A DNA stretch of 64,000 nucleotides from Nocardioides iriomotensis (GTDB taxonomy: Bacteria; Actinomycetota; Actinomycetes; Propionibacteriales; Nocardioidaceae): assembly GCF_004168035.1 (NCBI RefSeq), contig NZ_SDPU01000020.1, positions 248,001-312,000 on the forward strand, written 5' to 3'. Every line of letters begins with the position of its first letter. The first letter of the stretch is position 1. Below the pieces are notes generated by a model. The model worked only from the letters and a program-made list of their open reading frames with translations. It did no database searches and was not told the origin of the DNA. Of this stretch, positions 1 through 64,000 are shown piece after piece. A program made the position numbers and the translations under genes.

Positions 1-893
<893 letters not shown>

Positions 894-902
894 CCCCCGA
901 CA

Positions 903-962
903 TACCGATATCGGTAGTCGCAGGGTGACCCCGGGGTCACTCCTGGACTACCGATATCGGTA
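903..962. terminator. 60-bp nested palindrome between convergent genes, probable bidirectional terminator
   Basis: Two copies of the perfect palindrome TACCGATATCGGTA (903-916 and 949-962; the second extends to ACTACCGATATCGGTAGT at 947-964) flank a third perfect palindrome, GTGACCCCGGGGTCAC (925-940). The whole block is itself an inverted repeat with about 30-bp arms centred at 932/933 and only four mismatches. It fills the gap between the pruA stop (893) and the ene-reductase stop (981), as expected for a terminator serving both genes. There is no T tract, and the palindromes could also be protein-binding sites. Confidence 0.6.
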
Positions 963-980
963 GTGCTCGGTTGCGGTGCG

Positions 981-2054
981 TCAGGCGCTGAGCGCCGGGT
1001 AGTCCGTGTAGCCGCGGTGGTCGCCGCCGTAGAAGGTCGCCGGGTCGGGCTCGTTGAGCTCGGCGTCGAGCTCCCAGCGGCGCGGCAGGTCGGGGTTGGC
1101 CAGGAACTGGCGGCCGACCGCGACGGCGTCGGCGAGGCCGAGGTCGAGCATCTGCTGCGCGCTCTCCTTCGACGTCATGTTGGCGAAGCCGTCGTTGGCG
1201 ACCAGCGTGCCGCCGAAGATCCCGCGCAGCCGCTTGACGAGGTCCTCGCGGGGGTCGTTGTGCACCGACAGGTACGCGATGCCGAGCGGGGCGATCCCCT
1301 CGACGAGCGCGGAGTACGTCGCCTCGAGGTCGTCGGCGTCGTCCTCGACGGCACCGTTCGCGCCGTTGCCGGGGGAGATGCGCAGGCCGACCTTGTCGGG
1401 GCCGATCGCCTCGGCGACCGCGGTGACGACCTCGATCGCGAAGCGGGCGCGGGCGGCGGGGCTGCCGCCGTACCCGTCGGTCCGCACGTTGGTGCTGGGC
1501 GCGAGGAACTGGTGGATCAGGTAGCCGTTGGCGCCGTGCACCTCGACCCCGTCGAGCCCGGCGGCGACGGCGTTGCGCGCGGCCTGGGCGAACTCCTCGA
1601 CCACGCCGGGGATCTCCTCGGTGGCGAGCTCGCGGGGGAGGGCCATCGGCTGCATGCCGTGGGCGGTGAACATCTGGCCGGGCGCCTGCACCGCGCTGGG
1701 CGCGACGGTCTCGAGGCCGCCCTTGTTGTCGGGGTGCGCGACGCGGCCGGCGTGCATGATCTGGGCGACGATGCGTCCGTCGCGGGCGTGCACGGCGTCG
1801 GCGACGCGGCGCCAGCCCTCGACCTGCTCGTCGGTGTGGAGGCCGGGCGTGGTCAGGTAGCCCTGGCCGACGGCGCTGGGCTGGGTGCCCTCGGTGACGA
1901 TGAGGGCCGCGGACGCGCGCTGGGCGTAGTACTCCGCGGTGAGCTCGGTCGGCACCATGCCCTCCGCGGCGCGGGAGCGGGTCATCGGCGCGAGCAGGAT
2001 GCGGTGCGGCAGGTCCCAGGACTTCATCGTGAGCGGGGCGAACAGCTCGGACAT
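981..2054 (-). CDS. Old Yellow Enzyme family ene-reductase (NADH:flavin oxidoreductase)
   Basis: A 357-aa FMN-dependent alkene reductase of the NemA/OYE class, which reduces activated C=C bonds of enones, maleimides or nitro compounds with NAD(P)H. The N-terminal LFAPLTMKSWDLPHRILLAP and MTRSRA are the usual first strand and helix. GVEVHGANGYLIHQFL is the OYE signature carrying the His/Asn substrate ligands, and DAVAVGRQFLANPDLPRRW near the C-terminus is the FMN phosphate loop. The ATG at 2054 was chosen over longer in-frame starts because GGGAGGAAC lies just upstream and the protein begins at the normal family position. It is a single-gene unit facing pruA. The physiological substrate cannot be told from sequence. 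Confidence 0.9.
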   Translation of the reverse strand: MSELFAPLTMKSWDLPHRILLAPMTRSRAAEGMVPTELTAEYYAQRASAALIVTEGTQPSAVGQGYLTTPGLHTDEQVEGWRRVADAVHARDGRIVAQIMHAGRVAHPDNKGGLETVAPSAVQAPGQMFTAHGMQPMALPRELATEEIPGVVEEFAQAARNAVAAGLDGVEVHGANGYLIHQFLAPSTNVRTDGYGGSPAARARFAIEVVTAVAEAIGPDKVGLRISPGNGANGAVEDDADDLEATYSALVEGIAPLGIAYLSVHNDPREDLVKRLRGIFGGTLVANDGFANMTSKESAQQMLDLGLADAVAVGRQFLANPDLPRRWELDAELNEPDPATFYGGDHRGYTDYPALSA

Positions 2055-2201
2055 GCGGGAGTTCCTCCCAGAGGGGTCGGGTGCGCTTGCTTGAAGCCAC
2101 AACAGCGACCGGTGGGGGGACATTCCGGGCGTTCGGGTCGCGAAGGTCACACCGGACGGCCCGCCGGACGCCGGACGCACGCCCGGCGGGACAATGACGG
2201 C

Positions 2202-2384
2202 ATGGTCACGCCGGTCCCCCTGCACCTCGGGGCGCTGCACGCCTACGAGCAGGTGCTGGTGCTGCTGCTCGCCTTCGGCCCGTTCGTCGTGCTCGGCATC
2301 GTGGTCGCGCTCCAGCGCCGGCGCGCGATCGAGGAGGAGCGCGCCGAGGTCGAGCGCGACGAGGGCGCTGACCCGCTCAGGTGA
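2202..2384 (+). CDS. small single-pass membrane protein
   Basis: A 60-aa protein with one clear membrane helix (about residues 16-38, rich in Leu, Val and Phe) followed by QRRRAIEEERAEVERDEG, a charged probably helical cytoplasmic tail. The ATG is preceded at 6-7 nt by ACAATG, a -10-like hexamer, so the transcript may be leaderless. It lies divergent to the ene-reductase, and its 3' end overlaps by 8 bp the convergent Nudix gene. No known family is recognised. Similar short proteins are common hypotheticals in actinomycetes. Confidence 0.6.
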   Translation: MVTPVPLHLGALHAYEQVLVLLLAFGPFVVLGIVVALQRRRAIEEERAEVERDEGADPLR

Positions 2385-2826
2385 GTCCGAGCAGGCGAGG
2401 CAGGTCGTCGCGCAGGTGCGGCGGGTGCAGGCCCAGCCGCTCCAGGTCGGCCGCGGCCGCCCAGACCAGCTCGAACCGGTTGTCCTCCGCCTGCGCGTCG
2501 GCCTCCGGCCCCGACAGCACCGGCTCGCCGGTCACGTCCGCCAGCAGGAAGTACGTCGCCGGCCGGCCGTTGTGCGTCCCGCTGAGCAGCACACCGGCGA
2601 CCGAGCCGCGCAGGGTCGTCTCCTCGAGCAGCTCGCGCACGGCGGCCGCCTCCTGCGACTCGCCCTCGTCGACACCGCCTCCGGGCAGCACGGCATAGTC
2701 CTCGCCGCGGTAGTGCCGCTTCATCACGAGCACCCTCCGGTCGCGCACGACGACGGCCACCGCGCGCACTGACGTGTTGCGGTCGCCGCCGCGCGGCACG
2801 ACCGGGTCGCCGGCGGCCGTGGGCAC
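2377..2826 (-). CDS. Nudix hydrolase
   Basis: A 149-aa Nudix-fold protein that hydrolyses a nucleoside diphosphate linked to another moiety. The Nudix box is complete: GGGVDEGESQEAAAVRELLEET fits G-x5-E-x7-R-E-x2-E-E, with the metal-binding Glu residues present. Upstream strands (VRAVAVVVRDRRVLVMKR) match the family core. The GTG at 2826 lies 2 bp after the stop of the DUF2505 gene, implying translational coupling. Nearby downstream GTG codons could also serve as the start. The substrate is unknown. Confidence 0.85.
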   Translation of the reverse strand: MPTAAGDPVVPRGGDRNTSVRAVAVVVRDRRVLVMKRHYRGEDYAVLPGGGVDEGESQEAAAVRELLEETTLRGSVAGVLLSGTHNGRPATYFLLADVTGEPVLSGPEADAQAEDNRFELVWAAAADLERLGLHPPHLRDDLPRLLGLT

Positions 2827-2828
2827 CG

Positions 2829-3305
2829 TCAGCCGGCCAGCCAGGTGCGGCCGACCCGCTGCTCGTTGCGCAGCGCGGAGGCGAGCAGATCGCCGATCAG
2901 GGCTTCGAGCTTGCCGCCGAGGAGGGGGATCGACACCTTGATGTCGCCGATGACGGTCTCGACGGTCTCGCCGCCGTTCTCGGCCAGGGTGACGGTGCCG
3001 CGCATGTGGCCGGGCTTGCCGGGGATCAGCACCTCGAGGTCCGCGCGCGAGCCGTCCTTCCAGGACTCCTTCTGCACGACCCGGATCTCGTCGCCCACGA
3101 ACTTCGTGGCGAACGACGGGATGCCGGTGGCGGGCAGCGTCTGGTCGACCTCGACCGCCATGCCGCCGCCGTTCTGGCTGATGGCGGCGGACGAGCGCAG
3201 CGCGCCGCCGGCGGAGCAGACCTGCTCGCGGAACGACTCGTCGGCGAGCATGGCGTAGACGTCCGCCGCGCTCGCGGCGTAGCGGATCTCGTGGCTGAAC
3301 TTCAT
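2829..3305 (-). CDS. DUF2505 family protein (START/SRPBCC-like fold)
   Basis: A 158-aa protein matching DUF2505: MKFSHEIRYAASAADVYAMLADESFREQVC at the start, then an alternating beta pattern (VEVDQTLPATGIPSF, VVQKESWKDG, GTVTLAENGGETVETVIGDIKVSIPLLGGKLE) and a C-terminal amphipathic helix. The family is predicted to have a helix-grip hydrophobic cavity; no enzymatic role is established. It is the first gene of a two-gene unit with the Nudix hydrolase and is divergent from kynA, from which its start is only about 24 bp away. Confidence 0.8.
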   Translation of the reverse strand: MKFSHEIRYAASAADVYAMLADESFREQVCSAGGALRSSAAISQNGGGMAVEVDQTLPATGIPSFATKFVGDEIRVVQKESWKDGSRADLEVLIPGKPGHMRGTVTLAENGGETVETVIGDIKVSIPLLGGKLEALIGDLLASALRNEQRVGRTWLAG

Positions 3306-3328
3306 GGCGGGAGACTACGGTGTCCGCC

Positions 3329-4189
3329 GTGACCGACGACACGGACCGGGACCAGGCTGACTACGCGGGCGAGTGGGGCGGCGTCGACGTCCAGTTCGGC
3401 GAGCAGGGTGCCCGGCTGACCTACGGCAGCTACCTGCAGCTCGGCCGGCTCCTCTCCGCCCAGACGCTGGAGTCCGACCCGCCCGCGCACGACGAGCTGC
3501 TGTTCATCACCATCCACCAGGTCTACGAGCTGTGGTTCCAGCAGCTCCTCCACGAGGCCACCGCCGCCCGCGACGCGATGCTGTCGGCGCGCTCCGGGCA
3601 GACCGATGACAACCGGTTGTGGTGGGCCCAGCACCTCCTCGGCCGGATGCACGTCGTCGAGCGCGTGCTCGTCCAGCAGGTCGACGTGCTCGAGACCATG
3701 ACGCCGCAGGACTTCCTCCAGTTCCGGCAGAAGCTGGCGCCCGCCAGCGGCTTCCAGTCGGTCCAGTTCCGCGAGCTCGAGTTCCTCTCCGGCGCCAAGG
3801 ACCCGTCGTTCGTGCAGCGCTTCCGCGGCCTGACCGAGGCCGAGAGGGACCGGCTCCGGCGCCGGCTGGAGGAGCCGACCCTGTGGGACGCCTTCGTGCA
3901 CGTGCTGGACAGCAAGGGGCTCCCGACCGGCTCGGACGCCGAGATCACGGACGCCGTACGGCGTGCCGCCCACGACCGCAGCCGGTACGCCGACGTCTGG
4001 GCGCTCGCCGAGGCGCTGCTCCAGCACGACGAGAACGCCGCCGCCTGGCGGGCCCGGCACGTGGTGATGGTCGAGCGGATGATCGGCACCAAGACCGGCA
4101 CCGGCGGGTCGTCGGGCGCGGAGTACCTGCGCAGCCGGCTCGACCTGCGCTACTACCCGTTGCTGTGGGAGCTGCGCAGCCACCTGTAG
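3329..4189 (+). CDS. kynA: tryptophan 2,3-dioxygenase
   Basis: A 286-aa haem dioxygenase that converts L-tryptophan to N-formylkynurenine, the first step of the kynurenine pathway. HDELLFITIHQVYELWFQQLLHE is the distal-pocket helix, with the active-site His and the Tyr/Arg region. HVVMVERMIGTKTGTGGSSGAEYLRSRL contains the proximal haem His and the conserved GTGGSSG substrate loop. The ORF could start at GTG 3320, but a -10-like TACGGT (3316-3321) overlaps that codon and lies 7 nt before GTG 3329, so a leaderless start at 3329 is preferred. Kynureninase and kynurenine formamidase are not in the window. Confidence 0.94.
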   Translation: MTDDTDRDQADYAGEWGGVDVQFGEQGARLTYGSYLQLGRLLSAQTLESDPPAHDELLFITIHQVYELWFQQLLHEATAARDAMLSARSGQTDDNRLWWAQHLLGRMHVVERVLVQQVDVLETMTPQDFLQFRQKLAPASGFQSVQFRELEFLSGAKDPSFVQRFRGLTEAERDRLRRRLEEPTLWDAFVHVLDSKGLPTGSDAEITDAVRRAAHDRSRYADVWALAEALLQHDENAAAWRARHVVMVERMIGTKTGTGGSSGAEYLRSRLDLRYYPLLWELRSHL

Positions 4190-4307
4190 GCCCGTTCCGG
4201 AGGCGGCCCGCGTGCCCCTGTTGGTGGGTCCGGAGCGCGGGGAATAGTGTCGCCTTGGCGGCACAACGGCGTGCCGTTCACGAGACGTGACAAGGGCTGA
4301 GTGCTGC

Positions 4308-7300
4308 GTGCGTACGACGCTGGAAGAGACCAAGGACGACCTGATCGACAAGGCCGCATCTCTCGCGGTCAGCCGCAAGGGCGCCGGCAGTCCGCCGGGT
4401 GAGGACGCGGGCCAGCTGCTCCGGCTCTTCTACCGCCACGTGGCGCCGGAGGACATCAACGACCGCAGCGAGGTCGACCTCTACGGCGGCGCGATGAGCC
4501 AGTACAAGCTGGCCGGCAACCGGGCCCAGGGCACCGCCAGCATCCACGTCTTCACCCCGACCGTCGCCGAGCACGGCTGGTCGGCCGGCGGGCACACCGT
4601 CGTCGAGGTCGTCACCGACGACATGCCGTTCCTCGTCGACTCGGTGACCATGGCGCTCACCGAGGACAACCGGGACGTCCACGTCATCGTGCACCCGCAG
4701 CTGCTCGTCCGCCGTGACATGACCGGCGTGCTCCTGGAGGTCCTCGTCGACGACGAGATGACCCCGTCGAGCGAGCTGCCCCACGACGTGTTCCGCGAGT
4801 CGTGGATGCACATCGAGATCGACCGCGAGACCAGCCCCGACGAGGTCGCGGCGATGGAGCAGAACCTCACCAAGGTGCTGCTCGACGTGCGCGAGGCGGT
4901 CGAGGACTGGGAGCGGATGCGCGCCCAGGCCCGCGACATCGTCTCCGACCTCGAGGCCGACCCGCCGCCGCTCCCGGAGCGCGAGGTCGAGGAGGGCAAG
5001 GCCCTGCTGACCTGGCTCGCGGACGACCACTTCACCTTCCTGGGCTACCGCGAGTACAAGCTCGAGGAGGGCGACCCCGGCGCCGACGGCGAGGCCGAGA
5101 TGATGCTCCGCGCCGTCCCCGGCACGGGTTTCGGCATCCTGCGCTCCGACCAGGACATGTCCTCGTCGTTCGGCAAGCTGCCGCCGCTGGTGCGCGCCAA
5201 GGCGCGCGAGAAGACCCTGCTGGTGCTGGCCAAGGCCAACTCCAAGGCCACCGTGCACCGTCCGGTCTACCTCGACTACGTCGGCGTCAAGACCTTCGAC
5301 GCCAACGGCGACGTCGACGGCGAGCGCCGCTTCCTCGGGCTGTTCTCGTCCGCGGCGTACACCGAGTCCCTGACCCGCATCCCGGTCATCCGGCGCAAGG
5401 CGCAGGAGGTCATCGACCGGGCCGGCTTCGAGCCGCTGAGCCACACCGGCAAGGCGCTCATGGACGTGCTCGAGACCTACCCGCGCGACGAGCTCTTCCA
5501 GACCCCGATCGAGGAGCTCGTGCCGATCGCCGAGGCGGTGCTGCACACCCGCGAGCGGCGCCAGCTGCGGCTGTTCGTCCGTCGCGACACCTACGGCCGC
5601 TACCTGTCCTGCCTGGTGTACCTCCCGCGCGACCGCTACACCACGCAGGTGCGCGAGCGGATCGCCGCGATCCTCAAGCACCAGCTCGGCGGCGAGTCGA
5701 TCGAGTACACCGCCCGGGTCAGCGAGTCGATGCTCGCCCGCCTGCACTTCGTGGTGCGGCCGCCGAGGGGCGCGACCATCGCGGAGTTCGACCAGGAGGA
5801 CCTCGAGCGCCGGCTCGCCGACGCCGCCCGGTCCTGGCGTGACGACCTCATCCAGGCGATCCACGCGGAGTACGGCGAGGAGGAGGGCGCCCGCATCGGG
5901 CGGGCCTACGCCGACGCGTTCCCCGAGGCCTACAAGGAGGACTACCCGCCGCGCACCGGCGCCGTGGACCTCGGCCGGCTCGAGAGCCTCAGCGGCGACG
6001 AGGGCGTCTGCCTGAGCTTCTACCAGGAGATGGACTCAGGGCCGCACGAGGCGCGGCTCAAGGTCTTCCGGGTGGGAGGCCCGCTGTCGCTGAGCCAGGT
6101 GCTGCCCGTGCTCAGCTCGATGGGCGTCGAGGTGATCGACGAGCGGCCCTACGACCTCGTCGGCCTGGCGCGGGAGAGCCACGTCTACGACTTCGGACTG
6201 CGCTACCACCGGCAGCTGCCGGCGAGCGGCCGCGAGCTGTTCCAGGACGCCGTCACCGCCGTGTGGGACGACCGCAACGAGATCGACGGGTTCAACGCCC
6301 TCGTCCTCGCCGCCGGCCTGACCTGGCGGCAGGCGACGCTGCTGCGCGCCTACGCCAAGTACATGCGCCAGGGCGGCACGCCGTTCGCCCAGGACTACAT
6401 CGAGGACGCCCTCAAGCAGAACGTCGACATCACCCGGTACCTCGTCGACCTGTTCGAGGCCCGCTTCGACCCGGGGCGCAACGGGGACCTCGCCAGCGAC
6501 TCCGAGTCCCGCGTCGCGCGCTGCGAGGAGCTGCACGAGCGGATCAGCCGGGCGCTCGACGACGTCGTCAGCCTCGACCACGACCGCATCCTCCGCTCGT
6601 ACCTCACGGTCCTCGAGGCGACCCTGCGCACGAGCTACTTCCAGGTCGGTGACGACGGGCGGCCCAAGCCCTACATCTCGTTCAAGCTGGAGCCCTCCCG
6701 GATCCCCGACCTGCCCGAGCCGCGGCCGAAGTACGAGATCTTCGTGTACTCCCCGCGCGTCGAGGGCGTGCACCTGCGCTTCGGCGCGGTCGCCCGCGGC
6801 GGCCTGCGCTGGTCCGACCGTCGCGACGACTTCCGCACCGAGGTCCTCGGCCTGGTCAAGGCGCAGATGGTGAAGAACGCCGTCATCGTCCCGGTCGGCG
6901 CCAAGGGCGGGTTCTTCTGCAAGCAGCTGCCCGACCCCGGCGACCGCGAGGCGTGGATGGCCGAGGGCGTCGCCTGCTACAAGACGTTCATCTCCGGCCT
7001 GCTCGACATCACCGACAACCTCGTCTCCGACGAGGTCGTGCCGCCGACGAACGTCGTCCGGCACGACGGTGACGACTCCTACCTCGTCGTGGCGGCCGAC
7101 AAGGGCACGGCGACGTTCAGCGACATCGCCAACGGGGTCGCGCAGGACTACGGCTTCTGGCTCGGTGACGCGTTCGCCTCCGGTGGCTCGGTGGGCTACG
7201 ACCACAAGGCGATGGGCATCACCGCTCGCGGCGCGTGGGTCTCGGTCCAGCGGCACTTCCGCGAGCGCGGCATCGACTGCCAGACCCAGGACTTCACCTG

Positions 7301-9200
7301 CGTCGGCGTGGGAGACATGTCCGGAGACGTGTTCGGCAACGGCATGCTGCTCTCCGAGCACACCCGCCTGGTGGCCGCCTTCGACCACCGCGACATCTTC
7401 CTCGACCCCGAGCCGGACGCCGCCGCGTCGTTCGTCGAGCGGCGCCGGCTCTTCGACCTGCCCCGGTCGAGCTGGCAGGACTACGACACGTCCCTCATCT
7501 CCGAGGGTGGCGGCGTCTTCCCCCGCTCCGCGAAGTCGATCCCGATCACCCCGCAGGTACGCAGGGCCCTCGCGCTCGACGCCGACGTCACCCAGATGAC
7601 CCCGGCCGAGCTGATGCGGGCGATCCTGCTCGCCGACGTCGACCTGCTCTGGAACGGCGGCATCGGCACCTACGTCAAGGCGGCCGGCGAGACCGACGCC
7701 GAGGTCGGCGACAAGGCCAACGACCCGATCCGGGTCAACGGCGCCCAGCTGCGCTGCAAGGCGGTGGGCGAGGGCGGCAACCTCGGCCTCACCCAGCGCG
7801 GCCGGATCGAGTACGCCCGCAACGGTGGGCGGATCAACACCGACTTCATCGACAACTCCGCCGGTGTGGACACCTCCGACCACGAGGTCAACATCAAGAT
7901 CCTGCTGGACCAGGTGGTCGCCAACGGGGACCTCACCCAGAAGCAGCGCAACGACCTGCTCGCGTCGATGACCGACGAGGTCGGCCGGCTCGTGCTCGAC
8001 GACAACTACGAGCAGAACCTCGCCCTCGCCTCGGCGGCCGCGAACGCCGTACCCCTGATGCACGTCCACGAGGACTGGATCCGCCGGCTCGAGCGGCACG
8101 GCCTGGTCGACCGCGAGCTGGAGGCGCTGCCCGGCCGCAAGGAGGTCGCGGCGCGGATCGAGCGCAAGGAGGGTCTGACCGTCCCCGAGCTGTCGGTGCT
8201 GCTCGCCTACACCAAGATCGTGCTGGCCGACGAGCTGCTCGAGACCGACCTCGCGGACGACCCGTTCCTGCGCAACGAGCTGTTCGGCTACTTCCCGACG
8301 GCGATGCGGCACACCTACCGCGAGCAGATGAACAGCCACCCGCTGCGCACCCAGATCGTCGTGACCCAGGTGGTCAACGAGCTCGTCAACGGTGCCGGCA
8401 TCACGTTCTTCCACCGGCTGTCGGAGGAGACCGGCGCCGCCGTCGACGAGCTGGTGCGCGCCAACTTCGTGGCCCGCGAGATCTTCGGCGCCAAGGAGCT
8501 CATCCACGACGTCAACGCCTTCGACAACCAGATCCCGGCCGACGTCCAGACCCACATGCGGCTGGAGATGCGCACGCTCGTCGAGCGCGCGTCGCGCTGG
8601 CTGATCAACAACCGGCGGCCCCCGCTCGACAGCGAGGGCACCGTCGACTACTTCGGCGTGACGGTCCAGAAGGTCGTCCAGGCGCTGCCCGAGCTGCTCA
8701 CCGGACGGGAGCTCGCGGCGTTCGAGCACCGGCGCGACTCGCTGGTGGAGAAGGGCGTCCCCGAGGAGCTCGCCGTCCGGGTGGCGGTGCTGCCACCGGC
8801 CTACATGGCGCTCGGCATCGTCGAGACCTCCAAGCGCGACGACGTCGACGCGGTCGAGGTCGCCCGGGTGCACTTCGCGCTCGGCGAGCGGCTCGGCCTG
8901 TCCGCCCTGGTGGCCCGGATCCTCGCGCTGCCGCGCGACGACCGGTGGCAGACGATGGCGCGGGCGGCGCTGCGCGACGACCTGCACACCGTCCACGCGC
9001 AGCTGACCGCGCAGGTGCTGACCGAGACCGACTCCGCGCAGCCGGCGCCGGTGCGGATCGCCGACTGGGAGGAGGACGACGAGGTCGTCGTCTCCCGCGC
9101 GGTCGGCACCCTCGACGAGATCTGCTCCGACGAGAAGGCCGACCTGGCCCGGCTCTCGGTCGGGCTGCGCGTGGTGAGGACTATGCTCGCCACACCATGA
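4308..9200 (+). CDS. gdh: NAD-specific glutamate dehydrogenase, large (180-kDa class)
   Basis: About 1630 aa, the size of the L_GDH_180 class first known from Streptomyces clavuligerus; it catalyses glutamate + NAD to 2-oxoglutarate + NH4+ + NADH. The N-terminal ~700 residues are ACT-like regulatory domains (for example HVFTPTVAEHGWSAGGHTVVEVV). The catalytic core follows: RGGLRWSDRRDDFRTEVLGLVKAQMVKN, then VGAKGGFFCKQ with the catalytic lysine, and a Rossmann region (GVGDMSGDVFGNGMLLS). GTG 4308 (VRTTLEETKDD) fits the family N-terminus; GTG 4287 is an alternative. The stop overlaps the next ATG as ATGA. The role is probably catabolic, with pruA and kynA nearby. Confidence 0.93.
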   Translation: MRTTLEETKDDLIDKAASLAVSRKGAGSPPGEDAGQLLRLFYRHVAPEDINDRSEVDLYGGAMSQYKLAGNRAQGTASIHVFTPTVAEHGWSAGGHTVVEVVTDDMPFLVDSVTMALTEDNRDVHVIVHPQLLVRRDMTGVLLEVLVDDEMTPSSELPHDVFRESWMHIEIDRETSPDEVAAMEQNLTKVLLDVREAVEDWERMRAQARDIVSDLEADPPPLPEREVEEGKALLTWLADDHFTFLGYREYKLEEGDPGADGEAEMMLRAVPGTGFGILRSDQDMSSSFGKLPPLVRAKAREKTLLVLAKANSKATVHRPVYLDYVGVKTFDANGDVDGERRFLGLFSSAAYTESLTRIPVIRRKAQEVIDRAGFEPLSHTGKALMDVLETYPRDELFQTPIEELVPIAEAVLHTRERRQLRLFVRRDTYGRYLSCLVYLPRDRYTTQVRERIAAILKHQLGGESIEYTARVSESMLARLHFVVRPPRGATIAEFDQEDLERRLADAARSWRDDLIQAIHAEYGEEEGARIGRAYADAFPEAYKEDYPPRTGAVDLGRLESLSGDEGVCLSFYQEMDSGPHEARLKVFRVGGPLSLSQVLPVLSSMGVEVIDERPYDLVGLARESHVYDFGLRYHRQLPASGRELFQDAVTAVWDDRNEIDGFNALVLAAGLTWRQATLLRAYAKYMRQGGTPFAQDYIEDALKQNVDITRYLVDLFEARFDPGRNGDLASDSESRVARCEELHERISRALDDVVSLDHDRILRSYLTVLEATLRTSYFQVGDDGRPKPYISFKLEPSRIPDLPEPRPKYEIFVYSPRVEGVHLRFGAVARGGLRWSDRRDDFRTEVLGLVKAQMVKNAVIVPVGAKGGFFCKQLPDPGDREAWMAEGVACYKTFISGLLDITDNLVSDEVVPPTNVVRHDGDDSYLVVAADKGTATFSDIANGVAQDYGFWLGDAFASGGSVGYDHKAMGITARGAWVSVQRHFRERGIDCQTQDFTCVGVGDMSGDVFGNGMLLSEHTRLVAAFDHRDIFLDPEPDAAASFVERRRLFDLPRSSWQDYDTSLISEGGGVFPRSAKSIPITPQVRRALALDADVTQMTPAELMRAILLADVDLLWNGGIGTYVKAAGETDAEVGDKANDPIRVNGAQLRCKAVGEGGNLGLTQRGRIEYARNGGRINTDFIDNSAGVDTSDHEVNIKILLDQVVANGDLTQKQRNDLLASMTDEVGRLVLDDNYEQNLALASAAANAVPLMHVHEDWIRRLERHGLVDRELEALPGRKEVAARIERKEGLTVPELSVLLAYTKIVLADELLETDLADDPFLRNELFGYFPTAMRHTYREQMNSHPLRTQIVVTQVVNELVNGAGITFFHRLSEETGAAVDELVRANFVAREIFGAKELIHDVNAFDNQIPADVQTHMRLEMRTLVERASRWLINNRRPPLDSEGTVDYFGVTVQKVVQALPELLTGRELAAFEHRRDSLVEKGVPEELAVRVAVLPPAYMALGIVETSKRDDVDAVEVARVHFALGERLGLSALVARILALPRDDRWQTMARAALRDDLHTVHAQLTAQVLTETDSAQPAPVRIADWEEDDEVVVSRAVGTLDEICSDEKADLARLSVGLRVVRTMLATP

Positions 9201-10120
9201 CGTCCGAGACCGCGCAGTCCGGAGTGGCGATCGAGGCGACGGGGCTGCGCAAGGTGTACGGCGACCTCGTCGCCGTCGACGACGTCTCGTTCTCGGTCGG
9301 GTCCGGCGAGATCTTCGGGATCCTCGGGCCCAACGGGGCGGGCAAGACCACGATCCTCGAGATGGTCGAGGGGTTGCGCAGGCCCGACGCCGGGTCGTGC
9401 ACGCTGCTCGGCGAGGCGAGCTGGCCGCGCAACCAGCGGCTGCTGCCGCGGATCGGGGTGCAGCTCCAGGCGTCGGCGTTCTTCGAGCGGCTGACCGCGC
9501 GCGAGCAGCTGCGCACCTTCGCCTCGCTGTACGGCGTGGGTCCCGCGCAGGCCGACGCGTGGCTGGAGCGCGTGGGGCTCGGCGAGAAGGCGGACACCCG
9601 CACCGAGAAGCTCTCCGGCGGCCAGGTGCAGCGGCTCGCGATCGCCTGCGCGCTGGTGCACGAGCCGGAGCTGGTCTTCCTCGACGAGCCGACCGCCGCG
9701 ATCGACCCGCAGGCGCGCCGCAACCTGTGGGACCTGCTGCGCTCGCTCAACGCCGAGGGCCGGACGCTCGTGCTCACCACGCACTACCTCGACGAGGCCG
9801 AGGCGCTGTGTGACCGGGTCGCGATCATGGACCGCGGGTCCATCCTGCAGCTCGACGCGCCGGCGGCGCTGGTGCGCGGCCTCGACGCCCCGGTGCGCAT
9901 CTTCGTCGCGCCGCACCAGGTCACGCTCGACGAGGCCGCCGCGATCGAGGGCGTCGACGAGGCGGTCGACGACGAGTCGACGATCGTGGTCTCCACCCGG
10001 CGGCCGTCGGAGGTGCTCGCCGAGCTCGCGGCACGTGGCGCCCTCGAGGGCCTGCAGGTCAGGGCCGCGACGCTCGAGGACGTCTTCCTCGACCTCACCG
10101 GCCGGGAGTACCGGGCATGA
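9197..10120 (+). CDS. ABC-2 type exporter, ATP-binding protein
   Basis: A 307-aa ATPase of the DrrA/CcmA-like ABC class. Walker A is GPNGAGKTT, the signature is LSGGQVQRLAIACAL, Walker B is LVFLDEPTAAIDP, and the switch His is in LTTHYLDEAEALCDRV. The C-terminal ~80 residues (VRIFVAPHQVTLDEAAAIEGVDEAVDDES and following) are the accessory domain usual in exporters of this group. The ATG lies within the glutamate dehydrogenase stop (ATGA), and the stop in turn overlaps the first of two tandem 53-bp repeats that lead into the permease gene. The cargo is unknown; drugs, peptides or lipids are typical. Confidence 0.9.
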   Translation: MTSETAQSGVAIEATGLRKVYGDLVAVDDVSFSVGSGEIFGILGPNGAGKTTILEMVEGLRRPDAGSCTLLGEASWPRNQRLLPRIGVQLQASAFFERLTAREQLRTFASLYGVGPAQADAWLERVGLGEKADTRTEKLSGGQVQRLAIACALVHEPELVFLDEPTAAIDPQARRNLWDLLRSLNAEGRTLVLTTHYLDEAEALCDRVAIMDRGSILQLDAPAALVRGLDAPVRIFVAPHQVTLDEAAAIEGVDEAVDDESTIVVSTRRPSEVLAELAARGALEGLQVRAATLEDVFLDLTGREYRA

Positions 10121-10222
10121 GCACTCCACGACGCTGCTCGCTTCGCTCGCACAGCCGCGGGGATCCCGCATGAGCACCCCACGCCGCTGCTCGCTTCGCT
10201 CGCACCGCCGCGGGGACCCCGC
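10117..10222 (+). repeat. two tandem 53-bp repeats forming coupled 18-codon micro-ORFs
   Basis: Two near-identical 53-bp units (10117-10169, 10170-10222) with the core CTGCTCGCTTCGCTCGCA. The beginning of a third unit (GTGAACACCCCACG) forms the permease start. Each unit holds an ATG that reads 18 codons (about MSTPRRCSLRSH then RGDPA) and stops in a TGA overlapping the next start codon. Successive starts at 10117, 10170 and 10223 are thus linked by ATGA, ATGA and GTGA overlaps. Because 53 is not a multiple of 3, each unit shifts the frame. The peptides may be non-functional; duplication of the permease 5' end together with a dispersed GCTCGCTTCGCTCGC-type element is the simplest origin. Confidence 0.75.
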
Positions 10223-11314
10223 GTGAACACCCCACGCGCGCGCGGCCGAGCCCGGTCCCCGTTCTGGGCGATCTCCGTCGCCATCGTGAAGGGGTTCTTC
10301 CGCGACAAGGCGTCGGTGTTCTTCGCGCTGATCTTCCCGCTGATGTTCCTCGTGCTGTTCGGCGGCCTCTTCAACTTCGACAGCAGCGCCAAGATCACCG
10401 TGGTGCAGGTCGGTGAGGTCTCGCTGGTCGACGACCTGCCGGCCGGCGCCCGGGAGGCGTTCGACGAGACGTTCGACGTGACCCGGTCCCGCGACCGGGC
10501 CGCGGCGCTCGAGGACGTGCGCAAGGGTGACGCCGACGTGATGATCGAGCAGGACGGCGACGCCCTCGTCGCGCACTACACGCAGGCGGACCAGGTGAAG
10601 GCCGCCGTCACGCAGGGCACGCTCCGGGCGTTCGTCGACGGGGCCAACGTCGCGGCCTCGGGGCAGCCCCCGACGTACTCCTTCGAGAGCGAGCGGGTCG
10701 AGGACGAGTCCCTGGAGGCCATCCAGTTCGTCACGCCCGGCCTCCTCGGCTGGGCGATCGCGATGAGCGCCTCGTTCGGGGCCGCCGCGACCTTGCAAGG
10801 CTGGCGGCAGAGCAAGCTGATGCGCCGGCTGCAGCTCTCGCCGGTGCCGGCACGCACCATCGTCGGCGCGCGGGTGCTGGTCACCGTGCTGATCGCGCTG
10901 GTGCAGATGGCGATCTTCCTCGGCCTCGGCTTCTTCGCGTTCGGGCTGCAGCTGACCGGCTGGTGGTGGCTCAGCGTCCCGCTGCTCGTGCTCGGCACGC
11001 TCTGCTTCATGTCGCTCGGCCTGCTCGCCGGGGCGGTCGCCAAGACCACCGAGGGAGCGGTCAACATGGCGAACTTCCTCGTCCTGCCGATGGCGTTCCT
11101 CAGCGGCTCCTTCTTCGCGCTCGATGCCGCGCCGGCCTGGCTGCAGAACGTCTCGCTGGTGCTGCCGCTGCGGCACCTCAACGACGGCATGCTCGACGTC
11201 ATGGTGCGGGGCGCGGGACCCGAGGCCGTCGTGCAGCCGGCCGTGGTCCTGCTGGCGTTCACGGTGGCGATGACCGCCCTCGCCGCCAAGCTGTTCCGCT
11301 GGGACGCCGACTGA
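10223..11314 (+). CDS. ABC-2 type exporter, permease
   Basis: A 363-aa ABC2_membrane-type protein: a short basic N-terminus, a first membrane helix (ASVFFALIFPLMFLVLFGGLF), an extracytoplasmic region of about 130 residues, and then five further hydrophobic segments from VTPGLLGWAIAMSASFG to LLAFTVAMTALAAKL. The FLSGSFFALDAAPAWLQ and LPLRHLNDGM stretches near the C-terminus are characteristic of this permease family. GTG 10223 overlaps the preceding micro-ORF stop. Partner of the ATPase encoded immediately upstream; substrate not deducible. Confidence 0.88.
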   Translation: MNTPRARGRARSPFWAISVAIVKGFFRDKASVFFALIFPLMFLVLFGGLFNFDSSAKITVVQVGEVSLVDDLPAGAREAFDETFDVTRSRDRAAALEDVRKGDADVMIEQDGDALVAHYTQADQVKAAVTQGTLRAFVDGANVAASGQPPTYSFESERVEDESLEAIQFVTPGLLGWAIAMSASFGAAATLQGWRQSKLMRRLQLSPVPARTIVGARVLVTVLIALVQMAIFLGLGFFAFGLQLTGWWWLSVPLLVLGTLCFMSLGLLAGAVAKTTEGAVNMANFLVLPMAFLSGSFFALDAAPAWLQNVSLVLPLRHLNDGMLDVMVRGAGPEAVVQPAVVLLAFTVAMTALAAKLFRWDAD

Positions 11315-11375
11315 GCCGCCCGGCCTTCGCAGCCCGCGCGGCGCACGGTGGACGCGGGGTGCCAGACTCGCGGAC

Positions 11376-12653
11376 ATGAGCGTCCCGCTGTCGGCACCCG
11401 AACGCGCCGTCCTCGACCGGCTCGATCCCGACGCCCTGGTCGAGAGCCTCGTCGAGCTCGTCCGGATCCCCAGCGTCGGCGGGTCCGACGCCGAGGTCGA
11501 GGTCCAGGAGCACGTCGCCACCGCCCTGCGCGACCTCGACACCGAGGTCGACCGCTGGGACATCGACCTCGACGAGCTGGCCGCCGACCCGTGGTTCCCC
11601 GGTGTCGAGGTGGAGCGCAGCAGCGCCGTCGGGGTCGTCGGTACGACGGCCGGCGAGGGCGCGCCCGGCCTGGTCCTGTGCGGCCACACCGACGTCGTAC
11701 CGGCGGGCGACGTCGAGACCTGGGGCGGCTCCGACCCGTTCTCGGCGGAGATCCGCGACAACGCGCTCCACGGCCGCGGCGCGTGCGACATGAAGGCCGG
11801 TGTCGCCGCCAACCTCGCCGTCCTGCGCACCATCCGCGACGCCGGCATCCGGCTGGAGCGGCCGCTCGCGATCCACTCCGTGATCGGCGAGGAGGACGGG
11901 GGCCTGGGCGCGTTCGCGACGCTGCGCCGGGGCCATCGCGGCGACGCGTGCGTGATCACCGAGCCGACCAGCGCGCAGATGATGACCGCGACCGCCGGAG
12001 CGCTCACCTTCCGGATCGAGGTGATCGGCCGGTCCGCACACGGCTCGATGCGCCGCGAGGGGGTCAGCGCGTTCGAGGCGTTCCTGCCGATCCACGCCGC
12101 GCTGCTCGACCTGGAGGCCGAGCGCAACAAGGAGATCGACCGCGTCTTCGTCAGCGACCTGCCCTACGCCCTGTCGTTCGGCATCGTGCAGACCGGCGAG
12201 TGGTCGTCCAACGTCCCCGACAAGCTCGTCGCCGAGGGCCGGTTCGGGGTGCAGCTCGACGAGGACCCGCGGGCGGCTCGGCTGCTCTTCGAGGACGTCG
12301 TCGCCGAGGTCGCCGCCCGCGACCCGTGGCTGCAGGAGAACCGCCCGCTCGTCACGTGGCCCGGCGGCCAGTTCGCCAGCGGCTGGCTGGACGACGACCA
12401 CCCGCTGGTCGGCGAGACCGTCGAGGCGGTCGCCGCGGCCGGGGGAGCGGACGCACCGCCCAACGTCGCCGGTGTCTACGGCAGCGACCTCAGGCTCTAC
12501 ACCAACATCGGCGGCATCCCGACCCTGCACTACGGTCCGGGCGACATCCGATGGGCGCACGCCCCAGGGGAGCGGGTCGACCTCGACGAGCTGGTGCAGG
12601 TGACGCGGGCGCTCCTGGTCCTGGCGCTGCGTCGCTGCGGCGTGGCGGCGTGA
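11376..12653 (+). CDS. M20 family metallopeptidase (ArgE/DapE-like deacylase)
   Basis: A 425-aa zinc peptidase/deacylase of the ArgE/DapE/CPG2 group. CGHTDVVPAGDVETW carries the first metal His with its paired Asp, HGRGACDMKAG holds the bridging Asp, and VIGEEDGGLGAF holds the catalytic Glu pair. IGRSAHGSMRREGVSAFE is the dimerisation-domain His. The C-terminal NIGGIPTLHYGPGD holds the last metal ligand. CAGACT lies 7 nt before the ATG, so it may be leaderless. The stop overlaps the APH-like gene (GTGA). The substrate is unclear; N-acyl amino acids or dipeptides are likely. Confidence 0.88.
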   Translation: MSVPLSAPERAVLDRLDPDALVESLVELVRIPSVGGSDAEVEVQEHVATALRDLDTEVDRWDIDLDELAADPWFPGVEVERSSAVGVVGTTAGEGAPGLVLCGHTDVVPAGDVETWGGSDPFSAEIRDNALHGRGACDMKAGVAANLAVLRTIRDAGIRLERPLAIHSVIGEEDGGLGAFATLRRGHRGDACVITEPTSAQMMTATAGALTFRIEVIGRSAHGSMRREGVSAFEAFLPIHAALLDLEAERNKEIDRVFVSDLPYALSFGIVQTGEWSSNVPDKLVAEGRFGVQLDEDPRAARLLFEDVVAEVAARDPWLQENRPLVTWPGGQFASGWLDDDHPLVGETVEAVAAAGGADAPPNVAGVYGSDLRLYTNIGGIPTLHYGPGDIRWAHAPGERVDLDELVQVTRALLVLALRRCGVAA

Positions 12654-13516
12654 ACGACGAGCCCACCGCCGACGTCGCGCGCCGGCTCGTCGCCGACCAG
12701 ATGCCGGAGTGGGCCGACCTCCCGGTGCGGACGGTCGGTCGGCAGGGCAACGACAACCGGACGTTCCGGCTCGGCGACGAGCTGGCCGTGCGGCTGCCCA
12801 GCCACGAGCGCTACGTCGCCGGCGTCGCGAAGGAGGACCACGCCCTCCCGCTGATCGCCGGCCACGTCTCGGTGCGCGTGCCCGAGCCGGTCGCGACGGG
12901 CTCGCCGACGGCGTACTTCCCGCACCCCTGGTCGGTCCGGCGCTGGACCGACGGCGAGCACCCCGACCTCGACGCGACGCTCGACCGGCGGCGCTTCGCG
13001 TCAGACCTCGGCGGCTTTCTCCGCGAGCTGCGGGAGGTGCCGACCGACGGCGGCCCGGTCGCGGGGCTGCACTCGTTCTACCGGGGCTGCCACGTGAGCG
13101 TGTACGGCGACCAGGTGCAGGAATCGCTCGCCCGGCTGGGCGATGCCGTGGACACCGACGCGTGCCGAGCCGTGTGGGACCGCGCCGTTCGCACGGTGTG
13201 GACCGGACCGTCGGTCTGGTTCCACGGCGACGTCGCGGCCGGCAACCTGCTCACGTCCGATGGGTCGCTGTCGGCCGTCATCGACTTCGGCACCTGCGGC
13301 GTCGGCGACCCGGCCTGCGACCTGGTGGTCGCCTGGACGTTCCTGGAGACCGACGAGCGCGCGGTGTTCCGCGAGGCCGCCGGCCTCGACGACGACACCT
13401 GGGACCGGGGGCGCGGCTGGGCGCTCTGGAAGGCGGTGCGCTGGCTGTTCGATCCCGACGGCGACCAGGCCGCCCACGCGGCGACCCTCGACCGGCTGCT
13501 GGCCGGGCCCGCCTGA
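12650..13516 (+). CDS. aminoglycoside phosphotransferase (APH) family kinase
   Basis: A 288-aa protein with the APH/choline-kinase fold. VWFHGDVAAGNLL is the Brenner motif (catalytic Asp, metal Asn), and VIDFGTCGVGDPACDL is the DFG-equivalent metal loop followed by the family D-P-A-D pattern. The N-terminal lobe has TVGRQGNDNRTFRLGDELAVRLP. Although annotated by its fold, nothing indicates a resistance role; relatives phosphorylate small metabolites. The GTG start overlaps the M20 stop, so the two are co-translated. Confidence 0.85.
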   Translation: MNDEPTADVARRLVADQMPEWADLPVRTVGRQGNDNRTFRLGDELAVRLPSHERYVAGVAKEDHALPLIAGHVSVRVPEPVATGSPTAYFPHPWSVRRWTDGEHPDLDATLDRRRFASDLGGFLRELREVPTDGGPVAGLHSFYRGCHVSVYGDQVQESLARLGDAVDTDACRAVWDRAVRTVWTGPSVWFHGDVAAGNLLTSDGSLSAVIDFGTCGVGDPACDLVVAWTFLETDERAVFREAAGLDDDTWDRGRGWALWKAVRWLFDPDGDQAAHAATLDRLLAGPA

Positions 13517-13520
13517 CCGC

Positions 13521-13655
13521 TCAGCCCGCGATCTTGGGCCGGATGTCGCGCTCGCGGCCGCAGCGGCGGCACCTGGCGTAGTAGCCCTCGCCGTCGACCG
13601 CGTGCTTCCGCTCGTCCTGGTGGAAGCCGAACCGGCACCGCCACGGCTTGCCCAT
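13521..13655 (-). CDS. 44-aa zinc-ribbon-like microprotein
   Basis: An ORF of 44 codons starting ATG at 13655 and reading MGKPWRCRFGFHQDERKH followed by a YYARCRRCGRERDI segment. It has one CxxC pair plus an earlier Cys and two His residues, enough for a single zinc site. A GGGGG purine run precedes the ATG by about 8 nt. It lies alone on the minus strand between the APH gene and the amidase. Short basic CxxC proteins of this pattern recur in actinomycetes as uncharacterised proteins. The function is unknown; nucleic-acid binding is possible. Confidence 0.65.
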   Translation of the reverse strand: MGKPWRCRFGFHQDERKHAVDGEGYYARCRRCGRERDIRPKIAG

Positions 13656-13754
13656 CGCAGACCCCCTGTCCTCGCACGTGTGCCCACTGTCCCGCCTGCG
13701 GTGTGACCGACGCCATGGTCACGACGGACGTGACTGGTGAGTAACCTCGGCCGC

Positions 13755-15152
13755 GTGGACGACGATCTCTTCTTCTCCGGCGTCACCGGCCAGGCCGCGG
13801 CGGTCCGCGACGGCAGCGTCACCTCTCGCGACCTCGTCGCGGCGACCATCGAGCGGATCCACCGGTACGACGGCGCCCTCAACGCGTTCACCGTCGTGCT
13901 CGGCGAGCGGGCGCTCGACGAGGCGTCGGCGCGCGACGAGACGCCGGCCGGCGAGCGTGGGCCGCTGCACGGCGTACCCGTCGCGATCAAGGAGGAGGTC
14001 GACGTCGCGGGCTGCGTGACCACGTTCGGCGGCCGGGCCAACCGCACGCCGGCGGCGCAGGACGCCGAGGTCGTGCGGCGGCTGCGTGCCGCCGGGGCGG
14101 TGGTGGTCGGCAAGACGAACATGCCCGAGTTCGGCCAGGTGCCCTACACCGACTCCGGCGCGCACGGCATCACGCGCAACCCCTGGGACACGGTCCGCTC
14201 GCCCGGCGGCTCCAGCGGCGGCTCCGCGGCGGCCGTCGCCGCGGGACTGGTGCCGGTCGCCATCGGCGGCGACGGCGGCGGCTCGATCCGCGTGCCGTCG
14301 GCGGCCTGCGGGCTCTTCGGCCTCAAGCCCGCGCGCGGACGCGTGACCGACGCGCCCTTCCAGCACCCCTGGTGGGCGCTGGGCACCACCGGCCCGCTCG
14401 CGCGGTCGGTCGCGGACAGCGCGCTCGTCTACGACGTGATCCGGGGCGCGTTGCCCACCGACCGCTGGCACGCCGCGGAGCCGCACACGACGTTCGCCGA
14501 GGCGGCGGCCACCGATCCCGGTCGGCTGCGCATCGGCTGGGCGACCCGGTCGCCCGCGCCGGGGGTCCGGCCGCACCCCGAGCACGTGCGCGCGGTCGCC
14601 GCGACGGCGGAGCTGCTGGCCGGGCTCGGCCACGACGTCGCCGAGGTCGACCCGCACTACCCGGACGCCACCGCGCCCTTCCTCGTGCAGTACTTCGGCG
14701 CCATCCGCCGCGAGTGCGACATGGTCGAGCGGCGCGACCTGCTCGAGCGCCGTACCCGCGAGACCGCGCGCCTCGGCGCCTGGGTGCGCCCGGGCGCCGT
14801 GGAGTGGGCGATCCGGCAGGGCGAGGCAGTCGCCCGCAAGGTCAACCAGGTCTTCGACGACGTGGACGTGCTGCTGACCCCGACGATCGCGCACCGCCCG
14901 CCCGTCGCCGGGTCGGTGCAGGGCCTCGGCACGGTGCGGAGCCTGCTGAAGTCCCTCCCGGCGTCGGCATACGCCGCGCTCTGGAACGTCACCGGCAACC
15001 CCGCCGCCAACGTCCCGGTCGGGTTCGGCACCGACGGCCTGCCGCTCGGGGTGCAGCTCGTCGGCCGGCGCGACGACGAGACGACGCTGCTCTCGCTCGC
15101 GGCTCAGGTCGAGAAGGCGCAGCCCTGGGCGGACCGGAGGCCCGTGCTGTGA
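13755..15152 (+). CDS. amidase (amidase signature family)
   Basis: A 465-aa amidase-signature hydrolase. The Ser-cisSer-Lys triad is visible: Lys in [11 protein letters not shown], the two Ser in [16 protein letters not shown], and the [22 protein letters not shown] glycine/serine loop. It would hydrolyse a carboxamide to acid plus ammonia. It is not obviously GatA, since no gatB or gatC is adjacent. GTG 13755 was chosen because TAACCT lies 7 nt upstream (leaderless pattern); GTG 13737 in frame would add six residues and overlap the putative promoter. The stop overlaps the SDR gene (GTGA). Confidence 0.88.
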
Positions 15153-16069
15153 GCCTGCTCCTCACCACCCCGAAGGCGTTCGTGCGACGGCACCTGCTCG
15201 ACCGGCTCCCGGGCGCGCAGCCGCGGAACCCCCTGCAGGGCAAGCGGATCCTCGTCACGGGTGCGTCGTCCGGGATCGGCGAGGCGACCGCTCTGCTGTG
15301 CGCCGAGCGGGGTGCCACGGTGCTGCTGGTCGCGCGTCGCGCCGACGCGCTGGAGCGGGTCCGGGACGAGATCGCCGCGTTCGGCGGTACGGCGTACGCC
15401 CACCCCTGCGACCTCACCGACGGTGACGCGGTCGACGCGCTCGTGCGCGACGTGGTCGACCGGCACGGCGGCGTCGACATGCTGGTCAACAACGCCGGCC
15501 GCTCGATCCGTCGCTCCATCCGGCTGTCCTACGACCGGATGCACGACGTCGAGCGCACGATGGCAGTCAACTTCTTCGGCCCGGTGCGGCTGTTGCTCGG
15601 ACTGCTGCCCGGCATGGCCGAGCGCGGCGACGGCCACGTCGTCAACGTGCTGACCTGGGGCGTGCAGGTGAAGGCGCCGAAGTTCTCGGCGTACATCGCC
15701 TCCAAGACCGCGCTCGACACCTGGAGCCGGATCGCCGGCCGCGAGCTCTACGCGGACGGCGTGACCTTCACCAACGTCCGGATGGCGCTGGTGCGCACCG
15801 ACATGATCGGGCCGACCGAGGCCTACGCGAAGCTGCCGGCGCTCTCGCCCGAGCAAGCGGGGGCCCGGATCGTGCGCGCGCTGGAGGACCGGCCGCTGAC
15901 CGTCAACGTGCTGGCCGGCTCGCTCGGCGAGGTGTTCAACCTGGTCGCGCCGCGCCTGTCCGACGCGGTGTTCAGCGCCGTCGACCGCCGGTTCCCCGAC
16001 TCGGCCGCGGCCCGCGCCCACGCCGAGGAGTCAGGAAGTCCTGCTCGTGGTCGGCGTGTCGCGGGCTGA
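15149..16069 (+). CDS. short-chain dehydrogenase/reductase (SDR)
   Basis: A 306-aa classical SDR oxidoreductase. The NAD(P)-binding motif is TGASSGIG (about residues 38-45), the structural NNAG motif is present, and the catalytic Tyr/Lys pair is in SAYIASKTALD. ARR after the second strand suggests NADP(H) preference. A C-terminal extension of about 45 residues follows the core, as in membrane-associated or acyl-modifying SDRs. The start overlaps the amidase stop. The substrate is unknown. Confidence 0.87.
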   Translation: MSLLLTTPKAFVRRHLLDRLPGAQPRNPLQGKRILVTGASSGIGEATALLCAERGATVLLVARRADALERVRDEIAAFGGTAYAHPCDLTDGDAVDALVRDVVDRHGGVDMLVNNAGRSIRRSIRLSYDRMHDVERTMAVNFFGPVRLLLGLLPGMAERGDGHVVNVLTWGVQVKAPKFSAYIASKTALDTWSRIAGRELYADGVTFTNVRMALVRTDMIGPTEAYAKLPALSPEQAGARIVRALEDRPLTVNVLAGSLGEVFNLVAPRLSDAVFSAVDRRFPDSAAARAHAEESGSPARGRRVAG

Positions 16070-16091
16070 GTGACCCCTCGGCGATCAGAGG

Positions 16092-17039
16092 TCAGGACGC
16101 CTTCTTCGCCGCCTTCTTCGCGGTGGTCTTCTTCGCCGTCTTGCTCGCCGTCTTCGTGGCGGTCTTCTTGGCCGGAGCCTTCTTCTCGGCCTTCTTCTCG
16201 GTCTGCTTCGCCGTCTTCTTGGCCGGCGCCTTCGTCGTCTCCGAGGTGCTCTCGCCGCGCGCGGTCTTGGCCGCGTCGACGGACTTCTGCAGCGCCGCGA
16301 GCAGGTCGACCACCTCGCCTCCGGTGGCCTCCTTCCTCTCGACGTGGGTGACCTCGCCGCCCTCGAGCTTGGAGCGCACCAGCGCCTCGAGCGCCTCCTG
16401 GTAGTCGTCCTCGAACTCGTCGGGGTCGTAGTCGCCGGCGAGGGTCTCGACGAGCATCCGCGCCATCTGCAGCTCCTGCGGCTTCACGTCGATGTCGGCC
16501 GCGTCGAGCCCGGAGAACTCGGGCTTGCGGACCTCGTCGGGCCACATCATCGTCTGCATCACGATCACGTCGTCGCGCACGCGCAGCACCGCGGTGGTCA
16601 TCCGGCTGCGCAGCGACACGGTCACCACCGCGACCCGGTCGGCCTCGGTCAGTGCCTCGCGCAGCAGGGCGTAGGGCTTGGCCGCGGCGGCGTCGGGCTC
16701 GAGGTAGTAGCTCTTCTCCAGCCACATCGGGTCGATCTGCTCGCGCGGCACGAACTTCTCGACCGAGATCTCGCGGCTGCTGCTCGCCGGCAGGTCGGCG
16801 AAGTCGTCGTCGGTGAGCACGACCATCTCGCCGTCGTCGGTCTCGTAGCCCTTGGCGATGTCGGCGTACTCGACCTCCTCGCCGTCGACGCTGCACACGC
16901 GCTGGTAGCGGATCCGGCCGCCGTCCTTCGCGTGCACCTGCCGGAACGAGATGTCGTGGCTCTCGGTGGCGGCGTACAGCTTGACGGGCACGCTGACCAG
17001 CCCGAACGACACCGCGCCCTTCCAGATCGCCCTCGGCAT
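16092..17039 (-). CDS. ku: Ku protein (non-homologous end joining)
   Basis: A 315-aa bacterial Ku homodimer subunit that binds DNA ends and recruits LigD. The core begins MPRAIWKGAVSFGLVSVPVKLYAAT and includes DISFRQVHAKDGGRIRYQRVC, MWLEKSYYLEPD and ELQMARMLVETLAGDYDPDEFEDDYQEAL, all standard for the family. After about residue 250 comes a long low-complexity tail of Lys/Ala/Thr (TKAPAKKTAKQ-type repeats), resembling histone H1 tails and known in actinobacterial Ku to strengthen DNA binding. It is preceded on the same strand by the NYN gene and lies near two LigD-type genes. Confidence 0.95.
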   Translation of the reverse strand: MPRAIWKGAVSFGLVSVPVKLYAATESHDISFRQVHAKDGGRIRYQRVCSVDGEEVEYADIAKGYETDDGEMVVLTDDDFADLPASSSREISVEKFVPREQIDPMWLEKSYYLEPDAAAAKPYALLREALTEADRVAVVTVSLRSRMTTAVLRVRDDVIVMQTMMWPDEVRKPEFSGLDAADIDVKPQELQMARMLVETLAGDYDPDEFEDDYQEALEALVRSKLEGGEVTHVERKEATGGEVVDLLAALQKSVDAAKTARGESTSETTKAPAKKTAKQTEKKAEKKAPAKKTATKTASKTAKKTTAKKAAKKAS

Positions 17040-17160
17040 GCTCGTCTCCCTCGTCTCGTGGTGGTCCCGACCGGCCCAAACCTCCGGTCACGTACGTAGA
17101 CCGTCAGTGATCACCGTACTCATCGGCAAGGGAGGCGTCATGGGTGCGAACGCACCTGTC

Positions 17161-18393
17161 CTAGGGGCGACCCAGCCAGTCAGCGACCGCCACTTCCTCC
17201 TCATCGGAGAGCTCGATGCCGGCGGCGCGCGCACGCGACAGCGCATTCTTGACGAAGGCCCCGGCGATCTCGTCCGCAGTCGGAGCTGGCGACCGGTGCA
17301 GCGGCGACCCGCCGTAAGCCGCTCCGTTCATGACGAAACCGATCGAGCCACGGCTGACGGGAGCCCCGGCCTCCGTAAGTTGATCCCTGGACCACTTCGT
17401 TGCCTCGGTTGCGGAGAACGGATGCGTGGCAGCGAACTCCGCGAGGACGCCGTAGACGCGCCGCCAGTCTTGAGAATCGAGCCGTGGGAGGTTCTGCAGG
17501 GCCGCCAGTCTGGCGATCGCAGGGGGCTCGCCCGGAAAGCGTGCGACCGACTCGCCGAGCGCGGGGGGTTCGTGTCGGCGGGCGTCCCAGAGGAGGTGTT
17601 GATCGATCGTCAGGCCCGGTAGATCGAGACCGCGCAGGGCCGCGGCGAAGCTCCCGTGGCCGAACCAGCCAGACGTGGACGTACCGAGCTCCTGGTTCAG
17701 CTCGTGCGCCAGTGTCGCCAGGTTGATCGGCTGTGCCGCGGAGGCGTACTTCTCACGAACCAACCGTCCGAAGGAGTCGAAGGTCTGCTCGTTCGTCTCG
17801 GTCCCCGCTGTTGAGGCGATGACGGCTGGATCCGAGTCGTCCTCCTCCTGCAGGAGCTCGAGGGTGCGCTGCCCGTCGATGAGCTTGTCGGCAACGGCCG
17901 TGAAGGCAGCTGCAGCGTCGAACGGCGAGAGGATGGTCGTGCGCCGGTCGGCGGCGCGGATCCTCACGAGTAGCGGAGTGAGGTCGCTGTCGCCGGACGC
18001 GAGTACGAACTCGTCGTACCGCGTCGGGGCGGACAGGGCTTCGAAGGCGTCGAGAACCAGTCGGATGTCGGCCGCGTTCTTGGTTCCCTGTGTCAAGGAG
18101 GGGCAGTCGACCACGTCGAAGCCGGCGCGCGTGAAGTAGGGCCGAAAGCCCGAGAAGTAGATGCGGTCAGCGCGCGACGATGAGCCCGGTGGCGCGATCC
18201 ATCCGTTCGGGTTCATGTAGCAGCGACGCACGAGCCAGGCTCGTTGCCCGTCGAGCGTGGACGAGGTCGCCAGCCGCTCGAGAAGCGCGCCCGGGTCCTG
18301 GGCGAATGACTTCGCCGCCGCGGGGTCCAACCGGTGCAGGCCGCTGAACACGTTGTCGAAGTCGAGATAGAGCGCGGTGCGGACGCGGGTCAT
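17161..18393 (-). CDS. NYN-domain (PIN-like) protein with possible OST-HTH-like segment
   Basis: A 410-aa protein whose first ~170 residues form a NYN/PIN-like nuclease domain: ALYLDFDNV, GTKNAADIRLVLDAFEAL and FVLASGDSDLTPLLVRIR supply the acidic metal-binding residues. A central region (TFDSFGRLVREKYASAAQPINLATLAHELNQ and following) has the helix pattern of a LOTUS/OST-HTH RNA-binding domain. A helical C-terminal region follows and is not recognised. By eye the base composition is less GC-rich than its neighbours. It is codirectional with ku (121 bp apart) and divergent from the ligase gene. The function is inferred as an RNase or structure-specific nuclease; a role in end joining is speculation from position. 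Confidence 0.75.
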   Translation of the reverse strand: MTRVRTALYLDFDNVFSGLHRLDPAAAKSFAQDPGALLERLATSSTLDGQRAWLVRRCYMNPNGWIAPPGSSSRADRIYFSGFRPYFTRAGFDVVDCPSLTQGTKNAADIRLVLDAFEALSAPTRYDEFVLASGDSDLTPLLVRIRAADRRTTILSPFDAAAAFTAVADKLIDGQRTLELLQEEDDSDPAVIASTAGTETNEQTFDSFGRLVREKYASAAQPINLATLAHELNQELGTSTSGWFGHGSFAAALRGLDLPGLTIDQHLLWDARRHEPPALGESVARFPGEPPAIARLAALQNLPRLDSQDWRRVYGVLAEFAATHPFSATEATKWSRDQLTEAGAPVSRGSIGFVMNGAAYGGSPLHRSPAPTADEIAGAFVKNALSRARAAGIELSDEEEVAVADWLGRP

Positions 18394-18458
18394 GGCTCGA
18401 ACCTAGGTGGATCGGCCACGGTCGCATGGGATTGACGCCGTTGCGTCAGGATGGACCC

Positions 18459-19391
18459 ATGCGTCCGATGCTGGCTACCCGTGGCAGCCGCGTACCCGCC
18501 GACGACGCCTGGATGCACGAGGTGAAGTGGGACGGCATGCGGGTCGTCGTCGAGGCGGGCCGCGGGAAGGTGCGGCTCTGGTCGCGCAACGAGAACGACG
18601 TCACCGTCACGTTCCCCGAGCTGCACGCGCTCGCGGACCTCGACCACGAGGTGCTGCTCGACGGCGAGGTCGTCGCGTTCCTCGACGGTGTGCCGAAGTT
18701 CGGCGCGCTCGCCGACCGGATGCACGTCAGCCAGGCCGCGCGCGCCCGCGCGCTCGCGGAGAGGAACCCGGTCACGCTGCTCGCCTTCGACCTGCTGCGT
18801 CTCGACGGCGAGGACCTGATGGGGCTGCCGCTGACCGAGCGGCGGGCTCGGCTGGAGGGCCTCGGGCTCGCCGACGTGCACTGGCAGGTGCCTGCGGCGT
18901 ACGACGACGGCCTGATGCTGATGGCGGCCACCGAGCAGCAGGGCCTCGAGGGGATCGTGTCCAAGAAGCGCAGCTCGCGCTACCACCCCGGGCGGCGCAG
19001 CGCGGACTGGCTGAAGTTCCCGCACCGGGCCAGCGGGTCGTACGTCGTGGGCGGCTGGCGCCGCGAGACCGACAGCCGGACCCGGATCGGCGCCGTGCTC
19101 GTGGGCGAGCCGGCGGGCGGCGGCCTGCGCTACCGCGGTCGGGTCGGCAGCGGCATCGCCGGGAAGGCCGGGCAGCGGCTGCTCGACGTGCTGGCGCCGT
19201 ACGAGACCGACGTCTCGCCCTTCGTCGACGAGGTGCCGAAGGTCGACGCGCTCGGCACGACCTGGCTGGTGCCCGAGGTCGTCGTCGAGGTCGCCGCGCT
19301 CGGCTTCACGCCCGCCGGGCGGCTGCGTCAGCCGGCCTTCCTCGGGGTACGCACCGACCTCACGCCGGAGGAGGTGGTCCCGCATGCCTGA
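18459..19391 (+). CDS. ligD: ATP-dependent DNA ligase, LigD ligase-domain type
   Basis: A 310-aa stand-alone ATP-dependent DNA ligase. HEVKWDGMRV has the adenylated Lys (K23) of the KxDG motif. Further nucleotidyltransferase motifs are ARGSRV, DGEVVAF, FDLLRLDGEDL, EGIVSKKRSSRY and DWLKFPH. An OB-fold domain follows (YVVGGWRRETDSRTRIGAVLVG, YRGRVGSGI). It seals the double-strand break in NHEJ. ATG 18459 is preceded by CAGGAT at 6 nt; the upstream in-frame ATG 18426 is less likely. It overlaps the polymerase gene by 8 bp. Confidence 0.93.
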   Translation: MRPMLATRGSRVPADDAWMHEVKWDGMRVVVEAGRGKVRLWSRNENDVTVTFPELHALADLDHEVLLDGEVVAFLDGVPKFGALADRMHVSQAARARALAERNPVTLLAFDLLRLDGEDLMGLPLTERRARLEGLGLADVHWQVPAAYDDGLMLMAATEQQGLEGIVSKKRSSRYHPGRRSADWLKFPHRASGSYVVGGWRRETDSRTRIGAVLVGEPAGGGLRYRGRVGSGIAGKAGQRLLDVLAPYETDVSPFVDEVPKVDALGTTWLVPEVVVEVAALGFTPAGRLRQPAFLGVRTDLTPEEVVPHA

Positions 19392-20286
19392 CGAGGTGAT
19401 GGTCGAGGTCGACGGGCGGACGCTCAAGATCAGCAACCTGGCCAAGGTGCTCTACCCCGAGTCCGGCACGACCAAGGGCGAGGTGCTCAACTACTACGCG
19501 CAGGTGGCGCCGGTGCTGCTGCCGCACCTGGCCGACCGCGCGGTGACCCGGATCCGCTGGCCCGACGGCACGGCGAGCCACCAGTTCTTCGAGAAGAACC
19601 TGCCCAACGGCGCGCCCAAGTGGCTCCGCTCGGTGACGGTCTCCTCGACCGGGTCCCGGGGCGGCGGCGACCGGATCACCTACCCCCTCGTCGACGACAC
19701 CGCCGGGCTCACCTACCTCGCCAACCTCGCCTCGCTCGAGCTGCACGTCCACCAGTGGAAGTTCAACGGCAAGCAGCAGCCGCTGCACCCCGACCGGCTG
19801 GTCATCGACCTCGACCCCGGCGCGCCCGCCGGCCTGGGGGAGTGCTGCCAGGTGGCGCTCCTCGTGCGCGACAAGCTCGAGGGGCGCGGGCTGTCCTGCG
19901 CGCCGGTCACGTCGGGCAGCAAGGGCCTGCACCTGTACGCCGCCCTCCCGGGCGACAAGACCGCCGACGAGGTCCGCGACGCGGCGCAGGAGGTCGCGCG
20001 CGAGCTTACCGACGAGCGCGGTGACCTCGTGGTCTGGAAGATGACCAAGACCCTCCGCCCCGGCAAGGTGTTCCTCGACTGGTCGCAGAACACCGCCGCC
20101 AAGACCACCATCACGCCGTACTCCCTGCGCGGGCGCAATCGGCCGTACGTCGCCGCCCCGCGGACCTGGGACGAGATCGAGGCCGGCGCCGAGGACGCCG
20201 AGGAGATCGACCACCTGCTGCTCGACGAGGTGCTCGCCCGGATCGACGACGAGGGCGACGTCTTCGGCGACCTGCTGCACGGCTGA
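19384..20286 (+). CDS. ligD: LigD-type polymerase/primase domain protein (NHEJ polymerase)
   Basis: A 300-aa archaeo-eukaryotic primase-fold polymerase that fills gaps at Ku-bound ends. Family marks are LAKVLYPESGTTKGEVLNYYAQVAPVLLPHL, LEKNLP-like FEKNLPNGAP, the catalytic metal motif VIDLDPGAP (D142, D144), the His in TSGSKGLHLY, and FLDWSQNTAAKTTITPYSLRGR. It overlaps the ligase gene by 8 bp, so the two are expressed together. No 3'-phosphoesterase domain is fused or adjacent. In many actinomycetes these activities sit in one LigD polypeptide; here they are separate. Confidence 0.93.
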   Translation: MPDEVMVEVDGRTLKISNLAKVLYPESGTTKGEVLNYYAQVAPVLLPHLADRAVTRIRWPDGTASHQFFEKNLPNGAPKWLRSVTVSSTGSRGGGDRITYPLVDDTAGLTYLANLASLELHVHQWKFNGKQQPLHPDRLVIDLDPGAPAGLGECCQVALLVRDKLEGRGLSCAPVTSGSKGLHLYAALPGDKTADEVRDAAQEVARELTDERGDLVVWKMTKTLRPGKVFLDWSQNTAAKTTITPYSLRGRNRPYVAAPRTWDEIEAGAEDAEEIDHLLLDEVLARIDDEGDVFGDLLHG

Positions 20287-20306
20287 GGGGCCCGAGACGC
20301 GCGAAA

Positions 20307-20331
20307 CCCGCCGTTCCCGAGAGACGGCGGG
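20307..20331 (+). terminator. stem-loop terminator after the ligase/polymerase operon
   Basis: CCCGCCGT (20307-20314) pairs with ACGGCGGG (20324-20331) around a 9-nt loop, about 20 bp after the polymerase stop. There is no U tract, as is normal for high-GC actinomycetes. It also lies in the gap before the converging GH32 gene and may serve both. Confidence 0.6.
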
Positions 20332-20400
20332 GTAGCGCGGTTCGTCAGTCAGGATTCCCGACCGAACCCTCTCGAAACATCGGGCCGCGGTCGTCGAGCG

Positions 20401-22941
20401 TCAGGAGGCCGGTCGGTCGTCGAACGAGATCTCGTCCGCGGTCACGTGCCCCCAGCCGCCGGTGGCCCGGTCGATGACCTCGAGGTGGGCGGTGCGCCCC
20501 TCGAGGTCGGCGACGTTCCACAACGCCCAGCGCAGCCGCTCCTCGTCCTGGCCGGTGGCGGTGCGGACGACCTTCCCGTCGACGACGAGGTTCACCGTGG
20601 TCTGCGCATCGGGGTCGCCGAGACCCAGGGTGGCGTCGTCGGTGAACACCACCCGGTCGACCATCAGGTGGCCCCAACCGCCGGTGTTGTCGTCGACGAC
20701 CTCGATCCGGGCCCGTTTCCCGACGAGCTGGTGCACGTCCCAGGTGACGCGTCGGAGCACGTCGTCGTTGCGGCCGGTCGCGGTGCGGCGTACCTCGCCG
20801 TCGACGAGGAGGTTCACCGACGTCGTGGCCGGCTCGCCCCACCGGTGGTTGCCGCCGGCGACGAGCAGGTCGACCTGGTCGCGGGTGATCGTGAACTCCG
20901 GCGACCACACCGAGCCGGTCGAGGAGTCGCCGCCGTTGACGAAGGTGTCGAGCACCTGGGCGCCGCTCTGGTTCGGCAGCGACGACGCCGTCGGTCCCTG
21001 CCCGGCGAAGCTGCCGGTGCCGGACCAGCCGGGGCCCCAGTCGCTGCCCTCGAAATCGTTGACGAGCTCGGCGGGCGCCGGGTTGTGGCCGCCGCCCATC
21101 AGGAAGTTCACGAACGGCTCGGTGACCGTGAAGTCCGGTGACTTCAGCAGGCCGGTCGCGGCGTCACCGCCGTGGTAGCTGTTCGCCAGCCGCTGGCCGG
21201 AGAAGCCGGTGACCGGCTGCTGGTCGGGAAGCGTGCCCGCCGCCGGCCCGGTGCCGAACGCCGCGCCGGTCGTCGACCAGCCGTCCCAGCCGGTGCCCTC
21301 GAACCCGGCGTACGGCGCCGGCCGGGACGTCGCCGCGGTGACGTCGTCGCACTCGCGGATCCGCATGTTCGTGAATTGGGCGGCGCCGCCGGAGGCGTAG
21401 AGCCGGATGCCGTCGTCGCCCCGCCGGAAGTGCACCAGGCTGGAGTGCACGACCTTGCCCTCGTCGGCGAAGACCTCGACGCTCGTCCTGTCCACGAAGA
21501 TGCGCAGGTGGACCGAGGTGGCATCGGGTCCGAAGGGCGACTCCGACTGCTGGTAGGGCCCGAACGACAGGTCCGGCGCCTCGCCCGGCCGGTCGGAGCC
21601 GGAGCGGTCCACGTAGAGCCGGTCGCCCTGCCACACGCCGATGTTGGTGCCGCGGCTGCGGTCCGGCGGCACGCCCACGGTCACGCCGACGTTCTCGAGC
21701 TGGGTCCACGACACGTCGGCCTCGAGCTCGTAGGCGGTGCCGCGGTAGTCGAGCTCGACCTGCCCGTTGACGATCCGGTCCGGCAGTGCGCGGGTCTCGG
21801 CGACGTGGTCGGCCAGCCCGGGGACCGGTTCGGAGAGCAGGTGGTAGTCGCCGGCACCCGGCCCCCGCTTGGCCAGCCGGATGCTGCGGACCAGCGACAT
21901 CTGGCCGCTGGTGCCGTCGGTGGCGTACGTCGGGGTGTGGCTGAGCGAGGCGTAGCGCCAGTTGTTCATCCAGCCGACGGCGTACCGCCGGTCGAGCGGC
22001 TGGGTGTGGTCGGGCCAGCTCACGGCGGCGTACCAGTCCCAGCCCCAGTCGAGCCACTTCGGGTCGGGGTGGTCCGGGACGAACGCGGTGCCGTTCCACT
22101 CGCCGGTCCAGTAGCCGTAGGTGTCGGGCAGGCCGCTGCGGTCGCCCTGCGTGCTGGCGGCCAGCACCCACCTGACGGTCCCGTCGTCGGCGCGGATGCG
22201 GAACAGGTCGGGGCACTCCATGCCGCCGATGTCGGGGGTGCGGTACTCGAAGTCCGAGCGGAAGGTCCAGTGCTTGAGGTCGGGGGACGTGTAGAAGCTC
22301 ATGAACTGGTTGCGGCCGATGGCCGCGACCCACTCGTCGCGGGCCGGGTCCCACTCGATCTTGGGGTCGCGGAACCAGTCCTCGTTGCCGGGGTCCGGGT
22401 TGTCGATCACCGGGGCGCCGTACGGCGTGAAGGTGTGGCCGTCGTCGGTGGAGTACCAGAGGTACTGCTCCTGGTCGTAGCGGTCGCCACCGGTCGGCTG
22501 GGTGGCGAGCGCGACCACCGCGCCCGCACCGAAGCCGGCGGTGTTGCCGGTGTCGACGACCGCGGACCCGGTCCACACCGGGAAGTCCGGCCCCTTGGGG
22601 ATCGCGGTGCCCTGGTCGGTGAAGACGACGTTGTCGGTGGTCGTGGCGTGGTGCCAGTCGCCCTGGCCGGTGTCGGGCGCGTCGCTGAAGAGGTAGTAGA
22701 GGTGGTACCTCCCGCCGGCCCAGACCGGGCGCTGCGGGTCGCTGAGCCAGCCCGGCGGACCGGTCAGGTGGTAGCGGGCGCGCAGCGAGTCCTCGGGCGG
22801 CGCGGTCGCGTCGGCCGGGGTCGTCGTCAGCGTGGCGAGCGCGCTGGTGAGCAGGGTGGTGATGGTCGCGAGGGCGGCCGACGCGCACCGAGCGCGTCGT
22901 CGCCGGGGCGATCCGGAGTGTGTCGCGGGCCTGGTCGGCAT
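20401..22941 (-). CDS. secreted GH32 beta-fructosidase with nested C-terminal duplicated module
   Basis: An 846-aa exported fructan hydrolase (levanase/inulinase class). The signal peptide has RRRRAR, then a hydrophobic ALATITTLLTSALATL segment and an Ala-x-Ala-type cleavage site near residue 46. The GH32 propeller has GWLSDPQRPVW (nucleophile Asp; a variant of WMNDPNG), RDPK (transition-state Asp) and ECPDLF (acid/base Glu). A GH32C beta-sandwich follows (SVEVFADEGK). The last ~300 residues are two copies of one module arranged as half A (about 543-620), half A' (626-700), half B' (703-768), half B (778-844), i.e. one copy inserted inside the other. A palindromic operator lies upstream, and the LacI gene before it is codirectional. 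Confidence 0.9.
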   Translation of the reverse strand: MPTRPATHSGSPRRRRARCASAALATITTLLTSALATLTTTPADATAPPEDSLRARYHLTGPPGWLSDPQRPVWAGGRYHLYYLFSDAPDTGQGDWHHATTTDNVVFTDQGTAIPKGPDFPVWTGSAVVDTGNTAGFGAGAVVALATQPTGGDRYDQEQYLWYSTDDGHTFTPYGAPVIDNPDPGNEDWFRDPKIEWDPARDEWVAAIGRNQFMSFYTSPDLKHWTFRSDFEYRTPDIGGMECPDLFRIRADDGTVRWVLAASTQGDRSGLPDTYGYWTGEWNGTAFVPDHPDPKWLDWGWDWYAAVSWPDHTQPLDRRYAVGWMNNWRYASLSHTPTYATDGTSGQMSLVRSIRLAKRGPGAGDYHLLSEPVPGLADHVAETRALPDRIVNGQVELDYRGTAYELEADVSWTQLENVGVTVGVPPDRSRGTNIGVWQGDRLYVDRSGSDRPGEAPDLSFGPYQQSESPFGPDATSVHLRIFVDRTSVEVFADEGKVVHSSLVHFRRGDDGIRLYASGGAAQFTNMRIRECDDVTAATSRPAPYAGFEGTGWDGWSTTGAAFGTGPAAGTLPDQQPVTGFSGQRLANSYHGGDAATGLLKSPDFTVTEPFVNFLMGGGHNPAPAELVNDFEGSDWGPGWSGTGSFAGQGPTASSLPNQSGAQVLDTFVNGGDSSTGSVWSPEFTITRDQVDLLVAGGNHRWGEPATTSVNLLVDGEVRRTATGRNDDVLRRVTWDVHQLVGKRARIEVVDDNTGGWGHLMVDRVVFTDDATLGLGDPDAQTTVNLVVDGKVVRTATGQDEERLRWALWNVADLEGRTAHLEVIDRATGGWGHVTADEISFDDRPAS

Positions 22942-22980
22942 GGCGGTTCCTGACTCCCTGTCCGAGTGGATGTGACGGAA

Positions 22981-22994
22981 CTAACGCGCGTTAG
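22981..22994. promoter_or_regulatory. 14-bp palindromic operator (LacI-type) before the large GH32 gene
   Basis: CTAACGCGCGTTAG is a perfect palindrome with a central CG, 40 bp upstream of the secreted GH32 start and 65 bp downstream of the LacI stop. Symmetric sites with central CG are typical of LacI-family operators. The neighbouring LacI product is the natural candidate binder, but this is inferred from position only. Confidence 0.55.
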
Positions 22995-23058
22995 CAGCGG
23001 AACGTAACGGTCGTCACATCGGTGCGTCAAGGGACGGGGACGACGCGCGGGCGAGGAG

Positions 23059-24060
23059 TCAGACGGAGGCGCGCTCGACCAGCCGGCCGGTCAGGGTGCG
23101 ATCCAGGACCCGCTCCCCGGCCGCCGTCGCGGCCAGCATCTCGACCGCCGCGACCCCCATCTCCGCGAAGGGCAGGGCGACGGTGGTGAGCGCCGGACGC
23201 AGGTAGGCGGCGACGATCTCCTGGTTGTCGAAGCCGACGACCGCGACGTCCTCGGGAATGCGCAGCCCGCGCTCCTTGGCCGCGTCGTAGGCGCCCATCG
23301 CCATCCGGTCCGTGGCGCAGAACAGCCCGGTCGGCGGGTCCGCGAGGTCGAGGAGCCGGGCCGCGAGGTCGTAGCCGGTCGTCGCCGTCGCGTCGCCCTG
23401 CCGGACCAGGGCGGGCTCGAGCTCCAGCCCGGCCTCGGTGAGGGCCCGCTCGTAGCCGGACCGGCGACCGGTGCTGGCCGGCAAGCCGGCGGCGAGGTTC
23501 ACCAGGCCGATCCGGCGGTGGCCGGCGGCGAGGAGCCGCCGGGTGGCGGCGTACCCGCCCTCGACCTCGTCGGGAAGCACGCTGACGGCGCCGGGTCGGT
23601 CACTGGTGCAGTGCACGAGCACGGTGGGGACCGCCTCGACGGCGGCGGGCAGCGTCGCGACCCGGTGCATCTGGGTCGCGTAGACCAGACCCTCGACACG
23701 GCGATCGAGGAGCATCTCGACACCGGTGGCCTCGATCTCCGGGTCGCCCTCCGAGCTGACGATCAGCAGCAGCTTGTGCCTCCGCCACGCCGCCGCCTGG
23801 GCGCCGTGGATGATGCCGCCGCCGAACGGGCTGGCCGGGATGTCGGTGACGAACCCGATGAGGTCGGTGCGCTGCGCGGCGAGGGACTGGGCGCCCGCGT
23901 GCGGCCGGTAGCCGAGCTCGCGCGCCGCGGCGACCACCCGCGCCCGGGTCGCCTCGCTGATCCGGACGTCGGTGCGGCCGTTGAGCGCGAAGGAGACCGT
24001 CGCCCGGCTGAGCCCCAGGTGGCGGGCGAGGTCGTCCATCGACAGGCCGCTCTTCCGCAC
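23059..24060 (-). CDS. LacI family transcriptional regulator (fructan island, first)
   Basis: A 333-aa LacI/GalR regulator. The HTH is MDDLARHLGLSRATVSFALNGRTDVRIS, followed by the hinge RVVAAARELGYRPHAGAQSLAAQRTDLIGFV. The periplasmic-binding-protein-like sensor domain has GLFCATDRMAMGAYDAAKERGLRIPEDVAVVGFDNQ and ends LTTVALPFAEMGVAAVEML. GTG 24060 is preferred; the longer in-frame start at 24117 would read across the divergent promoter at 24108-24136. It lies between and divergent from the cytoplasmic GH32/transporter operon and upstream of the secreted GH32, so it probably senses a fructo-oligosaccharide or fructose derivative. Confidence 0.9.
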   Translation of the reverse strand: MRKSGLSMDDLARHLGLSRATVSFALNGRTDVRISEATRARVVAAARELGYRPHAGAQSLAAQRTDLIGFVTDIPASPFGGGIIHGAQAAAWRRHKLLLIVSSEGDPEIEATGVEMLLDRRVEGLVYATQMHRVATLPAAVEAVPTVLVHCTSDRPGAVSVLPDEVEGGYAATRRLLAAGHRRIGLVNLAAGLPASTGRRSGYERALTEAGLELEPALVRQGDATATTGYDLAARLLDLADPPTGLFCATDRMAMGAYDAAKERGLRIPEDVAVVGFDNQEIVAAYLRPALTTVALPFAEMGVAAVEMLAATAAGERVLDRTLTGRLVERASV

Positions 24061-24107
24061 GCGCGCATCCTCGCACGCACCGATCGGGACGAGTTCGCCC
24101 GGTGTGC

Positions 24108-24165
24108 TTGACGTCACAGCGGATGACCTCTACGGTCTGCTAAAGCGCATAACTAAAACGCTTAA
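24108..24165 (+). promoter_or_regulatory. sigma70-type promoter with AT-rich operator region for the GH32/ABC operon
   Basis: TTGACG (24108-24113), a 17-bp spacer and TACGGT (24131-24136) match a housekeeping promoter well. Immediately downstream, 24141-24165 has an unusually AT-rich stretch with two imperfect LacI-like half-symmetric sites (TAAAGCGCATAA and TAAAACGCTTAA). This is followed by GGAGG at 24173-24177 and the GTG start at 24182. A repressor bound there would block transcription start. Which LacI protein binds is not known. Confidence 0.6.
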
Positions 24166-24181
24166 ACGCACCGGAGGAACC

Positions 24182-25642
24182 GTGCCGCACCCGCAGAAGG
24201 AAGACCACCGCGTCTTCTACACGCCGTCCGACGGCTTCGTCGGCGACGTGATCCCGTTCCGCCACGGCGGCGAGTTCTGGCTCTTCTACCTGCTCGACCG
24301 GCACCCCGGCGAAGGCACGCCCTGGCAGCTGCTGCGGACCCGCGACTTCGTGACGTACGACGAGGCCGGCACCGGGCTGGCCAACGGCGACGCCGCGGCC
24401 GACGACTTCAACGCCTACACCGGCAGCGTGGTCGAGTCCGACGGCGTGCACCACGTCTTCTACACGGGTCAGAACCCCAAGATCGTGGACGAGGCCACCG
24501 GCGTCCCGCTCCAGGTCGTCATGCACGCGGTGAGCCACGACGGCATGGCCACCTGGGTGAAGCAGCCGCAGGACACCTTCGCCGCCCCTGGCGACCGCTA
24601 CGACCGCGCCGACTGGCGCGACCCGTTCGTGTTCCGGCCGGACCCGGAGGGCCCCTGGCGGATGCTGCTCGCCGCGCGGCATCTGACCGGCCCCGACCGT
24701 CGCCGCGGCGTCGTCGCCCAGTGCGCCTCGTGGGACCTCGCCAACTGGGAGGTCGTCGAGCCGTTCTGGGACCCGGCGCTCTACGTCACCCAGGAGTGCC
24801 CGGAGGTGTTCCGGATGGGGGACTGGTGGTACCTGGTGTACTCCGAGTTCTCCGAGCGGTTCACCACCCGCTACCGGATGAGCCGCGACCCGCTCGGGCC
24901 CTGGCTGCTGCCGGCCGCCGACGACTCGCTGGACGGCCGCGCGTTCTACGCCGCCAAGAGCGCGGCGGACGAGGACGGCCGCCGCTTCGCGATCGGCTGG
25001 ATCCCCACCAAGGCCGGCGAGACCGACGACGGCGCGTGGGAGTGGGCCGGCGCGATGACCGTGCACGAGCTGGTGCAGCGCCCCGACGGCGCCCTCGACG
25101 TCCGGCTCCCCGACACCGTCCGGGCGTCGTTCACCGAGGAGGACCGCGTCACGTTCGCTCCGGTGCTGGGCGACTGGGACCGGCTCGGGGTCGACGTTCC
25201 CGACGGGCACGCCTGTGCCGTGGCGGGTCCGCTGCCCGACACGTTCCTGCTCACCGTCGACGTCGAGGTCGGCGCCGGCACCTCGGCGGTCGGTGTCGTG
25301 CTGCGGTCGGGACAGGACGGCGACGAGGGGTACGCCGTCCGCCTGGAGCCGCGCGCCGGCCGGCTCACCTTCGACCGGTGGCCGCGGCTGCGCACCGGCG
25401 ACGCCCAGTGGCAGATCAGCGGCGACGTGCCGCAGGTGCTCGAGCTCGAGCGGGCGGTCGACCTGGCGCCCGGGCCGCACCGGCTGGAGGTGCTCGTGGA
25501 CGGCACCGCGTTCACGGCGTACCTCGACGACCGGGTCGCGATGAGCGGCCGCCTGTACGACAAGCGCGACGGCGGGCTCGGGCTGTTCGTCACCGAGGGT
25601 CACGCGACCTTCACGGACGTGCGCCTCCGGCGTCGTCCCTGA
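24182..25642 (+). CDS. GH32-like fructosidase, intracellular, variant nucleophile motif
   Basis: A 486-aa GH32 protein without a signal peptide. The five-bladed propeller has DWRDPFVF (RDP motif) and TQECPEVFRMG (acid/base Glu). The usual WMNDPNG nucleophile motif is replaced by GFVGDVIPF, keeping only the Asp. A C-terminal beta-sandwich domain (about residues 320-486) includes HRLEVLVDGTAFTAYLDDRVAMSGRLYD. It would hydrolyse imported fructo-oligosaccharides or a related beta-linked fructoside. First gene of an operon with the sugar importer; GTG start with GGAGG 4-5 nt upstream. Confidence 0.83.
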   Translation: MPHPQKEDHRVFYTPSDGFVGDVIPFRHGGEFWLFYLLDRHPGEGTPWQLLRTRDFVTYDEAGTGLANGDAAADDFNAYTGSVVESDGVHHVFYTGQNPKIVDEATGVPLQVVMHAVSHDGMATWVKQPQDTFAAPGDRYDRADWRDPFVFRPDPEGPWRMLLAARHLTGPDRRRGVVAQCASWDLANWEVVEPFWDPALYVTQECPEVFRMGDWWYLVYSEFSERFTTRYRMSRDPLGPWLLPAADDSLDGRAFYAAKSAADEDGRRFAIGWIPTKAGETDDGAWEWAGAMTVHELVQRPDGALDVRLPDTVRASFTEEDRVTFAPVLGDWDRLGVDVPDGHACAVAGPLPDTFLLTVDVEVGAGTSAVGVVLRSGQDGDEGYAVRLEPRAGRLTFDRWPRLRTGDAQWQISGDVPQVLELERAVDLAPGPHRLEVLVDGTAFTAYLDDRVAMSGRLYDKRDGGLGLFVTEGHATFTDVRLRRRP

Positions 25643-25691
25643 CACTGTCCCCACGCCGGTCGATGGCGTGCTCTTCATGGAGGAACGAAGG

Positions 25692-27020
25692 ATGAAGTAC
25701 ACACGATGGGGCCTGGCACTCCTGCTGGCCCTGGCCCTCACGGCCTGCGGGGGCGCGAGCGGCACGGGCAACACCGACCCGACCAAGGTGAGCGGTGACA
25801 TCGAGCCGCGCGCGATCTCGTGGCTGCTGTCGCGACCCGCCGACGGCGCCGTCATCACGACCGTGCAGGACATCGCGGCCGACTACGGCAAGGAGCACCC
25901 GGGCTTCTCGCTGGAGCTGATCACGACGCCCGACCGGCCGTCGTACCTGCAGAAGCTGGAGACGCTGGCCACCGCCAAGAAGCTGCCGGAGTTCTTCGAC
26001 ACCGACGCCACGCCCTTCGCCGACAAGCTCCGCGCCCGCGGCGACATGGTCGACGTGGAGAAGCTGCTCGACGAGCTCGGCATGCTCGACGACTACCGGC
26101 CGCTGGCCCTGGACTACCAGCGTTTCGACGACGGCGGGCTGTTCCTGATGCCGTTCGAGTTCGAGCTCGAGGCCTTCTGGTTCAACACCAAGCTCTTCGA
26201 CAAGGCCGGCATCGACGTGCCTGAGACGCTCGACGACCTGGTCGACACCTGCGGCCCGCTCCGCGACGCCGGGGTCGTGCCGATCGCCCTCGACGGCCAG
26301 GACCAGTGGCCGCTCGAGCGGTACATGTCCTACTACCCGTTCCGCACCGCCGGCCCCGACTACGTCAAGGAGCTCAAGAAGGGCGAGGCGTCGATCACCG
26401 ACGAGCCCGGGCGCCAGGCCGCCGGGTGGATCCACGACCTCGGCCAGGCAGGCTGCTTCCCCGACGGTTTCTCGTCCACCGGCTACACCGACGCCCGGGA
26501 CCTGTTCACGACGGGCAAGGCCGCGATCTACCAGATCGGCACGTGGGAGCTGCCCACGTTCCTCGGGGACCTGCCGCCCGCGACCGCGGGGGCGATCGAC
26601 TACTTCACGCTGCCGACGACCGACGGTGCTGTCACCGACCCCAACGAGTTCACCGTGGTCTCCGGCATCGGCACCGCGATCAACTCGCGCACCTTCGACC
26701 CGCTGGTCAAGGACTTCGTGACCTACCTGCTGGAGGAGTACCCGAAGCGGTACGCCGCCCAGGGCCGGTTCAGCTCGACGACGAACGTCGAGACCGCGGC
26801 CCCCGAGAGCGGGTCGGAGCTGTTCGACAAGGTCGTGGCCCAGATGGACGACCTCGGCGACCAGACCGCGATGCCGTGGGACACCCAGCTCGACCCCACG
26901 TCCAACTCGCGCCTCCAGCAGGAGCTCACCCTCCTCGCGCAGGGTGAGACCACGCCGGACGAGTTCCTGGCGACCGTCGACGAGACGATCTCCGAGAACG
27001 CCCCGAAGTACTTCGAGTAG
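25692..27020 (+). CDS. sugar ABC transporter substrate-binding lipoprotein
   Basis: A 442-aa extracellular solute-binding protein (family 1). The signal peptide ends in a lipobox (LALTAC), so the mature protein is lipid-anchored. The two-lobe binding-protein pattern is visible: FWFNTKLFDKAGIDVPETLDDLVDTCGPLRDAGVVPIAL and FTTGKAAIYQIGTWELPTF are typical of carbohydrate binders. GGAGGAACGAAGG lies just before the ATG, which fixes the start over the in-frame ATG at 25668. It lies about 50 bp after the GH32 gene with no promoter seen between. The likely ligand is a fructo-oligosaccharide or sucrose, inferred from neighbours. Confidence 0.9.
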   Translation: MKYTRWGLALLLALALTACGGASGTGNTDPTKVSGDIEPRAISWLLSRPADGAVITTVQDIAADYGKEHPGFSLELITTPDRPSYLQKLETLATAKKLPEFFDTDATPFADKLRARGDMVDVEKLLDELGMLDDYRPLALDYQRFDDGGLFLMPFEFELEAFWFNTKLFDKAGIDVPETLDDLVDTCGPLRDAGVVPIALDGQDQWPLERYMSYYPFRTAGPDYVKELKKGEASITDEPGRQAAGWIHDLGQAGCFPDGFSSTGYTDARDLFTTGKAAIYQIGTWELPTFLGDLPPATAGAIDYFTLPTTDGAVTDPNEFTVVSGIGTAINSRTFDPLVKDFVTYLLEEYPKRYAAQGRFSSTTNVETAAPESGSELFDKVVAQMDDLGDQTAMPWDTQLDPTSNSRLQQELTLLAQGETTPDEFLATVDETISENAPKYFE

Positions 27021-27026
27021 CCACCC

Positions 27027-27073
27027 GCGGACCGGTCGGCCGGGTGATCCTCCGGTCGCCCGGCCGGCTCCGC
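27027..27073 (+). promoter_or_regulatory. intergenic mRNA hairpin between binding protein and permease
   Basis: GCGGA and GGCCGGG (27038-27044) pair with CCCGGCC (27059-27065) and TCCGC (27069-27073), giving a long GC-rich hairpin with a 14-nt loop. It lies 7 bp after the binding-protein stop. Such hairpins commonly stabilise the upstream mRNA or partly terminate, so that binding protein exceeds permease. The operon clearly continues, since GGAGG at 27112-27116 precedes the next ATG. Confidence 0.55.
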
Positions 27074-27122
27074 GGAACCCTGAACCCCGCCCCACCTACG
27101 ACACCGAACAGGAGGAACCACG

Positions 27123-28007
27123 ATGCTCACGAACCGCTCCCGGACCGCGGTGCTGGTGTTCCTGCTGCCGCCTCTCGGGCTCTACCTGGTCGCGGTCGTC
27201 GGCCCGATCCTGCACTCGCTGGTGCTCAGCTTCTTCGAGTGGGACGGCCTGTCCGCGATGACCTTCGTCGGTCTCGACAACTACCGCCAGATGCTCTTCG
27301 ACGACGACATCTTCTGGAAGGCGACCGGCCACGGCCTGGTCTACCTGGCCGTCAGCCTGTTCTTCCAGCTCGTCGTCGCGCTCCTGCTGGCCAACCTGCT
27401 CACCTACGTGCGGCGCGGGCGGGAGCTGGTCAAGACCGCGTACCTGCTGCCGGCGATCGTCAGCACCGTCGCGATCGCCCTGATGTTCCGCCGGATCTAC
27501 TCCCTGGAGCCGCTCGGCCTGGTCAACGCCGCGCTCGGCGCGGTCGGGCTCGACGGCCTGCAGCGGCCCTGGCTCTCCGACCTCGACACCGTGCTGGTCG
27601 CCGTGTCCGCCCCGGAGGGGTGGCGGTTCGCAGGCCTCTACATGCTGATCCTGTACGCCGCCCTCATCGCCGTGCCGAAGGAGCTCGAGGAGGCCGCGCG
27701 GCTCGACGGGGCCTCGGAGTGGCGGATCTTCACGCAGATCCGGTTCCCCTACATCCGGCCGGTCTTCCTGACCACCGCGATCATGGCGGCGACGTACAGC
27801 CTGCGTGGCTTCGACATCCCCTACCTGCTGACCAACGGCGGCCCGGGCCACGCCTCGGAGCTGCTGACGACGTACATGTACAAGACCGCCTTCACCAGCA
27901 CGAACTTCGGCTACGCCAGCACACTCTCGGTGTTCATCGTCCTGCAGTGCGTCGTCGCGGTGCTGCTGATCGGGCTGGTCCGTCGCTCCGGGAGGTACGC
28001 GTCATGA
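27123..28007 (+). CDS. sugar ABC transporter permease (MalF/UgpA-like)
   Basis: A 294-aa inner-membrane permease with six hydrophobic segments. The EAA loop that contacts the ATPase is EEAARLDGASEWRIFTQIRFP. The N-terminus (VFLLPPLGLYLVAVVGPILHSLVLSFFEWDG) and FVGLDNYRQML are typical of carbohydrate uptake permeases. The stop overlaps the second permease (ATGA). Confidence 0.92.
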   Translation: MLTNRSRTAVLVFLLPPLGLYLVAVVGPILHSLVLSFFEWDGLSAMTFVGLDNYRQMLFDDDIFWKATGHGLVYLAVSLFFQLVVALLLANLLTYVRRGRELVKTAYLLPAIVSTVAIALMFRRIYSLEPLGLVNAALGAVGLDGLQRPWLSDLDTVLVAVSAPEGWRFAGLYMLILYAALIAVPKELEEAARLDGASEWRIFTQIRFPYIRPVFLTTAIMAATYSLRGFDIPYLLTNGGPGHASELLTTYMYKTAFTSTNFGYASTLSVFIVLQCVVAVLLIGLVRRSGRYAS

Positions 28008-28909
28008 GCGCCACCACGCTGAGCCGGCGTGCCACTGAGGAGCACGCCGTCACCCGTCCGCCCGCCCCCGAGCGGGTGCGCCGGCTCCGGCTGGCGCGGC
28101 ACGGCGTCACCGCGCTGGTCGCGGCGATCGTGCTGGTGCAGGTCTACCCGCTCGTGTGGGTGCTGCTCACCAGCCTGCGTCCGGCCGGTGAGTTCGCGGC
28201 CGGCAACCCGTTCGCCTTCCCGAGCGAGCTGACGCTCGAGAACTACCGCCGCGCCTGGGAGCTCGCGCCGCTGCCGCGCTACGTCTTCAACAGCCTGGTC
28301 GTGACGGTCGTGTCCAACGCGCTGATCGTGGTGCTCGGGATGATGGCGGCGTACGCGCTGACCGTGCTCGAGTTCCGCGGCAGCAAGGTGGTGCACGGGC
28401 TGTTCCTGATCGGGATCATCGTGCCGGTGCACGTCGCGCTGGTGCCGCTGTTCCTCAACTACTCGCAGGTGAACCTGCTCGACACGTACCAGTCGATGAT
28501 CATCCCGCTGGCGGGCTTCTCGCTGCCGATGTCGGTGTACCTGTTCTCGTCGTTCTTCCAGTACATCCCGCGCGAGACCTACGAGGCGGCCGCGCTCGAC
28601 GGTGCCGGTCCGTATCGGATCTTCGCCCAGATCACCGCGCCGCTGTCGGCGAACACCGTGGTGACAGTGGTGTTCGTGAACAGCATCTTCATCTGGAACG
28701 ACTTCGTCTTCGCCAACACGTTCGTGCTCAGCGAGGACCTCAAGACGATCCCGCTCGGGCTGCAGAACTACATGGGCGCGATGGGGTCGATGGACTGGAC
28801 GGCGACGTTCGCGGCAGTCTGTGTCACCGTCACGCCGCTCCTGCTGGTCTTCCTCGTCCTCAACAAGGCGATCATCTACGGGCTGGAGTCCGGTGCGACC
28901 AAGGGCTGA
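28004..28909 (+). CDS. sugar ABC transporter permease (MalG/UgpE-like)
   Basis: A 301-aa partner permease with a cytoplasmic N-terminal extension of about 30 residues and six membrane helices. The EAA loop is YEAAALDGAGPYRIFAQITAP. WVLLTSLRPAGEF after helix 1 and NDFVFANTF near the C-terminus are family-typical. The ATG lies in the upstream stop; GGGAGG is at 27990-27995. No ATP-binding subunit gene follows; a shared MsmK/UgpC-type ATPase encoded elsewhere is inferred. Confidence 0.92.
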   Translation: MSATTLSRRATEEHAVTRPPAPERVRRLRLARHGVTALVAAIVLVQVYPLVWVLLTSLRPAGEFAAGNPFAFPSELTLENYRRAWELAPLPRYVFNSLVVTVVSNALIVVLGMMAAYALTVLEFRGSKVVHGLFLIGIIVPVHVALVPLFLNYSQVNLLDTYQSMIIPLAGFSLPMSVYLFSSFFQYIPRETYEAAALDGAGPYRIFAQITAPLSANTVVTVVFVNSIFIWNDFVFANTFVLSEDLKTIPLGLQNYMGAMGSMDWTATFAAVCVTVTPLLLVFLVLNKAIIYGLESGATKG

Positions 28910-28925
28910 GGGGGAGGATGAGGGC

Positions 28926-29951
28926 ATGACCGAGGCGAGCACGCCCGCCCGCCGGGCGACGATCGCCGATGTGGCGCGCCTGGCGGAGGTGTCGTCGGCG
29001 ACGGTGTCGTTCGTCATCAACGACAAGCACACGATGCGGATCAGCGAGGCCACCCGTGAGCGCGTGTGGGCGGCGGTGCGCGAGCTGGGCTACCGGCCCA
29101 ACGCGCTGGCCAAGAGCCTGAGCTCGGGCAGCTCGCGGTTCATCGGCGTGGTCGCGGACGCGATCGCCACCACGCCGTTCGCCGGACAGCTGATCCAGGG
29201 CGCGCAGGACGAGGCCTGGCGGCACGGCTACGTGCTGCTGGTCGCCAACACCGACGAGGAGAAGGACGTCGAGGCGCAGGCCCTGCGGATGCTGCTGGAG
29301 CACCAGGTCGCGGGCATCCTCTACTCGACGTACTACCACCGCGAGGTGGAGGTCCCCGCCGACCTGCGCAACGCCCAGGTGGTGCTGGCCAACTGCTACG
29401 CCGAGGGGTCGAGCCTGCCGTGCGTCGTCCCCGACGAGGTCCAGGGCGGCAGGTCGGCGACCGACGTGCTGCTCGACGCCGGGCACACCCGGATCGCGTT
29501 CGTGAACTCCGTCGAGGACGCGCCCGCGACCCGCGGCCGCCTCGAGGGCTACCAGGCAGCGCTCGCCGCGCGTGACGTGCCGTTCGACGAAGGCCTCGTG
29601 CTCACGCTGGGCAGCCACCAGGAGAGCGGCTGGACCGCCGCCGAGAAGCTGCTCGCCATGACCGAGCCGCCGACCGCGGTGTTCTGCTACAACGACCGCG
29701 TCGCGATGGGCCTGTACGACGCCCTGCGCGAGCGCGGCCTGCGGGTGCCGGCCGACATGGCCGTGGTCGGCTTCGACAACCAGGAGATCATCGCCGGCCA
29801 CGTCCGCCCGCCGCTCACGACCGTGGCGCTGCCGCACTACGAGATCGGTGCGCGGGCGGTGCAGGTGCTGCTCGGGCTCGACACCGGCGAGCCCTCCGGG
29901 ACGCTGCGACACGTGATCGCCTGCCCGACCGTGACCCGGGAGTCCGTGTGA
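28926..29951 (+). CDS. LacI family transcriptional regulator (fructan island, second)
   Basis: A 341-aa LacI/GalR regulator. The HTH is ATIADVARLAEVSSATVSFVINDKHTMRIS, with a hinge ending ELGYRPNALAKSLSSGSSRFIGVV. The sensor domain includes AVFCYNDRVAMGLYDALRERGLRVPADMAVVGFDNQEI. It resembles the first LacI of this island in both HTH (TVSF-IN/LN) and sensor, suggesting paralogues with related effectors. The ATG follows GGGGGAGGATGAGG, and the stop overlaps the next GH32 (GTGA). It is the penultimate gene of the transporter operon. Confidence 0.92.
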   Translation: MTEASTPARRATIADVARLAEVSSATVSFVINDKHTMRISEATRERVWAAVRELGYRPNALAKSLSSGSSRFIGVVADAIATTPFAGQLIQGAQDEAWRHGYVLLVANTDEEKDVEAQALRMLLEHQVAGILYSTYYHREVEVPADLRNAQVVLANCYAEGSSLPCVVPDEVQGGRSATDVLLDAGHTRIAFVNSVEDAPATRGRLEGYQAALAARDVPFDEGLVLTLGSHQESGWTAAEKLLAMTEPPTAVFCYNDRVAMGLYDALRERGLRVPADMAVVGFDNQEIIAGHVRPPLTTVALPHYEIGARAVQVLLGLDTGEPSGTLRHVIACPTVTRESV

Positions 29952-30952
29952 GACCCGAGCTGCACTTCACCCCCACGAGCGGCTGGGTCAACGACCCCTA
30001 CGGCGTCACCTGGCGCGACGGCCGCTACCACCTGTTCTTCCAGCACGTCCCCGGCTCCCTCGTCTGGGACGTCGCGCAGCACTGGGGGCACGCGGTCAGC
30101 GACGACCTCGTGCACTGGACCGAGCAGCCGGTCGTGCTGGCGCCCGACGACGCCGACGGCGGCATCTGGTCCGGCACCGTGGTCGACGCCAACGTGGGCC
30201 GGATGTTCTACACCTCGGTCGCCGTCGACGCGCCGGACCTCGGCACGGTCCAGGAGGCGCGTCCCACCGACGACACCTGGACGGCGTGGAAGAAGGTCGA
30301 CGGCGCGGTCGTCCCGCTGCCGGACGACCTCGACCTGGTGCAGCTCCGCGACCCCTTCGTGCTCCACGACGGCACGTCCTGGCGGATGGTCGTCGGCGCG
30401 GGCCTGAGCGACGGCACCGCGGCCGCCCTGTCCTGGACCTCCGACGACCTCGAAGGCTGGACCTACGCCGGCGTGCTCACCTCGCGCCGCGACGCCGACC
30501 GCGACCCGGTGTGGACGGGGACGGCCTGGGAGTGCCCGCAGCTGCTGCGTGTCGACGACGCCTGGGTGCTGGTCGTGTCCGTGTGGTCCGAGGGGCACAC
30601 GCGGTACGTCGCGGCGGCCGTCGGTGACCTCGTCGGTGACCGGTTCGAGGCGCGCTCGTGGCAGCGGCTGACGCACGGCGCGCACTACGCCTCCTCGGCG
30701 TTCCGCGACGCCGACGGCCGCCCGTGCCTCATCCACTGGCTCCGCGGCGTCGCCGACCTCGAGGCCGGCTGGGCCGGCGCGCACTCGGTGCCGCACGTGC
30801 TCGGGCTCGCCGGCGACCGGGTCGTGCTGTCGCCGCACCCGGCCGTCGCCGACCGGACGGTGAAGGACGGCGACAGGACCGTCCTGGTGGACGGCCCGGT
30901 CGTCGAGGTGTTCGGCCCGGACGGCGTCGCGGGCTACGTGCTCACGCCGTAG
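29948..30952 (+). CDS. GH32 beta-fructosidase, intracellular (sucrase/sucrose-6-phosphate hydrolase type)
   Basis: A 334-aa GH32 enzyme without signal peptide. The three acidic motifs are intact: HFTPTSGWVNDPYG (nucleophile Asp), LRDPFVLHDG (RDP) and WECPQLLRVDD (acid/base Glu). The C-terminal beta-sandwich is very short ([19 protein letters not shown]), so the protein is shorter than typical invertases of 450-500 aa. GTG start inside the LacI stop. Its 3' end overlaps by 11 bp the converging eda gene. It likely cleaves imported sucrose or short fructans. Confidence 0.9.
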   Translation: MRPELHFTPTSGWVNDPYGVTWRDGRYHLFFQHVPGSLVWDVAQHWGHAVSDDLVHWTEQPVVLAPDDADGGIWSGTVVDANVGRMFYTSVAVDAPDLGTVQEARPTDDTWTAWKKVDGAVVPLPDDLDLVQLRDPFVLHDGTSWRMVVGAGLSDGTAAALSWTSDDLEGWTYAGVLTSRRDADRDPVWTGTAWECPQLLRVDDAWVLVVSVWSEGHTRYVAAAVGDLVGDRFEARSWQRLTHGAHYASSAFRDADGRPCLIHWLRGVADLEAGWAGAHSVPHVLGLAGDRVVLSPHPAVADRTVKDGDRTVLVDGPVVEVFGPDGVAGYVLTP

Positions 30953-31574
30953 CGAGCGCGGCGGCCTCGCCGGCGAGGTCGCTGATCCGCTCCCAAGCGC
31001 CGGCGCGCACGGCGTCGGCCGGGGTGATCCACGACCCGCCGACGCAGCCGACGTTGGGCAGCGCGAGGTAGGTCGGGGCCGACGCGGCGGTGATCCCCCC
31101 GGTCGGGCAGAACCGCGCGGCCGGCACGACGCTGCTGATGCTCTGGAGGAACGCCGCGCCGCCGGACTGCTCGGCGGGGAAGAACTTCAGCTCGGTGCAG
31201 CCGTGCTCCAGCGCCGCGAGCACCTCCGACACCGTCGCGGTGCCCGGCAGGAACGGCAGGCCGGTGTCGCGCATCGCGCCGAGCAGGGTGGGTGTGGCGC
31301 CGGGGGAGACCAGGAAGGACGCGCCCGCGGAGGCCGCCTCCTTGGCCTGGTGCGGCTCGACGACCGTGCCGGCGCCGATGGTGATCTCGGGGACCTCGTC
31401 GGCGATCGCCCGGATCGCGTCGAGCGCGACCGGGGTGCGCAGGGTCAGCTCGATCACCGGCAGGCCGCCGGCGACCAGCGCCCGGGCGACCGGGACCGCC
31501 GCGTCGAGGTCGTCGAGGACGACGACCGGGACGACCGGGACCAGGTCGAGCAGGGACTCAGGCGTGCTGGACAA
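30942..31574 (-). CDS. eda: 2-keto-3-deoxy-6-phosphogluconate (KDPG) aldolase
   Basis: A 210-aa class I aldolase that splits KDPG to pyruvate and glyceraldehyde-3-phosphate. The Schiff-base Lys is K130 in [12 protein letters not shown], and the catalytic Glu is in [22 protein letters not shown] and CPTGGIT (phosphate loop) are as in the family. The start is TTG at 31574: it is preceded by GAGGAGG with about 6-nt spacing, overlaps the edd stop by 17 bp, and no ATG or GTG fits. Last gene of the zwf-edd-eda operon. Confidence 0.93.
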
Positions 31575-33462
31575 CGGGGACCTCCTCGGGGGTGACCAGG
31601 CCGGGGAACACGCTGGCGCCGGTGTCGGCCGGGCCGACCGTGGCGCGGAACCCGGCGAACAGCTCGCGGCCGGTGCCGACCCACTCCTCGCCGCTCGGCG
31701 CGCGGCCGGTGGACTGGCGGGCGGCCAGGTCGGCGTCGGAGACGTCGAGGTCGAGCCGCCCGGTGACGGCGTCGACGGTGACCAGGTCGCCGTCGCGCAC
31801 GCGCGCCAGCGGGCCGCCGAGCGCGGCCTCCGGTGTCACGTGGATCGCGGCCGGCACCTTGCCGCTCGCGCCGGACATCCGGCCGTCGGTGACGATCGCG
31901 ACCTTCTGGCCGCGGTCCTGCAGCACGCCGAGCGCCGGGGTGAGCTTGTGCAGCTCGGGCATCCCGTTGGCGGCCGGGCCCTGGTACCGAATCACCGCCA
32001 CCAGGTCGCGGCCGTCGAGCTCGCCGGCCTGGAAGGCGGCCAGGAAGTCGGCCTGGTCGTCGAACACGGCCGCCGTCGCGGTCACGACCTGGTGCTCGGG
32101 CTTGACCGCGGACGTCTTGACGACCGCCGTACCGAGGGGGCCGGTGAGCACCCGCAGCCCGCCGTCGACCGCGAACGGCTCGTCGGCGCCGCGCAGCACC
32201 TCGGTGTCGAGGGAGGCCTTCGGGCCCTCCTCCCACGCGATGCCCGGCGCGTCCGGGGCGGCGCCGAGACCGTCGCCCGAGGGGCGCGGCTCAGTGGTGT
32301 AGCGCCAGAGGCCGCGACCCATCACGGTGTTCACGTCGTCGTGCAGCAGGCCCGCGCGGAGCAAGGTGTGCACGAGGTACGCGATGCCGCCGGCGGCGTG
32401 GAAGTGGTTCACGTCGGCCTTGCCGTTGGGGTACACCCGGGCGAGCAGCGGCACGACCGCCGAGAGGTCGGACAGGTCCTGCCAGGTCAGCACGATGCCC
32501 GCGGCGCGCGCGATCGCGACGAGGTGCAGCGTGTGGTTGGTGGAACCGCCGCTGGCGAGCAGCGCGACGCAGGCGTTGACGACGGCCTTCTCGTCGACGA
32601 TCCGGCCGACCGGCGTCGGCTCGCCGCCCTGTGGGGTCAGCGCCGTGACCCGGGCCGCGGCGGCACGGGTGAGCGCCTCGCGGACCGACGTGCCGGGGTT
32701 CGCGAACGACGCGCCCGGCAGGTGCAGGCCGAGCACCTCCATCAGCAGCTGGTTGGAGTTGGCGGTGCCGTAGAAGGTGCAGGTGCCGGCGGAGTGGTAC
32801 GACGCCGCCTCGGCCTCGAGCAGCTCGTCGCGGCCGACCTTGCCCTCGGCGTGCAGCTGGCGCACGCGGGCCTTCTCGTCGTTCGGCAGGCCGGACGTCA
32901 TCGGCCCGGCCGGCACGAACACCGTCGGCAGGTGACCGAACGACAGCGCCCCGATGAGCAGGCCGGGGACGATCTTGTCGCACACGCCGAGCATCAGCGC
33001 GCCGTCGAACATGTCGTGCGACAGCGCGACCGCCGCGGACATCGCGATGAGGTCGCGGCTGAACAGCGAGAGCTGCATGCCGTCGCGGCCCTGGGTGATG
33101 CCGTCGCACATCGCGGGCACGCCGCCGGCGACCTGGGCGATGCCGCCGGCGCGGAGCACGGCCTTCTTGAGCTGCTCGGGGTACGTGGCGTACGGCTGGT
33201 GCGCCGACAGCATGTCGTTGTAGGCGGTGACGATCGCGATGTTGGGCTTGCTGCGGCCGATCAGCGCCTTCTTCTCGGCCGGCTCCGACGCGGCGAAGCC
33301 GTGCGCGAGGTTGGCGCAGGCGAGCTTGGTGCGGGCCGGGCCGCGGTCGGCGGCGGCGTCGATCTTGGCGAGGTACGCCGTGCGGTGCGGCGCGCTGCGG
33401 TCGGCGACGCGCGCGGTCACCTCCGCGACGACGGGGTGGACGGTGCGGGCGGGACGGGTCAC
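31558..33462 (-). CDS. edd: 6-phosphogluconate dehydratase
   Basis: A 634-aa iron-sulfur dehydratase of the IlvD/Edd family that converts 6-phosphogluconate to KDPG. Cys ligand regions are visible in [19 protein letters not shown] and GVCDKIVPG, with [15 protein letters not shown] and [20 protein letters not shown] as further signatures. The Edd-type length and [15 protein letters not shown] distinguish it from IlvD. The GTG start overlaps the zwf stop (GTGA on the minus strand). An antisense-frame ORF extending to 36240 is only a read-through of this frame. Confidence 0.94.
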
Positions 33463-34994
33463 TGGTCGGACTCCTGCCAGGCTCGGCCGTCTCGCTCGAG
33501 GAGCGTGGCGGCTGCGGTGGGGCCGGTCGTGCCGGCGGCGTACTTCTTCGGCCGGTCGGGCGACGCTGCCCACCGGTGGAGGATCGGCTCGACCCAGGTC
33601 CACGCGGCCTCGACCTCGTCGCGGCGCATAAACAGGGTCGGGTTGCCGCGGATGACGTTCATCAGCAGCCGCTCGTAGGCCTCGGGCAGCCGCTGGTCGA
33701 ACGTCGCGGCGTACGAGAGGTCCAGCGAGACCGGCCGCAGGCGGATGCCGCCGGGGCCGGGCTCCTTGGCGGTCATGTGCATCCTCATGCCCTCGTCGGG
33801 CTGGAGATGGATGTGCAGGCGGTTGGGCTCGTGGGCACCTTCGCTGTGCGGGAACATCGCGTGCGGCGGCTTCTTGAATACCACGACGATCTCGGAGACG
33901 CGGCGGTCCATCCGCTTGCCCGTGCGCAGGTAGAACGGGACGCCCTTCCAGCGCCAGTTGTTCACCTCGGCCTTCAGTGCGACGTAGGACTCGGTGCGCC
34001 CGTCCGAGGCTGGCACGTCGTCGGCGTACGACGGGACGGGGGCGCCGTCGACGAGGCCCTGGGCGTAGACGCCGCGCACGGTGGCGCGGTCGACGTCGTC
34101 GGGGTTCATCGGCTTGAGGGCCTTGAGCACCTTGAGCTTCTCGTCGCGGACGTCCTCGCGCGAGGCCACGGTCGGCGGCTCCATCGCGACGAGGCAGAGC
34201 AGCTGGAGCAGGTGGTTCTGCACCATGTCGCGCATCGCGCCGGCGGTGTCGTAGTAGCCGCCGCGGTCGCCGACGCCCAGGGACTCGGCGACGGTGATCT
34301 GGACGTGGTCGATCCAGTGCGCGTTCCAGACCGGCTCGAGGAAGGTGTTGGCGAAGCGCGTCACCAGGAGGTTCTGGACGCTCTCCTTGCCGAGGTAGTG
34401 GTCGATGCGGAAGATCTGGGTCTCGTCGAAGACCGCGCCGACCGCGTCGTTGACCTCGCGGGCGGACTCGAGGTCGCGGCCGATCGGCTTCTCCATGACG
34501 ACGCGCGCGTGGTCGTCGACCACGCCGAGCTCGTCGAGCCGCTGGCAGATCGTGCCGAACAGGCTCTGGCTGACCGCGAGGTAGAAGACCCGGACCGGGT
34601 TGGCGTCGCCGGGGTCGTGCCGCTTGAGCAGCCCGTGCAGCAGGTGCCAGTCGGCCGGGTCGGTGAAGTCGAGTCTGACGTGGTGCAGCCGGGCCAGCAG
34701 CCGGTCGACCGCGGCCTCGTCGAAGCTGCCGGTCGGCACGTGCTCGAGGAGTGCCCGCCGTACGTCGGAGCGGTAGTTCTCGTCGTCGAGCGGGCTGTGC
34801 GAGACGCCGATGACGCGGGTCGTGTCCGGGAGCTGGCCCTCGAGGTCGCGGAGGTACAGCGCCGGCAGCAGCTTGCGCAGGGCGAGGTCGCCGGTGCCGC
34901 CGAACACGACGAAGTCGCACGCCGGCGGGATCGCCGCGGCGTGCTGCGTCGATGCGCTCGTGGCGCTCGTGGGATGGCTGGGTGCAAGGTCCAC
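33459..34994 (-). CDS. zwf: glucose-6-phosphate 1-dehydrogenase
   Basis: A 511-aa NADP-dependent G6PDH that makes 6-phosphogluconolactone. The dinucleotide motif is [19 protein letters not shown], the substrate/catalytic motif is [13 protein letters not shown], and MEKPIGRD is also present. The GTG start follows a short leader. It heads a zwf-edd-eda operon, so glucose-6-phosphate is routed into the Entner-Doudoroff pathway. The operon lacks 6-phosphogluconolactonase. It is divergent from the ROK regulator, which probably controls it. Confidence 0.95.
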
Positions 34995-35142
34995 GCGCTC
35001 GACGGTAGGGAGAACTTAGAACCGATGCAAGCGTATCTTCGGATTTGAGAAGACATAAGTGTGAAGACTTGCGCACGACTGCGTTACGTTGCGGAGTGCC
35101 CGCTCGGTGCCGTAGCGGGTCAGCCGAGGGGAGGAGGGCCTG
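34995..35142. promoter_or_regulatory. divergent zwf / ROK control region with inverted repeats
   Basis: The 148-bp gap contains a stretch (about 35015-35075) clearly richer in A/T than its surroundings. TCTTC (35036-35040) is followed by GAAGA at 35049-35053 and again at 35063-35067, inside a wider imperfect GCAAG...CTTGC symmetry (35027-35072). AAGT...ACTT at 35057-35070 is another small dyad. It probably holds both promoters and the ROK operator; exact -35/-10 elements could not be assigned. Confidence 0.5.
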
Positions 35143-36339
35143 GTGACCTCGACCGACACGCGCGACAGCGTCCTGTCCGGTGTCCCCGCGACCGCCGGCG
35201 ACCTGTTGGAGCTGGTCCGGACCGGCCAGGCGCAGACCCGCGCCGACCTGTCCCGGCTGACCGGCCTGTCCCGCACGGCCGTGCTGTCGCGGGTGACCGC
35301 GCTCGTCGACGCCGGCTGGATCTCGCCGGGAGAGGAGCTGGCCTCCACGGGCGGCCGGCCGCCCGGGTCGCTGGTGTTCAACCGCGACGCCGCGGTCGTG
35401 CTCGCCGTCGCGGTCGGCCGGTCGCGATCCCAGCTCGGCGTCTTCGACCTCGACGGCCAGGAGGTCGTCGCCCTGTCGCGTGACCACGAGGTCGGCGTCG
35501 GCCCCGACGAGCTCATGCCCGAGGTGGCGCACGGCCTCGCCGAGCTCCTCGCGACCACGCCCGGTCCCGTCGCCGGCATCGGGATGAGCCTGCCGGGCAC
35601 CGTCGACGCGGCAAGCGGCATGAGCCTCGACTCGCCGGTCATGCGCGGCTGGGACGGGGTCGCCCTGGCGCCGTACCTCGCCGCCGTCACGGACGCACCG
35701 CTCTTCCTGGCCAACGACGCGGTGGTGCTCGCCGAGTCGGAGCTGTTCCACCGGCCGGACGCTCCGCGGCACGCGCTGGTGGTCAAGGCGTCCACCGGGC
35801 TCGGGCTCGGCATCGTCGACGAAGGCCACGTCGTGCGCGGGCACGCCGGCGCCACCGGCGAGATCGGGCACTGCAAGGTCCCCGCCGCCACCGGCCTCTC
35901 CTGTCGCTGCGGCGCGGCCGGCTGCCTCGAGACCGTCGCCGGAGGCTGGGCGCTGGTGTCGCGGCTCCAGGACCAGGGCGGCGAGGTCGGGCACATCCGT
36001 GACCTGGTCGCCCGCGCCGTGGCCGGCGACCCCGACTCGCGCGGCCTGCTGCGCGAGAGCGGACGGCACCTCGGCGAGGTGCTCGCGGTGGCGATCAACC
36101 TGCTCAACCCCGAGGTCGTGGTGATCGGCGGCGACATGGGCGCGGCGTTCGACCTGTACGTCGCCGGCGTCCGCGAGACGGTCTACGCGGACACCACGGC
36201 GACCGGGTCGCGCGACCTGCAGTTCCGGCCGGCCGCCCACGGCGACCGTGCGGGGCTCGTCGGCTGTGCTGCGCTCGCCATCGAAGGCGTGCTCAACCCC
36301 GCCGTCGTCGACGCGGGCCTGCGCGAGGCCACCCGGTGA
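35143..36339 (+). CDS. ROK family transcriptional regulator (NagC/XylR-like)
   Basis: A 398-aa ROK protein with an N-terminal winged HTH ([40 protein letters not shown]) followed by a sugar-kinase-fold ROK domain. [15 protein letters not shown] is the ROK zinc motif (CxCGxxGCxE), and [10 protein letters not shown] is the His/Glu substrate loop. The HTH marks it as a regulator rather than a fructokinase. It is divergent from zwf-edd-eda and is likely the sugar- or sugar-phosphate-responsive controller of that operon. GTG start with GGGGAGGAGGG upstream; the stop overlaps the MOSC gene (GTGA). Confidence 0.88.
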
Positions 36340-36875
36340 CTGCTCGGGTGCTGGCCGTGCACCGCAGCCCCACCCACTCGTTCTCCAAGCCGACCGTCGA
36401 GCGGATCCGGCTGCTCGAGGGTCTCGGCGTGGAGGGTGACGCGCACTGCGGAGTCACCGTCCAGCACCGCTCGCGGGTACGCGCCGACCCCTCCCAGCCC
36501 AACCTCCGCCAGGTGCACTTGATGCATGCCGAGCTCTTCGACCTGCTCGCCGAGGTCGGGCACGCCGTGACGCCCGGGCTGCTCGGCGAGAACGTCACCA
36601 CCCGCGACCTCGACCTGCTTGCGCTGCCGGTGGGCAGCAGGCTGTCGATCGGCGGGGCCGTTGTCACGGTGACCGGGCTGCGCAACCCGTGCCGGCAGAT
36701 CGAGGCGCTCCAGCCGGGTCTGCTCGCGCGGGTGGTCCGCCGGCACGACGACGGCACGGTCGAGCGGCTCGCCGGCGTGATGGGAGTCGTGTCGCGCGGC
36801 GGCGTTGTGGCAGCCGGCGACCCGGTGGCCGTGTCCCTGCCGCCCGGTCCGCACCTGCCGCTGACGCGCGTCTGA
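36336..36875 (+). CDS. MOSC domain protein (YiiM-like)
   Basis: A 179-aa MOSC-domain protein, a fold that carries or transfers sulfur/molybdenum-cofactor ligands. [22 protein letters not shown] and [16 protein letters not shown], which contains the conserved Cys, define the family. Co-translated with the ROK regulator (GTGA). There is no evident link to sugar metabolism; the pairing may be incidental. Confidence 0.87.
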
Positions 36876-36898
36876 GGCGGCCAGACCAGAGCGCCGCG

Positions 36899-36912
36899 CG
36901 ACAACGTTGTCG
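36899..36912. promoter_or_regulatory. LacI operator CGACAACGTTGTCG, autoregulatory site
   Basis: A perfect 14-bp palindrome whose GACAACGTTGTC core is repeated exactly at 38247-38258. It lies just upstream of TAGAAA (36917-36922), a -10-like element 6 nt before the ATG of the third LacI gene, so bound repressor would cover the -35 region of a leaderless promoter. Confidence 0.7.
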
Positions 36913-36928
36913 GTGGTAGAAAGGGCGT

Positions 36929-37951
36929 ATGCCCGCCGCCGGCAAGCCCCGCCCCACGATGAAGGACGTCGCCGCGCTCGCGGGCGTCAGCTTCAAGTCC
37001 GTCTCGCGTGTGGTCAACGGCGAACCCGTGACCGACGCTGTCCGCGACAAGGTGCTGCGCGCCGTCGAGCAGCTGGACTACCGGCACAACCTCGCCGCGA
37101 GCAACCTCCGCCGCAAGACCGGCGGCACCCGTGTCGTCGGCGCGCTCGTCCAGGACCTCGCCAACAGCTTCTCCAGCGAGCTGCTGCGTGCGCTCGAGGA
37201 CGCCTGCCGCGAACGGCAGGTCGCTCTCCTCGCCGCCAGCCTCGACGAGGAGCCGGACCGCGAGCGCGCACTCGTCTCCGACCTCGTGTCGCGCCGCGTG
37301 GACGGTCTGGTGATCATGCCCGCCTCGGACCGGCACGACTACCTCGACGTCGAGCGCCGCGCCGGGCTACCGACCGTGTTCGTCGACCGGCACCCGCGCG
37401 GCATCGACGCCGACACGGTCACCACCGACAACCTCCAGGGCGGGTACGACGCGGTCCGCCACCTGCTCGACCGGGGGCACGAGCGCATCGCCGTCCTCAG
37501 CGACCTGCCGAGCATCCAGACCGCCGCGCTGAGGCTTCGTGGAGCCGAGAAAGCACTGCAGGACAGGGGAATCCCCGTCGAGGAGTGGATGGTCAGGGCC
37601 GACCTCCGCGCGGACGACGACGCCGAACGAGCCGTTGCCGAGGCCCTCTCGCGGCCGGACCCGCCCACCGCCTTCGTCGCCCTCCGCAACATCCTGAGCA
37701 TCGGCGCGCTGCGGGCGCTGCGCGCCGCCGGCCGCGACGGCGAGGTCGCACTGGTCGGCTTCGACGACTTCCCGACGGCCGACCTGATGGACCTCACCGT
37801 CGTCCGGCAGGACGTCACACGGATCGGCCGGGTCGCGGCCGACCTGCTGTTCGCCCGGCTCGACGGCGATGACAGCACCCCCCGGCACGTCGTCGTGCCG
37901 CACCGATTGGTGCCTCGAGGAAGCGGCGAGGTGCCCCCTCCGCACCTGTGA
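36929..37951 (+). CDS. LacI family transcriptional regulator (fructan island, third)
   Basis: A 340-aa LacI/GalR regulator. The HTH is TMKDVAALAGVSFKSVSRVVNGEPVT, with a hinge through LDYRHNLAASNLRRKTGGTRVVGALV. The sensor domain carries VFVDRHPRGIDADTVTTDNLQGGYDAVRHLLDRGHERIAVL and VGFDDFPTADLMD. The SVSRVVN recognition helix differs from the other two LacI proteins (TVSF), suggesting another operator. The GACAACGTTGTC site before this gene and before the lipoprotein GH32 makes autoregulation and control of the GH32-GH68 pair likely. Confidence 0.92.
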   Translation: MPAAGKPRPTMKDVAALAGVSFKSVSRVVNGEPVTDAVRDKVLRAVEQLDYRHNLAASNLRRKTGGTRVVGALVQDLANSFSSELLRALEDACRERQVALLAASLDEEPDRERALVSDLVSRRVDGLVIMPASDRHDYLDVERRAGLPTVFVDRHPRGIDADTVTTDNLQGGYDAVRHLLDRGHERIAVLSDLPSIQTAALRLRGAEKALQDRGIPVEEWMVRADLRADDDAERAVAEALSRPDPPTAFVALRNILSIGALRALRAAGRDGEVALVGFDDFPTADLMDLTVVRQDVTRIGRVAADLLFARLDGDDSTPRHVVVPHRLVPRGSGEVPPPHL

Positions 37952-38162
37952 GGGTGCGTCCTCGGTCACATCGGCCGTCGTGCTGCAACCGTTCGCGCAG
38001 CGTCTCCGGCGAGCCGGTCGGCGGCCGCGTGGCGCCCTCCGTCGCGTGAGTCCGGAGCGGCTCCGACGCGCCCCGTCGGCGGCCCGCGGAAGGCGCCGCT
38101 GACCTGCGTGAAGGCGCCGGCGGCCCGCCGGTGCGGCGCCGCGTGGTGAGCGGTGACGCGGT

Positions 38163-38199
38163 GGCGGCTACCCGTGAGTCGCACTCGCGAGTAGCCGCC
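38163..38199 (+). terminator. stem-loop, probable terminator of the third lacI transcript
   Basis: GGCGGCTAC (38163-38171) pairs perfectly with GTAGCCGCC (38191-38199). The 19-nt loop contains a second small stem (GTGAGT against ACTCGC), giving an almost continuous hairpin. It lies about 210 bp after the lacI stop and before the operators. Confidence 0.45.
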
Positions 38200-38246
38200 G
38201 GGCCGGCGTCCACCCGACCGACCGGTCGGTTACCAAGAGGTCAGTT

Positions 38247-38258
38247 GACAACGTTGTC
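38247..38258. promoter_or_regulatory. second copy of the LacI operator GACAACGTTGTC
   Basis: Identical 12-bp core to the site before the third lacI gene. It is 126 bp before the lipoprotein GH32 start and overlaps a TTGACA hexamer. It ties the GH32-GH68 unit to that LacI protein. Confidence 0.7.
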
Positions 38259-38383
38259 CGCAGGTCACCACGGTGGTGTCGCAGTACCGGAGAGCGGCAC
38301 CGTCGCCGCCCCTCGCAGACACCCCGCGCCGACCGGATGGTCCGGCCGGGGGCCGATCTCCAACCTCTCGGGAGACCCAGCCA

Positions 38384-39988
38384 ATGCGCGTCCACGACCA
38401 GCACAACCGCGCCTCGATGCCGCGGCTCGGCCGTCGAGGCTTCCTCGCCGGTGCCGGTCTGCTGGCGCTCGGGGCCTGCACGCGCTCGCCGGTCGGCAGT
38501 CCGGGTCCCCGCCCCGCCGCGCCGACGGCGGCCCCGGCTCCCGACGCCGGTCTGCGTCGCACGGCCGACCGCTACCGTCCGCGGTTCCACTTCACGCCGC
38601 CGAGCGGGAACCTCGCCGACCCGAACGGCCTCGTGCACTTCGACGGCGAGTACCACCTGTTCCACCAGAGCGACGGCTCGTGGTCGCACGCGGTCAGCGC
38701 CGACCGCTGGTACTGGCGTGACCTGCCGACCGCCGTACCGTCGACGGAGGCGAGCCTCGCCCTGTCCGGCAGCGCGGTCGTCGACCACCACGACACCTCC
38801 GGGCTGTTCGGTGGCGGCGCCGGCCTCGTCACCGTGTTCACCAGCACGGCCACCGGCGAGGCGCAGAGCATCGCGACCAGCCCCGACGGCCGGACCTTCA
38901 CCCCGTACGACGCCAACCCGGTGCTTCCCAACGACGGCCGGACGGACTTCCGCGACCCGAAGGTGTTCCGGCACCAGGCGACCGGGCGCTGGGTGATGGT
39001 CGTCGCCACCGGCGACCAGGTCAGCCTGTTCGGGTCGGCCGACCTGCGCGACTGGGAGCACCTCAGCGACTTCGGCGCGGGCATCGGCCTGCACAGCGCG
39101 GTCTGGGAGTGCCCCGACCTGTTCCCGCTGCCGCTCGACGGCGACCCGGCGCGCGAGAAGTGGGTGCTGCACGTCAGCGTCGGCGACAGCGACGCCACCG
39201 AAGGCTCGACGGCGCAGTGGTTCGTCGGCGACTTCGACGGCACCACGTTCGTCCGCGACGGCGACCCGGCGGCGGTGGACGTCACCGACTTCGGCCAGGA
39301 CTTCTATGCCGCGCAGACCTGGAGCGACGACCCGACCGGCGGCCGCACGTGGCTCGGCTGGATGGCGAACTGGCGGTACCCGTACCAGGCGCCGACCGGT
39401 GACTGGCACGGTGCGATGTCGGTGCCCCGCGAGCTCGCGCTGGAGACCCGCCAGGGCCGGCCACGGCTGGTGCAGCGGCCCCTGTCGACCGAGCCGCTGC
39501 GCGCGGGGACCACGGGCTGGACCGGCTTCGAGCTGTCCGGCGTGACGACCCTCGCGCACCGCGGCACCACCTTCGAGCTCGTCGCGACCGTGTCGTGGGA
39601 CGACGCGGTCGAGGAGGTCGGCGTCCGGGTCCGCAGTGACGGCGCCGGCGCGCACGTCGCCACCGGTCTCCGGCCGCGCGACGGGCAGGTCTTCCTCGAC
39701 CGGAGCGCGTCGGGGACCGAGCCGCTGCCCGCCCGCGACGGCAGCACGGTCGCCTTCGGGCGCCGTACCGCCGCGGCCGGGGACACCACGCCGGGCCGGA
39801 CCTACGAGATCCGGGTCCTGGTCGACACCAGCTCCGTCGAGGTGTTCCTCGACGAGGGTCAGAACGTCGGCACGAACCTCGTGTTCACCGACCCCGCCCA
39901 CGACGGCGTCGAGCTGTACGCCGACGGGGGAGCGCTGACCGTCCACGCCCTCGAGATCCACGACCTGGAGGCCATCTGGACGACCTGA
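38384..39988 (+). CDS. GH32 beta-fructosidase, Tat-exported lipoprotein
   Basis: A 534-aa GH32 enzyme (levanase/exo-inulinase class). The N-terminus has a twin-Arg LGRRGFLAGAGLLALGAC: RR plus a lipobox Cys, so Tat export and lipid anchoring are predicted. Motifs are GNLADPNGLVHF (nucleophile Asp; variant of WMNDPNG), DFRDPKVF (RDP) and WECPDLFPLP (acid/base Glu). A GH32C sandwich follows, with SSVEVFLDEGQNVGTNLVF. GGGAGA precedes the ATG. It is followed 62 bp later by the GH68 gene, so a fructan-making and a fructan-cutting enzyme are probably co-transcribed under one operator. Confidence 0.92.
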   Translation: MRVHDQHNRASMPRLGRRGFLAGAGLLALGACTRSPVGSPGPRPAAPTAAPAPDAGLRRTADRYRPRFHFTPPSGNLADPNGLVHFDGEYHLFHQSDGSWSHAVSADRWYWRDLPTAVPSTEASLALSGSAVVDHHDTSGLFGGGAGLVTVFTSTATGEAQSIATSPDGRTFTPYDANPVLPNDGRTDFRDPKVFRHQATGRWVMVVATGDQVSLFGSADLRDWEHLSDFGAGIGLHSAVWECPDLFPLPLDGDPAREKWVLHVSVGDSDATEGSTAQWFVGDFDGTTFVRDGDPAAVDVTDFGQDFYAAQTWSDDPTGGRTWLGWMANWRYPYQAPTGDWHGAMSVPRELALETRQGRPRLVQRPLSTEPLRAGTTGWTGFELSGVTTLAHRGTTFELVATVSWDDAVEEVGVRVRSDGAGAHVATGLRPRDGQVFLDRSASGTEPLPARDGSTVAFGRRTAAAGDTTPGRTYEIRVLVDTSSVEVFLDEGQNVGTNLVFTDPAHDGVELYADGGALTVHALEIHDLEAIWTT

Positions 39989-40050
39989 CCACGTCAGCCC
40001 CCGACCTTCATCCCCCTTTCCTCACATACGTTTCGACTCGGGAGAGACCC

Positions 40051-41559
40051 ATGAACCTCCGAATCAACCCCCGGCGCACCGTCGCCACCCTGACCGCGGC
40101 GGCCGCCGTCGTGACCGGGGTCGTCCTGACCGGCGGGGCCGCCAGCAGCACCCCCGGCGTGGACCACCCCGCCGAGACGCCGACCGACCACACCGGTCAG
40201 GCGTACCCCGTCGAGAGCAGCTACACGATGAAGTGGACCCGCGAGGACGTCCAGCGCATCATGAGCCAGCACAACGACCCGACCGCCGGCCCCGGCGAGA
40301 ACTCGTTGTCCGACCAGGTCTCGATGCCCGACATCCCGTCGGACTTCCCCGCCATGAAGGACGAGAACGGCGACCCGGTCTGGGTGTGGGACACCTGGCC
40401 GATGACCGACGAGCACGGCAACCAGTACAGCTACAAGGGCTGGGACGTGATCTTCTCGCTGACCGCCGACTCCAAGGCGGGCTACACGTTCGACGACCGG
40501 CACGTGAACGCGCGCATCGGCTACTGGTTCCGCAAGAAGAACCGGGCGGACGACCAGTGGATCTACGGCGGCAACGTCTTCGGTGACCGCACCCCGGCGC
40601 ACAAGGCCGAGTGGTCCGGTTCGACGCGGATCTACCCGGACGGGACGATCAAGCTGTTCTACACCGACCTCGACTTCGCCGACCGCAACAAGCCGAAGGC
40701 GGTCATCGCGATGAGCGAGGGCCGGATCAACGCCGACCAGGACGGCGTGTCGTTCCACGGGCTCGACGAGACCACGCCGCTGCTCGAGCCGGACGGCGTG
40801 CGGTACCAGAACGTCGAGCAGAACGCGTACTTCAACTTCCGCGACCCGTTCACCTTCGAGGACCCCGCGCAGCCGGGCAAGACGTTCATGGTCTTCGAGG
40901 GCAACACCGCGGGCCAGAAGGGCGACTACCAGTGCCAGCAGTCCGACCTCGGCGACTCCGGTGAGACGCCCGAGGACGTCACGGCCAGGGGCGCGAACCA
41001 CCAGATGGCCAACATCGGCCTCGCCGTCGCCGAGAACGACGACCTCACCGAGTGGCGCTACCTCGACCCGATCCTCTCGGCCAACTGCGTCAACGACCAG
41101 ACCGAGCGGCCCCAGTTCGTGATCGAGAAGGTCAACGGCGAGTGGCAGTACTACCTGTACACGATCAGCCACGCGTTCACCTACGCCGCCGGCCTGCGCG
41201 GCCCCGACGGGGTCTACGGGTTCGTCGGTGACGGCATCCGCAGCGACTTCAAGCCGCTCAACGGCTCCGGCCTCGCCCTCGGCAACCCGTCGAACCTGAA
41301 CTACAGCCCGACGGACGACCGCAAGAACACCCGCCAGTACCAGTCCTACTCGCACTACGTGATGCCCGACGGCCTGGTCGAGTCGTTCATCGACAACGTC
41401 GACGGGCGCCGCGGCGGCACGCTCGCCCCGACCGTCCGGATCGACGTCGAGGGCACGACCAGCGTCGTGGACCGCAACGTCGGCGACGACGGCCTGCTGC
41501 CCTACGGCTTCATCCCGACCAACCGCTCCGCGGGTGGTCCCGAGGTCACGACGCCCTGA
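40051..41559 (+). CDS. GH68 levansucrase/inulosucrase-type fructosyltransferase
   Basis: A 502-aa secreted GH68 enzyme that transfers fructose from sucrose to make fructan (or hydrolyses sucrose). The signal peptide is about residues 1-31 with an ATLTAAAAVVTGVVLTGG core. Catalytic residues are visible: D114 in VWVWDTWP (nucleophile), D265 in FRDPF (transition-state stabiliser) and E352 in TERPQF (acid/base). WSGSTR, GNTAG, FTYAAGLRGPDGVYGFVGDGI and YQSYSHYVMPDGLVESFID are GH68 conserved blocks. Levan versus inulin product cannot be told. Strong terminator just downstream. Confidence 0.95.
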   Translation: MNLRINPRRTVATLTAAAAVVTGVVLTGGAASSTPGVDHPAETPTDHTGQAYPVESSYTMKWTREDVQRIMSQHNDPTAGPGENSLSDQVSMPDIPSDFPAMKDENGDPVWVWDTWPMTDEHGNQYSYKGWDVIFSLTADSKAGYTFDDRHVNARIGYWFRKKNRADDQWIYGGNVFGDRTPAHKAEWSGSTRIYPDGTIKLFYTDLDFADRNKPKAVIAMSEGRINADQDGVSFHGLDETTPLLEPDGVRYQNVEQNAYFNFRDPFTFEDPAQPGKTFMVFEGNTAGQKGDYQCQQSDLGDSGETPEDVTARGANHQMANIGLAVAENDDLTEWRYLDPILSANCVNDQTERPQFVIEKVNGEWQYYLYTISHAFTYAAGLRGPDGVYGFVGDGIRSDFKPLNGSGLALGNPSNLNYSPTDDRKNTRQYQSYSHYVMPDGLVESFIDNVDGRRGGTLAPTVRIDVEGTTSVVDRNVGDDGLLPYGFIPTNRSAGGPEVTTP

Positions 41560-41586
41560 CCGGTAGTCCCGACCGCTGACAGACGG

Positions 41587-41622
41587 CCCGGGTACGGCGC
41601 TCTCGGGAGCGCCGTACCCGGG
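41587..41622 (+). terminator. perfect 16-bp stem terminator after the GH68 gene
   Basis: CCCGGGTACGGCGCTC (41587-41602) pairs perfectly with GAGCGCCGTACCCGGG (41607-41622) around a TCGG tetraloop, 28 bp after the stop. A short TCATCTCGT follows rather than a U run. It closes the GH32-GH68 unit. Confidence 0.85.
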
Positions 41623-41786
41623 TCATCTCGTCCCGGTTGATGAGCTGGCTCCGGAACCCCGTTCACACGTCCCATGCGTCCGGCGTACCTCATCTCACCC
41701 ATCTTGCGGGGGCGGCTCGTGCACGCCGCGGAGCAGCCTGTCGGAGACCCGACAAACCTGCCGATGACGGGGAAGGAACGACCGCG

Positions 41787-43187
41787 ATGCGCTATTGGCA
41801 CGTGAAGTCCTTGCCTTCGTGGCCTGCCCCGGCACTCCTCGCAGTGGTCGCCCTGGTCCTGTCGACGGCTGGGGTGGTCCCGATCGCCTCCGCGACGCTG
41901 CCGGCGACGCCGGTCGTCGCGCTGGAGCGCACGATCCCGACCCGTCCCTTCGTCGGGTCCGGCGTCTTCACCACGGACCACGAGGGATCGGCGTACGTCC
42001 CACGGGACCACTCCCTGTGGCTCGCCGACGACGACGGGCACGCGCTCTACGAGATCGACCCCTCGACCGGTGCGCTCAAGCGCACGATCCACGGCTCCAG
42101 GCTGGCGAAGGTTCAGGAGCTCGGTGGCGGGCCTCGCGCGGGCGCGTCGCGGATCGCCGAGATCCAGGGGCTCGCCTACGACCCGACGAGGGACGCACTG
42201 TACGCCTACTCCGGCACCTGCTGTCCGACCAAGATCTTGTCCACCGCCTTCCGGCTGACGCGCAAGGACGGTGTCCTCAAGCCCGACTCCTTCCAGGCCC
42301 TACCACTCGGTCTCCAGGTGGAAGGGGCGGCCTACAACCCGTGCGACGGGCGTGTGTACATCGGCAGCCACGGCGGCATCTGGACTCACGACTACCTGAC
42401 CAACAGGCTCGGGAGGGGCTTCGGCATCCCCGGGATCACCGAGCTCTACGGGATGGACTTCAGCGACGACGGCAAGGACCTCTTCGTCGCGCAGCCCTAC
42501 ACGAGAGTCACTCGGGTCGACTGGGCGACCCGGACTGTGGTGCCCGGATGGGACCTCAACCTTGCGGGGCTGGGCCCGCAGGACGTACGGGCGGTCGAGG
42601 TCATCGGGGAGCGGCTCTGGGTCTCCGACGGCTCCGACAAGCGCACGCCCGGCGACCCCCTCGACCACGCTCTCTTCGTGTTCGGCCTCGGCGCGTCCGG
42701 GCCGGTGTCCGAGCCGCCCTCGGGCGACAGGCGCAACCTGATCGGCAACCCGGGGTTCGAGCGTGACCTGTGCGGCTGGAACGCCGCGTTGGCCCCGGAC
42801 AAGGGGACGCTGACCCGCGTCGCCGGAGGTCGTTCCGGGTCCTGGGCCGCCCGCGTCGAGCGCACCAAGGGGAAGGGCGACCTCTCCCTCGCCGTCGTCC
42901 CGACCTGGGAGGTGAAGAAGCGCAAGCACACCTACAAGGCCAGCCTCTGGGTCCGCTCGACCACGCCAGGTGACGAGCTGCAGTTCCGGATCCGAGAGCT
43001 GTACGCCGGCCGCTACGTCGAGCGCGAGGAAGTCACGAGCGTGCGACTGACACGCACGTGGAAGCGGGTGACCGTGTCCCTGAAGTCCGGAGGATACGCA
43101 CGCCGGATCGCCCTCGACGCCACGGTCGAGCACACCCGTAAGGGGGCCTCGTTCCTGGTCGACGCCGCTGGGCTCCGGATGTCCTGA
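41787..43187 (+). CDS. secreted protein with beta-propeller-like domain and C-terminal carbohydrate-binding-like module
   Basis: A 466-aa exported protein of unknown function. The signal peptide has ALLAVVALVLSTAGVVPIASA. Residues about 45-310 show repeated short blocks (SLWLADDDGHALYEIDPSTGAL, IQGLAYDPTRDALYAYSG, GLQVEGAAYNPCDGRVYIGSHGG, LYGMDFSDDGKDLFVAQPY), a pattern of NHL/SdiA-regulated-type propellers. From NLIGNPGFERDLCGWNA the C-terminal ~140 residues resemble a CBM4/9-like jelly roll (YKASLWVRSTTPGDELQFRIRE). Four Cys suggest disulfides. It lies after a strong terminator, so it is probably its own unit. Adhesion to polysaccharide is a guess. Confidence 0.65.
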   Translation: MRYWHVKSLPSWPAPALLAVVALVLSTAGVVPIASATLPATPVVALERTIPTRPFVGSGVFTTDHEGSAYVPRDHSLWLADDDGHALYEIDPSTGALKRTIHGSRLAKVQELGGGPRAGASRIAEIQGLAYDPTRDALYAYSGTCCPTKILSTAFRLTRKDGVLKPDSFQALPLGLQVEGAAYNPCDGRVYIGSHGGIWTHDYLTNRLGRGFGIPGITELYGMDFSDDGKDLFVAQPYTRVTRVDWATRTVVPGWDLNLAGLGPQDVRAVEVIGERLWVSDGSDKRTPGDPLDHALFVFGLGASGPVSEPPSGDRRNLIGNPGFERDLCGWNAALAPDKGTLTRVAGGRSGSWAARVERTKGKGDLSLAVVPTWEVKKRKHTYKASLWVRSTTPGDELQFRIRELYAGRYVEREEVTSVRLTRTWKRVTVSLKSGGYARRIALDATVEHTRKGASFLVDAAGLRMS

Positions 43188-43321
43188 GCCGCCGCCCCAG
43201 CCGCCCCATCCGTCGCGGTTTCCACAGATCCGTTTCAAGGGGTTCCGTCCGGATTCGCCATGGGTAAGACTCGCGGCACCGGTCCCCGGCTCGGCGGGAC
43301 CAGTGCTGGAACGGCGGGGGC

Positions 43322-44572
43322 ATGAGCCTGACCTGGACGGATGCGCACGAGGCGCAGATCGAGGACCTCGACGCCTCGCTGCGTGCCGCGGTCCGGCGGG
43401 ACGGTCTCGATCCCCAGCGCGACCGGTCCACGGTCCGGGTGCTCGCGGCGCGGATCGTCGCCGACCACGACGAGCGCTCGCTCACCGGTGCGGTGCTGCC
43501 GCTGCCCGACGCCGACGCGGCCGTCGACGAGCTCGTGGCGCGCGTCTCCGGGTTCGGCGCACTGCAGCCCTACCTCGACGACCCGCAGGTCGAGGAAGTC
43601 TGGATCAACGACCCGAGCCGGGTCTTCGTCGCCCGCAACGGCCGGCACGAGCTGACCAACACGATCCTCACCGCCGCCCAGGTCACCGAGCTCGTGGAGC
43701 GGATGCTCAAGTCCAGCGGTCGGCGCGTCGACGTCAGCCAGCCCTTCGTCGACGCGATGCTCCCGCAGGGCCATCGACTTCACGTGGTACTCGAGGGGAT
43801 CTCGCGCGGGTTCAGCGCAGTCAACATCCGCAAGTTCGTCGTGAAGGCCGCCCGGCTCGAGGACCTGGTCGGGCTGGGCAGCCTGTCCGCGCAGGCCGCG
43901 AAGTTCCTCGACGCCGCGATCGTCTCGGGGCTCAACGTGCTGGTCAGCGGGGGGACGCAGGCCGGCAAGACCACCCTGCTCAACTGCCTGGCGGGCTCGA
44001 TCCCCGGCCGCGAGCGCGTGATCTCCGTGGAAGAGGTCTACGAACTGCGCTTCCACCACGCCGACTGGGTCGCGTTGCAGACCCGGCAGCAGGGCCTGGA
44101 GGGCACCGGCGAGATCCGGCTGCGCGACCTGGTCAAGGAGAGCCTGCGGATGCGGCCGACGCGCGTCATCGTGGGCGAGGTGCGCAGCGAGGAGTGCCTC
44201 GACCTGCTGCTCGCGCTCAACGCCGGGCTTCCGGGCATGGCGTCGTTGCACGCCAACTCCGCACGCGAGGCGCTCGTCAAGATGTGCACGTTGCCGCTGC
44301 TGGCCGGGGAGAACATCAGTCCACGGTTCGTCGTCCCCACTGTCGCCGCGTCGGTCGACCTCGTGGTCCACCTCGGGATCGACGGGCACGGCGCCCGCCG
44401 GGTGCAGGAGATCGTGGCGGTGCCGGGCCGCGTGGAGAACGACGTGATCGAGACCGAGGCGCTTTTCGTCCGCCGCGGCGACGAGCTGGTCCGCGCCCAG
44501 GGCATGCCGCCGCGCCGCGAGCACTTCGAGCGCGCCGGCTTCGACATCGCCTCCCTGCTGACGGGCGGCTGA
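43322..44572 (+). CDS. cpaF: Tad/Flp pilus assembly ATPase (CpaF/TadA family)
   Basis: A 416-aa secretion ATPase. Walker A is SGGTQAGKTTLLNCL (Gln-Ala where many members have Gly-Ser), Asp/Glu box ISVEEVYELRF, Walker B region RVIVGEVRSEECLDLLLALNAG, and His box MASLHANSAREAL. The N-terminal domain (VSGFGALQPYLDDPQVEEVWINDPSRVFVARNGR) is typical of CpaF. It powers pilus assembly at the inner membrane. First gene of the Tad block; ATG follows GGCGGGGGC. Confidence 0.93.
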   Translation: MSLTWTDAHEAQIEDLDASLRAAVRRDGLDPQRDRSTVRVLAARIVADHDERSLTGAVLPLPDADAAVDELVARVSGFGALQPYLDDPQVEEVWINDPSRVFVARNGRHELTNTILTAAQVTELVERMLKSSGRRVDVSQPFVDAMLPQGHRLHVVLEGISRGFSAVNIRKFVVKAARLEDLVGLGSLSAQAAKFLDAAIVSGLNVLVSGGTQAGKTTLLNCLAGSIPGRERVISVEEVYELRFHHADWVALQTRQQGLEGTGEIRLRDLVKESLRMRPTRVIVGEVRSEECLDLLLALNAGLPGMASLHANSAREALVKMCTLPLLAGENISPRFVVPTVAASVDLVVHLGIDGHGARRVQEIVAVPGRVENDVIETEALFVRRGDELVRAQGMPPRREHFERAGFDIASLLTGG

Positions 44573-44573
44573 C

Positions 44574-45431
44574 GTGGGACTGGCGATCGGGCTCGGCGTC
44601 GGCGTCGGGTTGCTGCTGATCTGGCTGTCGCTCACCTCGGCGCCGACCGAGCGGCGGCAGGACGACGCGCGGCCGGGTCGCCTCGCCGACCTGCTGTCGC
44701 GCGCCGGCCTCGAGTCCACCTCGCCGAGCCAGCTCGTCGTCGTGTGCGGCGTCTGCGCGGTAGCGGCGGCGCTGCTCGTCCAGCTCCTCTCCCGTACGGC
44801 GACCGTGGCGATCGCGTTCGGCCTGCTCGCCGGCTACCTCCCGGTCGCGCTGCTCACCGGCCGGGCGCGACGCCGGCAGCGCGAGCTGCTCGACGTCTGG
44901 CCGGAGGCGGTCGACAACCTCGCGTCCGCCGTGCGGGCCGGGCTGTCGCTGCCCGAGGCGCTCTCCGCGCTCGGCCGACGCGGGCCCGAGCCGCTGCGGC
45001 CGCACTTCGACGCGTTCGCGACCGACTACCAGCTCACCGGCCGCTTCGGGGAGTCGCTCGACCGGCTCAAGGAGCGCCTGGCCGATCCCGTCGGAGACCG
45101 CGTCGTCGAGGGCCTGCGGGTCGCCCGCGAGGTGGGCGGCGGTGAGCTCGGCGGCGTGCTGCGCAACCTGTCCGGCTTCCTGCGCGACGACGCGCGCACC
45201 CGGTCGGAGCTCGAGTCGCGCCAGACCTGGACGGTGGTGGGCGCGCGCCTGGCCGTGGCCGCGCCGTGGCTGGTGCTGCTGATGCTGAGCTTCCAGCGGG
45301 AGGTGATCGGCCGCTACGCCTCGCCCGAGGGTGCGCTCGTCCTCGCCTTCGGCGGCGGGCTGTCGGTGGTGGCCTACCGGCTGATGGTCCGCATCGGTCG
45401 GCTGCCCGTCGAGCGGCGGGTGCTCTCGTGA
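44574..45431 (+). CDS. tadB: Tad inner-membrane platform protein TadB
   Basis: A 285-aa type II secretion F (GspF) domain protein: two N-terminal membrane segments, the cytoplasmic GspF core (LLDVWPEAVDNLASAVRAGLSLPEALSAL, VGDRVVEGLRVAREVGGGELGGVLRNLSGFLRDD) and two C-terminal membrane helices. GTG starts 1 bp after the cpaF stop; the stop overlaps tadC (GTGA). Confidence 0.9.
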   Translation: MGLAIGLGVGVGLLLIWLSLTSAPTERRQDDARPGRLADLLSRAGLESTSPSQLVVVCGVCAVAAALLVQLLSRTATVAIAFGLLAGYLPVALLTGRARRRQRELLDVWPEAVDNLASAVRAGLSLPEALSALGRRGPEPLRPHFDAFATDYQLTGRFGESLDRLKERLADPVGDRVVEGLRVAREVGGGELGGVLRNLSGFLRDDARTRSELESRQTWTVVGARLAVAAPWLVLLMLSFQREVIGRYASPEGALVLAFGGGLSVVAYRLMVRIGRLPVERRVLS

Positions 45432-46351
45432 GCGTGTGGGGCGCGGCCGTCGGCGTCGCGCTCGGGCTCGGCCTCGTCCTCGTCGCGCGGGCGGTGGCAG
45501 GCCGTCGGCCCGCGCTCGAGGTGCGCGTCCTGCCCTACGTCCGTGACCTGCCACAGGTCGGCGACCGCGCATTGGCCGGCGCGAAGGTGCCCGGGCCGTT
45601 CCGCGCGGTGTTCGGGCCGGTGCTCGGCGCCGCTGCCGGCTCCGTCGAGCGGGTGCTGGGTGGGTCGGCCTCGATCCGCCGGCGGCTGGACCGCGCCGGC
45701 CTCGACCTGACGCTGCGGGAGTTCCGCGTCGAGCAGGTGCTCTGGGGGCTTGTCGGCTTCGCCGCCGCGGCCGCGCTCACGCTGGTCGTCGCCCTCCGGT
45801 CACCCGGTCGCACGGTGCCGCTGCTCGTGCTCTGCGTCATCGCGTTCGCGTTCGGCGTCCTGCTGCGCGAGAACCGCCTCACCTCGCAGGCCGTGGAGCG
45901 GGAGCGCCGGATCATGGCGCAGTTCCCGACCGTCGCCGAGCTGCTCGCCCTGGCCGTCGGTGCCGGCGAAGGGCCGGTCGCCGCGCTCGACCGCGTCGCC
46001 GCGCGGTGCCGTGGCGAGATGGGCGACGAGATCGCCCGGGTCCTCGCCGACATCCGCACCGGCACGCCCGTCGCGGCCGCGCTCGACGGCTGGGCCGCCC
46101 GGTCCGGGCTGCCGGCGGTCGCGCGGTTCGCGGAGGCGATGGCCGTCGCGGTCGACCGCGGCACCCCGCTCGCCGCCGTCCTGCACGCACAGGCGGCCGA
46201 CGCCCGCGAGGCCGGTCGCCGCGCGCTCATCGAGACCGGCGCCCGGCGCGAGGTGCTGATGATGGTGCCGGTCGTCTTCCTCGTCCTGCCCGTCACGATC
46301 CTGTTCGCCTTCTGGCCCGGCGTCGTCGGACTCCGTCTGGTCACGCCATGA
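45428..46351 (+). CDS. tadC: Tad inner-membrane platform protein TadC
   Basis: A 307-aa GspF-domain protein paralogous to TadB. RRLDRAGLDLTLREFRVEQVLWGLVG precedes paired membrane helices. The core is QFPTVAELLALAVGAGEGPVAALDRVAARCRGEMGDEIARVLADIRTG, and the C-terminal helix is VPVVFLVLPVTILFAFWPG. It forms the platform with TadB. Confidence 0.9.
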   Translation: MSVWGAAVGVALGLGLVLVARAVAGRRPALEVRVLPYVRDLPQVGDRALAGAKVPGPFRAVFGPVLGAAAGSVERVLGGSASIRRRLDRAGLDLTLREFRVEQVLWGLVGFAAAAALTLVVALRSPGRTVPLLVLCVIAFAFGVLLRENRLTSQAVERERRIMAQFPTVAELLALAVGAGEGPVAALDRVAARCRGEMGDEIARVLADIRTGTPVAAALDGWAARSGLPAVARFAEAMAVAVDRGTPLAAVLHAQAADAREAGRRALIETGARREVLMMVPVVFLVLPVTILFAFWPGVVGLRLVTP

Positions 46352-46384
46352 CACGACCCACCAGCACGCACGCAAGGGGGACCC

Positions 46385-46570
46385 ATGACCCGCGCTTTCC
46401 TGACCGCACGCCTCGCCGCACTCCGAGCGGCCCGCCGGGGCGAACGCGGTGACGTTCCCGGCTGGGTGATGATCACGGTGATGACGGCCGGCCTGGTCGC
46501 CGCGATCTGGGCCGTCGCCGGCCCCGAGCTGGTGGCGATGCTGCGTGACGCGCTGGGCTCGGTGGGCTGA
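46385..46570 (+). CDS. small Flp-pilin-like membrane peptide
   Basis: A 61-aa peptide with a basic N-terminus (LTARLAALRAARRGERG), then DVPGWVMITVMTAGLVAAIWAVAG as a single hydrophobic segment and a short polar tail. Size, position after tadC and a Gly just before the hydrophobic segment fit a class III prepilin, with cleavage after the RGERG region. It is the only candidate for the major pilin here. Prepilin processing is inferred; no peptidase gene is nearby. Confidence 0.7.
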   Translation: MTRAFLTARLAALRAARRGERGDVPGWVMITVMTAGLVAAIWAVAGPELVAMLRDALGSVG

Positions 46571-46955
46571 CGCCCGCGGCACGGGGGAGCGCGGCTCCGC
46601 GGTCGTCGACTTCGTGCTCGTGCTGGTGGTCGTGCTGCCGCTCTTCCTCGGGATCTGCCAGGTAGCGCTCGTGCTGCACGTCCGCAACACCTTGACCTCG
46701 GCGGCGTCGGAGGGGGCGCGGTACGCCGCCACCGCCGACCGGTCGTTCGCGGACGGCGCTGCGCGCACCCGCGACCAGATCACCGGCGCGCTCGCGGCGC
46801 GGTTCGCCCGGCAGGTCGTCGCGGGTCCCGCCACCGTCCGGGGCGCGCCGGGCGTGCAGGTCCAGGTGGTCGCCGAGGTGCCGCCGCTGGGCCTGTGGGG
46901 TCCCGCCGTACGCCTCGTCTCGACCGGGCACGCGGTCGAGGAGCCGGCGTCGTGA
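46545..46955 (+). CDS. TadE-like pilus assembly protein
   Basis: A 136-aa pseudopilin-like protein. GERGSAVVDFVLVLVVVLPLFLGICQVALVLHVRNTLTSAASEGARYAA is the TadE signature (G-Ser...V-F, then helix, then N-x-L-x-x-A-A-x-x-G-A). The GTG at 46545 is the only in-frame start and overlaps the preceding gene by 26 bp. The stop overlaps the next gene (GTGA). Confidence 0.85.
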   Translation: MTRWARWADARGTGERGSAVVDFVLVLVVVLPLFLGICQVALVLHVRNTLTSAASEGARYAATADRSFADGAARTRDQITGALAARFARQVVAGPATVRGAPGVQVQVVAEVPPLGLWGPAVRLVSTGHAVEEPAS

Positions 46956-47389
46956 GGCGCCGCGGCGAGGACGGCACGGCGCTCATCGAGGTGACGTGGC
47001 TGGCGATCCTGCTGATGGTGCCGCTGGTGTACGTCGTCCTCGCGGTGTACGACGTCCAGCGGCACGCCTTCGCCGCCACCGCGGCCGCACGGGCGGCCGG
47101 ACGCGCGTTCGTGCTGGCGCCCGACGTCGCGCAGGCCACCGCGCACGCCCGGGAGGCCGCCGCCGTGGCGCTCGGCGACCAGCGCGTCGACCCCGGCGAC
47201 GTCCGGGTCGACATCGCCTGCGAGCCCGCCGGCGACTGCCTCAGCCCCGGGTCGGTCGTGGTCGTCGACGTGCGCACGCAGGTGCGGCTGCCGCTGATGC
47301 CGAGCGTGCTGGGCGACGGCGCGCCGAGCATCCGGGTCGACGCGGCGCACCGGGTGCCCTACGGGACGTTCCGCGAGGATCGCTCATGA
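46952..47389 (+). CDS. second TadE/TadF-like pilus assembly protein
   Basis: A 145-aa protein. GEDGTALIEVTWLAILLMVPLVYVVLAVYDVQRHAFAATAAARAAGRAF has the TadE-type N-terminal helix with the conserved Glu at about position +5 of the mature part. The rest is a small extracytoplasmic domain with Cys residues in DIACEPAGDCLSPG, perhaps a disulfide. GTG start in the upstream stop; ATGA overlap downstream. Confidence 0.8.
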   Translation: MRRRGEDGTALIEVTWLAILLMVPLVYVVLAVYDVQRHAFAATAAARAAGRAFVLAPDVAQATAHAREAAAVALGDQRVDPGDVRVDIACEPAGDCLSPGSVVVVDVRTQVRLPLMPSVLGDGAPSIRVDAAHRVPYGTFREDRS

Positions 47390-47823
47390 GAGCGCGCACC
47401 CGCGACGAGAGCGGCCAGACCGCACTGCTCCTGGTCGGCCTGGCGGTGGTGCTCATGCTGCTCGTCGGGGTCACGGTCGACGCGTCGGCGGCGTACCTCC
47501 GCCGGCAGGGCCTCGACAACCTCGCCGACGGCGCGGCGCTGGCGGCGGCCGACGGGGTGCAGGGCGCGCAGGTCTACGAGGGCGGCCTGGGCGAGGTGGC
47601 GCTGGTCGACCCCGAGGTCGCGCGAGCCTACGTCGCCGACTACCTGGCCCGGTCCGGCGCCGCCCGCGAGTTCCCCGGCCTGCGGGTCGACGTCGACGCA
47701 CGAGTCGACCGGGTCGTGGTGCGGGTGTCGGCGCCGCTCGACCTGCCGTTCACACCGCCCGGGTGGGTCGGCACCCCGCGGATCAGCTCGACCGCGGCGT
47801 CCTACGTCGTGGTCAGCGACTGA
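47386..47823 (+). CDS. TadG-like (Flp pilus-assembly) protein
   Basis: A 145-aa protein starting with DESGQTALLLVGLAVVLMLLVGVTVDASAAYLRRQGLDNLADGAALAAADG, the TadG N-terminal pattern (membrane helix, then L-D-x-x-A-D-A-A-A-L). Unlike full-length TadG it lacks a von Willebrand domain and is short. Last gene of the Tad block; the gene beyond is on the opposite strand. Confidence 0.83.
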   Translation: MRARTRDESGQTALLLVGLAVVLMLLVGVTVDASAAYLRRQGLDNLADGAALAAADGVQGAQVYEGGLGEVALVDPEVARAYVADYLARSGAAREFPGLRVDVDARVDRVVVRVSAPLDLPFTPPGWVGTPRISSTAASYVVVSD

Positions 47824-47829
47824 CGTCTC

Positions 47830-48294
47830 TCAGCCGGCTTCGCGCCAGGCCGCCAGCGCCGCGGCCGCATCGTCGTGGTGGGCGGTCATGACGTCGAGGA
47901 ACGCCGTGACGACGTCCCGCTCCTCACCCGCGAGGTCGGTCCACTTGGAGCGGACGAACGGCCGCAGCTCCTCCCGGTACAGCTCGGGCAGGAACGCCCA
48001 CACCGTCGAGTCCACGACGGCCTCGCCGCTGTCGGGGTGCCGCAGCACGAACCGCAGGAACGCCGGCAGGTAGTGCCGGAACCCGCCCGGGCTCAGGAAC
48101 GCGAGCGCGGCGTACGCGGAGACCACGTCGGCGTCCGCGAGGTCCCGCCAGTGCCGGACCGCCGCGACCTCGCGCAGGTCGCCCATGTCGTAGCACTCCG
48201 GGTGCAGCAGTGCTTCATCGTCGGGCCGCGGCACGTCGGCGAAGACCCGCTCGACACGGTCGACGAGTCCGGCAGGGTCGGCGGGCGCGCTCAG
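47830..48294 (-). CDS. DUF6714 family protein, apparent CTG start
   Basis: About 154 aa. VERVFADVPRPDDEALL, then SAYAALAFLSPGGFRHYLPAFLRFVLRH and KWTDLAGEERDVVTAFLDVMTAHH match DUF6714, a small family of unknown function. No ATG or GTG exists in frame before codon 21 (GTG at 48234, inside the conserved start). A CTG at 48294 overlaps the GGDEF-EAL stop as CTGA and has GGAG about 8 nt upstream, so a coupled CTG start is the best reading. Start uncertain. Confidence 0.7.
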   Translation of the reverse strand: MSAPADPAGLVDRVERVFADVPRPDDEALLHPECYDMGDLREVAAVRHWRDLADADVVSAYAALAFLSPGGFRHYLPAFLRFVLRHPDSGEAVVDSTVWAFLPELYREELRPFVRSKWTDLAGEERDVVTAFLDVMTAHHDDAAAALAAWREAG

Positions 48295-50636
48295 TCGAGG
48301 CGCTCCAGCAGCTCGGCCACCTCGCCGGCAGGGACCGGCTGCGCGAACAGGTAGCCCTGCGCCAGCTCGCAGCCGAGCTCCTGCAGCATCGTGAACTGCG
48401 GCGCGGTCTCCACGCCCTCGGCGCACACGGTGAACCCGAAGGCGCCGCCGAGCTCGATCAGCGCCCGCACGATCGCGGCGCCCCGCGTCGGGTCGTGCAG
48501 GAAGGACCGGTCGATCTTCAGCACGTCGATCTGCGGGAAGCGCTGCAGGTAGCTCAGCGAGCTGTAGCCGGTGCCGAAGTCGTCGAGGAGCAGGCTGATG
48601 CCGGCGTCCTTGAGCCGGTGCAGGTTCGCCTGGGTGTGCTTGCCCTCGTCGACCAGCACCGACTCGGTGATCTCGATGCCGAGATGGCCGGACGGCAGCC
48701 CGGCGGCCGCGCGTACGGCGTCGACCCGGGCGGCGAAACCGGGGTCGCGCAGCTCCTCGGCCGAGGCGTTCACCCGGAGGGCCACGTCCGGCCACTCCTC
48801 GCGCCACCGGACCGCGGCGGCGACAGCCTGCTCGAGCACCAGGGTCCCCAGCTCGCCGACGACGCCGATCTCCTCGGCGAGCGGGACGAACGTGTGCGGC
48901 GGGACGAAGCTGCCGTCCGGGCGGCGCCAGCGGGCGAGCGCCTCGAGGGCGACGACCCGGGCACTCACCACGTCGACGATGGGCTGGTACCAGACCTCGA
49001 CGACCCGGTCGTCGATCGCGGCGCGTAGCTCGGCCGACAGGCTGACCCGGCCGAGCACCTCGGTGCGCATCGACTCGTCGAAGAAGCGGTGGCTGCCGGG
49101 CCGGGCGCGCTTCGCGGCGTACATCGCGATGTCGGCCTCGGTGAGCAGCGTGGCCGGGTCGCCGGACCCGTCGGCGACGGCGATGCCGATGCTGGTCGTG
49201 AGGCTGCGCCGCACCCCGGCGACGTCGAACGGCTCGGTGCAGGCGGCCAGCAGTCGCTCGGCGACGGCCACGGCCTCGTCGACCGAGGTGAGGTCCTCCG
49301 CGACCACCACGAACTCGTCGCCGCCGAGCCGGGCAAGCGTGTCTCCGGGCGGCAGCGCGGACTCGAACCGGCGGGAGACCTCGTTCAGGAGCACGTCGCC
49401 TGCGGCGTGCCCCTGCGAGTCGTTGACCCCCTTGAAGTCGTCGAGGTCGAGCAGCAGCACCGCGACGAGCGTGCCGTGCCGCTCGGCCCGGCCGACCGCG
49501 GAGTCCATCCGGTCCTGCACGAGCGGGCGGTTGGGCAGCCCGGTGAGGACGTCGTGCAGCGCCTGGTGCTCGAGCCGGTCCTCGAGCGCGGCCCGGCGCA
49601 CGGCGGCACCGAGGACCGCCGCCAGGGACTCCACGAACGCGACGTCGGTGTCGGACCAGACGTGGTCGGCCGGACCGTGGACGCTCACGGTGCCCCACGC
49701 CCCGTCGACTCCGGGCACGGGGCAGTCGAGCTCGCCGTCGACGACGGTCAGCACGTCGTGCGCGACGGTGCGGTTCACCGCGGTGCTCAAGCCGGGGTAG
49801 CGGTCGTCGAGGCGGCGCACGACCTCCTCGGCCAAGGCCTCCAGCGGTTGCGTGAGTGCCTGCCGCCCGAGCGCCGCCAGGTGCCGCTGCTCCTCCTCCG
49901 CCCGCGACAGCCGGTGCTCGACCTCGACGCGGTGCCGGAGGTCGCGCTGCACGGTGGCGAGCGCCAGCGGGGTGCCGTCGGAGCCGCGGGTGACGAGGAA
50001 GGAGTTCGCCGACACGGGGATGGAGCCCTCGCCGCCGAAGTGGTGCAGCTCGCTCTCACCCTCCCAGTAGCCCCGGGTGCGCACGGCGTCCTCGATCTCG
50101 TGGGAGCGGGCCCGGCCGGCGTCGGTGAAGAAGTCGTTCGTGGGCCGGCGCAGCACGAGCGCGTCGTCGTCCGCCGGTAAGCCCACCAGCTCACGCCCGG
50201 CTCGGTTGAGGAAGGTCACGGTGCCGTCGAAGTCGGCCATCGCGATGAAGTCCTTGGAGAGCTCGACCAGCGCCCGGAACCGCTCCAGCTCGGCCTCGCG
50301 GTCCACCAGGGCCGCGCGCAGGTCGGCCAGGTCGGTGAGCGTCAGGAGCACCAGCGCGCCGTCGGGCGCCGGGCGCGCCAGCAGCTCCAGGGCGCGGTCG
50401 GCGCGGGTGACGGACGCGGCCCCGCCGAGCCCGGCCAGCGCCGCGGCCACCGCCTCGTCCACGGAGGGCTCGTCGAAGGCGTCGGTGAGGGGCCTCCCGG
50501 CCAGGAAGCCCGGGTACGGCTCGACCACGTCGAGCAGGGCGCCCTCGGCTCGGGTCACGGTGGCTTCGGCGTCGAGCGCGATCAGGGCGAGCGGGGCGTG
50601 GGTGGCGAGGAGCGCCCGGCTCTCCTGGTCCCACAT
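48291..50636 (-). CDS. PAS-GAF-GGDEF-EAL cyclic-di-GMP protein
   Basis: A 781-aa signalling protein. An N-terminal region (LIALDAEATVTRAEGALLDVVEPYPGFLAGRPL) and a PAS domain (FRALVELSKDFIAMADFDGTVTFLNRAGRELVG) precede a GAF-like region around residues 300-410. The diguanylate cyclase domain has LLDLDDFKGVNDSQGHAAGD and RLGGDEFVV, with an intact GGDEF. The phosphodiesterase domain has VVALEALARW (EAL), NASAEEL, ITESVL, LLDDFGTGYSSL and IDRSFL, so catalytic residues look complete. It may act in both directions. The ATG was chosen from family alignment; an ORF extends further upstream. Proximity to the Tad locus suggests, but does not show, pilus control. Confidence 0.92.
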   Translation of the reverse strand: MWDQESRALLATHAPLALIALDAEATVTRAEGALLDVVEPYPGFLAGRPLTDAFDEPSVDEAVAAALAGLGGAASVTRADRALELLARPAPDGALVLLTLTDLADLRAALVDREAELERFRALVELSKDFIAMADFDGTVTFLNRAGRELVGLPADDDALVLRRPTNDFFTDAGRARSHEIEDAVRTRGYWEGESELHHFGGEGSIPVSANSFLVTRGSDGTPLALATVQRDLRHRVEVEHRLSRAEEEQRHLAALGRQALTQPLEALAEEVVRRLDDRYPGLSTAVNRTVAHDVLTVVDGELDCPVPGVDGAWGTVSVHGPADHVWSDTDVAFVESLAAVLGAAVRRAALEDRLEHQALHDVLTGLPNRPLVQDRMDSAVGRAERHGTLVAVLLLDLDDFKGVNDSQGHAAGDVLLNEVSRRFESALPPGDTLARLGGDEFVVVAEDLTSVDEAVAVAERLLAACTEPFDVAGVRRSLTTSIGIAVADGSGDPATLLTEADIAMYAAKRARPGSHRFFDESMRTEVLGRVSLSAELRAAIDDRVVEVWYQPIVDVVSARVVALEALARWRRPDGSFVPPHTFVPLAEEIGVVGELGTLVLEQAVAAAVRWREEWPDVALRVNASAEELRDPGFAARVDAVRAAAGLPSGHLGIEITESVLVDEGKHTQANLHRLKDAGISLLLDDFGTGYSSLSYLQRFPQIDVLKIDRSFLHDPTRGAAIVRALIELGGAFGFTVCAEGVETAPQFTMLQELGCELAQGYLFAQPVPAGEVAELLERLD

Positions 50637-50794
50637 GGGTCGGCCCCCTTGTTCCCGAAGTCCCCGACGTCCCCGTGCTGCCTGCACCCGGCGGGCGGCG
50701 CCCACCATCATGCCGCGCCTCGGCGAGGCTCGCAGGTAAAGGGACCGGACGGACCGGGTGCCGAGATCGGTCTCGGTTGCTTCGTACGGCGGGG

Positions 50795-51286
50795 TCAGTC
50801 GGCGCGCTTGGCCAGCGGGTACACGAACCAGAGCAGCGCGAGGAAGAGCAGCGCGACCCCGCCGGCGACGAGAGAGGCCGGGCGGCCCACGACGACGTCG
50901 AACACCAGCCACACGACGCCGGCGAGGGTCAGCCCCAGCATCGTCAGCCCGGCCTGGGCGAGCCGGCCCGCGGTGTGCACGATCCAGGCCTTCTCGCCCT
51001 GCCGGAACAGCATCCGGTGCAGCGGCACCGGCGCGATGATGAAGCCGGTCGCCAGCACCGAGCCGGTCAGCACCGCCAGGTAGCCATCGCGCTGGACCGC
51101 GTCGAGCTCGGGGAACCGTTGGGTGAACGGCACCGTGAGCAGGAAGCCGGTGAGGATCTGCACCCCCGTCTGGCTGACCCTCAGCTCCTGCAGGAGCTCG
51201 CTGAAGTTGCGGGCGAGCCGCTGGGTCTCGCTCTCACCGGAGCGGCCCTCCTCCTCGTCGGCGCCGCCGCCGGAGGGCGCGTTCAG
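50795..51286 (-). CDS. DUF6328 family membrane protein, apparent CTG start
   Basis: About 163 aa with four hydrophobic segments and SETQRLARNFSELLQELRVSQTGVQILTGFLLTVPF, which is diagnostic of DUF6328. No ATG or GTG occurs in frame before the conserved core. CTG 51286 overlaps the stop of the upstream gene as CTGA, suggesting a coupled CTG start. Function unknown. Confidence 0.75.
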   Translation of the reverse strand: MNAPSGGGADEEEGRSGESETQRLARNFSELLQELRVSQTGVQILTGFLLTVPFTQRFPELDAVQRDGYLAVLTGSVLATGFIIAPVPLHRMLFRQGEKAWIVHTAGRLAQAGLTMLGLTLAGVVWLVFDVVVGRPASLVAGGVALLFLALLWFVYPLAKRAD

Positions 51287-51609
51287 CGTCCCACCGCCTT
51301 CTCGAGCTCGGCCTTGGTCATCGTGGAGCGGCCCGAGACACCCCGGCGCCTGGCCTCGTTGTACAGCTGCTGCTTGGTGCGCCCACCGGCACCCGAGTGC
51401 GAGCCCTTGCCGCCCCGGTGGCCGGAGGAGACGTCCTCGGTCGAGCTGCGGCTGGACTCGCGGGACTCGCCGGCCCTGGCGCGCTCCTTGTTGACGGTGC
51501 GCGCGGCGATCTCCTCGGCGGTGCCCTCGGAGCGGCCGCGGTCCTCCAGCCCCTCCTTGATGTGTTCGTACTGACGTTCGCGCTTGTCGCTCCAGGCCTG
51601 CTGCGGCAC
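51283..51609 (-). CDS. Rho-N-domain-like small basic protein (often called plasmid stabilization protein)
   Basis: A 108-aa hydrophilic protein: [48 protein letters not shown], then a Ser/Gly linker and a C-terminal SAP/Rho-N-like helix-extended-helix ([32 protein letters not shown]). GTG start after AGGAGGAGG. The family is widespread and uncharacterised; the name 'plasmid stabilization' is historical. Two-gene unit with DUF6328. Confidence 0.8.
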
Positions 51610-51706
51610 GGCTCCTCCTCCTGTCCGGAACTCGTCCTGTGCCGGGCGGTACCCGGGGCCGGTCTCGGTATGCGCCCGCCGTCCGGTGCCGCGTAGGCTC
51701 CCTATC

Positions 51707-52825
51707 GTGGCAGGCCCCGACTTCGAGACCCAGATCAAGCAGCTCCAGGCGACGATGCACACCATCGAGCAGGTGCTCGACCTCGACGCCATGAAGCGCG
51801 AGATCGCCGAGCTCGGCGAGCAGGTGGCCGCCCCCGACCTGTGGGACGACCAGGCCAACGCCCAGAGGGTGACCGGCCGGCTCTCCACGCTCCAGGGCGA
51901 GCTGGAGCGGTTCACCTCGCTCCAGGGCCGCCTCGACGACGTCGGCGTGCTGGTCGAGCTCGCCCGCGAGGAGGGCGACGCCGACTCGCTGGCCGAGGCC
52001 GAGGCCGAGCTGGGCCGCCTGCACAAGTCGGTCGAGCAGATGGAGGTCCGGACCCTGCTGTCCGGCGAGTTCGACGCCCGCGAGGCGCTGGTGACGATCC
52101 GCTCGGGCGCCGGCGGTGTCGACGCCGCCGACTTCGCCGAGATGCTGATGCGGATGTACACCCGCTGGGCCGAGCGTCACAAGTACGGCGTCGAGGTGTT
52201 CGACACGTCGTACGCCGAGGAGGCGGGGATCAAGTCCGCGACGTTCGCGGTGCACGCGCCCTATGCCTACGGCACGCTCAGCGTCGAGGCCGGCACCCAC
52301 CGGCTGGTGCGGATCAGCCCGTTCGACAACCAGGGCCGCCGGCAGACGTCGTTCGCCGCTGTCGAGGTGGTCCCGGTGCTCGAGCAGACCGACGAGATCG
52401 ACGTCCCTGACGAGGAGATCCGCGTCGACGTGTACCGCTCCGGCGGCCCCGGCGGCCAGTCGGTCAACACCACCGACTCCGCGGTCCGGCTCACGCACAT
52501 CCCGACGGGCACGGTCGTCTCCTGCCAGAACGAGAAGAGCCAGCTGCAGAACAAGGCCTCGGCCATGGTCGTGCTCAAGGCCAAGCTGCTCGCGCTCAAG
52601 AAGGCCGAGGAGCGCGCCCAGCTCGACGAGATCCGCGGCGACGTCAAGGGGGAGTGGGGCGACCAGATGCGCAGCTACGTGCTGAACCCGTACCAGATGG
52701 TCAAGGACCTGCGCACCGAGCAGGAGTCCGGGAACCCGCAGGCCGTGCTCGACGGCGAGATCGACGACTTCCTCGAGGCCGGCATCCGCTGGCGGCGCGG
52801 GGCCGACAAGGCCGAGCAGAACTAG
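51707..52825 (+). CDS. prfB: peptide chain release factor 2
   Basis: A 372-aa class I release factor that reads UGA/UAA. It contains the SPF codon-recognition tripeptide (RISPFDNQG) and the GGQ hydrolysis motif ([16 protein letters not shown]). The GTG start has TAGGCT 7 nt upstream (leaderless). The E. coli-type in-frame UGA with programmed frameshift near codon 25 is absent: the reading frame is uninterrupted. The stop overlaps the converging gene by 4 bp. Confidence 0.95.
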
Positions 52826-53511
52826 CTCGCACCGATCGTCGTCGCCACGTGCACGCACCACTGCTCGGCCCGTGAGCGGACGTCGTCCTCGCTCGCCTCG
52901 TCGTCGCTGACCTCGCAGGTCAGCCAGGCGTCGCCGAACAGCCCGCGCAGGCTCGCGGTGACCGTCCCCGCGCCGGAGCAGACCCGGGTCAGGCCCGGGC
53001 GGCCGTACGTCGTCCGGCCGGCGAGGTCCTCGCAGCCTGCCTCCTCGCGGGCGTCGGCGGCGAGGGTGCGGGCCTGCCGCGGCGACACCGCGGGGGCGAA
53101 CACCCAGGCCCGCGCCTCGGTGCCTCCGGACCCCGTCCAGGTGCAGGCGTACTCGTCGCTGTTGTCGCCCGCTCCGCCGGCCAGGTCGACCCGGTCGCCC
53201 ACGCCGTAGGCGTCGCTGTCTCGCACCGGAGACCCGAGCGCGACCGGGACCCTGTCGTCGTCCACGAGCGCGCAGAACGGCGAGCGGGGGAGCGGCAGGT
53301 TGCTCAGGTCGAGGTCCGCCTCCGCCAGGTCCGGTCCCGGGTCCGAGGAGGAGCCGCGCGGCGCGTCGGCCGCCGGGCCGGGGGAGTCCTCGCGGAGCAG
53401 CCCGGCCACGACCGTACCGGCCAGGAGCAGCACGACGACACCCAGCACGACGTACCGCGGCGGCAGCCCCAGCCACCGCCGAGCCGCCCGTCTCCCGCGC
53501 CGTCTCGCCAT
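52822..53511 (-). CDS. membrane-anchored hypothetical protein
   Basis: A 229-aa protein with a very basic N-terminus ([12 protein letters not shown]), one membrane helix ([20 protein letters not shown]), a Pro/Asp-rich linker and an extracytoplasmic domain with six Cys (for example [42 protein letters not shown]). The layout resembles DUF3558-like lipoproteins of actinomycetes, but assignment is uncertain. It converges on prfB; the two stop codons share CTAG. Confidence 0.65.
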
Positions 53512-53683
53512 CGCCCGATCATCCCGGACGGGTGGGCGCGGGGCGGGCGGCACCGCCGGTGAGCATGATCCTCGGCACACCGACGCCTGCCACGTGCCCG
53601 CCCGGCTTCACCCGGTCACCTAGACTCAAATGTCGGTCGGATGCCGCTGCGCCCGCACCTGGGGGTACGTGCACGTCAGTGGC

Positions 53684-54412
53684 ATGCTCCCCGTGTCCCC
53701 GAACCCGGCCGCCACCACGCCTGTGATCCGCTTCGAGAATGTCACCAAGTCGTACGCCGGCCAGAGCCGCGCGGCGCTCGACGACGTCACCGTCGAGGTC
53801 GAGAAGGGGGAGTTCGTCTTCCTCGTCGGTGCGTCCGGCTCCGGCAAGTCGACCTTCCTCCGGCTGGTGCTGCGCGAGGCGCGCCCCACCCACGGCAAGG
53901 TGTACGTCGCCGGCAAGGAGATCAACCGGCTCGCCACCTGGAAGGTGCCCGGCCTGCGCCGCCAGATCGGCACGGTGTTCCAGGACTTCCGGCTGCTGCC
54001 CAACAAGACGGTGACGGAGAACGTCGCGTTCGCGCTGCAGGTGATCGGCAAGCCGCGCAGCCACATCAACAAGGTGGTGCCCGAGACGCTCGAGCTCGTC
54101 GGCCTGGAGGGCAAGGGCGGACGGATGCCCGACGAGCTCTCCGGTGGTGAGCAGCAGCGCGTCGCCATCGCCCGCGCGTTCGTCAACCGGCCGATGATCC
54201 TCATCGCCGACGAGCCCACCGGCAACCTCGACCCGAACACGTCGGTCGGGATCATGAAGCTCCTCGACCGGATCAACCGCACCGGCACGACCGTGATGAT
54301 GGCGACCCACGACGCGGGCATCGTCGACCAGATGCGAAAGCGGGTCATCGAGCTGTCCAGCGGCCACATCGTCCGCGACCAGTCCCGCGGCGTCTACGGC
54401 TACCAGCACTAG
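53684..54412 (+). CDS. ftsE: cell-division ABC protein FtsE
   Basis: A 242-aa ATPase that with FtsX couples the division machinery to peptidoglycan hydrolases. [11 protein letters not shown] begins the conserved part. Walker A is GASGSGKST, the signature is [15 protein letters not shown], Walker B is [13 protein letters not shown], and the switch is [17 protein letters not shown] at 53621-53626 suggests transcription begins near 53633, which excludes the ATG at 53630. ATG 53684, GTG 53693 or GTG 53723 remain possible; 53684 is a choice. Confidence 0.92.
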
Positions 54413-54421
54413 CAACAGCCC

Positions 54422-54457
54422 GCACCCGACCAGGACGACGCACCCGACCAGGACGAC
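54422..54457 (+). repeat. 18-bp tandem duplication between ftsE and ftsX
   Basis: GCACCCGACCAGGACGAC occurs twice head to tail (54422-54439, 54440-54457) in the 60-bp gap, just before the ftsX leader. Probably replication slippage; no coding or structural role is evident. Confidence 0.8.
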
Positions 54458-54472
54458 CAGAGGTTCCACTCG

Positions 54473-55393
54473 ATGCAGCTGACGTACGTGTTCTCCGAGC
54501 TCGGCAACGGGCTCAGGCGCAACGTGTCCATGACGATCGCCGTGATCGTGACGATCTTCGTCTCCCTCACGCTCGTGGGGATGGGCCTGCTCCTCAACGC
54601 CCAGGCGACCAAGGCGGAGCAGTACTGGGGCAGCAAGCTCCAGATCACGGTCTTCCTCTGCAACGAGAACTCCACGACCGCCAACTGCGTCAACGGCGAG
54701 GCCACCGACGACCAGAAGGCGACGATCGAGAAGACGCTCGACAGCAACAACGAGGTCGCGTCCTGGCGGCTGCAGTCGAAGCAGGAGGCCTACGACAAGT
54801 GGCGTGAGGCGTACGTCGCCGACGACGACACCGAGAGCCGGGTCTACGAGTCGATCCGGCCCTCCGACATGCAGGAGTCCTACTGGGTCCAGCTCAAGGA
54901 CCCGGAGAAGTTCCTCGGCATCAAGTCGGCCGTCCAGGGCCTGCCCGGCGTCAACACCGTGCGCGACCTCCGCGAGGTGCTCAAGCCGATCTACTTCTGG
55001 ATGAACGTCATGAAGTGGGGGGCCATCGGCATCGCCGCGTTCCTCGTCGTCGCCGCGATCCTCCAGGTCGGCAACACGATCCGGCTGGCGGCGTTCGCCC
55101 GCCGGCGGGAGATCGGCATCATGCGCCTCGTCGGCGCGTCCAGCCTCTACATCCAGCTGCCGTTCCTGATGGAGTCCCTGGTCGCCGCCCTGATCGGGGT
55201 CGGGCTCGCCAGCGGCGCCCTCCTGGTCTTCATGGGCGTGGTCATCTACGGCACGCTCCGGCCGACCTCCAACATCGTCGCCTGGGTGGACTGGGGCGAC
55301 GGTCTCTGGGCCGTCGGCCTCATCGCGCTGCTCGGTCTGGCGCTCACTTTGATCCCGACCCTGGTAATGACCCGGAAATACCTCAAAGTGTGA
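54473..55393 (+). CDS. ftsX: cell-division protein FtsX
   Basis: A 306-aa permease-like protein: first helix (MTIAVIVTIFVSLTLVGMGLLL), an extracellular loop of about 130 residues (including the CNENSTTANC segment that may form a disulfide), and three C-terminal helices with RLAAFARRREIGIMRLVGAS. It transmits FtsE ATPase cycles to an extracellular hydrolase, probably the M23 protein encoded next. Confidence 0.94.
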   Translation: MQLTYVFSELGNGLRRNVSMTIAVIVTIFVSLTLVGMGLLLNAQATKAEQYWGSKLQITVFLCNENSTTANCVNGEATDDQKATIEKTLDSNNEVASWRLQSKQEAYDKWREAYVADDDTESRVYESIRPSDMQESYWVQLKDPEKFLGIKSAVQGLPGVNTVRDLREVLKPIYFWMNVMKWGAIGIAAFLVVAAILQVGNTIRLAAFARRREIGIMRLVGASSLYIQLPFLMESLVAALIGVGLASGALLVFMGVVIYGTLRPTSNIVAWVDWGDGLWAVGLIALLGLALTLIPTLVMTRKYLKV

Positions 55394-55488
55394 GGTTCCT
55401 CCGTTACCGTCGATCTCGCTCAGGTATCAGCCGCCGGTCCCGATAGTCCTTCCGACGGCAACACGCGAGACAGCAAGGCAGACGACCG

Positions 55489-56817
55489 GTGGTACGCAAC
55501 TTCCCCTGCACTACCCGTCGCCCAGTCAGCCGGACGAGGGTCAGGACTGCGGCGGTCGCGCTCGTGTCCCTCGGCATGCTCGCCGGCGCGCTCTCGCTGC
55601 CGCCCGCCTACGCCGGGCCGCGCGACAAGGAGCTCAAGCACCAGAAGAACAAGGTCGACGAGAAGGTCCAGGGCGCCGAGACGGACCTCGACCACTCCAG
55701 CGCCGCCCTCCAGCAGGCCACCGCGGCGCTCTCCGCCGCCCAGGCCCAGCTCGACACCGCGCAGGCGCACCTCGCCAAGACCCGCGGGGAGCTGGCCGCC
55801 GCCGAGGCGCTCGACCGGCAGATGCAGGCCAAGCTCGACGCGGCCATCGCCAAGCTCGAGCGGGCCCGGGCGGACCTCGAGCAGGGCCACGTCAAGGTCG
55901 CCGAGCAGGAGCGTGAGCTCGGCCGGCTGGTCGTCGCCAACTACCAGGGCGGCGACCCTGCCCTGATGGGCCTGTCGATGGTGCTCACCAGCCAGGACCC
56001 CTCCGAGCTCACCGGCCAGCTCAACTCCGTCCAGAACGTCATGGACAAGGAGGACGCGACCCTCTCGCGCCTCGAGGCGTCCAAGGTCCTGCTCGCGGTC
56101 CAGGAGCAGGAGGTCGAGGACGCCAAGGACGAGGTAGCCGTGCAGCGGCAGGCCGCGGCCGAGAACCTCGTCAAGAAGCAGGACCTCGAGAAGCAGGCCG
56201 CCGCCGCCGAGCTCCAGGTGCAGAACCTCGTCAGCCTGCGCCAGGAGGCCGAGGACAAGGCCGAGGAGGCCCGCCAGGCCGACCTCGCCACCCTCAAGAG
56301 CCTCGAGAAGGAGCAGGACCGGATCGCGGAGATCCTCAAGAAGCGCGCCGAGGCGGCTCGCCGCCGGGCCGCGGCCGCTGCCGCCGCCGCCAACGGCGCC
56401 GGCGTGGGCCCGCTGCACTCCAACGGCTACCTCGACTACCCCGTGCCGGGCAGCATCACCTCGCCGTTCGGCTGGCGCCGGCACCCGATCTTCGGCTACC
56501 GGTCCCTCCACGACGGCATCGACTTCGGCGTCGGCTGCGGCACCCCGATCCGGGCGCCCGCCGCGGGCCGCGTGCTCCAGGAGTACTTCCAGTCCGCGTG
56601 GGGCAACCGGATCATCATCGACCACGGCTTCCACAAGGGAGTCGGGCTGGCGACGATCTCCAACCACCTCAGCGGTTACGCCGTCAACGCGGGCGACTGG
56701 GTCGAGCGCGGCCAGGTCATCGGCTTCGTCGGCAACACCGGCTGGTCCACGGGCTGCCACCTGCACTTCACGGTGATGCAGAACGGCTCGCCGGTCGACC
56801 CGATGAACTGGCTCTGA
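55489..56817 (+). CDS. coiled-coil M23 family peptidoglycan endopeptidase
   Basis: A 442-aa exported murein hydrolase. The signal peptide has TAAVALVSLGMLAGALSLPPAYA. Residues about 45-300 are an Ala/Glu/Gln/Lys-rich coiled coil, and the C-terminal ~120 residues are an M23 (LytM) domain. Zinc and catalytic residues are present: H341 and D345 in LHDGIDFG, and H424/H426 in CHLHF. The architecture (coiled coil + M23 next to ftsEX) parallels EnvC, but with an intact active site. GTG start. Confidence 0.92.
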   Translation: MVRNFPCTTRRPVSRTRVRTAAVALVSLGMLAGALSLPPAYAGPRDKELKHQKNKVDEKVQGAETDLDHSSAALQQATAALSAAQAQLDTAQAHLAKTRGELAAAEALDRQMQAKLDAAIAKLERARADLEQGHVKVAEQERELGRLVVANYQGGDPALMGLSMVLTSQDPSELTGQLNSVQNVMDKEDATLSRLEASKVLLAVQEQEVEDAKDEVAVQRQAAAENLVKKQDLEKQAAAAELQVQNLVSLRQEAEDKAEEARQADLATLKSLEKEQDRIAEILKKRAEAARRRAAAAAAAANGAGVGPLHSNGYLDYPVPGSITSPFGWRRHPIFGYRSLHDGIDFGVGCGTPIRAPAAGRVLQEYFQSAWGNRIIIDHGFHKGVGLATISNHLSGYAVNAGDWVERGQVIGFVGNTGWSTGCHLHFTVMQNGSPVDPMNWL

Positions 56818-56868
56818 CCGCCGTACCGGCCCGGTAACCCGGTTGCCGGACCTGGGAGAATCGGGCCC

Positions 56869-57348
56869 ATGGCACGTGAGCAGGGGCAGAAGATGGTGGC
56901 GCAGAACAAGAAGGCGCGCCACGACTTCCACATCGAGGACACCTTCGAGGCCGGGCTGGTCCTCGTCGGCACCGAGGTGAAGTCCCTGCGTGCCGGCCGC
57001 GCGTCGCTCGTCGACGGCTTCGCCGACATCGAGGGCCACGAGGTCTGGCTGCACGGCGTCCACATCCCGGAGTACACCCAGGGCACCTGGACCAACCACT
57101 CCGCCCGCCGCAAGCGCAAGCTGCTGCTCAACCGCGCCGAGATCGACAAGATCGAGCGCCGGGTGAACGAGAAGGGGCTCACGATCGTCCCGCTCGCGCT
57201 CTACTTCAAGGACGGGCGCGCCAAGGTGGAGATCGCGCTCGCCCGAGGCAAGAAGTCGTTCGACAAGCGGCACGCCATCGCCGAGCGGCAGGCCAAGCGT
57301 GAGACCGAGCAGGCGGTCGGGCGCCGGCTCAAGGGCCACCAGGACTGA
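56869..57348 (+). CDS. smpB: SsrA-binding protein SmpB
   Basis: A 159-aa protein that carries tmRNA to stalled ribosomes. Conserved blocks are [51 protein letters not shown] and [22 protein letters not shown], with the basic C-terminal tail. GAGAAT lies 7 nt before the ATG (leaderless pattern). The tmRNA gene is less than 3 kb downstream. Confidence 0.96.
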
Positions 57349-57375
57349 CCGCGAGCGACCGGATACCGTCGCCCC

Positions 57376-58281
57376 GTGACGCTCACGGACGCCGACGTCC
57401 CCGCCTGGTGGTCCGGTCTGGGTCTGCCCGGGCTGTACGACGCCCACGTGCACTTCCTGCCGCCACCGGTCATGGCGCGGGTGCGCGAGCAGTTCGACGG
57501 CGCGGGGCCGCTGATCGGGCGGGAGTGGCCGCTGCGCTACCGCGGCGACGATGACGAGCGCGTCTCCCAGCTGCGCGACCTGGGGGTACGGCGGTTCAGC
57601 GCGCTGCCCTACGCCCACCGGCCCGACATCGCGGAGTACCTCAACGGCTGGGCGGCCGGCCTCGCCGACGCCGTCCCCGAGGTGCTTCGGTCGGCGACGT
57701 TCTACCCCGAGCCGAGCGCGGGGGAGTACGTCGCGCGGCGCATCGACCAGGGCACCGAGGTGTTCAAGGTGCACGTGCAGGTGGGCGACTTCGACGTGCT
57801 CGACCCGCTGCTGCGCGATGTCTGGGGGCGGCTCGAGGACGCCGGCACGCCGGTCGTCATCCATGTCAACGCCGGCCCGGTGGCCACGCCCCGCACCGGC
57901 CCGGAGCCGCTGCGCGCGCTGATGGCGGCGTACCCGCGGCTGACGCTGGTGCTCGCCCACATGGGCGCGCCGCACTACGACGAGTTCATGGCGGTGGTCG
58001 AGAAGTACGAGCGAGTCCACCTCGACACGACGATGGCGTTCACCGACTTCTGGGAGGAGATGGCGCCGTTCCCCCGCGACCTGCTGCCGCGGCTGCGCGA
58101 CCTCCAGGCCAAGGTCGTGCTCGGCTCCGACTTCCCGAACATCCCCTACGCGTACGCCCACCAGCTCGAGGCCCTCGCGCGGCTCGGGCTCGGAGACGAC
58201 TGGCTGCGCGATATCTGCTGGCACAACGGGGTCCGCTTGTTCGAGACTCCCGCTACTGACCTGACGGAAGGATCTGCATGA
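57376..58281 (+). CDS. TIM-barrel amidohydrolase family protein
   Basis: A 301-aa amidohydrolase_2-type enzyme (ACMSD-like). YDAHVHFLPPP has the metal-binding HxH, VVIHVNAGP and LVLAHMGAPHYDEF carry the later His residues, and VLGSDFPNIPY holds the catalytic Asp. It could be a decarboxylase or hydrolase; substrate unknown. TACCGT is 6 nt before the GTG. The stop overlaps the DUF885 gene (ATGA). Confidence 0.86.
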   Translation: MTLTDADVPAWWSGLGLPGLYDAHVHFLPPPVMARVREQFDGAGPLIGREWPLRYRGDDDERVSQLRDLGVRRFSALPYAHRPDIAEYLNGWAAGLADAVPEVLRSATFYPEPSAGEYVARRIDQGTEVFKVHVQVGDFDVLDPLLRDVWGRLEDAGTPVVIHVNAGPVATPRTGPEPLRALMAAYPRLTLVLAHMGAPHYDEFMAVVEKYERVHLDTTMAFTDFWEEMAPFPRDLLPRLRDLQAKVVLGSDFPNIPYAYAHQLEALARLGLGDDWLRDICWHNGVRLFETPATDLTEGSA

Positions 58282-59942
58282 GCGACCCGCTGACCGACAT
58301 CGACGCCTTGGCCGACGAGTACTGGGCGCACTACCTCGACACCTACCCGACCGAGGCGCACCTGCTCGGGGACTACGCGAAGGCCGGCCGCTTCGAGCAG
58401 GCCTCGCGGGCGGCGGAGGACCGCGAGATCGACGCGCTGCGCGAGTTCGCCCGCCGCGCCGACGCGTTCGACGACGGCGCGCTCGACGAGAAGCAGCGGA
58501 TCACCCGGGCCGTGCTCGCCGCCGACGCGACCAGCAAGGCCGACTTGCTCGAGGCGCGGCTGGCCGAGATCGCGCCGGCGGACCCGATCTTCGGCATGCA
58601 GGTGTCGATGCCGATCGTGACCGGGATGCTCGCCCTGCCGACCGCCGAGGTCGCCGAGGCGCTGGCCGACACGTACCGCGGGGTCGCCGCCCACTACCGC
58701 GACCAGGTCGAGCGGCTCCGCGAGGGCAAGGCCCGCGGCTGGCTGCCGGCCGCGTTCGCGGTCGAGGACACCGTCAAGCAGATCGACGCGATCCTCGACT
58801 CGCCGGTGTCCGACGACGGCCTGCTGCGCACCACCCCGACGCCCGACGGGTTCGACGCCGACGCCTGGCGCGCCCGGCTCGAGGAGGTCATCTCGTCCGA
58901 CGTCCGGCCGGCGATGGCCGCCCTGCGCGACGCGCTCCGCGACGAGGTGCTGGCCGACGCCCGACCGGAGGACAAGGTCGGCCTGCGCTGGCTCGAGGGC
59001 GGCGACGCGGCGTACGACGCGACGCTCCGCTACTTCACGACCACCACCAAGACCGCCCAGGAGATCCACGACCTCGGGCTCGCCCAGGTCGAGAAGCTCG
59101 CCGACGAGTACCGCGCGCTCGGTCCCGAGGTCGTCGGCAGCGACGACCTCGCGACGATCTTCGACGCCATGCGCAACGACCCCAAGCTGCACTTCAGCAA
59201 CGGGCAGGACCTCGTCGACCAGTCCGAGGTGGCCATGCAGCGGGCGTGGGACGCCATGCCCGACTGGTTCGAGACGCTGCCGCAGGCGCCGTGCGGCGTC
59301 GCGGGCACGATGACCGGGCCGAAGGCCTTCTACTTCCCACCCGCCACCGACGGCTCCCGCGGCGGCACGTTCTTCGTCAACATCGACGACCCGGACTCGT
59401 GGGGCATCTTCGAGCTGGAGTCGATGGCCTTCCACGAGGGAATCCCCGGCCACCACCTCCAGCTCGCGATCGCCGGGGAGCTCCAAGGTGTGCCGGAGTT
59501 CCGCAAGCACATCCACAACTCGGCGTACGCCGAGGGCTGGGGCCTCTACACCGAGCGGCTCTCCGACGAGATGGGGCTGTACTCCGGCCCGGTCGACCGG
59601 ATGGGCATGTACGCCGCCGACTCGATGCGTGCCTGCCGGCTCGTCGTCGACACCGGCCTGCACGCGCTGGGCTGGAGCCGGCAGCAGGCCATCGACTTCA
59701 TGGTGGACAACTCGCCGCTGAAGGAGTCGATGTGCCGCCCGGAGATCGACCGCTACATCGTCAGCCCCGGCCAGGCGACGTCGTACATGGTCGGCCGGGT
59801 CGAGATCCAGCGGATGCGCGCCGAGGCCGAGGCCCGTCAGGGCGATGGGTTCAGCATCAAGGCGTTCCACTCCGCGGTGCTCGACAACGGCTCGCTGCCG
59901 CTCGGCGTCCTCGACGACGTCGTCCGCACGCGGCTGCCCTGA
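58278..59942 (+). CDS. DUF885 family metallopeptidase-like protein
   Basis: A 554-aa protein of the DUF885 group, thought to be zinc peptidases. The metal motif is FHEGIPGHHLQ (H386, E387, H391-type HExxxHH arrangement) with downstream EGWGLYTERLSDEMGLY carrying a further Glu. No signal peptide is seen, so it is cytoplasmic. Co-translated with the amidohydrolase. Peptide substrate unknown. Confidence 0.87.
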   Translation: MSDPLTDIDALADEYWAHYLDTYPTEAHLLGDYAKAGRFEQASRAAEDREIDALREFARRADAFDDGALDEKQRITRAVLAADATSKADLLEARLAEIAPADPIFGMQVSMPIVTGMLALPTAEVAEALADTYRGVAAHYRDQVERLREGKARGWLPAAFAVEDTVKQIDAILDSPVSDDGLLRTTPTPDGFDADAWRARLEEVISSDVRPAMAALRDALRDEVLADARPEDKVGLRWLEGGDAAYDATLRYFTTTTKTAQEIHDLGLAQVEKLADEYRALGPEVVGSDDLATIFDAMRNDPKLHFSNGQDLVDQSEVAMQRAWDAMPDWFETLPQAPCGVAGTMTGPKAFYFPPATDGSRGGTFFVNIDDPDSWGIFELESMAFHEGIPGHHLQLAIAGELQGVPEFRKHIHNSAYAEGWGLYTERLSDEMGLYSGPVDRMGMYAADSMRACRLVVDTGLHALGWSRQQAIDFMVDNSPLKESMCRPEIDRYIVSPGQATSYMVGRVEIQRMRAEAEARQGDGFSIKAFHSAVLDNGSLPLGVLDDVVRTRLP

Positions 59943-59951
59943 GTCGTCCAC

Positions 59952-59987
59952 GGGGGCCGGGCACGGAATATGCCGTGCCCGGCCTCC
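59952..59987 (+). terminator. 15-bp stem terminator after the DUF885 gene
   Basis: GGGGGCCGGGCACGG (59952-59966) pairs with CCGTGCCCGGCCTCC (59973-59987), with one G-U pair and an AATATG loop, 9 bp after the stop. It separates the operon from ssrA. Confidence 0.8.
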
Positions 59988-60025
59988 GTTGCCACCGGTA
60001 CAGTGGCAGTGTTGACAACTCAAGA

Positions 60026-60394
60026 GGGGCTGATCGGTTTCGACTTGGGACGTTGGTCCCAGGGGAAGCGGGTCGAGGATCCACGGTCATCTCGTAAACG
60101 ATCCGTGGGAACCAATAACTGCCAACGCTAAGCGCAGTTCGTTCGCTCTCGCCGCCTGAGGCGATTAGCGACGGGTCGGTCTGAGGGCGCCTCCGCCTCA
60201 GTAGCCGGCCTCATCTAGGAGGCTTGCCGCCCAGCCCGGGCCACGAGGGCTGAGCGGGACACTTTCGTGGCTGAGCCCGTAGGCGACCTGTTCGTGGGAG
60301 CGCCTGGGCCGAGAAAAGCGACAGCACGGACTGCACCCGGAGAAGACCTGGTACGGCGCTCGAGGACGCGGGTTCGATTCCCGCCAGCTCCACC
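60026..60394 (+). ncRNA. ssrA: tmRNA (transfer-messenger RNA)
   Basis: About 369 nt. The 5' end GGGGCTGATCGGTTTCGAC and the 3' end GGTTCGATTCCCGCCAGCTCC-type T arm and acceptor pair as a tRNA-like domain (GGGGCUG against CAGCUCC). The resume codon GCC at 60121 opens the tag reading frame 60121-60159, encoding ANAKRSSFALAA and a UGA stop; the ALAA end is the ClpXP degron. ACC follows the acceptor stem and the next base is G, so the terminal A of CCA is added after transcription. smpB is just upstream in the same direction. Confidence 0.95.
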
Positions 60395-60428
60395 GACCGA
60401 GGCATGTTCCCGAAAGCCTCTTGAGAGT

Positions 60429-60460
60429 AGTGCCCGGGACCCGAAAGGGTCTCGGGCACT
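60429..60460 (+). terminator. tmRNA terminator hairpin
   Basis: AGTGCCCGGGACCC (60429-60442) pairs with GGGTCTCGGGCACT (60447-60460) with one G-U pair and a GAAA tetraloop, followed by TCTGTGTCTT. It is 34 bp after the tmRNA end. Confidence 0.88.
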
Positions 60461-60720
60461 TCTGTGTCTTGATGCGAAGTCCGGATCCTCATGGTGATCG
60501 TCCACCCGTGCGCCCGGATCTACCGGGCTGTGACCGGTTCACGCGCCGAGAGGTCGGACGGGAACCGATTCCGCAGCCGACCCCGCGGGTTCGCGCCGAA
60601 TTGCGTCGAAGTTCCCGAATCGCCTTTGCGAGACTGAATGGCCGACTTAGAGTTCCGGTTATCGCGCATCAAGGGCGCACGTGAGCGTGAGTGACCTGCT
60701 AGATCTGGGGGATCAGTAGC
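60461..60720. other. gene-free stretch between the tmRNA terminator and the HTH gene
   Basis: About 260 bp without a supported gene. Base composition is slightly less GC-rich toward 60640-60720 (GACTTAGAGTTCCGGTTATCG, AGATCTGGGGGATCAGTAGC), and the promoter of the HTH gene is presumably there. No clear -35/-10 pair was identified. Confidence 0.5.
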
Positions 60721-61107
60721 GTGAAGGCTGACTTCGACCCGGCGAACGTTCTGGGCTGTGATCTCGAGCAGGCCCAGTGGCTCATGCGGGGGCACGTGGT
60801 GACTCCGGGGGAGGTGGAGGCCGTCGCCCTGGCGTGCTACCGGTGGCGCGTGCATCAGCGTGATCCCAACTCCTACTGGGTGACGGTAGGTCAGGCCGCC
60901 GCCATTCTCGGTGTCTCGCGCGACGAGCTCCGCATGATGCTGGCCGAGCGAAGACTGCCCTTCGCTACTCACCGCAGTGGTGTCCGGCTGATGAGGCGGC
61001 AGCAGATCCAGGAAGTAGCCAACCGACGCGCAACGTCGAGTCGCGACCCCCACATCTCGGACCTTGTCGGCGGGGTGAGACGACCCCGTTACGCACGACC
61101 GCGCTGA
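60721..61107 (+). CDS. excisionase-like helix-turn-helix protein
   Basis: A 128-aa protein. SYWVTVGQAAAILGVSRDELRMMLAERRLPFATHRSGVRLMRRQQIQEV is a MerR/excisionase-type HTH (HTH_17: T-x-x-Q-A-A-x-x-L-G-V-S...L-P...G-x-x-R). An N-terminal ~55-residue region (CDLEQAQWLMRGHVVTPGEVEAVALACYRWRV) is unrecognised. GTG start after GGGGGAT. It sits immediately after the tmRNA gene, a favourite integration site, and is bracketed by related repeats, so it may be left from an integrated element. It could also be an ordinary regulator. Confidence 0.7.
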   Translation: MKADFDPANVLGCDLEQAQWLMRGHVVTPGEVEAVALACYRWRVHQRDPNSYWVTVGQAAAILGVSRDELRMMLAERRLPFATHRSGVRLMRRQQIQEVANRRATSSRDPHISDLVGGVRRPRYARPR

Positions 61108-61142
61108 CCCCGCCGACATCCCCGGCTTCATTTCCCGGGGAC

Positions 61143-61201
61143 CCCACCGACGCAAGCCTCTCGAGGAAGTGCCCGGACCCCCCGTGGGTCCGGGTGCTTC
61201 C
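61143..61201. repeat. degenerate copy of the sequence following the tmRNA 3' end, with hairpin
   Basis: CCCACCGAC-GC-AAGCCTCTCGAGGAAGTGCCCGGACCC resembles the region after the tmRNA acceptor stem (CCACCGACCGAGG... then AAGCCTCTTGAGAGTAGTGCCCGGGACCC at 60391-60442). The hairpin CCCGGACCC (61172-61180) / GGGTCCGGG (61186-61194) with a CCCGT loop can terminate the HTH gene. The two copies flank about 0.75 kb. Confidence 0.55.
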
Positions 61202-61226
61202 ATGTCACGCCCCGTGTCCGTCCCTC

Positions 61227-61676
61227 TCAGCTCGAAGGACACCCCAGGCCGGACGCGGTCTCGCCGATGGCGTCCCCGACGGCCTGGATGTGCGGCTCGA
61301 GCGCGGCCTTGGCCCGCTGAGGGGTGGCGTCGTGCGGCAACCGCGCCACGGTGTTGGTCAGGCCACGGACGGCGGTGGTCAGCGGCTCGAGGTCGGCCTT
61401 CTCGGTCTGCAGCGAGTCCAGGAGGGCGACGGCCTCCTGCTTGAGGGTCGACGCGGCCCCCATCTTCGCGTTGGTGTCTCCGGAGGCGACCGCGTCGACG
61501 GCCGACTCGAACGCGTTCTCGAAGCGCGCCAGCGCGTCGCACACGTCCGACGAGCCGCCGCTGCTGCCGCCCTCGCTGCTGCTCTTGAAGGCGTCCCCGC
61601 AGCCGCCGACGGCGAGGCCGACACACATGACGACGGCCGCGAGCCGTCGTGCTCTCCACGCATCCAGACCGGCCAC
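61227..61676 (-). CDS. small lipoprotein, unknown function
   Basis: A 149-aa exported protein with RARRLAAVVMCVGLAVGGC as signal peptide and lipobox (VGGC). The mature part is Ser/Gly-rich at first, then helical (CDALARFENAFESAVDAVASGDTNAKMGAASTLKQEAVALLDSLQ and following) with Cys residues near both ends that might pair. GTG 61676 is supported by GGGAAGGGAG about 6 nt upstream. No family recognised. Confidence 0.75.
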   Translation of the reverse strand: MAGLDAWRARRLAAVVMCVGLAVGGCGDAFKSSSEGGSSGGSSDVCDALARFENAFESAVDAVASGDTNAKMGAASTLKQEAVALLDSLQTEKADLEPLTTAVRGLTNTVARLPHDATPQRAKAALEPHIQAVGDAIGETASGLGCPSS

Positions 61677-61783
61677 GGCGAGCTCCCTTCCCTTGACCAG
61701 CAGGATCCCCGCGCCCGGCGGACGGTCCGCCACCTGATCCGGGTGAAAGCCGAGCGGCAGGCCGAGCGGCTCCGAGCAGGCCC

Positions 61784-63379
61784 TCAGCCCATCAGCATGT
61801 CCTCGTGCGAGGACGGCCCGAGGTCGCCCAGGCGTCGCATCCGCAGGGACACCACGAAGCCGATGGCGCCGGCCAGGACGGGCACGAGGATGGCGACCCG
61901 CACCGCGACGTCACGGGCCCCGTCGTTGATCTGCACGATCTCGGCGGCCTTCGCCTCCGGGGCGTCGCTGAGCAGCTCCTCGAGCTGGGCCGTGCTCATG
62001 ATCTGGGCGTCGTCCTCGAGCTTCTGGGCCACCTGGTCCTTCTCCGACGCGCTCAGCACCGTGCTGTCGTTCGCCATCGTGGTGAACGACAGCGAGAGGA
62101 CGGCGAGCATGATGGCGCCGGCGAAGGCCAGACCGAACGACAACCCGAAGGAGCCGCCGGCCGAGTTCACGCCCGCCGCCTCGCTCACGCGTTCCTCGGA
62201 GATGGGCGACAGCGTGTAGTTGTTCAGCTGGGAGACCAGAAGGCCCAGGCCGCAACCGGCGATGACGAGCGGCACGACCAGCGCCCACCCCGAGGTCGCG
62301 CGTGGCACGACCGGGATGAGCAGCGCCAGGCCCACGGTCACGAGGAGGAACCCCAGGTTGATGACGCGGCTCGACCGGAGCTCCTTGGCCTTCTTGCCGG
62401 CGTAGAGGGCGACGGCGAACATGCTCAGCGACAGGGGCGCGATGGCGAGTCCGGCCAACATCGCGTTGTACCCGAGCACCAGCTGCGTGTAGATCGGCAG
62501 CACGATCATCGCGCCGCCGAGGGCGACCTGCTGCAGCAGCTGCGAGGAGATCCCCAGCCGGAAGTGCGGCAGGGAGAAGAGGTCGGGGTCGATCAGTGTC
62601 ACCTGCCCGTGACGCTTGCGACGGCGGAGCCAGGTCACCAGCAGCGCGAGACCCACCAGGCCGAGGAGCATCAGCGCCGCGACGGACTCGCCGCCCTCCT
62701 GCCAGACCAGGATGCTGAGCACGACGCCGCCCATGCCGACGACGGAGAGCACCGCTCCGACGAGGTCGATCTCGCGGGGGCCGGTGTACGGCGCGTCCTT
62801 GATCCGGCGCACCCCGGACAGCACGACGACGATGATCACGGCCTCGAGCAGGAACCCCACCCGCCAGGACATGTACGTCGTGATGAAGCCGCCGAGCAGC
62901 GGGCCGACCGCGGCCGCGATGGCAGCCGCTGCCCCGACCATCGCGTACACCTGCTTCTGGGCCGAGCCCTCGAAGTTCCCGTGGACGAGGGACTGCATCG
63001 CCGGCAGCAGCAGGGAGGCGCCGATGCCGCCGATCACCGCCCAGAAGATGATGACCGCGCGGAGGTCCTGCGCGAGAGTCATCGCGACGGCCCCGGCGCC
63101 GTACCCGAGCAGCCCGAGCACGTAGGCGCGGCGTCGACCGAAGAGGTCGCCGATCTTGCTGCCGATGAGGATGAACGCCGCCGACACGAGGGCCTCGAGA
63201 GCGATGGTTCCCTGCACCCCGCTCACGGTCGCGTCCAGGTCGCGCACGACGGCCGAGATCGAGACGTTCATCAGCGAGGTGTCGACCACCAGGACGAACA
63301 TCGCCATCGACAGCAGCACCGCCAGGAGACGGTCGGGCCGCGCCGCCTGCTCGACGGTGTCTCGCTCGGCGGTCTTCAT
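61784..63379 (-). CDS. MFS multidrug exporter, DHA2 (14-TM) family
   Basis: A 531-aa major facilitator of the EmrB/QacA class, exporting compounds by proton antiport. The N-terminal LLAVLLSMAMFVLVVDTSLMNVSISAVVRDL is the family motif with the membrane Asp. GSKIGDLFGRRRAYVLGLLG is the A-motif loop, and IGGIGASLLLPAMQSLV is the motif C region. An extracellular stretch before the last helix (STVLSASEKDQVAQKLEDDAQIMSTAQLEELLSDAPEAKAAEIVQ) is long. The ATG overlaps the DUF2252 stop (ATGA). Confidence 0.9.
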   Translation of the reverse strand: MKTAERDTVEQAARPDRLLAVLLSMAMFVLVVDTSLMNVSISAVVRDLDATVSGVQGTIALEALVSAAFILIGSKIGDLFGRRRAYVLGLLGYGAGAVAMTLAQDLRAVIIFWAVIGGIGASLLLPAMQSLVHGNFEGSAQKQVYAMVGAAAAIAAAVGPLLGGFITTYMSWRVGFLLEAVIIVVVLSGVRRIKDAPYTGPREIDLVGAVLSVVGMGGVVLSILVWQEGGESVAALMLLGLVGLALLVTWLRRRKRHGQVTLIDPDLFSLPHFRLGISSQLLQQVALGGAMIVLPIYTQLVLGYNAMLAGLAIAPLSLSMFAVALYAGKKAKELRSSRVINLGFLLVTVGLALLIPVVPRATSGWALVVPLVIAGCGLGLLVSQLNNYTLSPISEERVSEAAGVNSAGGSFGLSFGLAFAGAIMLAVLSLSFTTMANDSTVLSASEKDQVAQKLEDDAQIMSTAQLEELLSDAPEAKAAEIVQINDGARDVAVRVAILVPVLAGAIGFVVSLRMRRLGDLGPSSHEDMLMG

Positions 63380-64000
63380 GACTTTCGCCGGCCGTCCCCA
63401 CCGGCCGGTGCGGTGAGGGGCCGCTCGGCCGTCGCGAGGCGACCCTTGGCGATCGCCTTCGTGAACGCGGCGTGGTCCCGCTCGTTGACGTCCGCGTAGC
63501 GTTCCGCGAACTCGGCGACGGCCCGGGTGAACGCCTCGCCCTTCCCGAGGTACGACGAGATGGCGATCGAGTCGCCCGACCGTGCGTGAGCGCGGGCCAG
63601 CGTCCAGGCGCAGAGAGCTCCGTAGTGCGCCATGGTGGTGGGATCCATCGTCTCGACGGCGGCCGACCCCTTCATGTCGCGCAGCTGCCGGACGTAGTAG
63701 TGCCGCTCGATCGCGTCCACGTCGTCCAGGTGGTTCCAGCCGAGGAAGATGTCGCCCGCCGTCTGCATGAGCCGCTGTCCCGCGACCACGCGCGCGCCGT
63801 TGTTCGCCGGTGCTCGTCTCAGGCCCGCCGTGCCGGGGACCGCGTCGGCGAGCACCGAGGCCTGGGCCTCCTTGACCTGCAGGAACAGCGGGTCGCCCTC
63901 GTCGCGGCCACGCATCAGCAGGACCCAGCACCTCGTGCCGACGCTGCCCACGCCGACGACCTTGCGTGCGACGTCGAGGAGCTCGAACCGGTCGAGGAGG
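63376..64000 (-). CDS. DUF2252 family protein, C-terminal part
   Basis: The ~207 C-terminal codons of a DUF2252 protein; the frame is open through base 64000, so the N-terminal part lies beyond the window. LLDRFELLDVARKVVGVGSVGTRCWVLLMRGRDEGDPLFLQVKEAQASVL and RQLRDMKGSA are strongly conserved in this family, which has a kinase-like (APH-related) fold but no proven activity. Translationally coupled to the MFS exporter. Confidence 0.9.
   Translation of the reverse strand, partial: LLDRFELLDVARKVVGVGSVGTRCWVLLMRGRDEGDPLFLQVKEAQASVLADAVPGTAGLRRAPANNGARVVAGQRLMQTAGDIFLGWNHLDDVDAIERHYYVRQLRDMKGSAAVETMDPTTMAHYGALCAWTLARAHARSGDSIAISSYLGKGEAFTRAVAEFAERYADVNERDHAAFTKAIAKGRLATAERPLTAPAGGDGRRKS

What the first reader, a model, noticed from the sequence alone, without database searches (positions are those of the whole stretch)
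20401..21310. Nested rather than tandem domain duplication in the large GH32
The C-terminal module of about 150 residues can be split into half A (FEG...W...GG.HN) and half B (TTVNLVVDG...GGWGH). The order seen is A, A', B', B: a complete second copy (A'B') sits inside the first, at the GGGHN turn. Tandem duplication gives ABAB, so this needs domain insertion at an internal loop. It is an unusual way to double a carbohydrate-binding module.
Basis: seen in the sequence. Interest (0 to 1): 0.65.

Follow-up and report, generated by a model that had tools for sequence, protein, structure and literature searches.

The report
Sugar-binding domain nested inside its twin
A secreted bacterial enzyme that attacks fructose polymers ends in two copies of one probable sugar-binding domain, one copy inserted inside the other like a Russian doll, and the arrangement is conserved in dozens of related enzymes, in most of which the whole doll is itself inserted into the catalytic domain.

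Summary
The 846-aa GH32 protein (20401-22941, minus strand; 58% identical to Arthrobacter levan fructotransferase) ends in half-domains in the order A A' B' B. A matches A' and B' matches B far beyond chance. AlphaFold2 plus structural alignment gives two complete CBM-like beta-sandwiches: an outer one from residues 1-~80 and ~235-304 of the module, and an inner one from ~80-230; no crossed pairing appears. All 34 full-length nested homologues found keep this order, always split at the GGG-HP turn. Uninterrupted AB exists as single domains (C-terminal in Cellulomonas; inside the propeller in Catenovulum) and as tandem ABAB arrays. In single-AB enzymes of the window's own type, A groups with inner A' and B with inner B'. 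They branch inside the nested clade, so the outer shell was probably lost there. Most likely function, inferred: a rigid, doubly tethered pair of fructan-binding modules. No Pfam, NCBIfam or PDB sequence match; CBM38 membership could not be tested. New variant of a known kind.

The parts
20401..22941 (-). GH32 enzyme, 846 aa, levan fructotransferase / endo-levanase type, N-terminal signal-like region
   Evidence: ORF; PF00251 3.5e-62 and PF08244 7.2e-21; PDB 4ffg levan fructotransferase 3.7e-164, 58% identity over 469 aligned residues
21868..22770 (-). GH32 five-bladed propeller, aa 58-358 (D68 of WLSDPQ, D192 of FRDPK, E242 of ECPD = GH32 catalytic motifs)
   Evidence: Pfam; alignment to 4ffg, in which the D54N mutant position equals D68
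21355..21750 (-). GH32 C-terminal beta-sandwich, aa 398-529
   Evidence: Pfam
21076..21315 (-). outer half A (aa 543-622), ends at the GGGHNP turn
   Evidence: HMM match 547-621
20842..21063 (-). inner half A' (aa 627-700)
   Evidence: HMM match 629-699
20632..20826 (-). inner half B' (aa 706-770)
   Evidence: HMM match 707-768
20413..20604 (-). outer half B (aa 780-843)
   Evidence: HMM match 781-842
22057..22074 (-). place in the propeller (about aa 290-295, FVPDHPDP/KWLD) where 29 relatives carry the whole nested module; empty here
23059..24117 (-). neighbour: LacI-family regulator
   Evidence: Pfam
24140..25642 (+). neighbour: second GH32 without the module (start codon not settled; ORF opens at 23972)
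   Evidence: Pfam
25668..27020 (+). neighbour: ABC sugar-binding protein
   Evidence: Pfam
27123..28007 (+). neighbour: ABC permease
   Evidence: Pfam

Best explanation
The C-terminal module is two homologous beta-sandwich domains, one inserted in the other. The outer domain is made of A (aa 543-622) and B (780-843); the inner domain A'B' (627-770) sits in the hairpin turn that joins outer A's last strand (FVNFLMGGG) to outer B's first strand (TTVNLVVDG). A copy of the AB domain most likely entered another AB copy at that turn once, in an ancestor of actinobacterial and Sporolactobacillus GH32 enzymes. The nested pair then travelled as one unit, either appended after GH32 or inserted in a propeller loop. 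Functionally it most likely holds fructan (levan) chains next to the active site of a secreted levan fructotransferase or endo-levanase. Nesting gives two attachment points, so the two binding faces keep a fixed mutual orientation, unlike a flexible tandem. Shown: order, homology, conservation, position-specific descent. Predicted: the fold. Inferred: carbohydrate binding, rigidity, single origin, enzyme product.
For: Half-domain homology. 34 full-length nested proteins with constant order and constant split site. An AB profile matches the inner pair as one continuous domain and the outer halves as separate 1-77 and 77-143 pieces. The AF2 model gives two sandwiches with nested, not crossed, ranges, and the same template families (CBM16, CBM61) fit either one. 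Single-AB enzymes L006 and L024: A joins inner A' (AU p 0.007 against joining the outers) and B joins inner B' (97/90); the catalytic tree puts them inside the nested C-terminal group (98/90). Inner A' and B' co-vary after removing the outers (partial r 0.47, crossed control 0.10). Tandem ABAB and single AB elsewhere show that AB is an autonomous module. GH32 with levan fructotransferase as nearest solved relative, in a gene neighbourhood of LacI, ABC transporter and further GH32 genes. Both copies keep the conserved FEG, W, GD, S-P-F, D and GGWGH positions.
Against: The AF2 model rests on 6 sequences and is only moderately confident (pLDDT 75, pTM 0.53; the other four models 43-68). Outer A and outer B do not co-vary beyond background (0.17 against 0.13), and the AU test for B is borderline (0.06). 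Half-domain trees are short (68-83 columns); some Streptomyces and Actinomyces oris copies fall among the wrong class, so gene conversion or a second nesting is possible. No binding data exist for any member found.
Confidence: 0.8

Rival explanations
1. Same final fold, different origin: half A was duplicated in tandem and then half B was duplicated in tandem, giving AABB without any insertion event.
For: It would produce exactly the same order and linkers; sequence order alone cannot exclude it.
Against: It needs an AAB or ABB intermediate with an unpaired half-domain, and none was found in the survey. The one AAB (L033) continues with B-GC in the next ORF, which looks like a broken frame. 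A/A' and B/B' divergence are in proportion to the same-position controls (45 against 56/48%, 49 against 59/54%), as one event predicts. It is not formally excluded.
Confidence: 0.15
2. Crossed or swapped pairing: A folds with B' and A' with B, or A with A' and B' with B, so nothing is nested in space.
For: The two A halves and the two B halves are alike enough to swap in principle; the AF2 confidence between the domains is moderate.
Against: VIA-align rows give only 1..30x and ~80..230 ranges. A'-B' is joined by the same short linker (median 6 residues) as in single AB domains (2-8 in four of five). Single AB domains resemble A' plus B'.
Confidence: 0.05
3. The module is nested as described but is not a carbohydrate binder; it is a structural or oligomerisation appendage.
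For: No binding data; the nearest folds also include MAM and reelin domains, which bind proteins.
Against: It sits on or in secreted fructan-acting GH32 enzymes in nearly every case. The best structural matches are CBMs (porphyran CBM 8xmz, CBM16, CBM61, CBM29). Tandem arrays occur in a marine polysaccharide-degradation region with SusC/D genes.
Confidence: 0.2

Closest known systems
Levan fructotransferase of Arthrobacter ureafaciens (PDB 4fff-4ffi, GH32)
   Same: Catalytic part 58% identical over 469 residues, same GH32 motifs
   Different: The solved chain has no C-terminal module
Endo-levanase LevB1 of Bacillus licheniformis (PDB 9h8i)
   Same: Second-closest catalytic domain, 1.1e-124
   Different: No nested module in the solved chain
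CBM38 of Paenibacillus macerans cycloinulooligosaccharide fructanotransferase (PMC10076258 describes it as two beta-sandwiches, residues 32-389, binding levan/inulin)
   Same: Fructan-binding, beta-sandwich, attached to GH32; Bacillota GH32 proteins found here carry tandem AB copies (L067-L074)
   Different: Its sequence and any CBM38 model were not available, so kinship is untested; the tandem Bacillota copies seen here are not nested
CBM66 of Bacillus subtilis SacC
   Same: Beta-sandwich fructan binder on a GH32 enzyme (PMC10076258)
   Different: No sequence match of the AB profile to any PDB chain of that family; single domain
Porphyran-binding CBM (8xmz), CBM16 (2zey), CBM61 (2xom), CBM29 (1oh3)
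   Same: Sandwich fold, Z 11-13, about 130 residues at about 3 A
   Different: About 10% identity, one uninterrupted domain each, other ligands
CBM58 inserted in the catalytic domain of SusG (from memory)
   Same: A CBM inserted into a glycoside hydrolase catalytic domain
   Different: Not nested in a homologous copy of itself

Membership tests
GH32 | GH32 propeller plus C-terminal sandwich with D / RDP / ECP motifs | tested here: met
   PF00251 and PF08244 far above cut-offs; D68, D192, E242 aligned to 4ffg
Levan fructotransferase | closest sequence kinship to the characterised enzyme | tested here: met
   58% identity to 4ffg; next LevB1
Levan fructotransferase | forms difructose anhydride IV from levan | not testable with these tools
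   needs an enzyme assay; endo-levanase remains possible
Carbohydrate-binding module (general) | non-catalytic, autonomously folding unit attached to a CAZyme | tested here: met
   single, tandem, nested, C-terminal and propeller-inserted copies on GH32
Carbohydrate-binding module (general) | beta-sandwich fold like known CBMs | tested here: met
   predicted model, Z 11-13 to CBM chains; a prediction, not a solved structure
Carbohydrate-binding module (general) | demonstrated sugar binding | not testable with these tools
   no data
CBM38 | sequence kinship to the P. macerans CFTase module | not testable with these tools
   no CBM38 model in Pfam or NCBIfam as searched; the sequence was not at hand
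CBM66 | sequence kinship to the SacC module | tested here: inconclusive
   AB profile against PDB sequences found no CBM66 chain; a fold relation is not excluded
Domain nested in its own homologue | complete inner copy between two halves of an outer copy, both folding as whole domains | tested here: met
   fold part predicted only

The most novel reading that the evidence does not exclude
Self-insertion of a domain at its own internal turn is a real, reusable evolutionary route: the nested pair became a unit that could be placed inside a third domain (three-level nesting) and could be peeled back to a single domain, giving a doubly tethered, rigid bivalent fructan binder that tandem duplication cannot make.
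Probability: 0.55. Interest if true: 0.65.

Novelty: new variant of a known kind. Interest (0 to 1): 0.52.

Why it matters
Domain repeats are normally tandem, and here a domain has been doubled by insertion into its own homologue. Intact single, tandem, nested and doubly nested relatives exist, as does a lineage that seems to have shed the outer shell, so how nested domains arise, fold and revert becomes testable. The nested module is also a candidate bivalent fructan-binding tool without a family model in Pfam or NCBIfam.

Tried and rejected
Pfam, NCBIfam and PDB sequence searches of the module: no match. The AB profile against PDB gave only short partial matches to an unrelated bean lectin-like inhibitor and a phage protein, judged chance. 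One viral-contig scan: no relative. A re-alignment with split GH32 fragments (A4) was worse than A3 and not used. The weak PF16346 hit on a Bacillota protein was below cut-off and not pursued. Crossed pairing and chance repeat rejected. Paper searches for nested or self-inserted CBMs in GH32 found none; the library is open-access only, so absence there is weak evidence.

Full report
WHAT WAS CHECKED. The open reading frame 20401-22941 on the minus strand encodes an 846-residue protein with Glyco_hydro_32N at 58-358 and Glyco_hydro_32C at 398-529. Its closest solved relative is the levan fructotransferase of Arthrobacter ureafaciens (4ffg, 3.7e-164; 58% identity over 469 residues), followed by endo-levanase LevB1 (1.1e-124). 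The remaining residues 541-846 match nothing in Pfam, NCBIfam or the PDB by sequence.

THE OBSERVATION. A and A' align with BLOSUM62 score 151 (500 shuffles: mean 32, maximum 55). B' and B align with 175 (mean 27, maximum 52). Every A-against-B comparison lies at the shuffle mean. So the order A A' B' B is real. DNA identity between copies is low enough that the duplication is old.

HOMOLOGUES. AB is therefore an autonomous module that occurs single, tandem and nested. The split always lies at the same turn: single domains read ...GGGDHP-LGVEPA-TSVNLLVDG..., nested ones ...GGGxHP-[A'B']-TTVNLLVDG.... The A'-B' linker (median 6 residues) equals that of most single domains.

FOLD. AlphaFold2 on residues 541-846 with five related sequences gave pLDDT 75 and pTM 0.53. 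Coordinates are not exposed, but structural alignment gives ranges. Of 50 PDB rows, 25 align a single sandwich to model residues 1..302-306. The best is a 137-residue porphyran CBM, 8xmz: 128 residues, 2.8 A, Z 12.8, so the aligned residues must come from both ends of the module with the middle skipped. Another 24 align a single sandwich to about 80..230. CBM16 and CBM61 chains appear in both classes. One reelin row covers both with rmsd 13. No row has the ranges that crossed pairing would give.

THREE LEVELS. In the Sporolactobacillus protein L005, Pfam and PDB alignments of GH32 break at residue about 294 and resume at about 617, with the nested module between. An AlphaFold2 model of L005 (pLDDT 66.5, pTM 0.55) aligns to exo-inulinase 8i12 over 459 of 489 residues, Z 36, spanning model 9..792. 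The enzyme fold is thus intact around the insert: GH32 [A [A' B' ] B ] GH32. The window enzyme has no insert at that site.

HISTORY. In half-domain trees outer copies mostly group with outer and inner with inner across proteins (same-position identity 56/59% against outer-inner 44/48%), so nesting is ancestral to most members. In the C-terminal single-AB enzymes the A half groups with inner A' (union with the outers rejected, AU p 0.007) and the B half with inner B' (97/90; union with the outers p 0.06). Both halves thus identify A'B' as one domain. The catalytic-domain tree places these single-AB enzymes inside the nested C-terminal group, next to L004 (98/90), so the simplest reading is loss of the outer shell (the root is not inferred). 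Inner A' and inner B' distances co-vary after controlling for the outers (partial r 0.47; crossed control 0.10). For the outer pair the test is uninformative (0.17 against 0.13). Exceptions: Streptomyces inner A' and both copies of Actinomyces oris L029 fall in unexpected places, so gene conversion or repeated nesting is not excluded.

FUNCTION. The gene stands beside a LacI regulator, a second GH32, an ABC binding protein and permease, another LacI and a third GH32: a fructan-use locus by inference. The module's best structural matches are carbohydrate-binding modules, and it is attached to or inserted in fructan-acting enzymes almost throughout. The best-supported mechanism, inferred, is that the nested pair presents two fructan-binding faces in a fixed orientation because each inner domain is held by two linkers. 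Whether this module is CBM38, the known inulin/levan-binding module of a Paenibacillus GH32 described as two beta-sandwiches (PMC10076258), could not be tested.

ALTERNATIVES. Two successive half-duplications would give the same order; no AAB or ABB intermediate was found, but this is not excluded. Crossed pairing is disfavoured, linker lengths and single-domain kinship. A structural rather than sugar-binding role is possible.

VERDICT. Observation confirmed; nesting supported by sequence, comparative and predicted-structure evidence; an experimental structure is lacking. New variant of a known kind.

Noticed in passing
L005, L008-L014, L017-L018, L023, L025, L029-L032, L075-L088: The whole nested module is inserted in the GH32 propeller between the YFVGDFDG-like and WLDxGxDFYA segments, giving three-level nesting.
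   Followed up: yes
L029 (Actinomyces oris WVU627 plasmid record) and Streptomyces loci such as L025, L081: Some inner copies group with outer copies, or the reverse, in half-domain trees; possible gene conversion or a second nesting event.
   Followed up: partly
L033 (Arthrobacter sp. StoSoilB13 plasmid): The nested GH32 gene appears broken: A A' B' in one ORF, B plus the GH32 C-part in the next.
   Followed up: no
L028, L105-L109 (Catenovulum adriaticum plasmid pCadTS8_1, 240-287 kb): A plasmid region with many GH32 genes beside SusC/SusD genes, carrying single and tandem AB modules (20 matches).
   Followed up: partly
window 16092-20286: Ku gene (minus strand) near separate ORFs for an ATP-dependent DNA ligase and a LigD primase-polymerase (plus strand, overlapping by a few bases): an end-joining set with LigD split in two.
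   Followed up: no
window 28821-30952: A second LacI regulator followed by a third GH32 (N-domain hit only, 334 aa), which extends the fructan locus.
   Followed up: no
L071, residues 499-565: Weak, sub-threshold hit of the single AB region to PF16346 (BT1760-like C-terminal domain), E 6e-4; a possible distant link.
   Followed up: no
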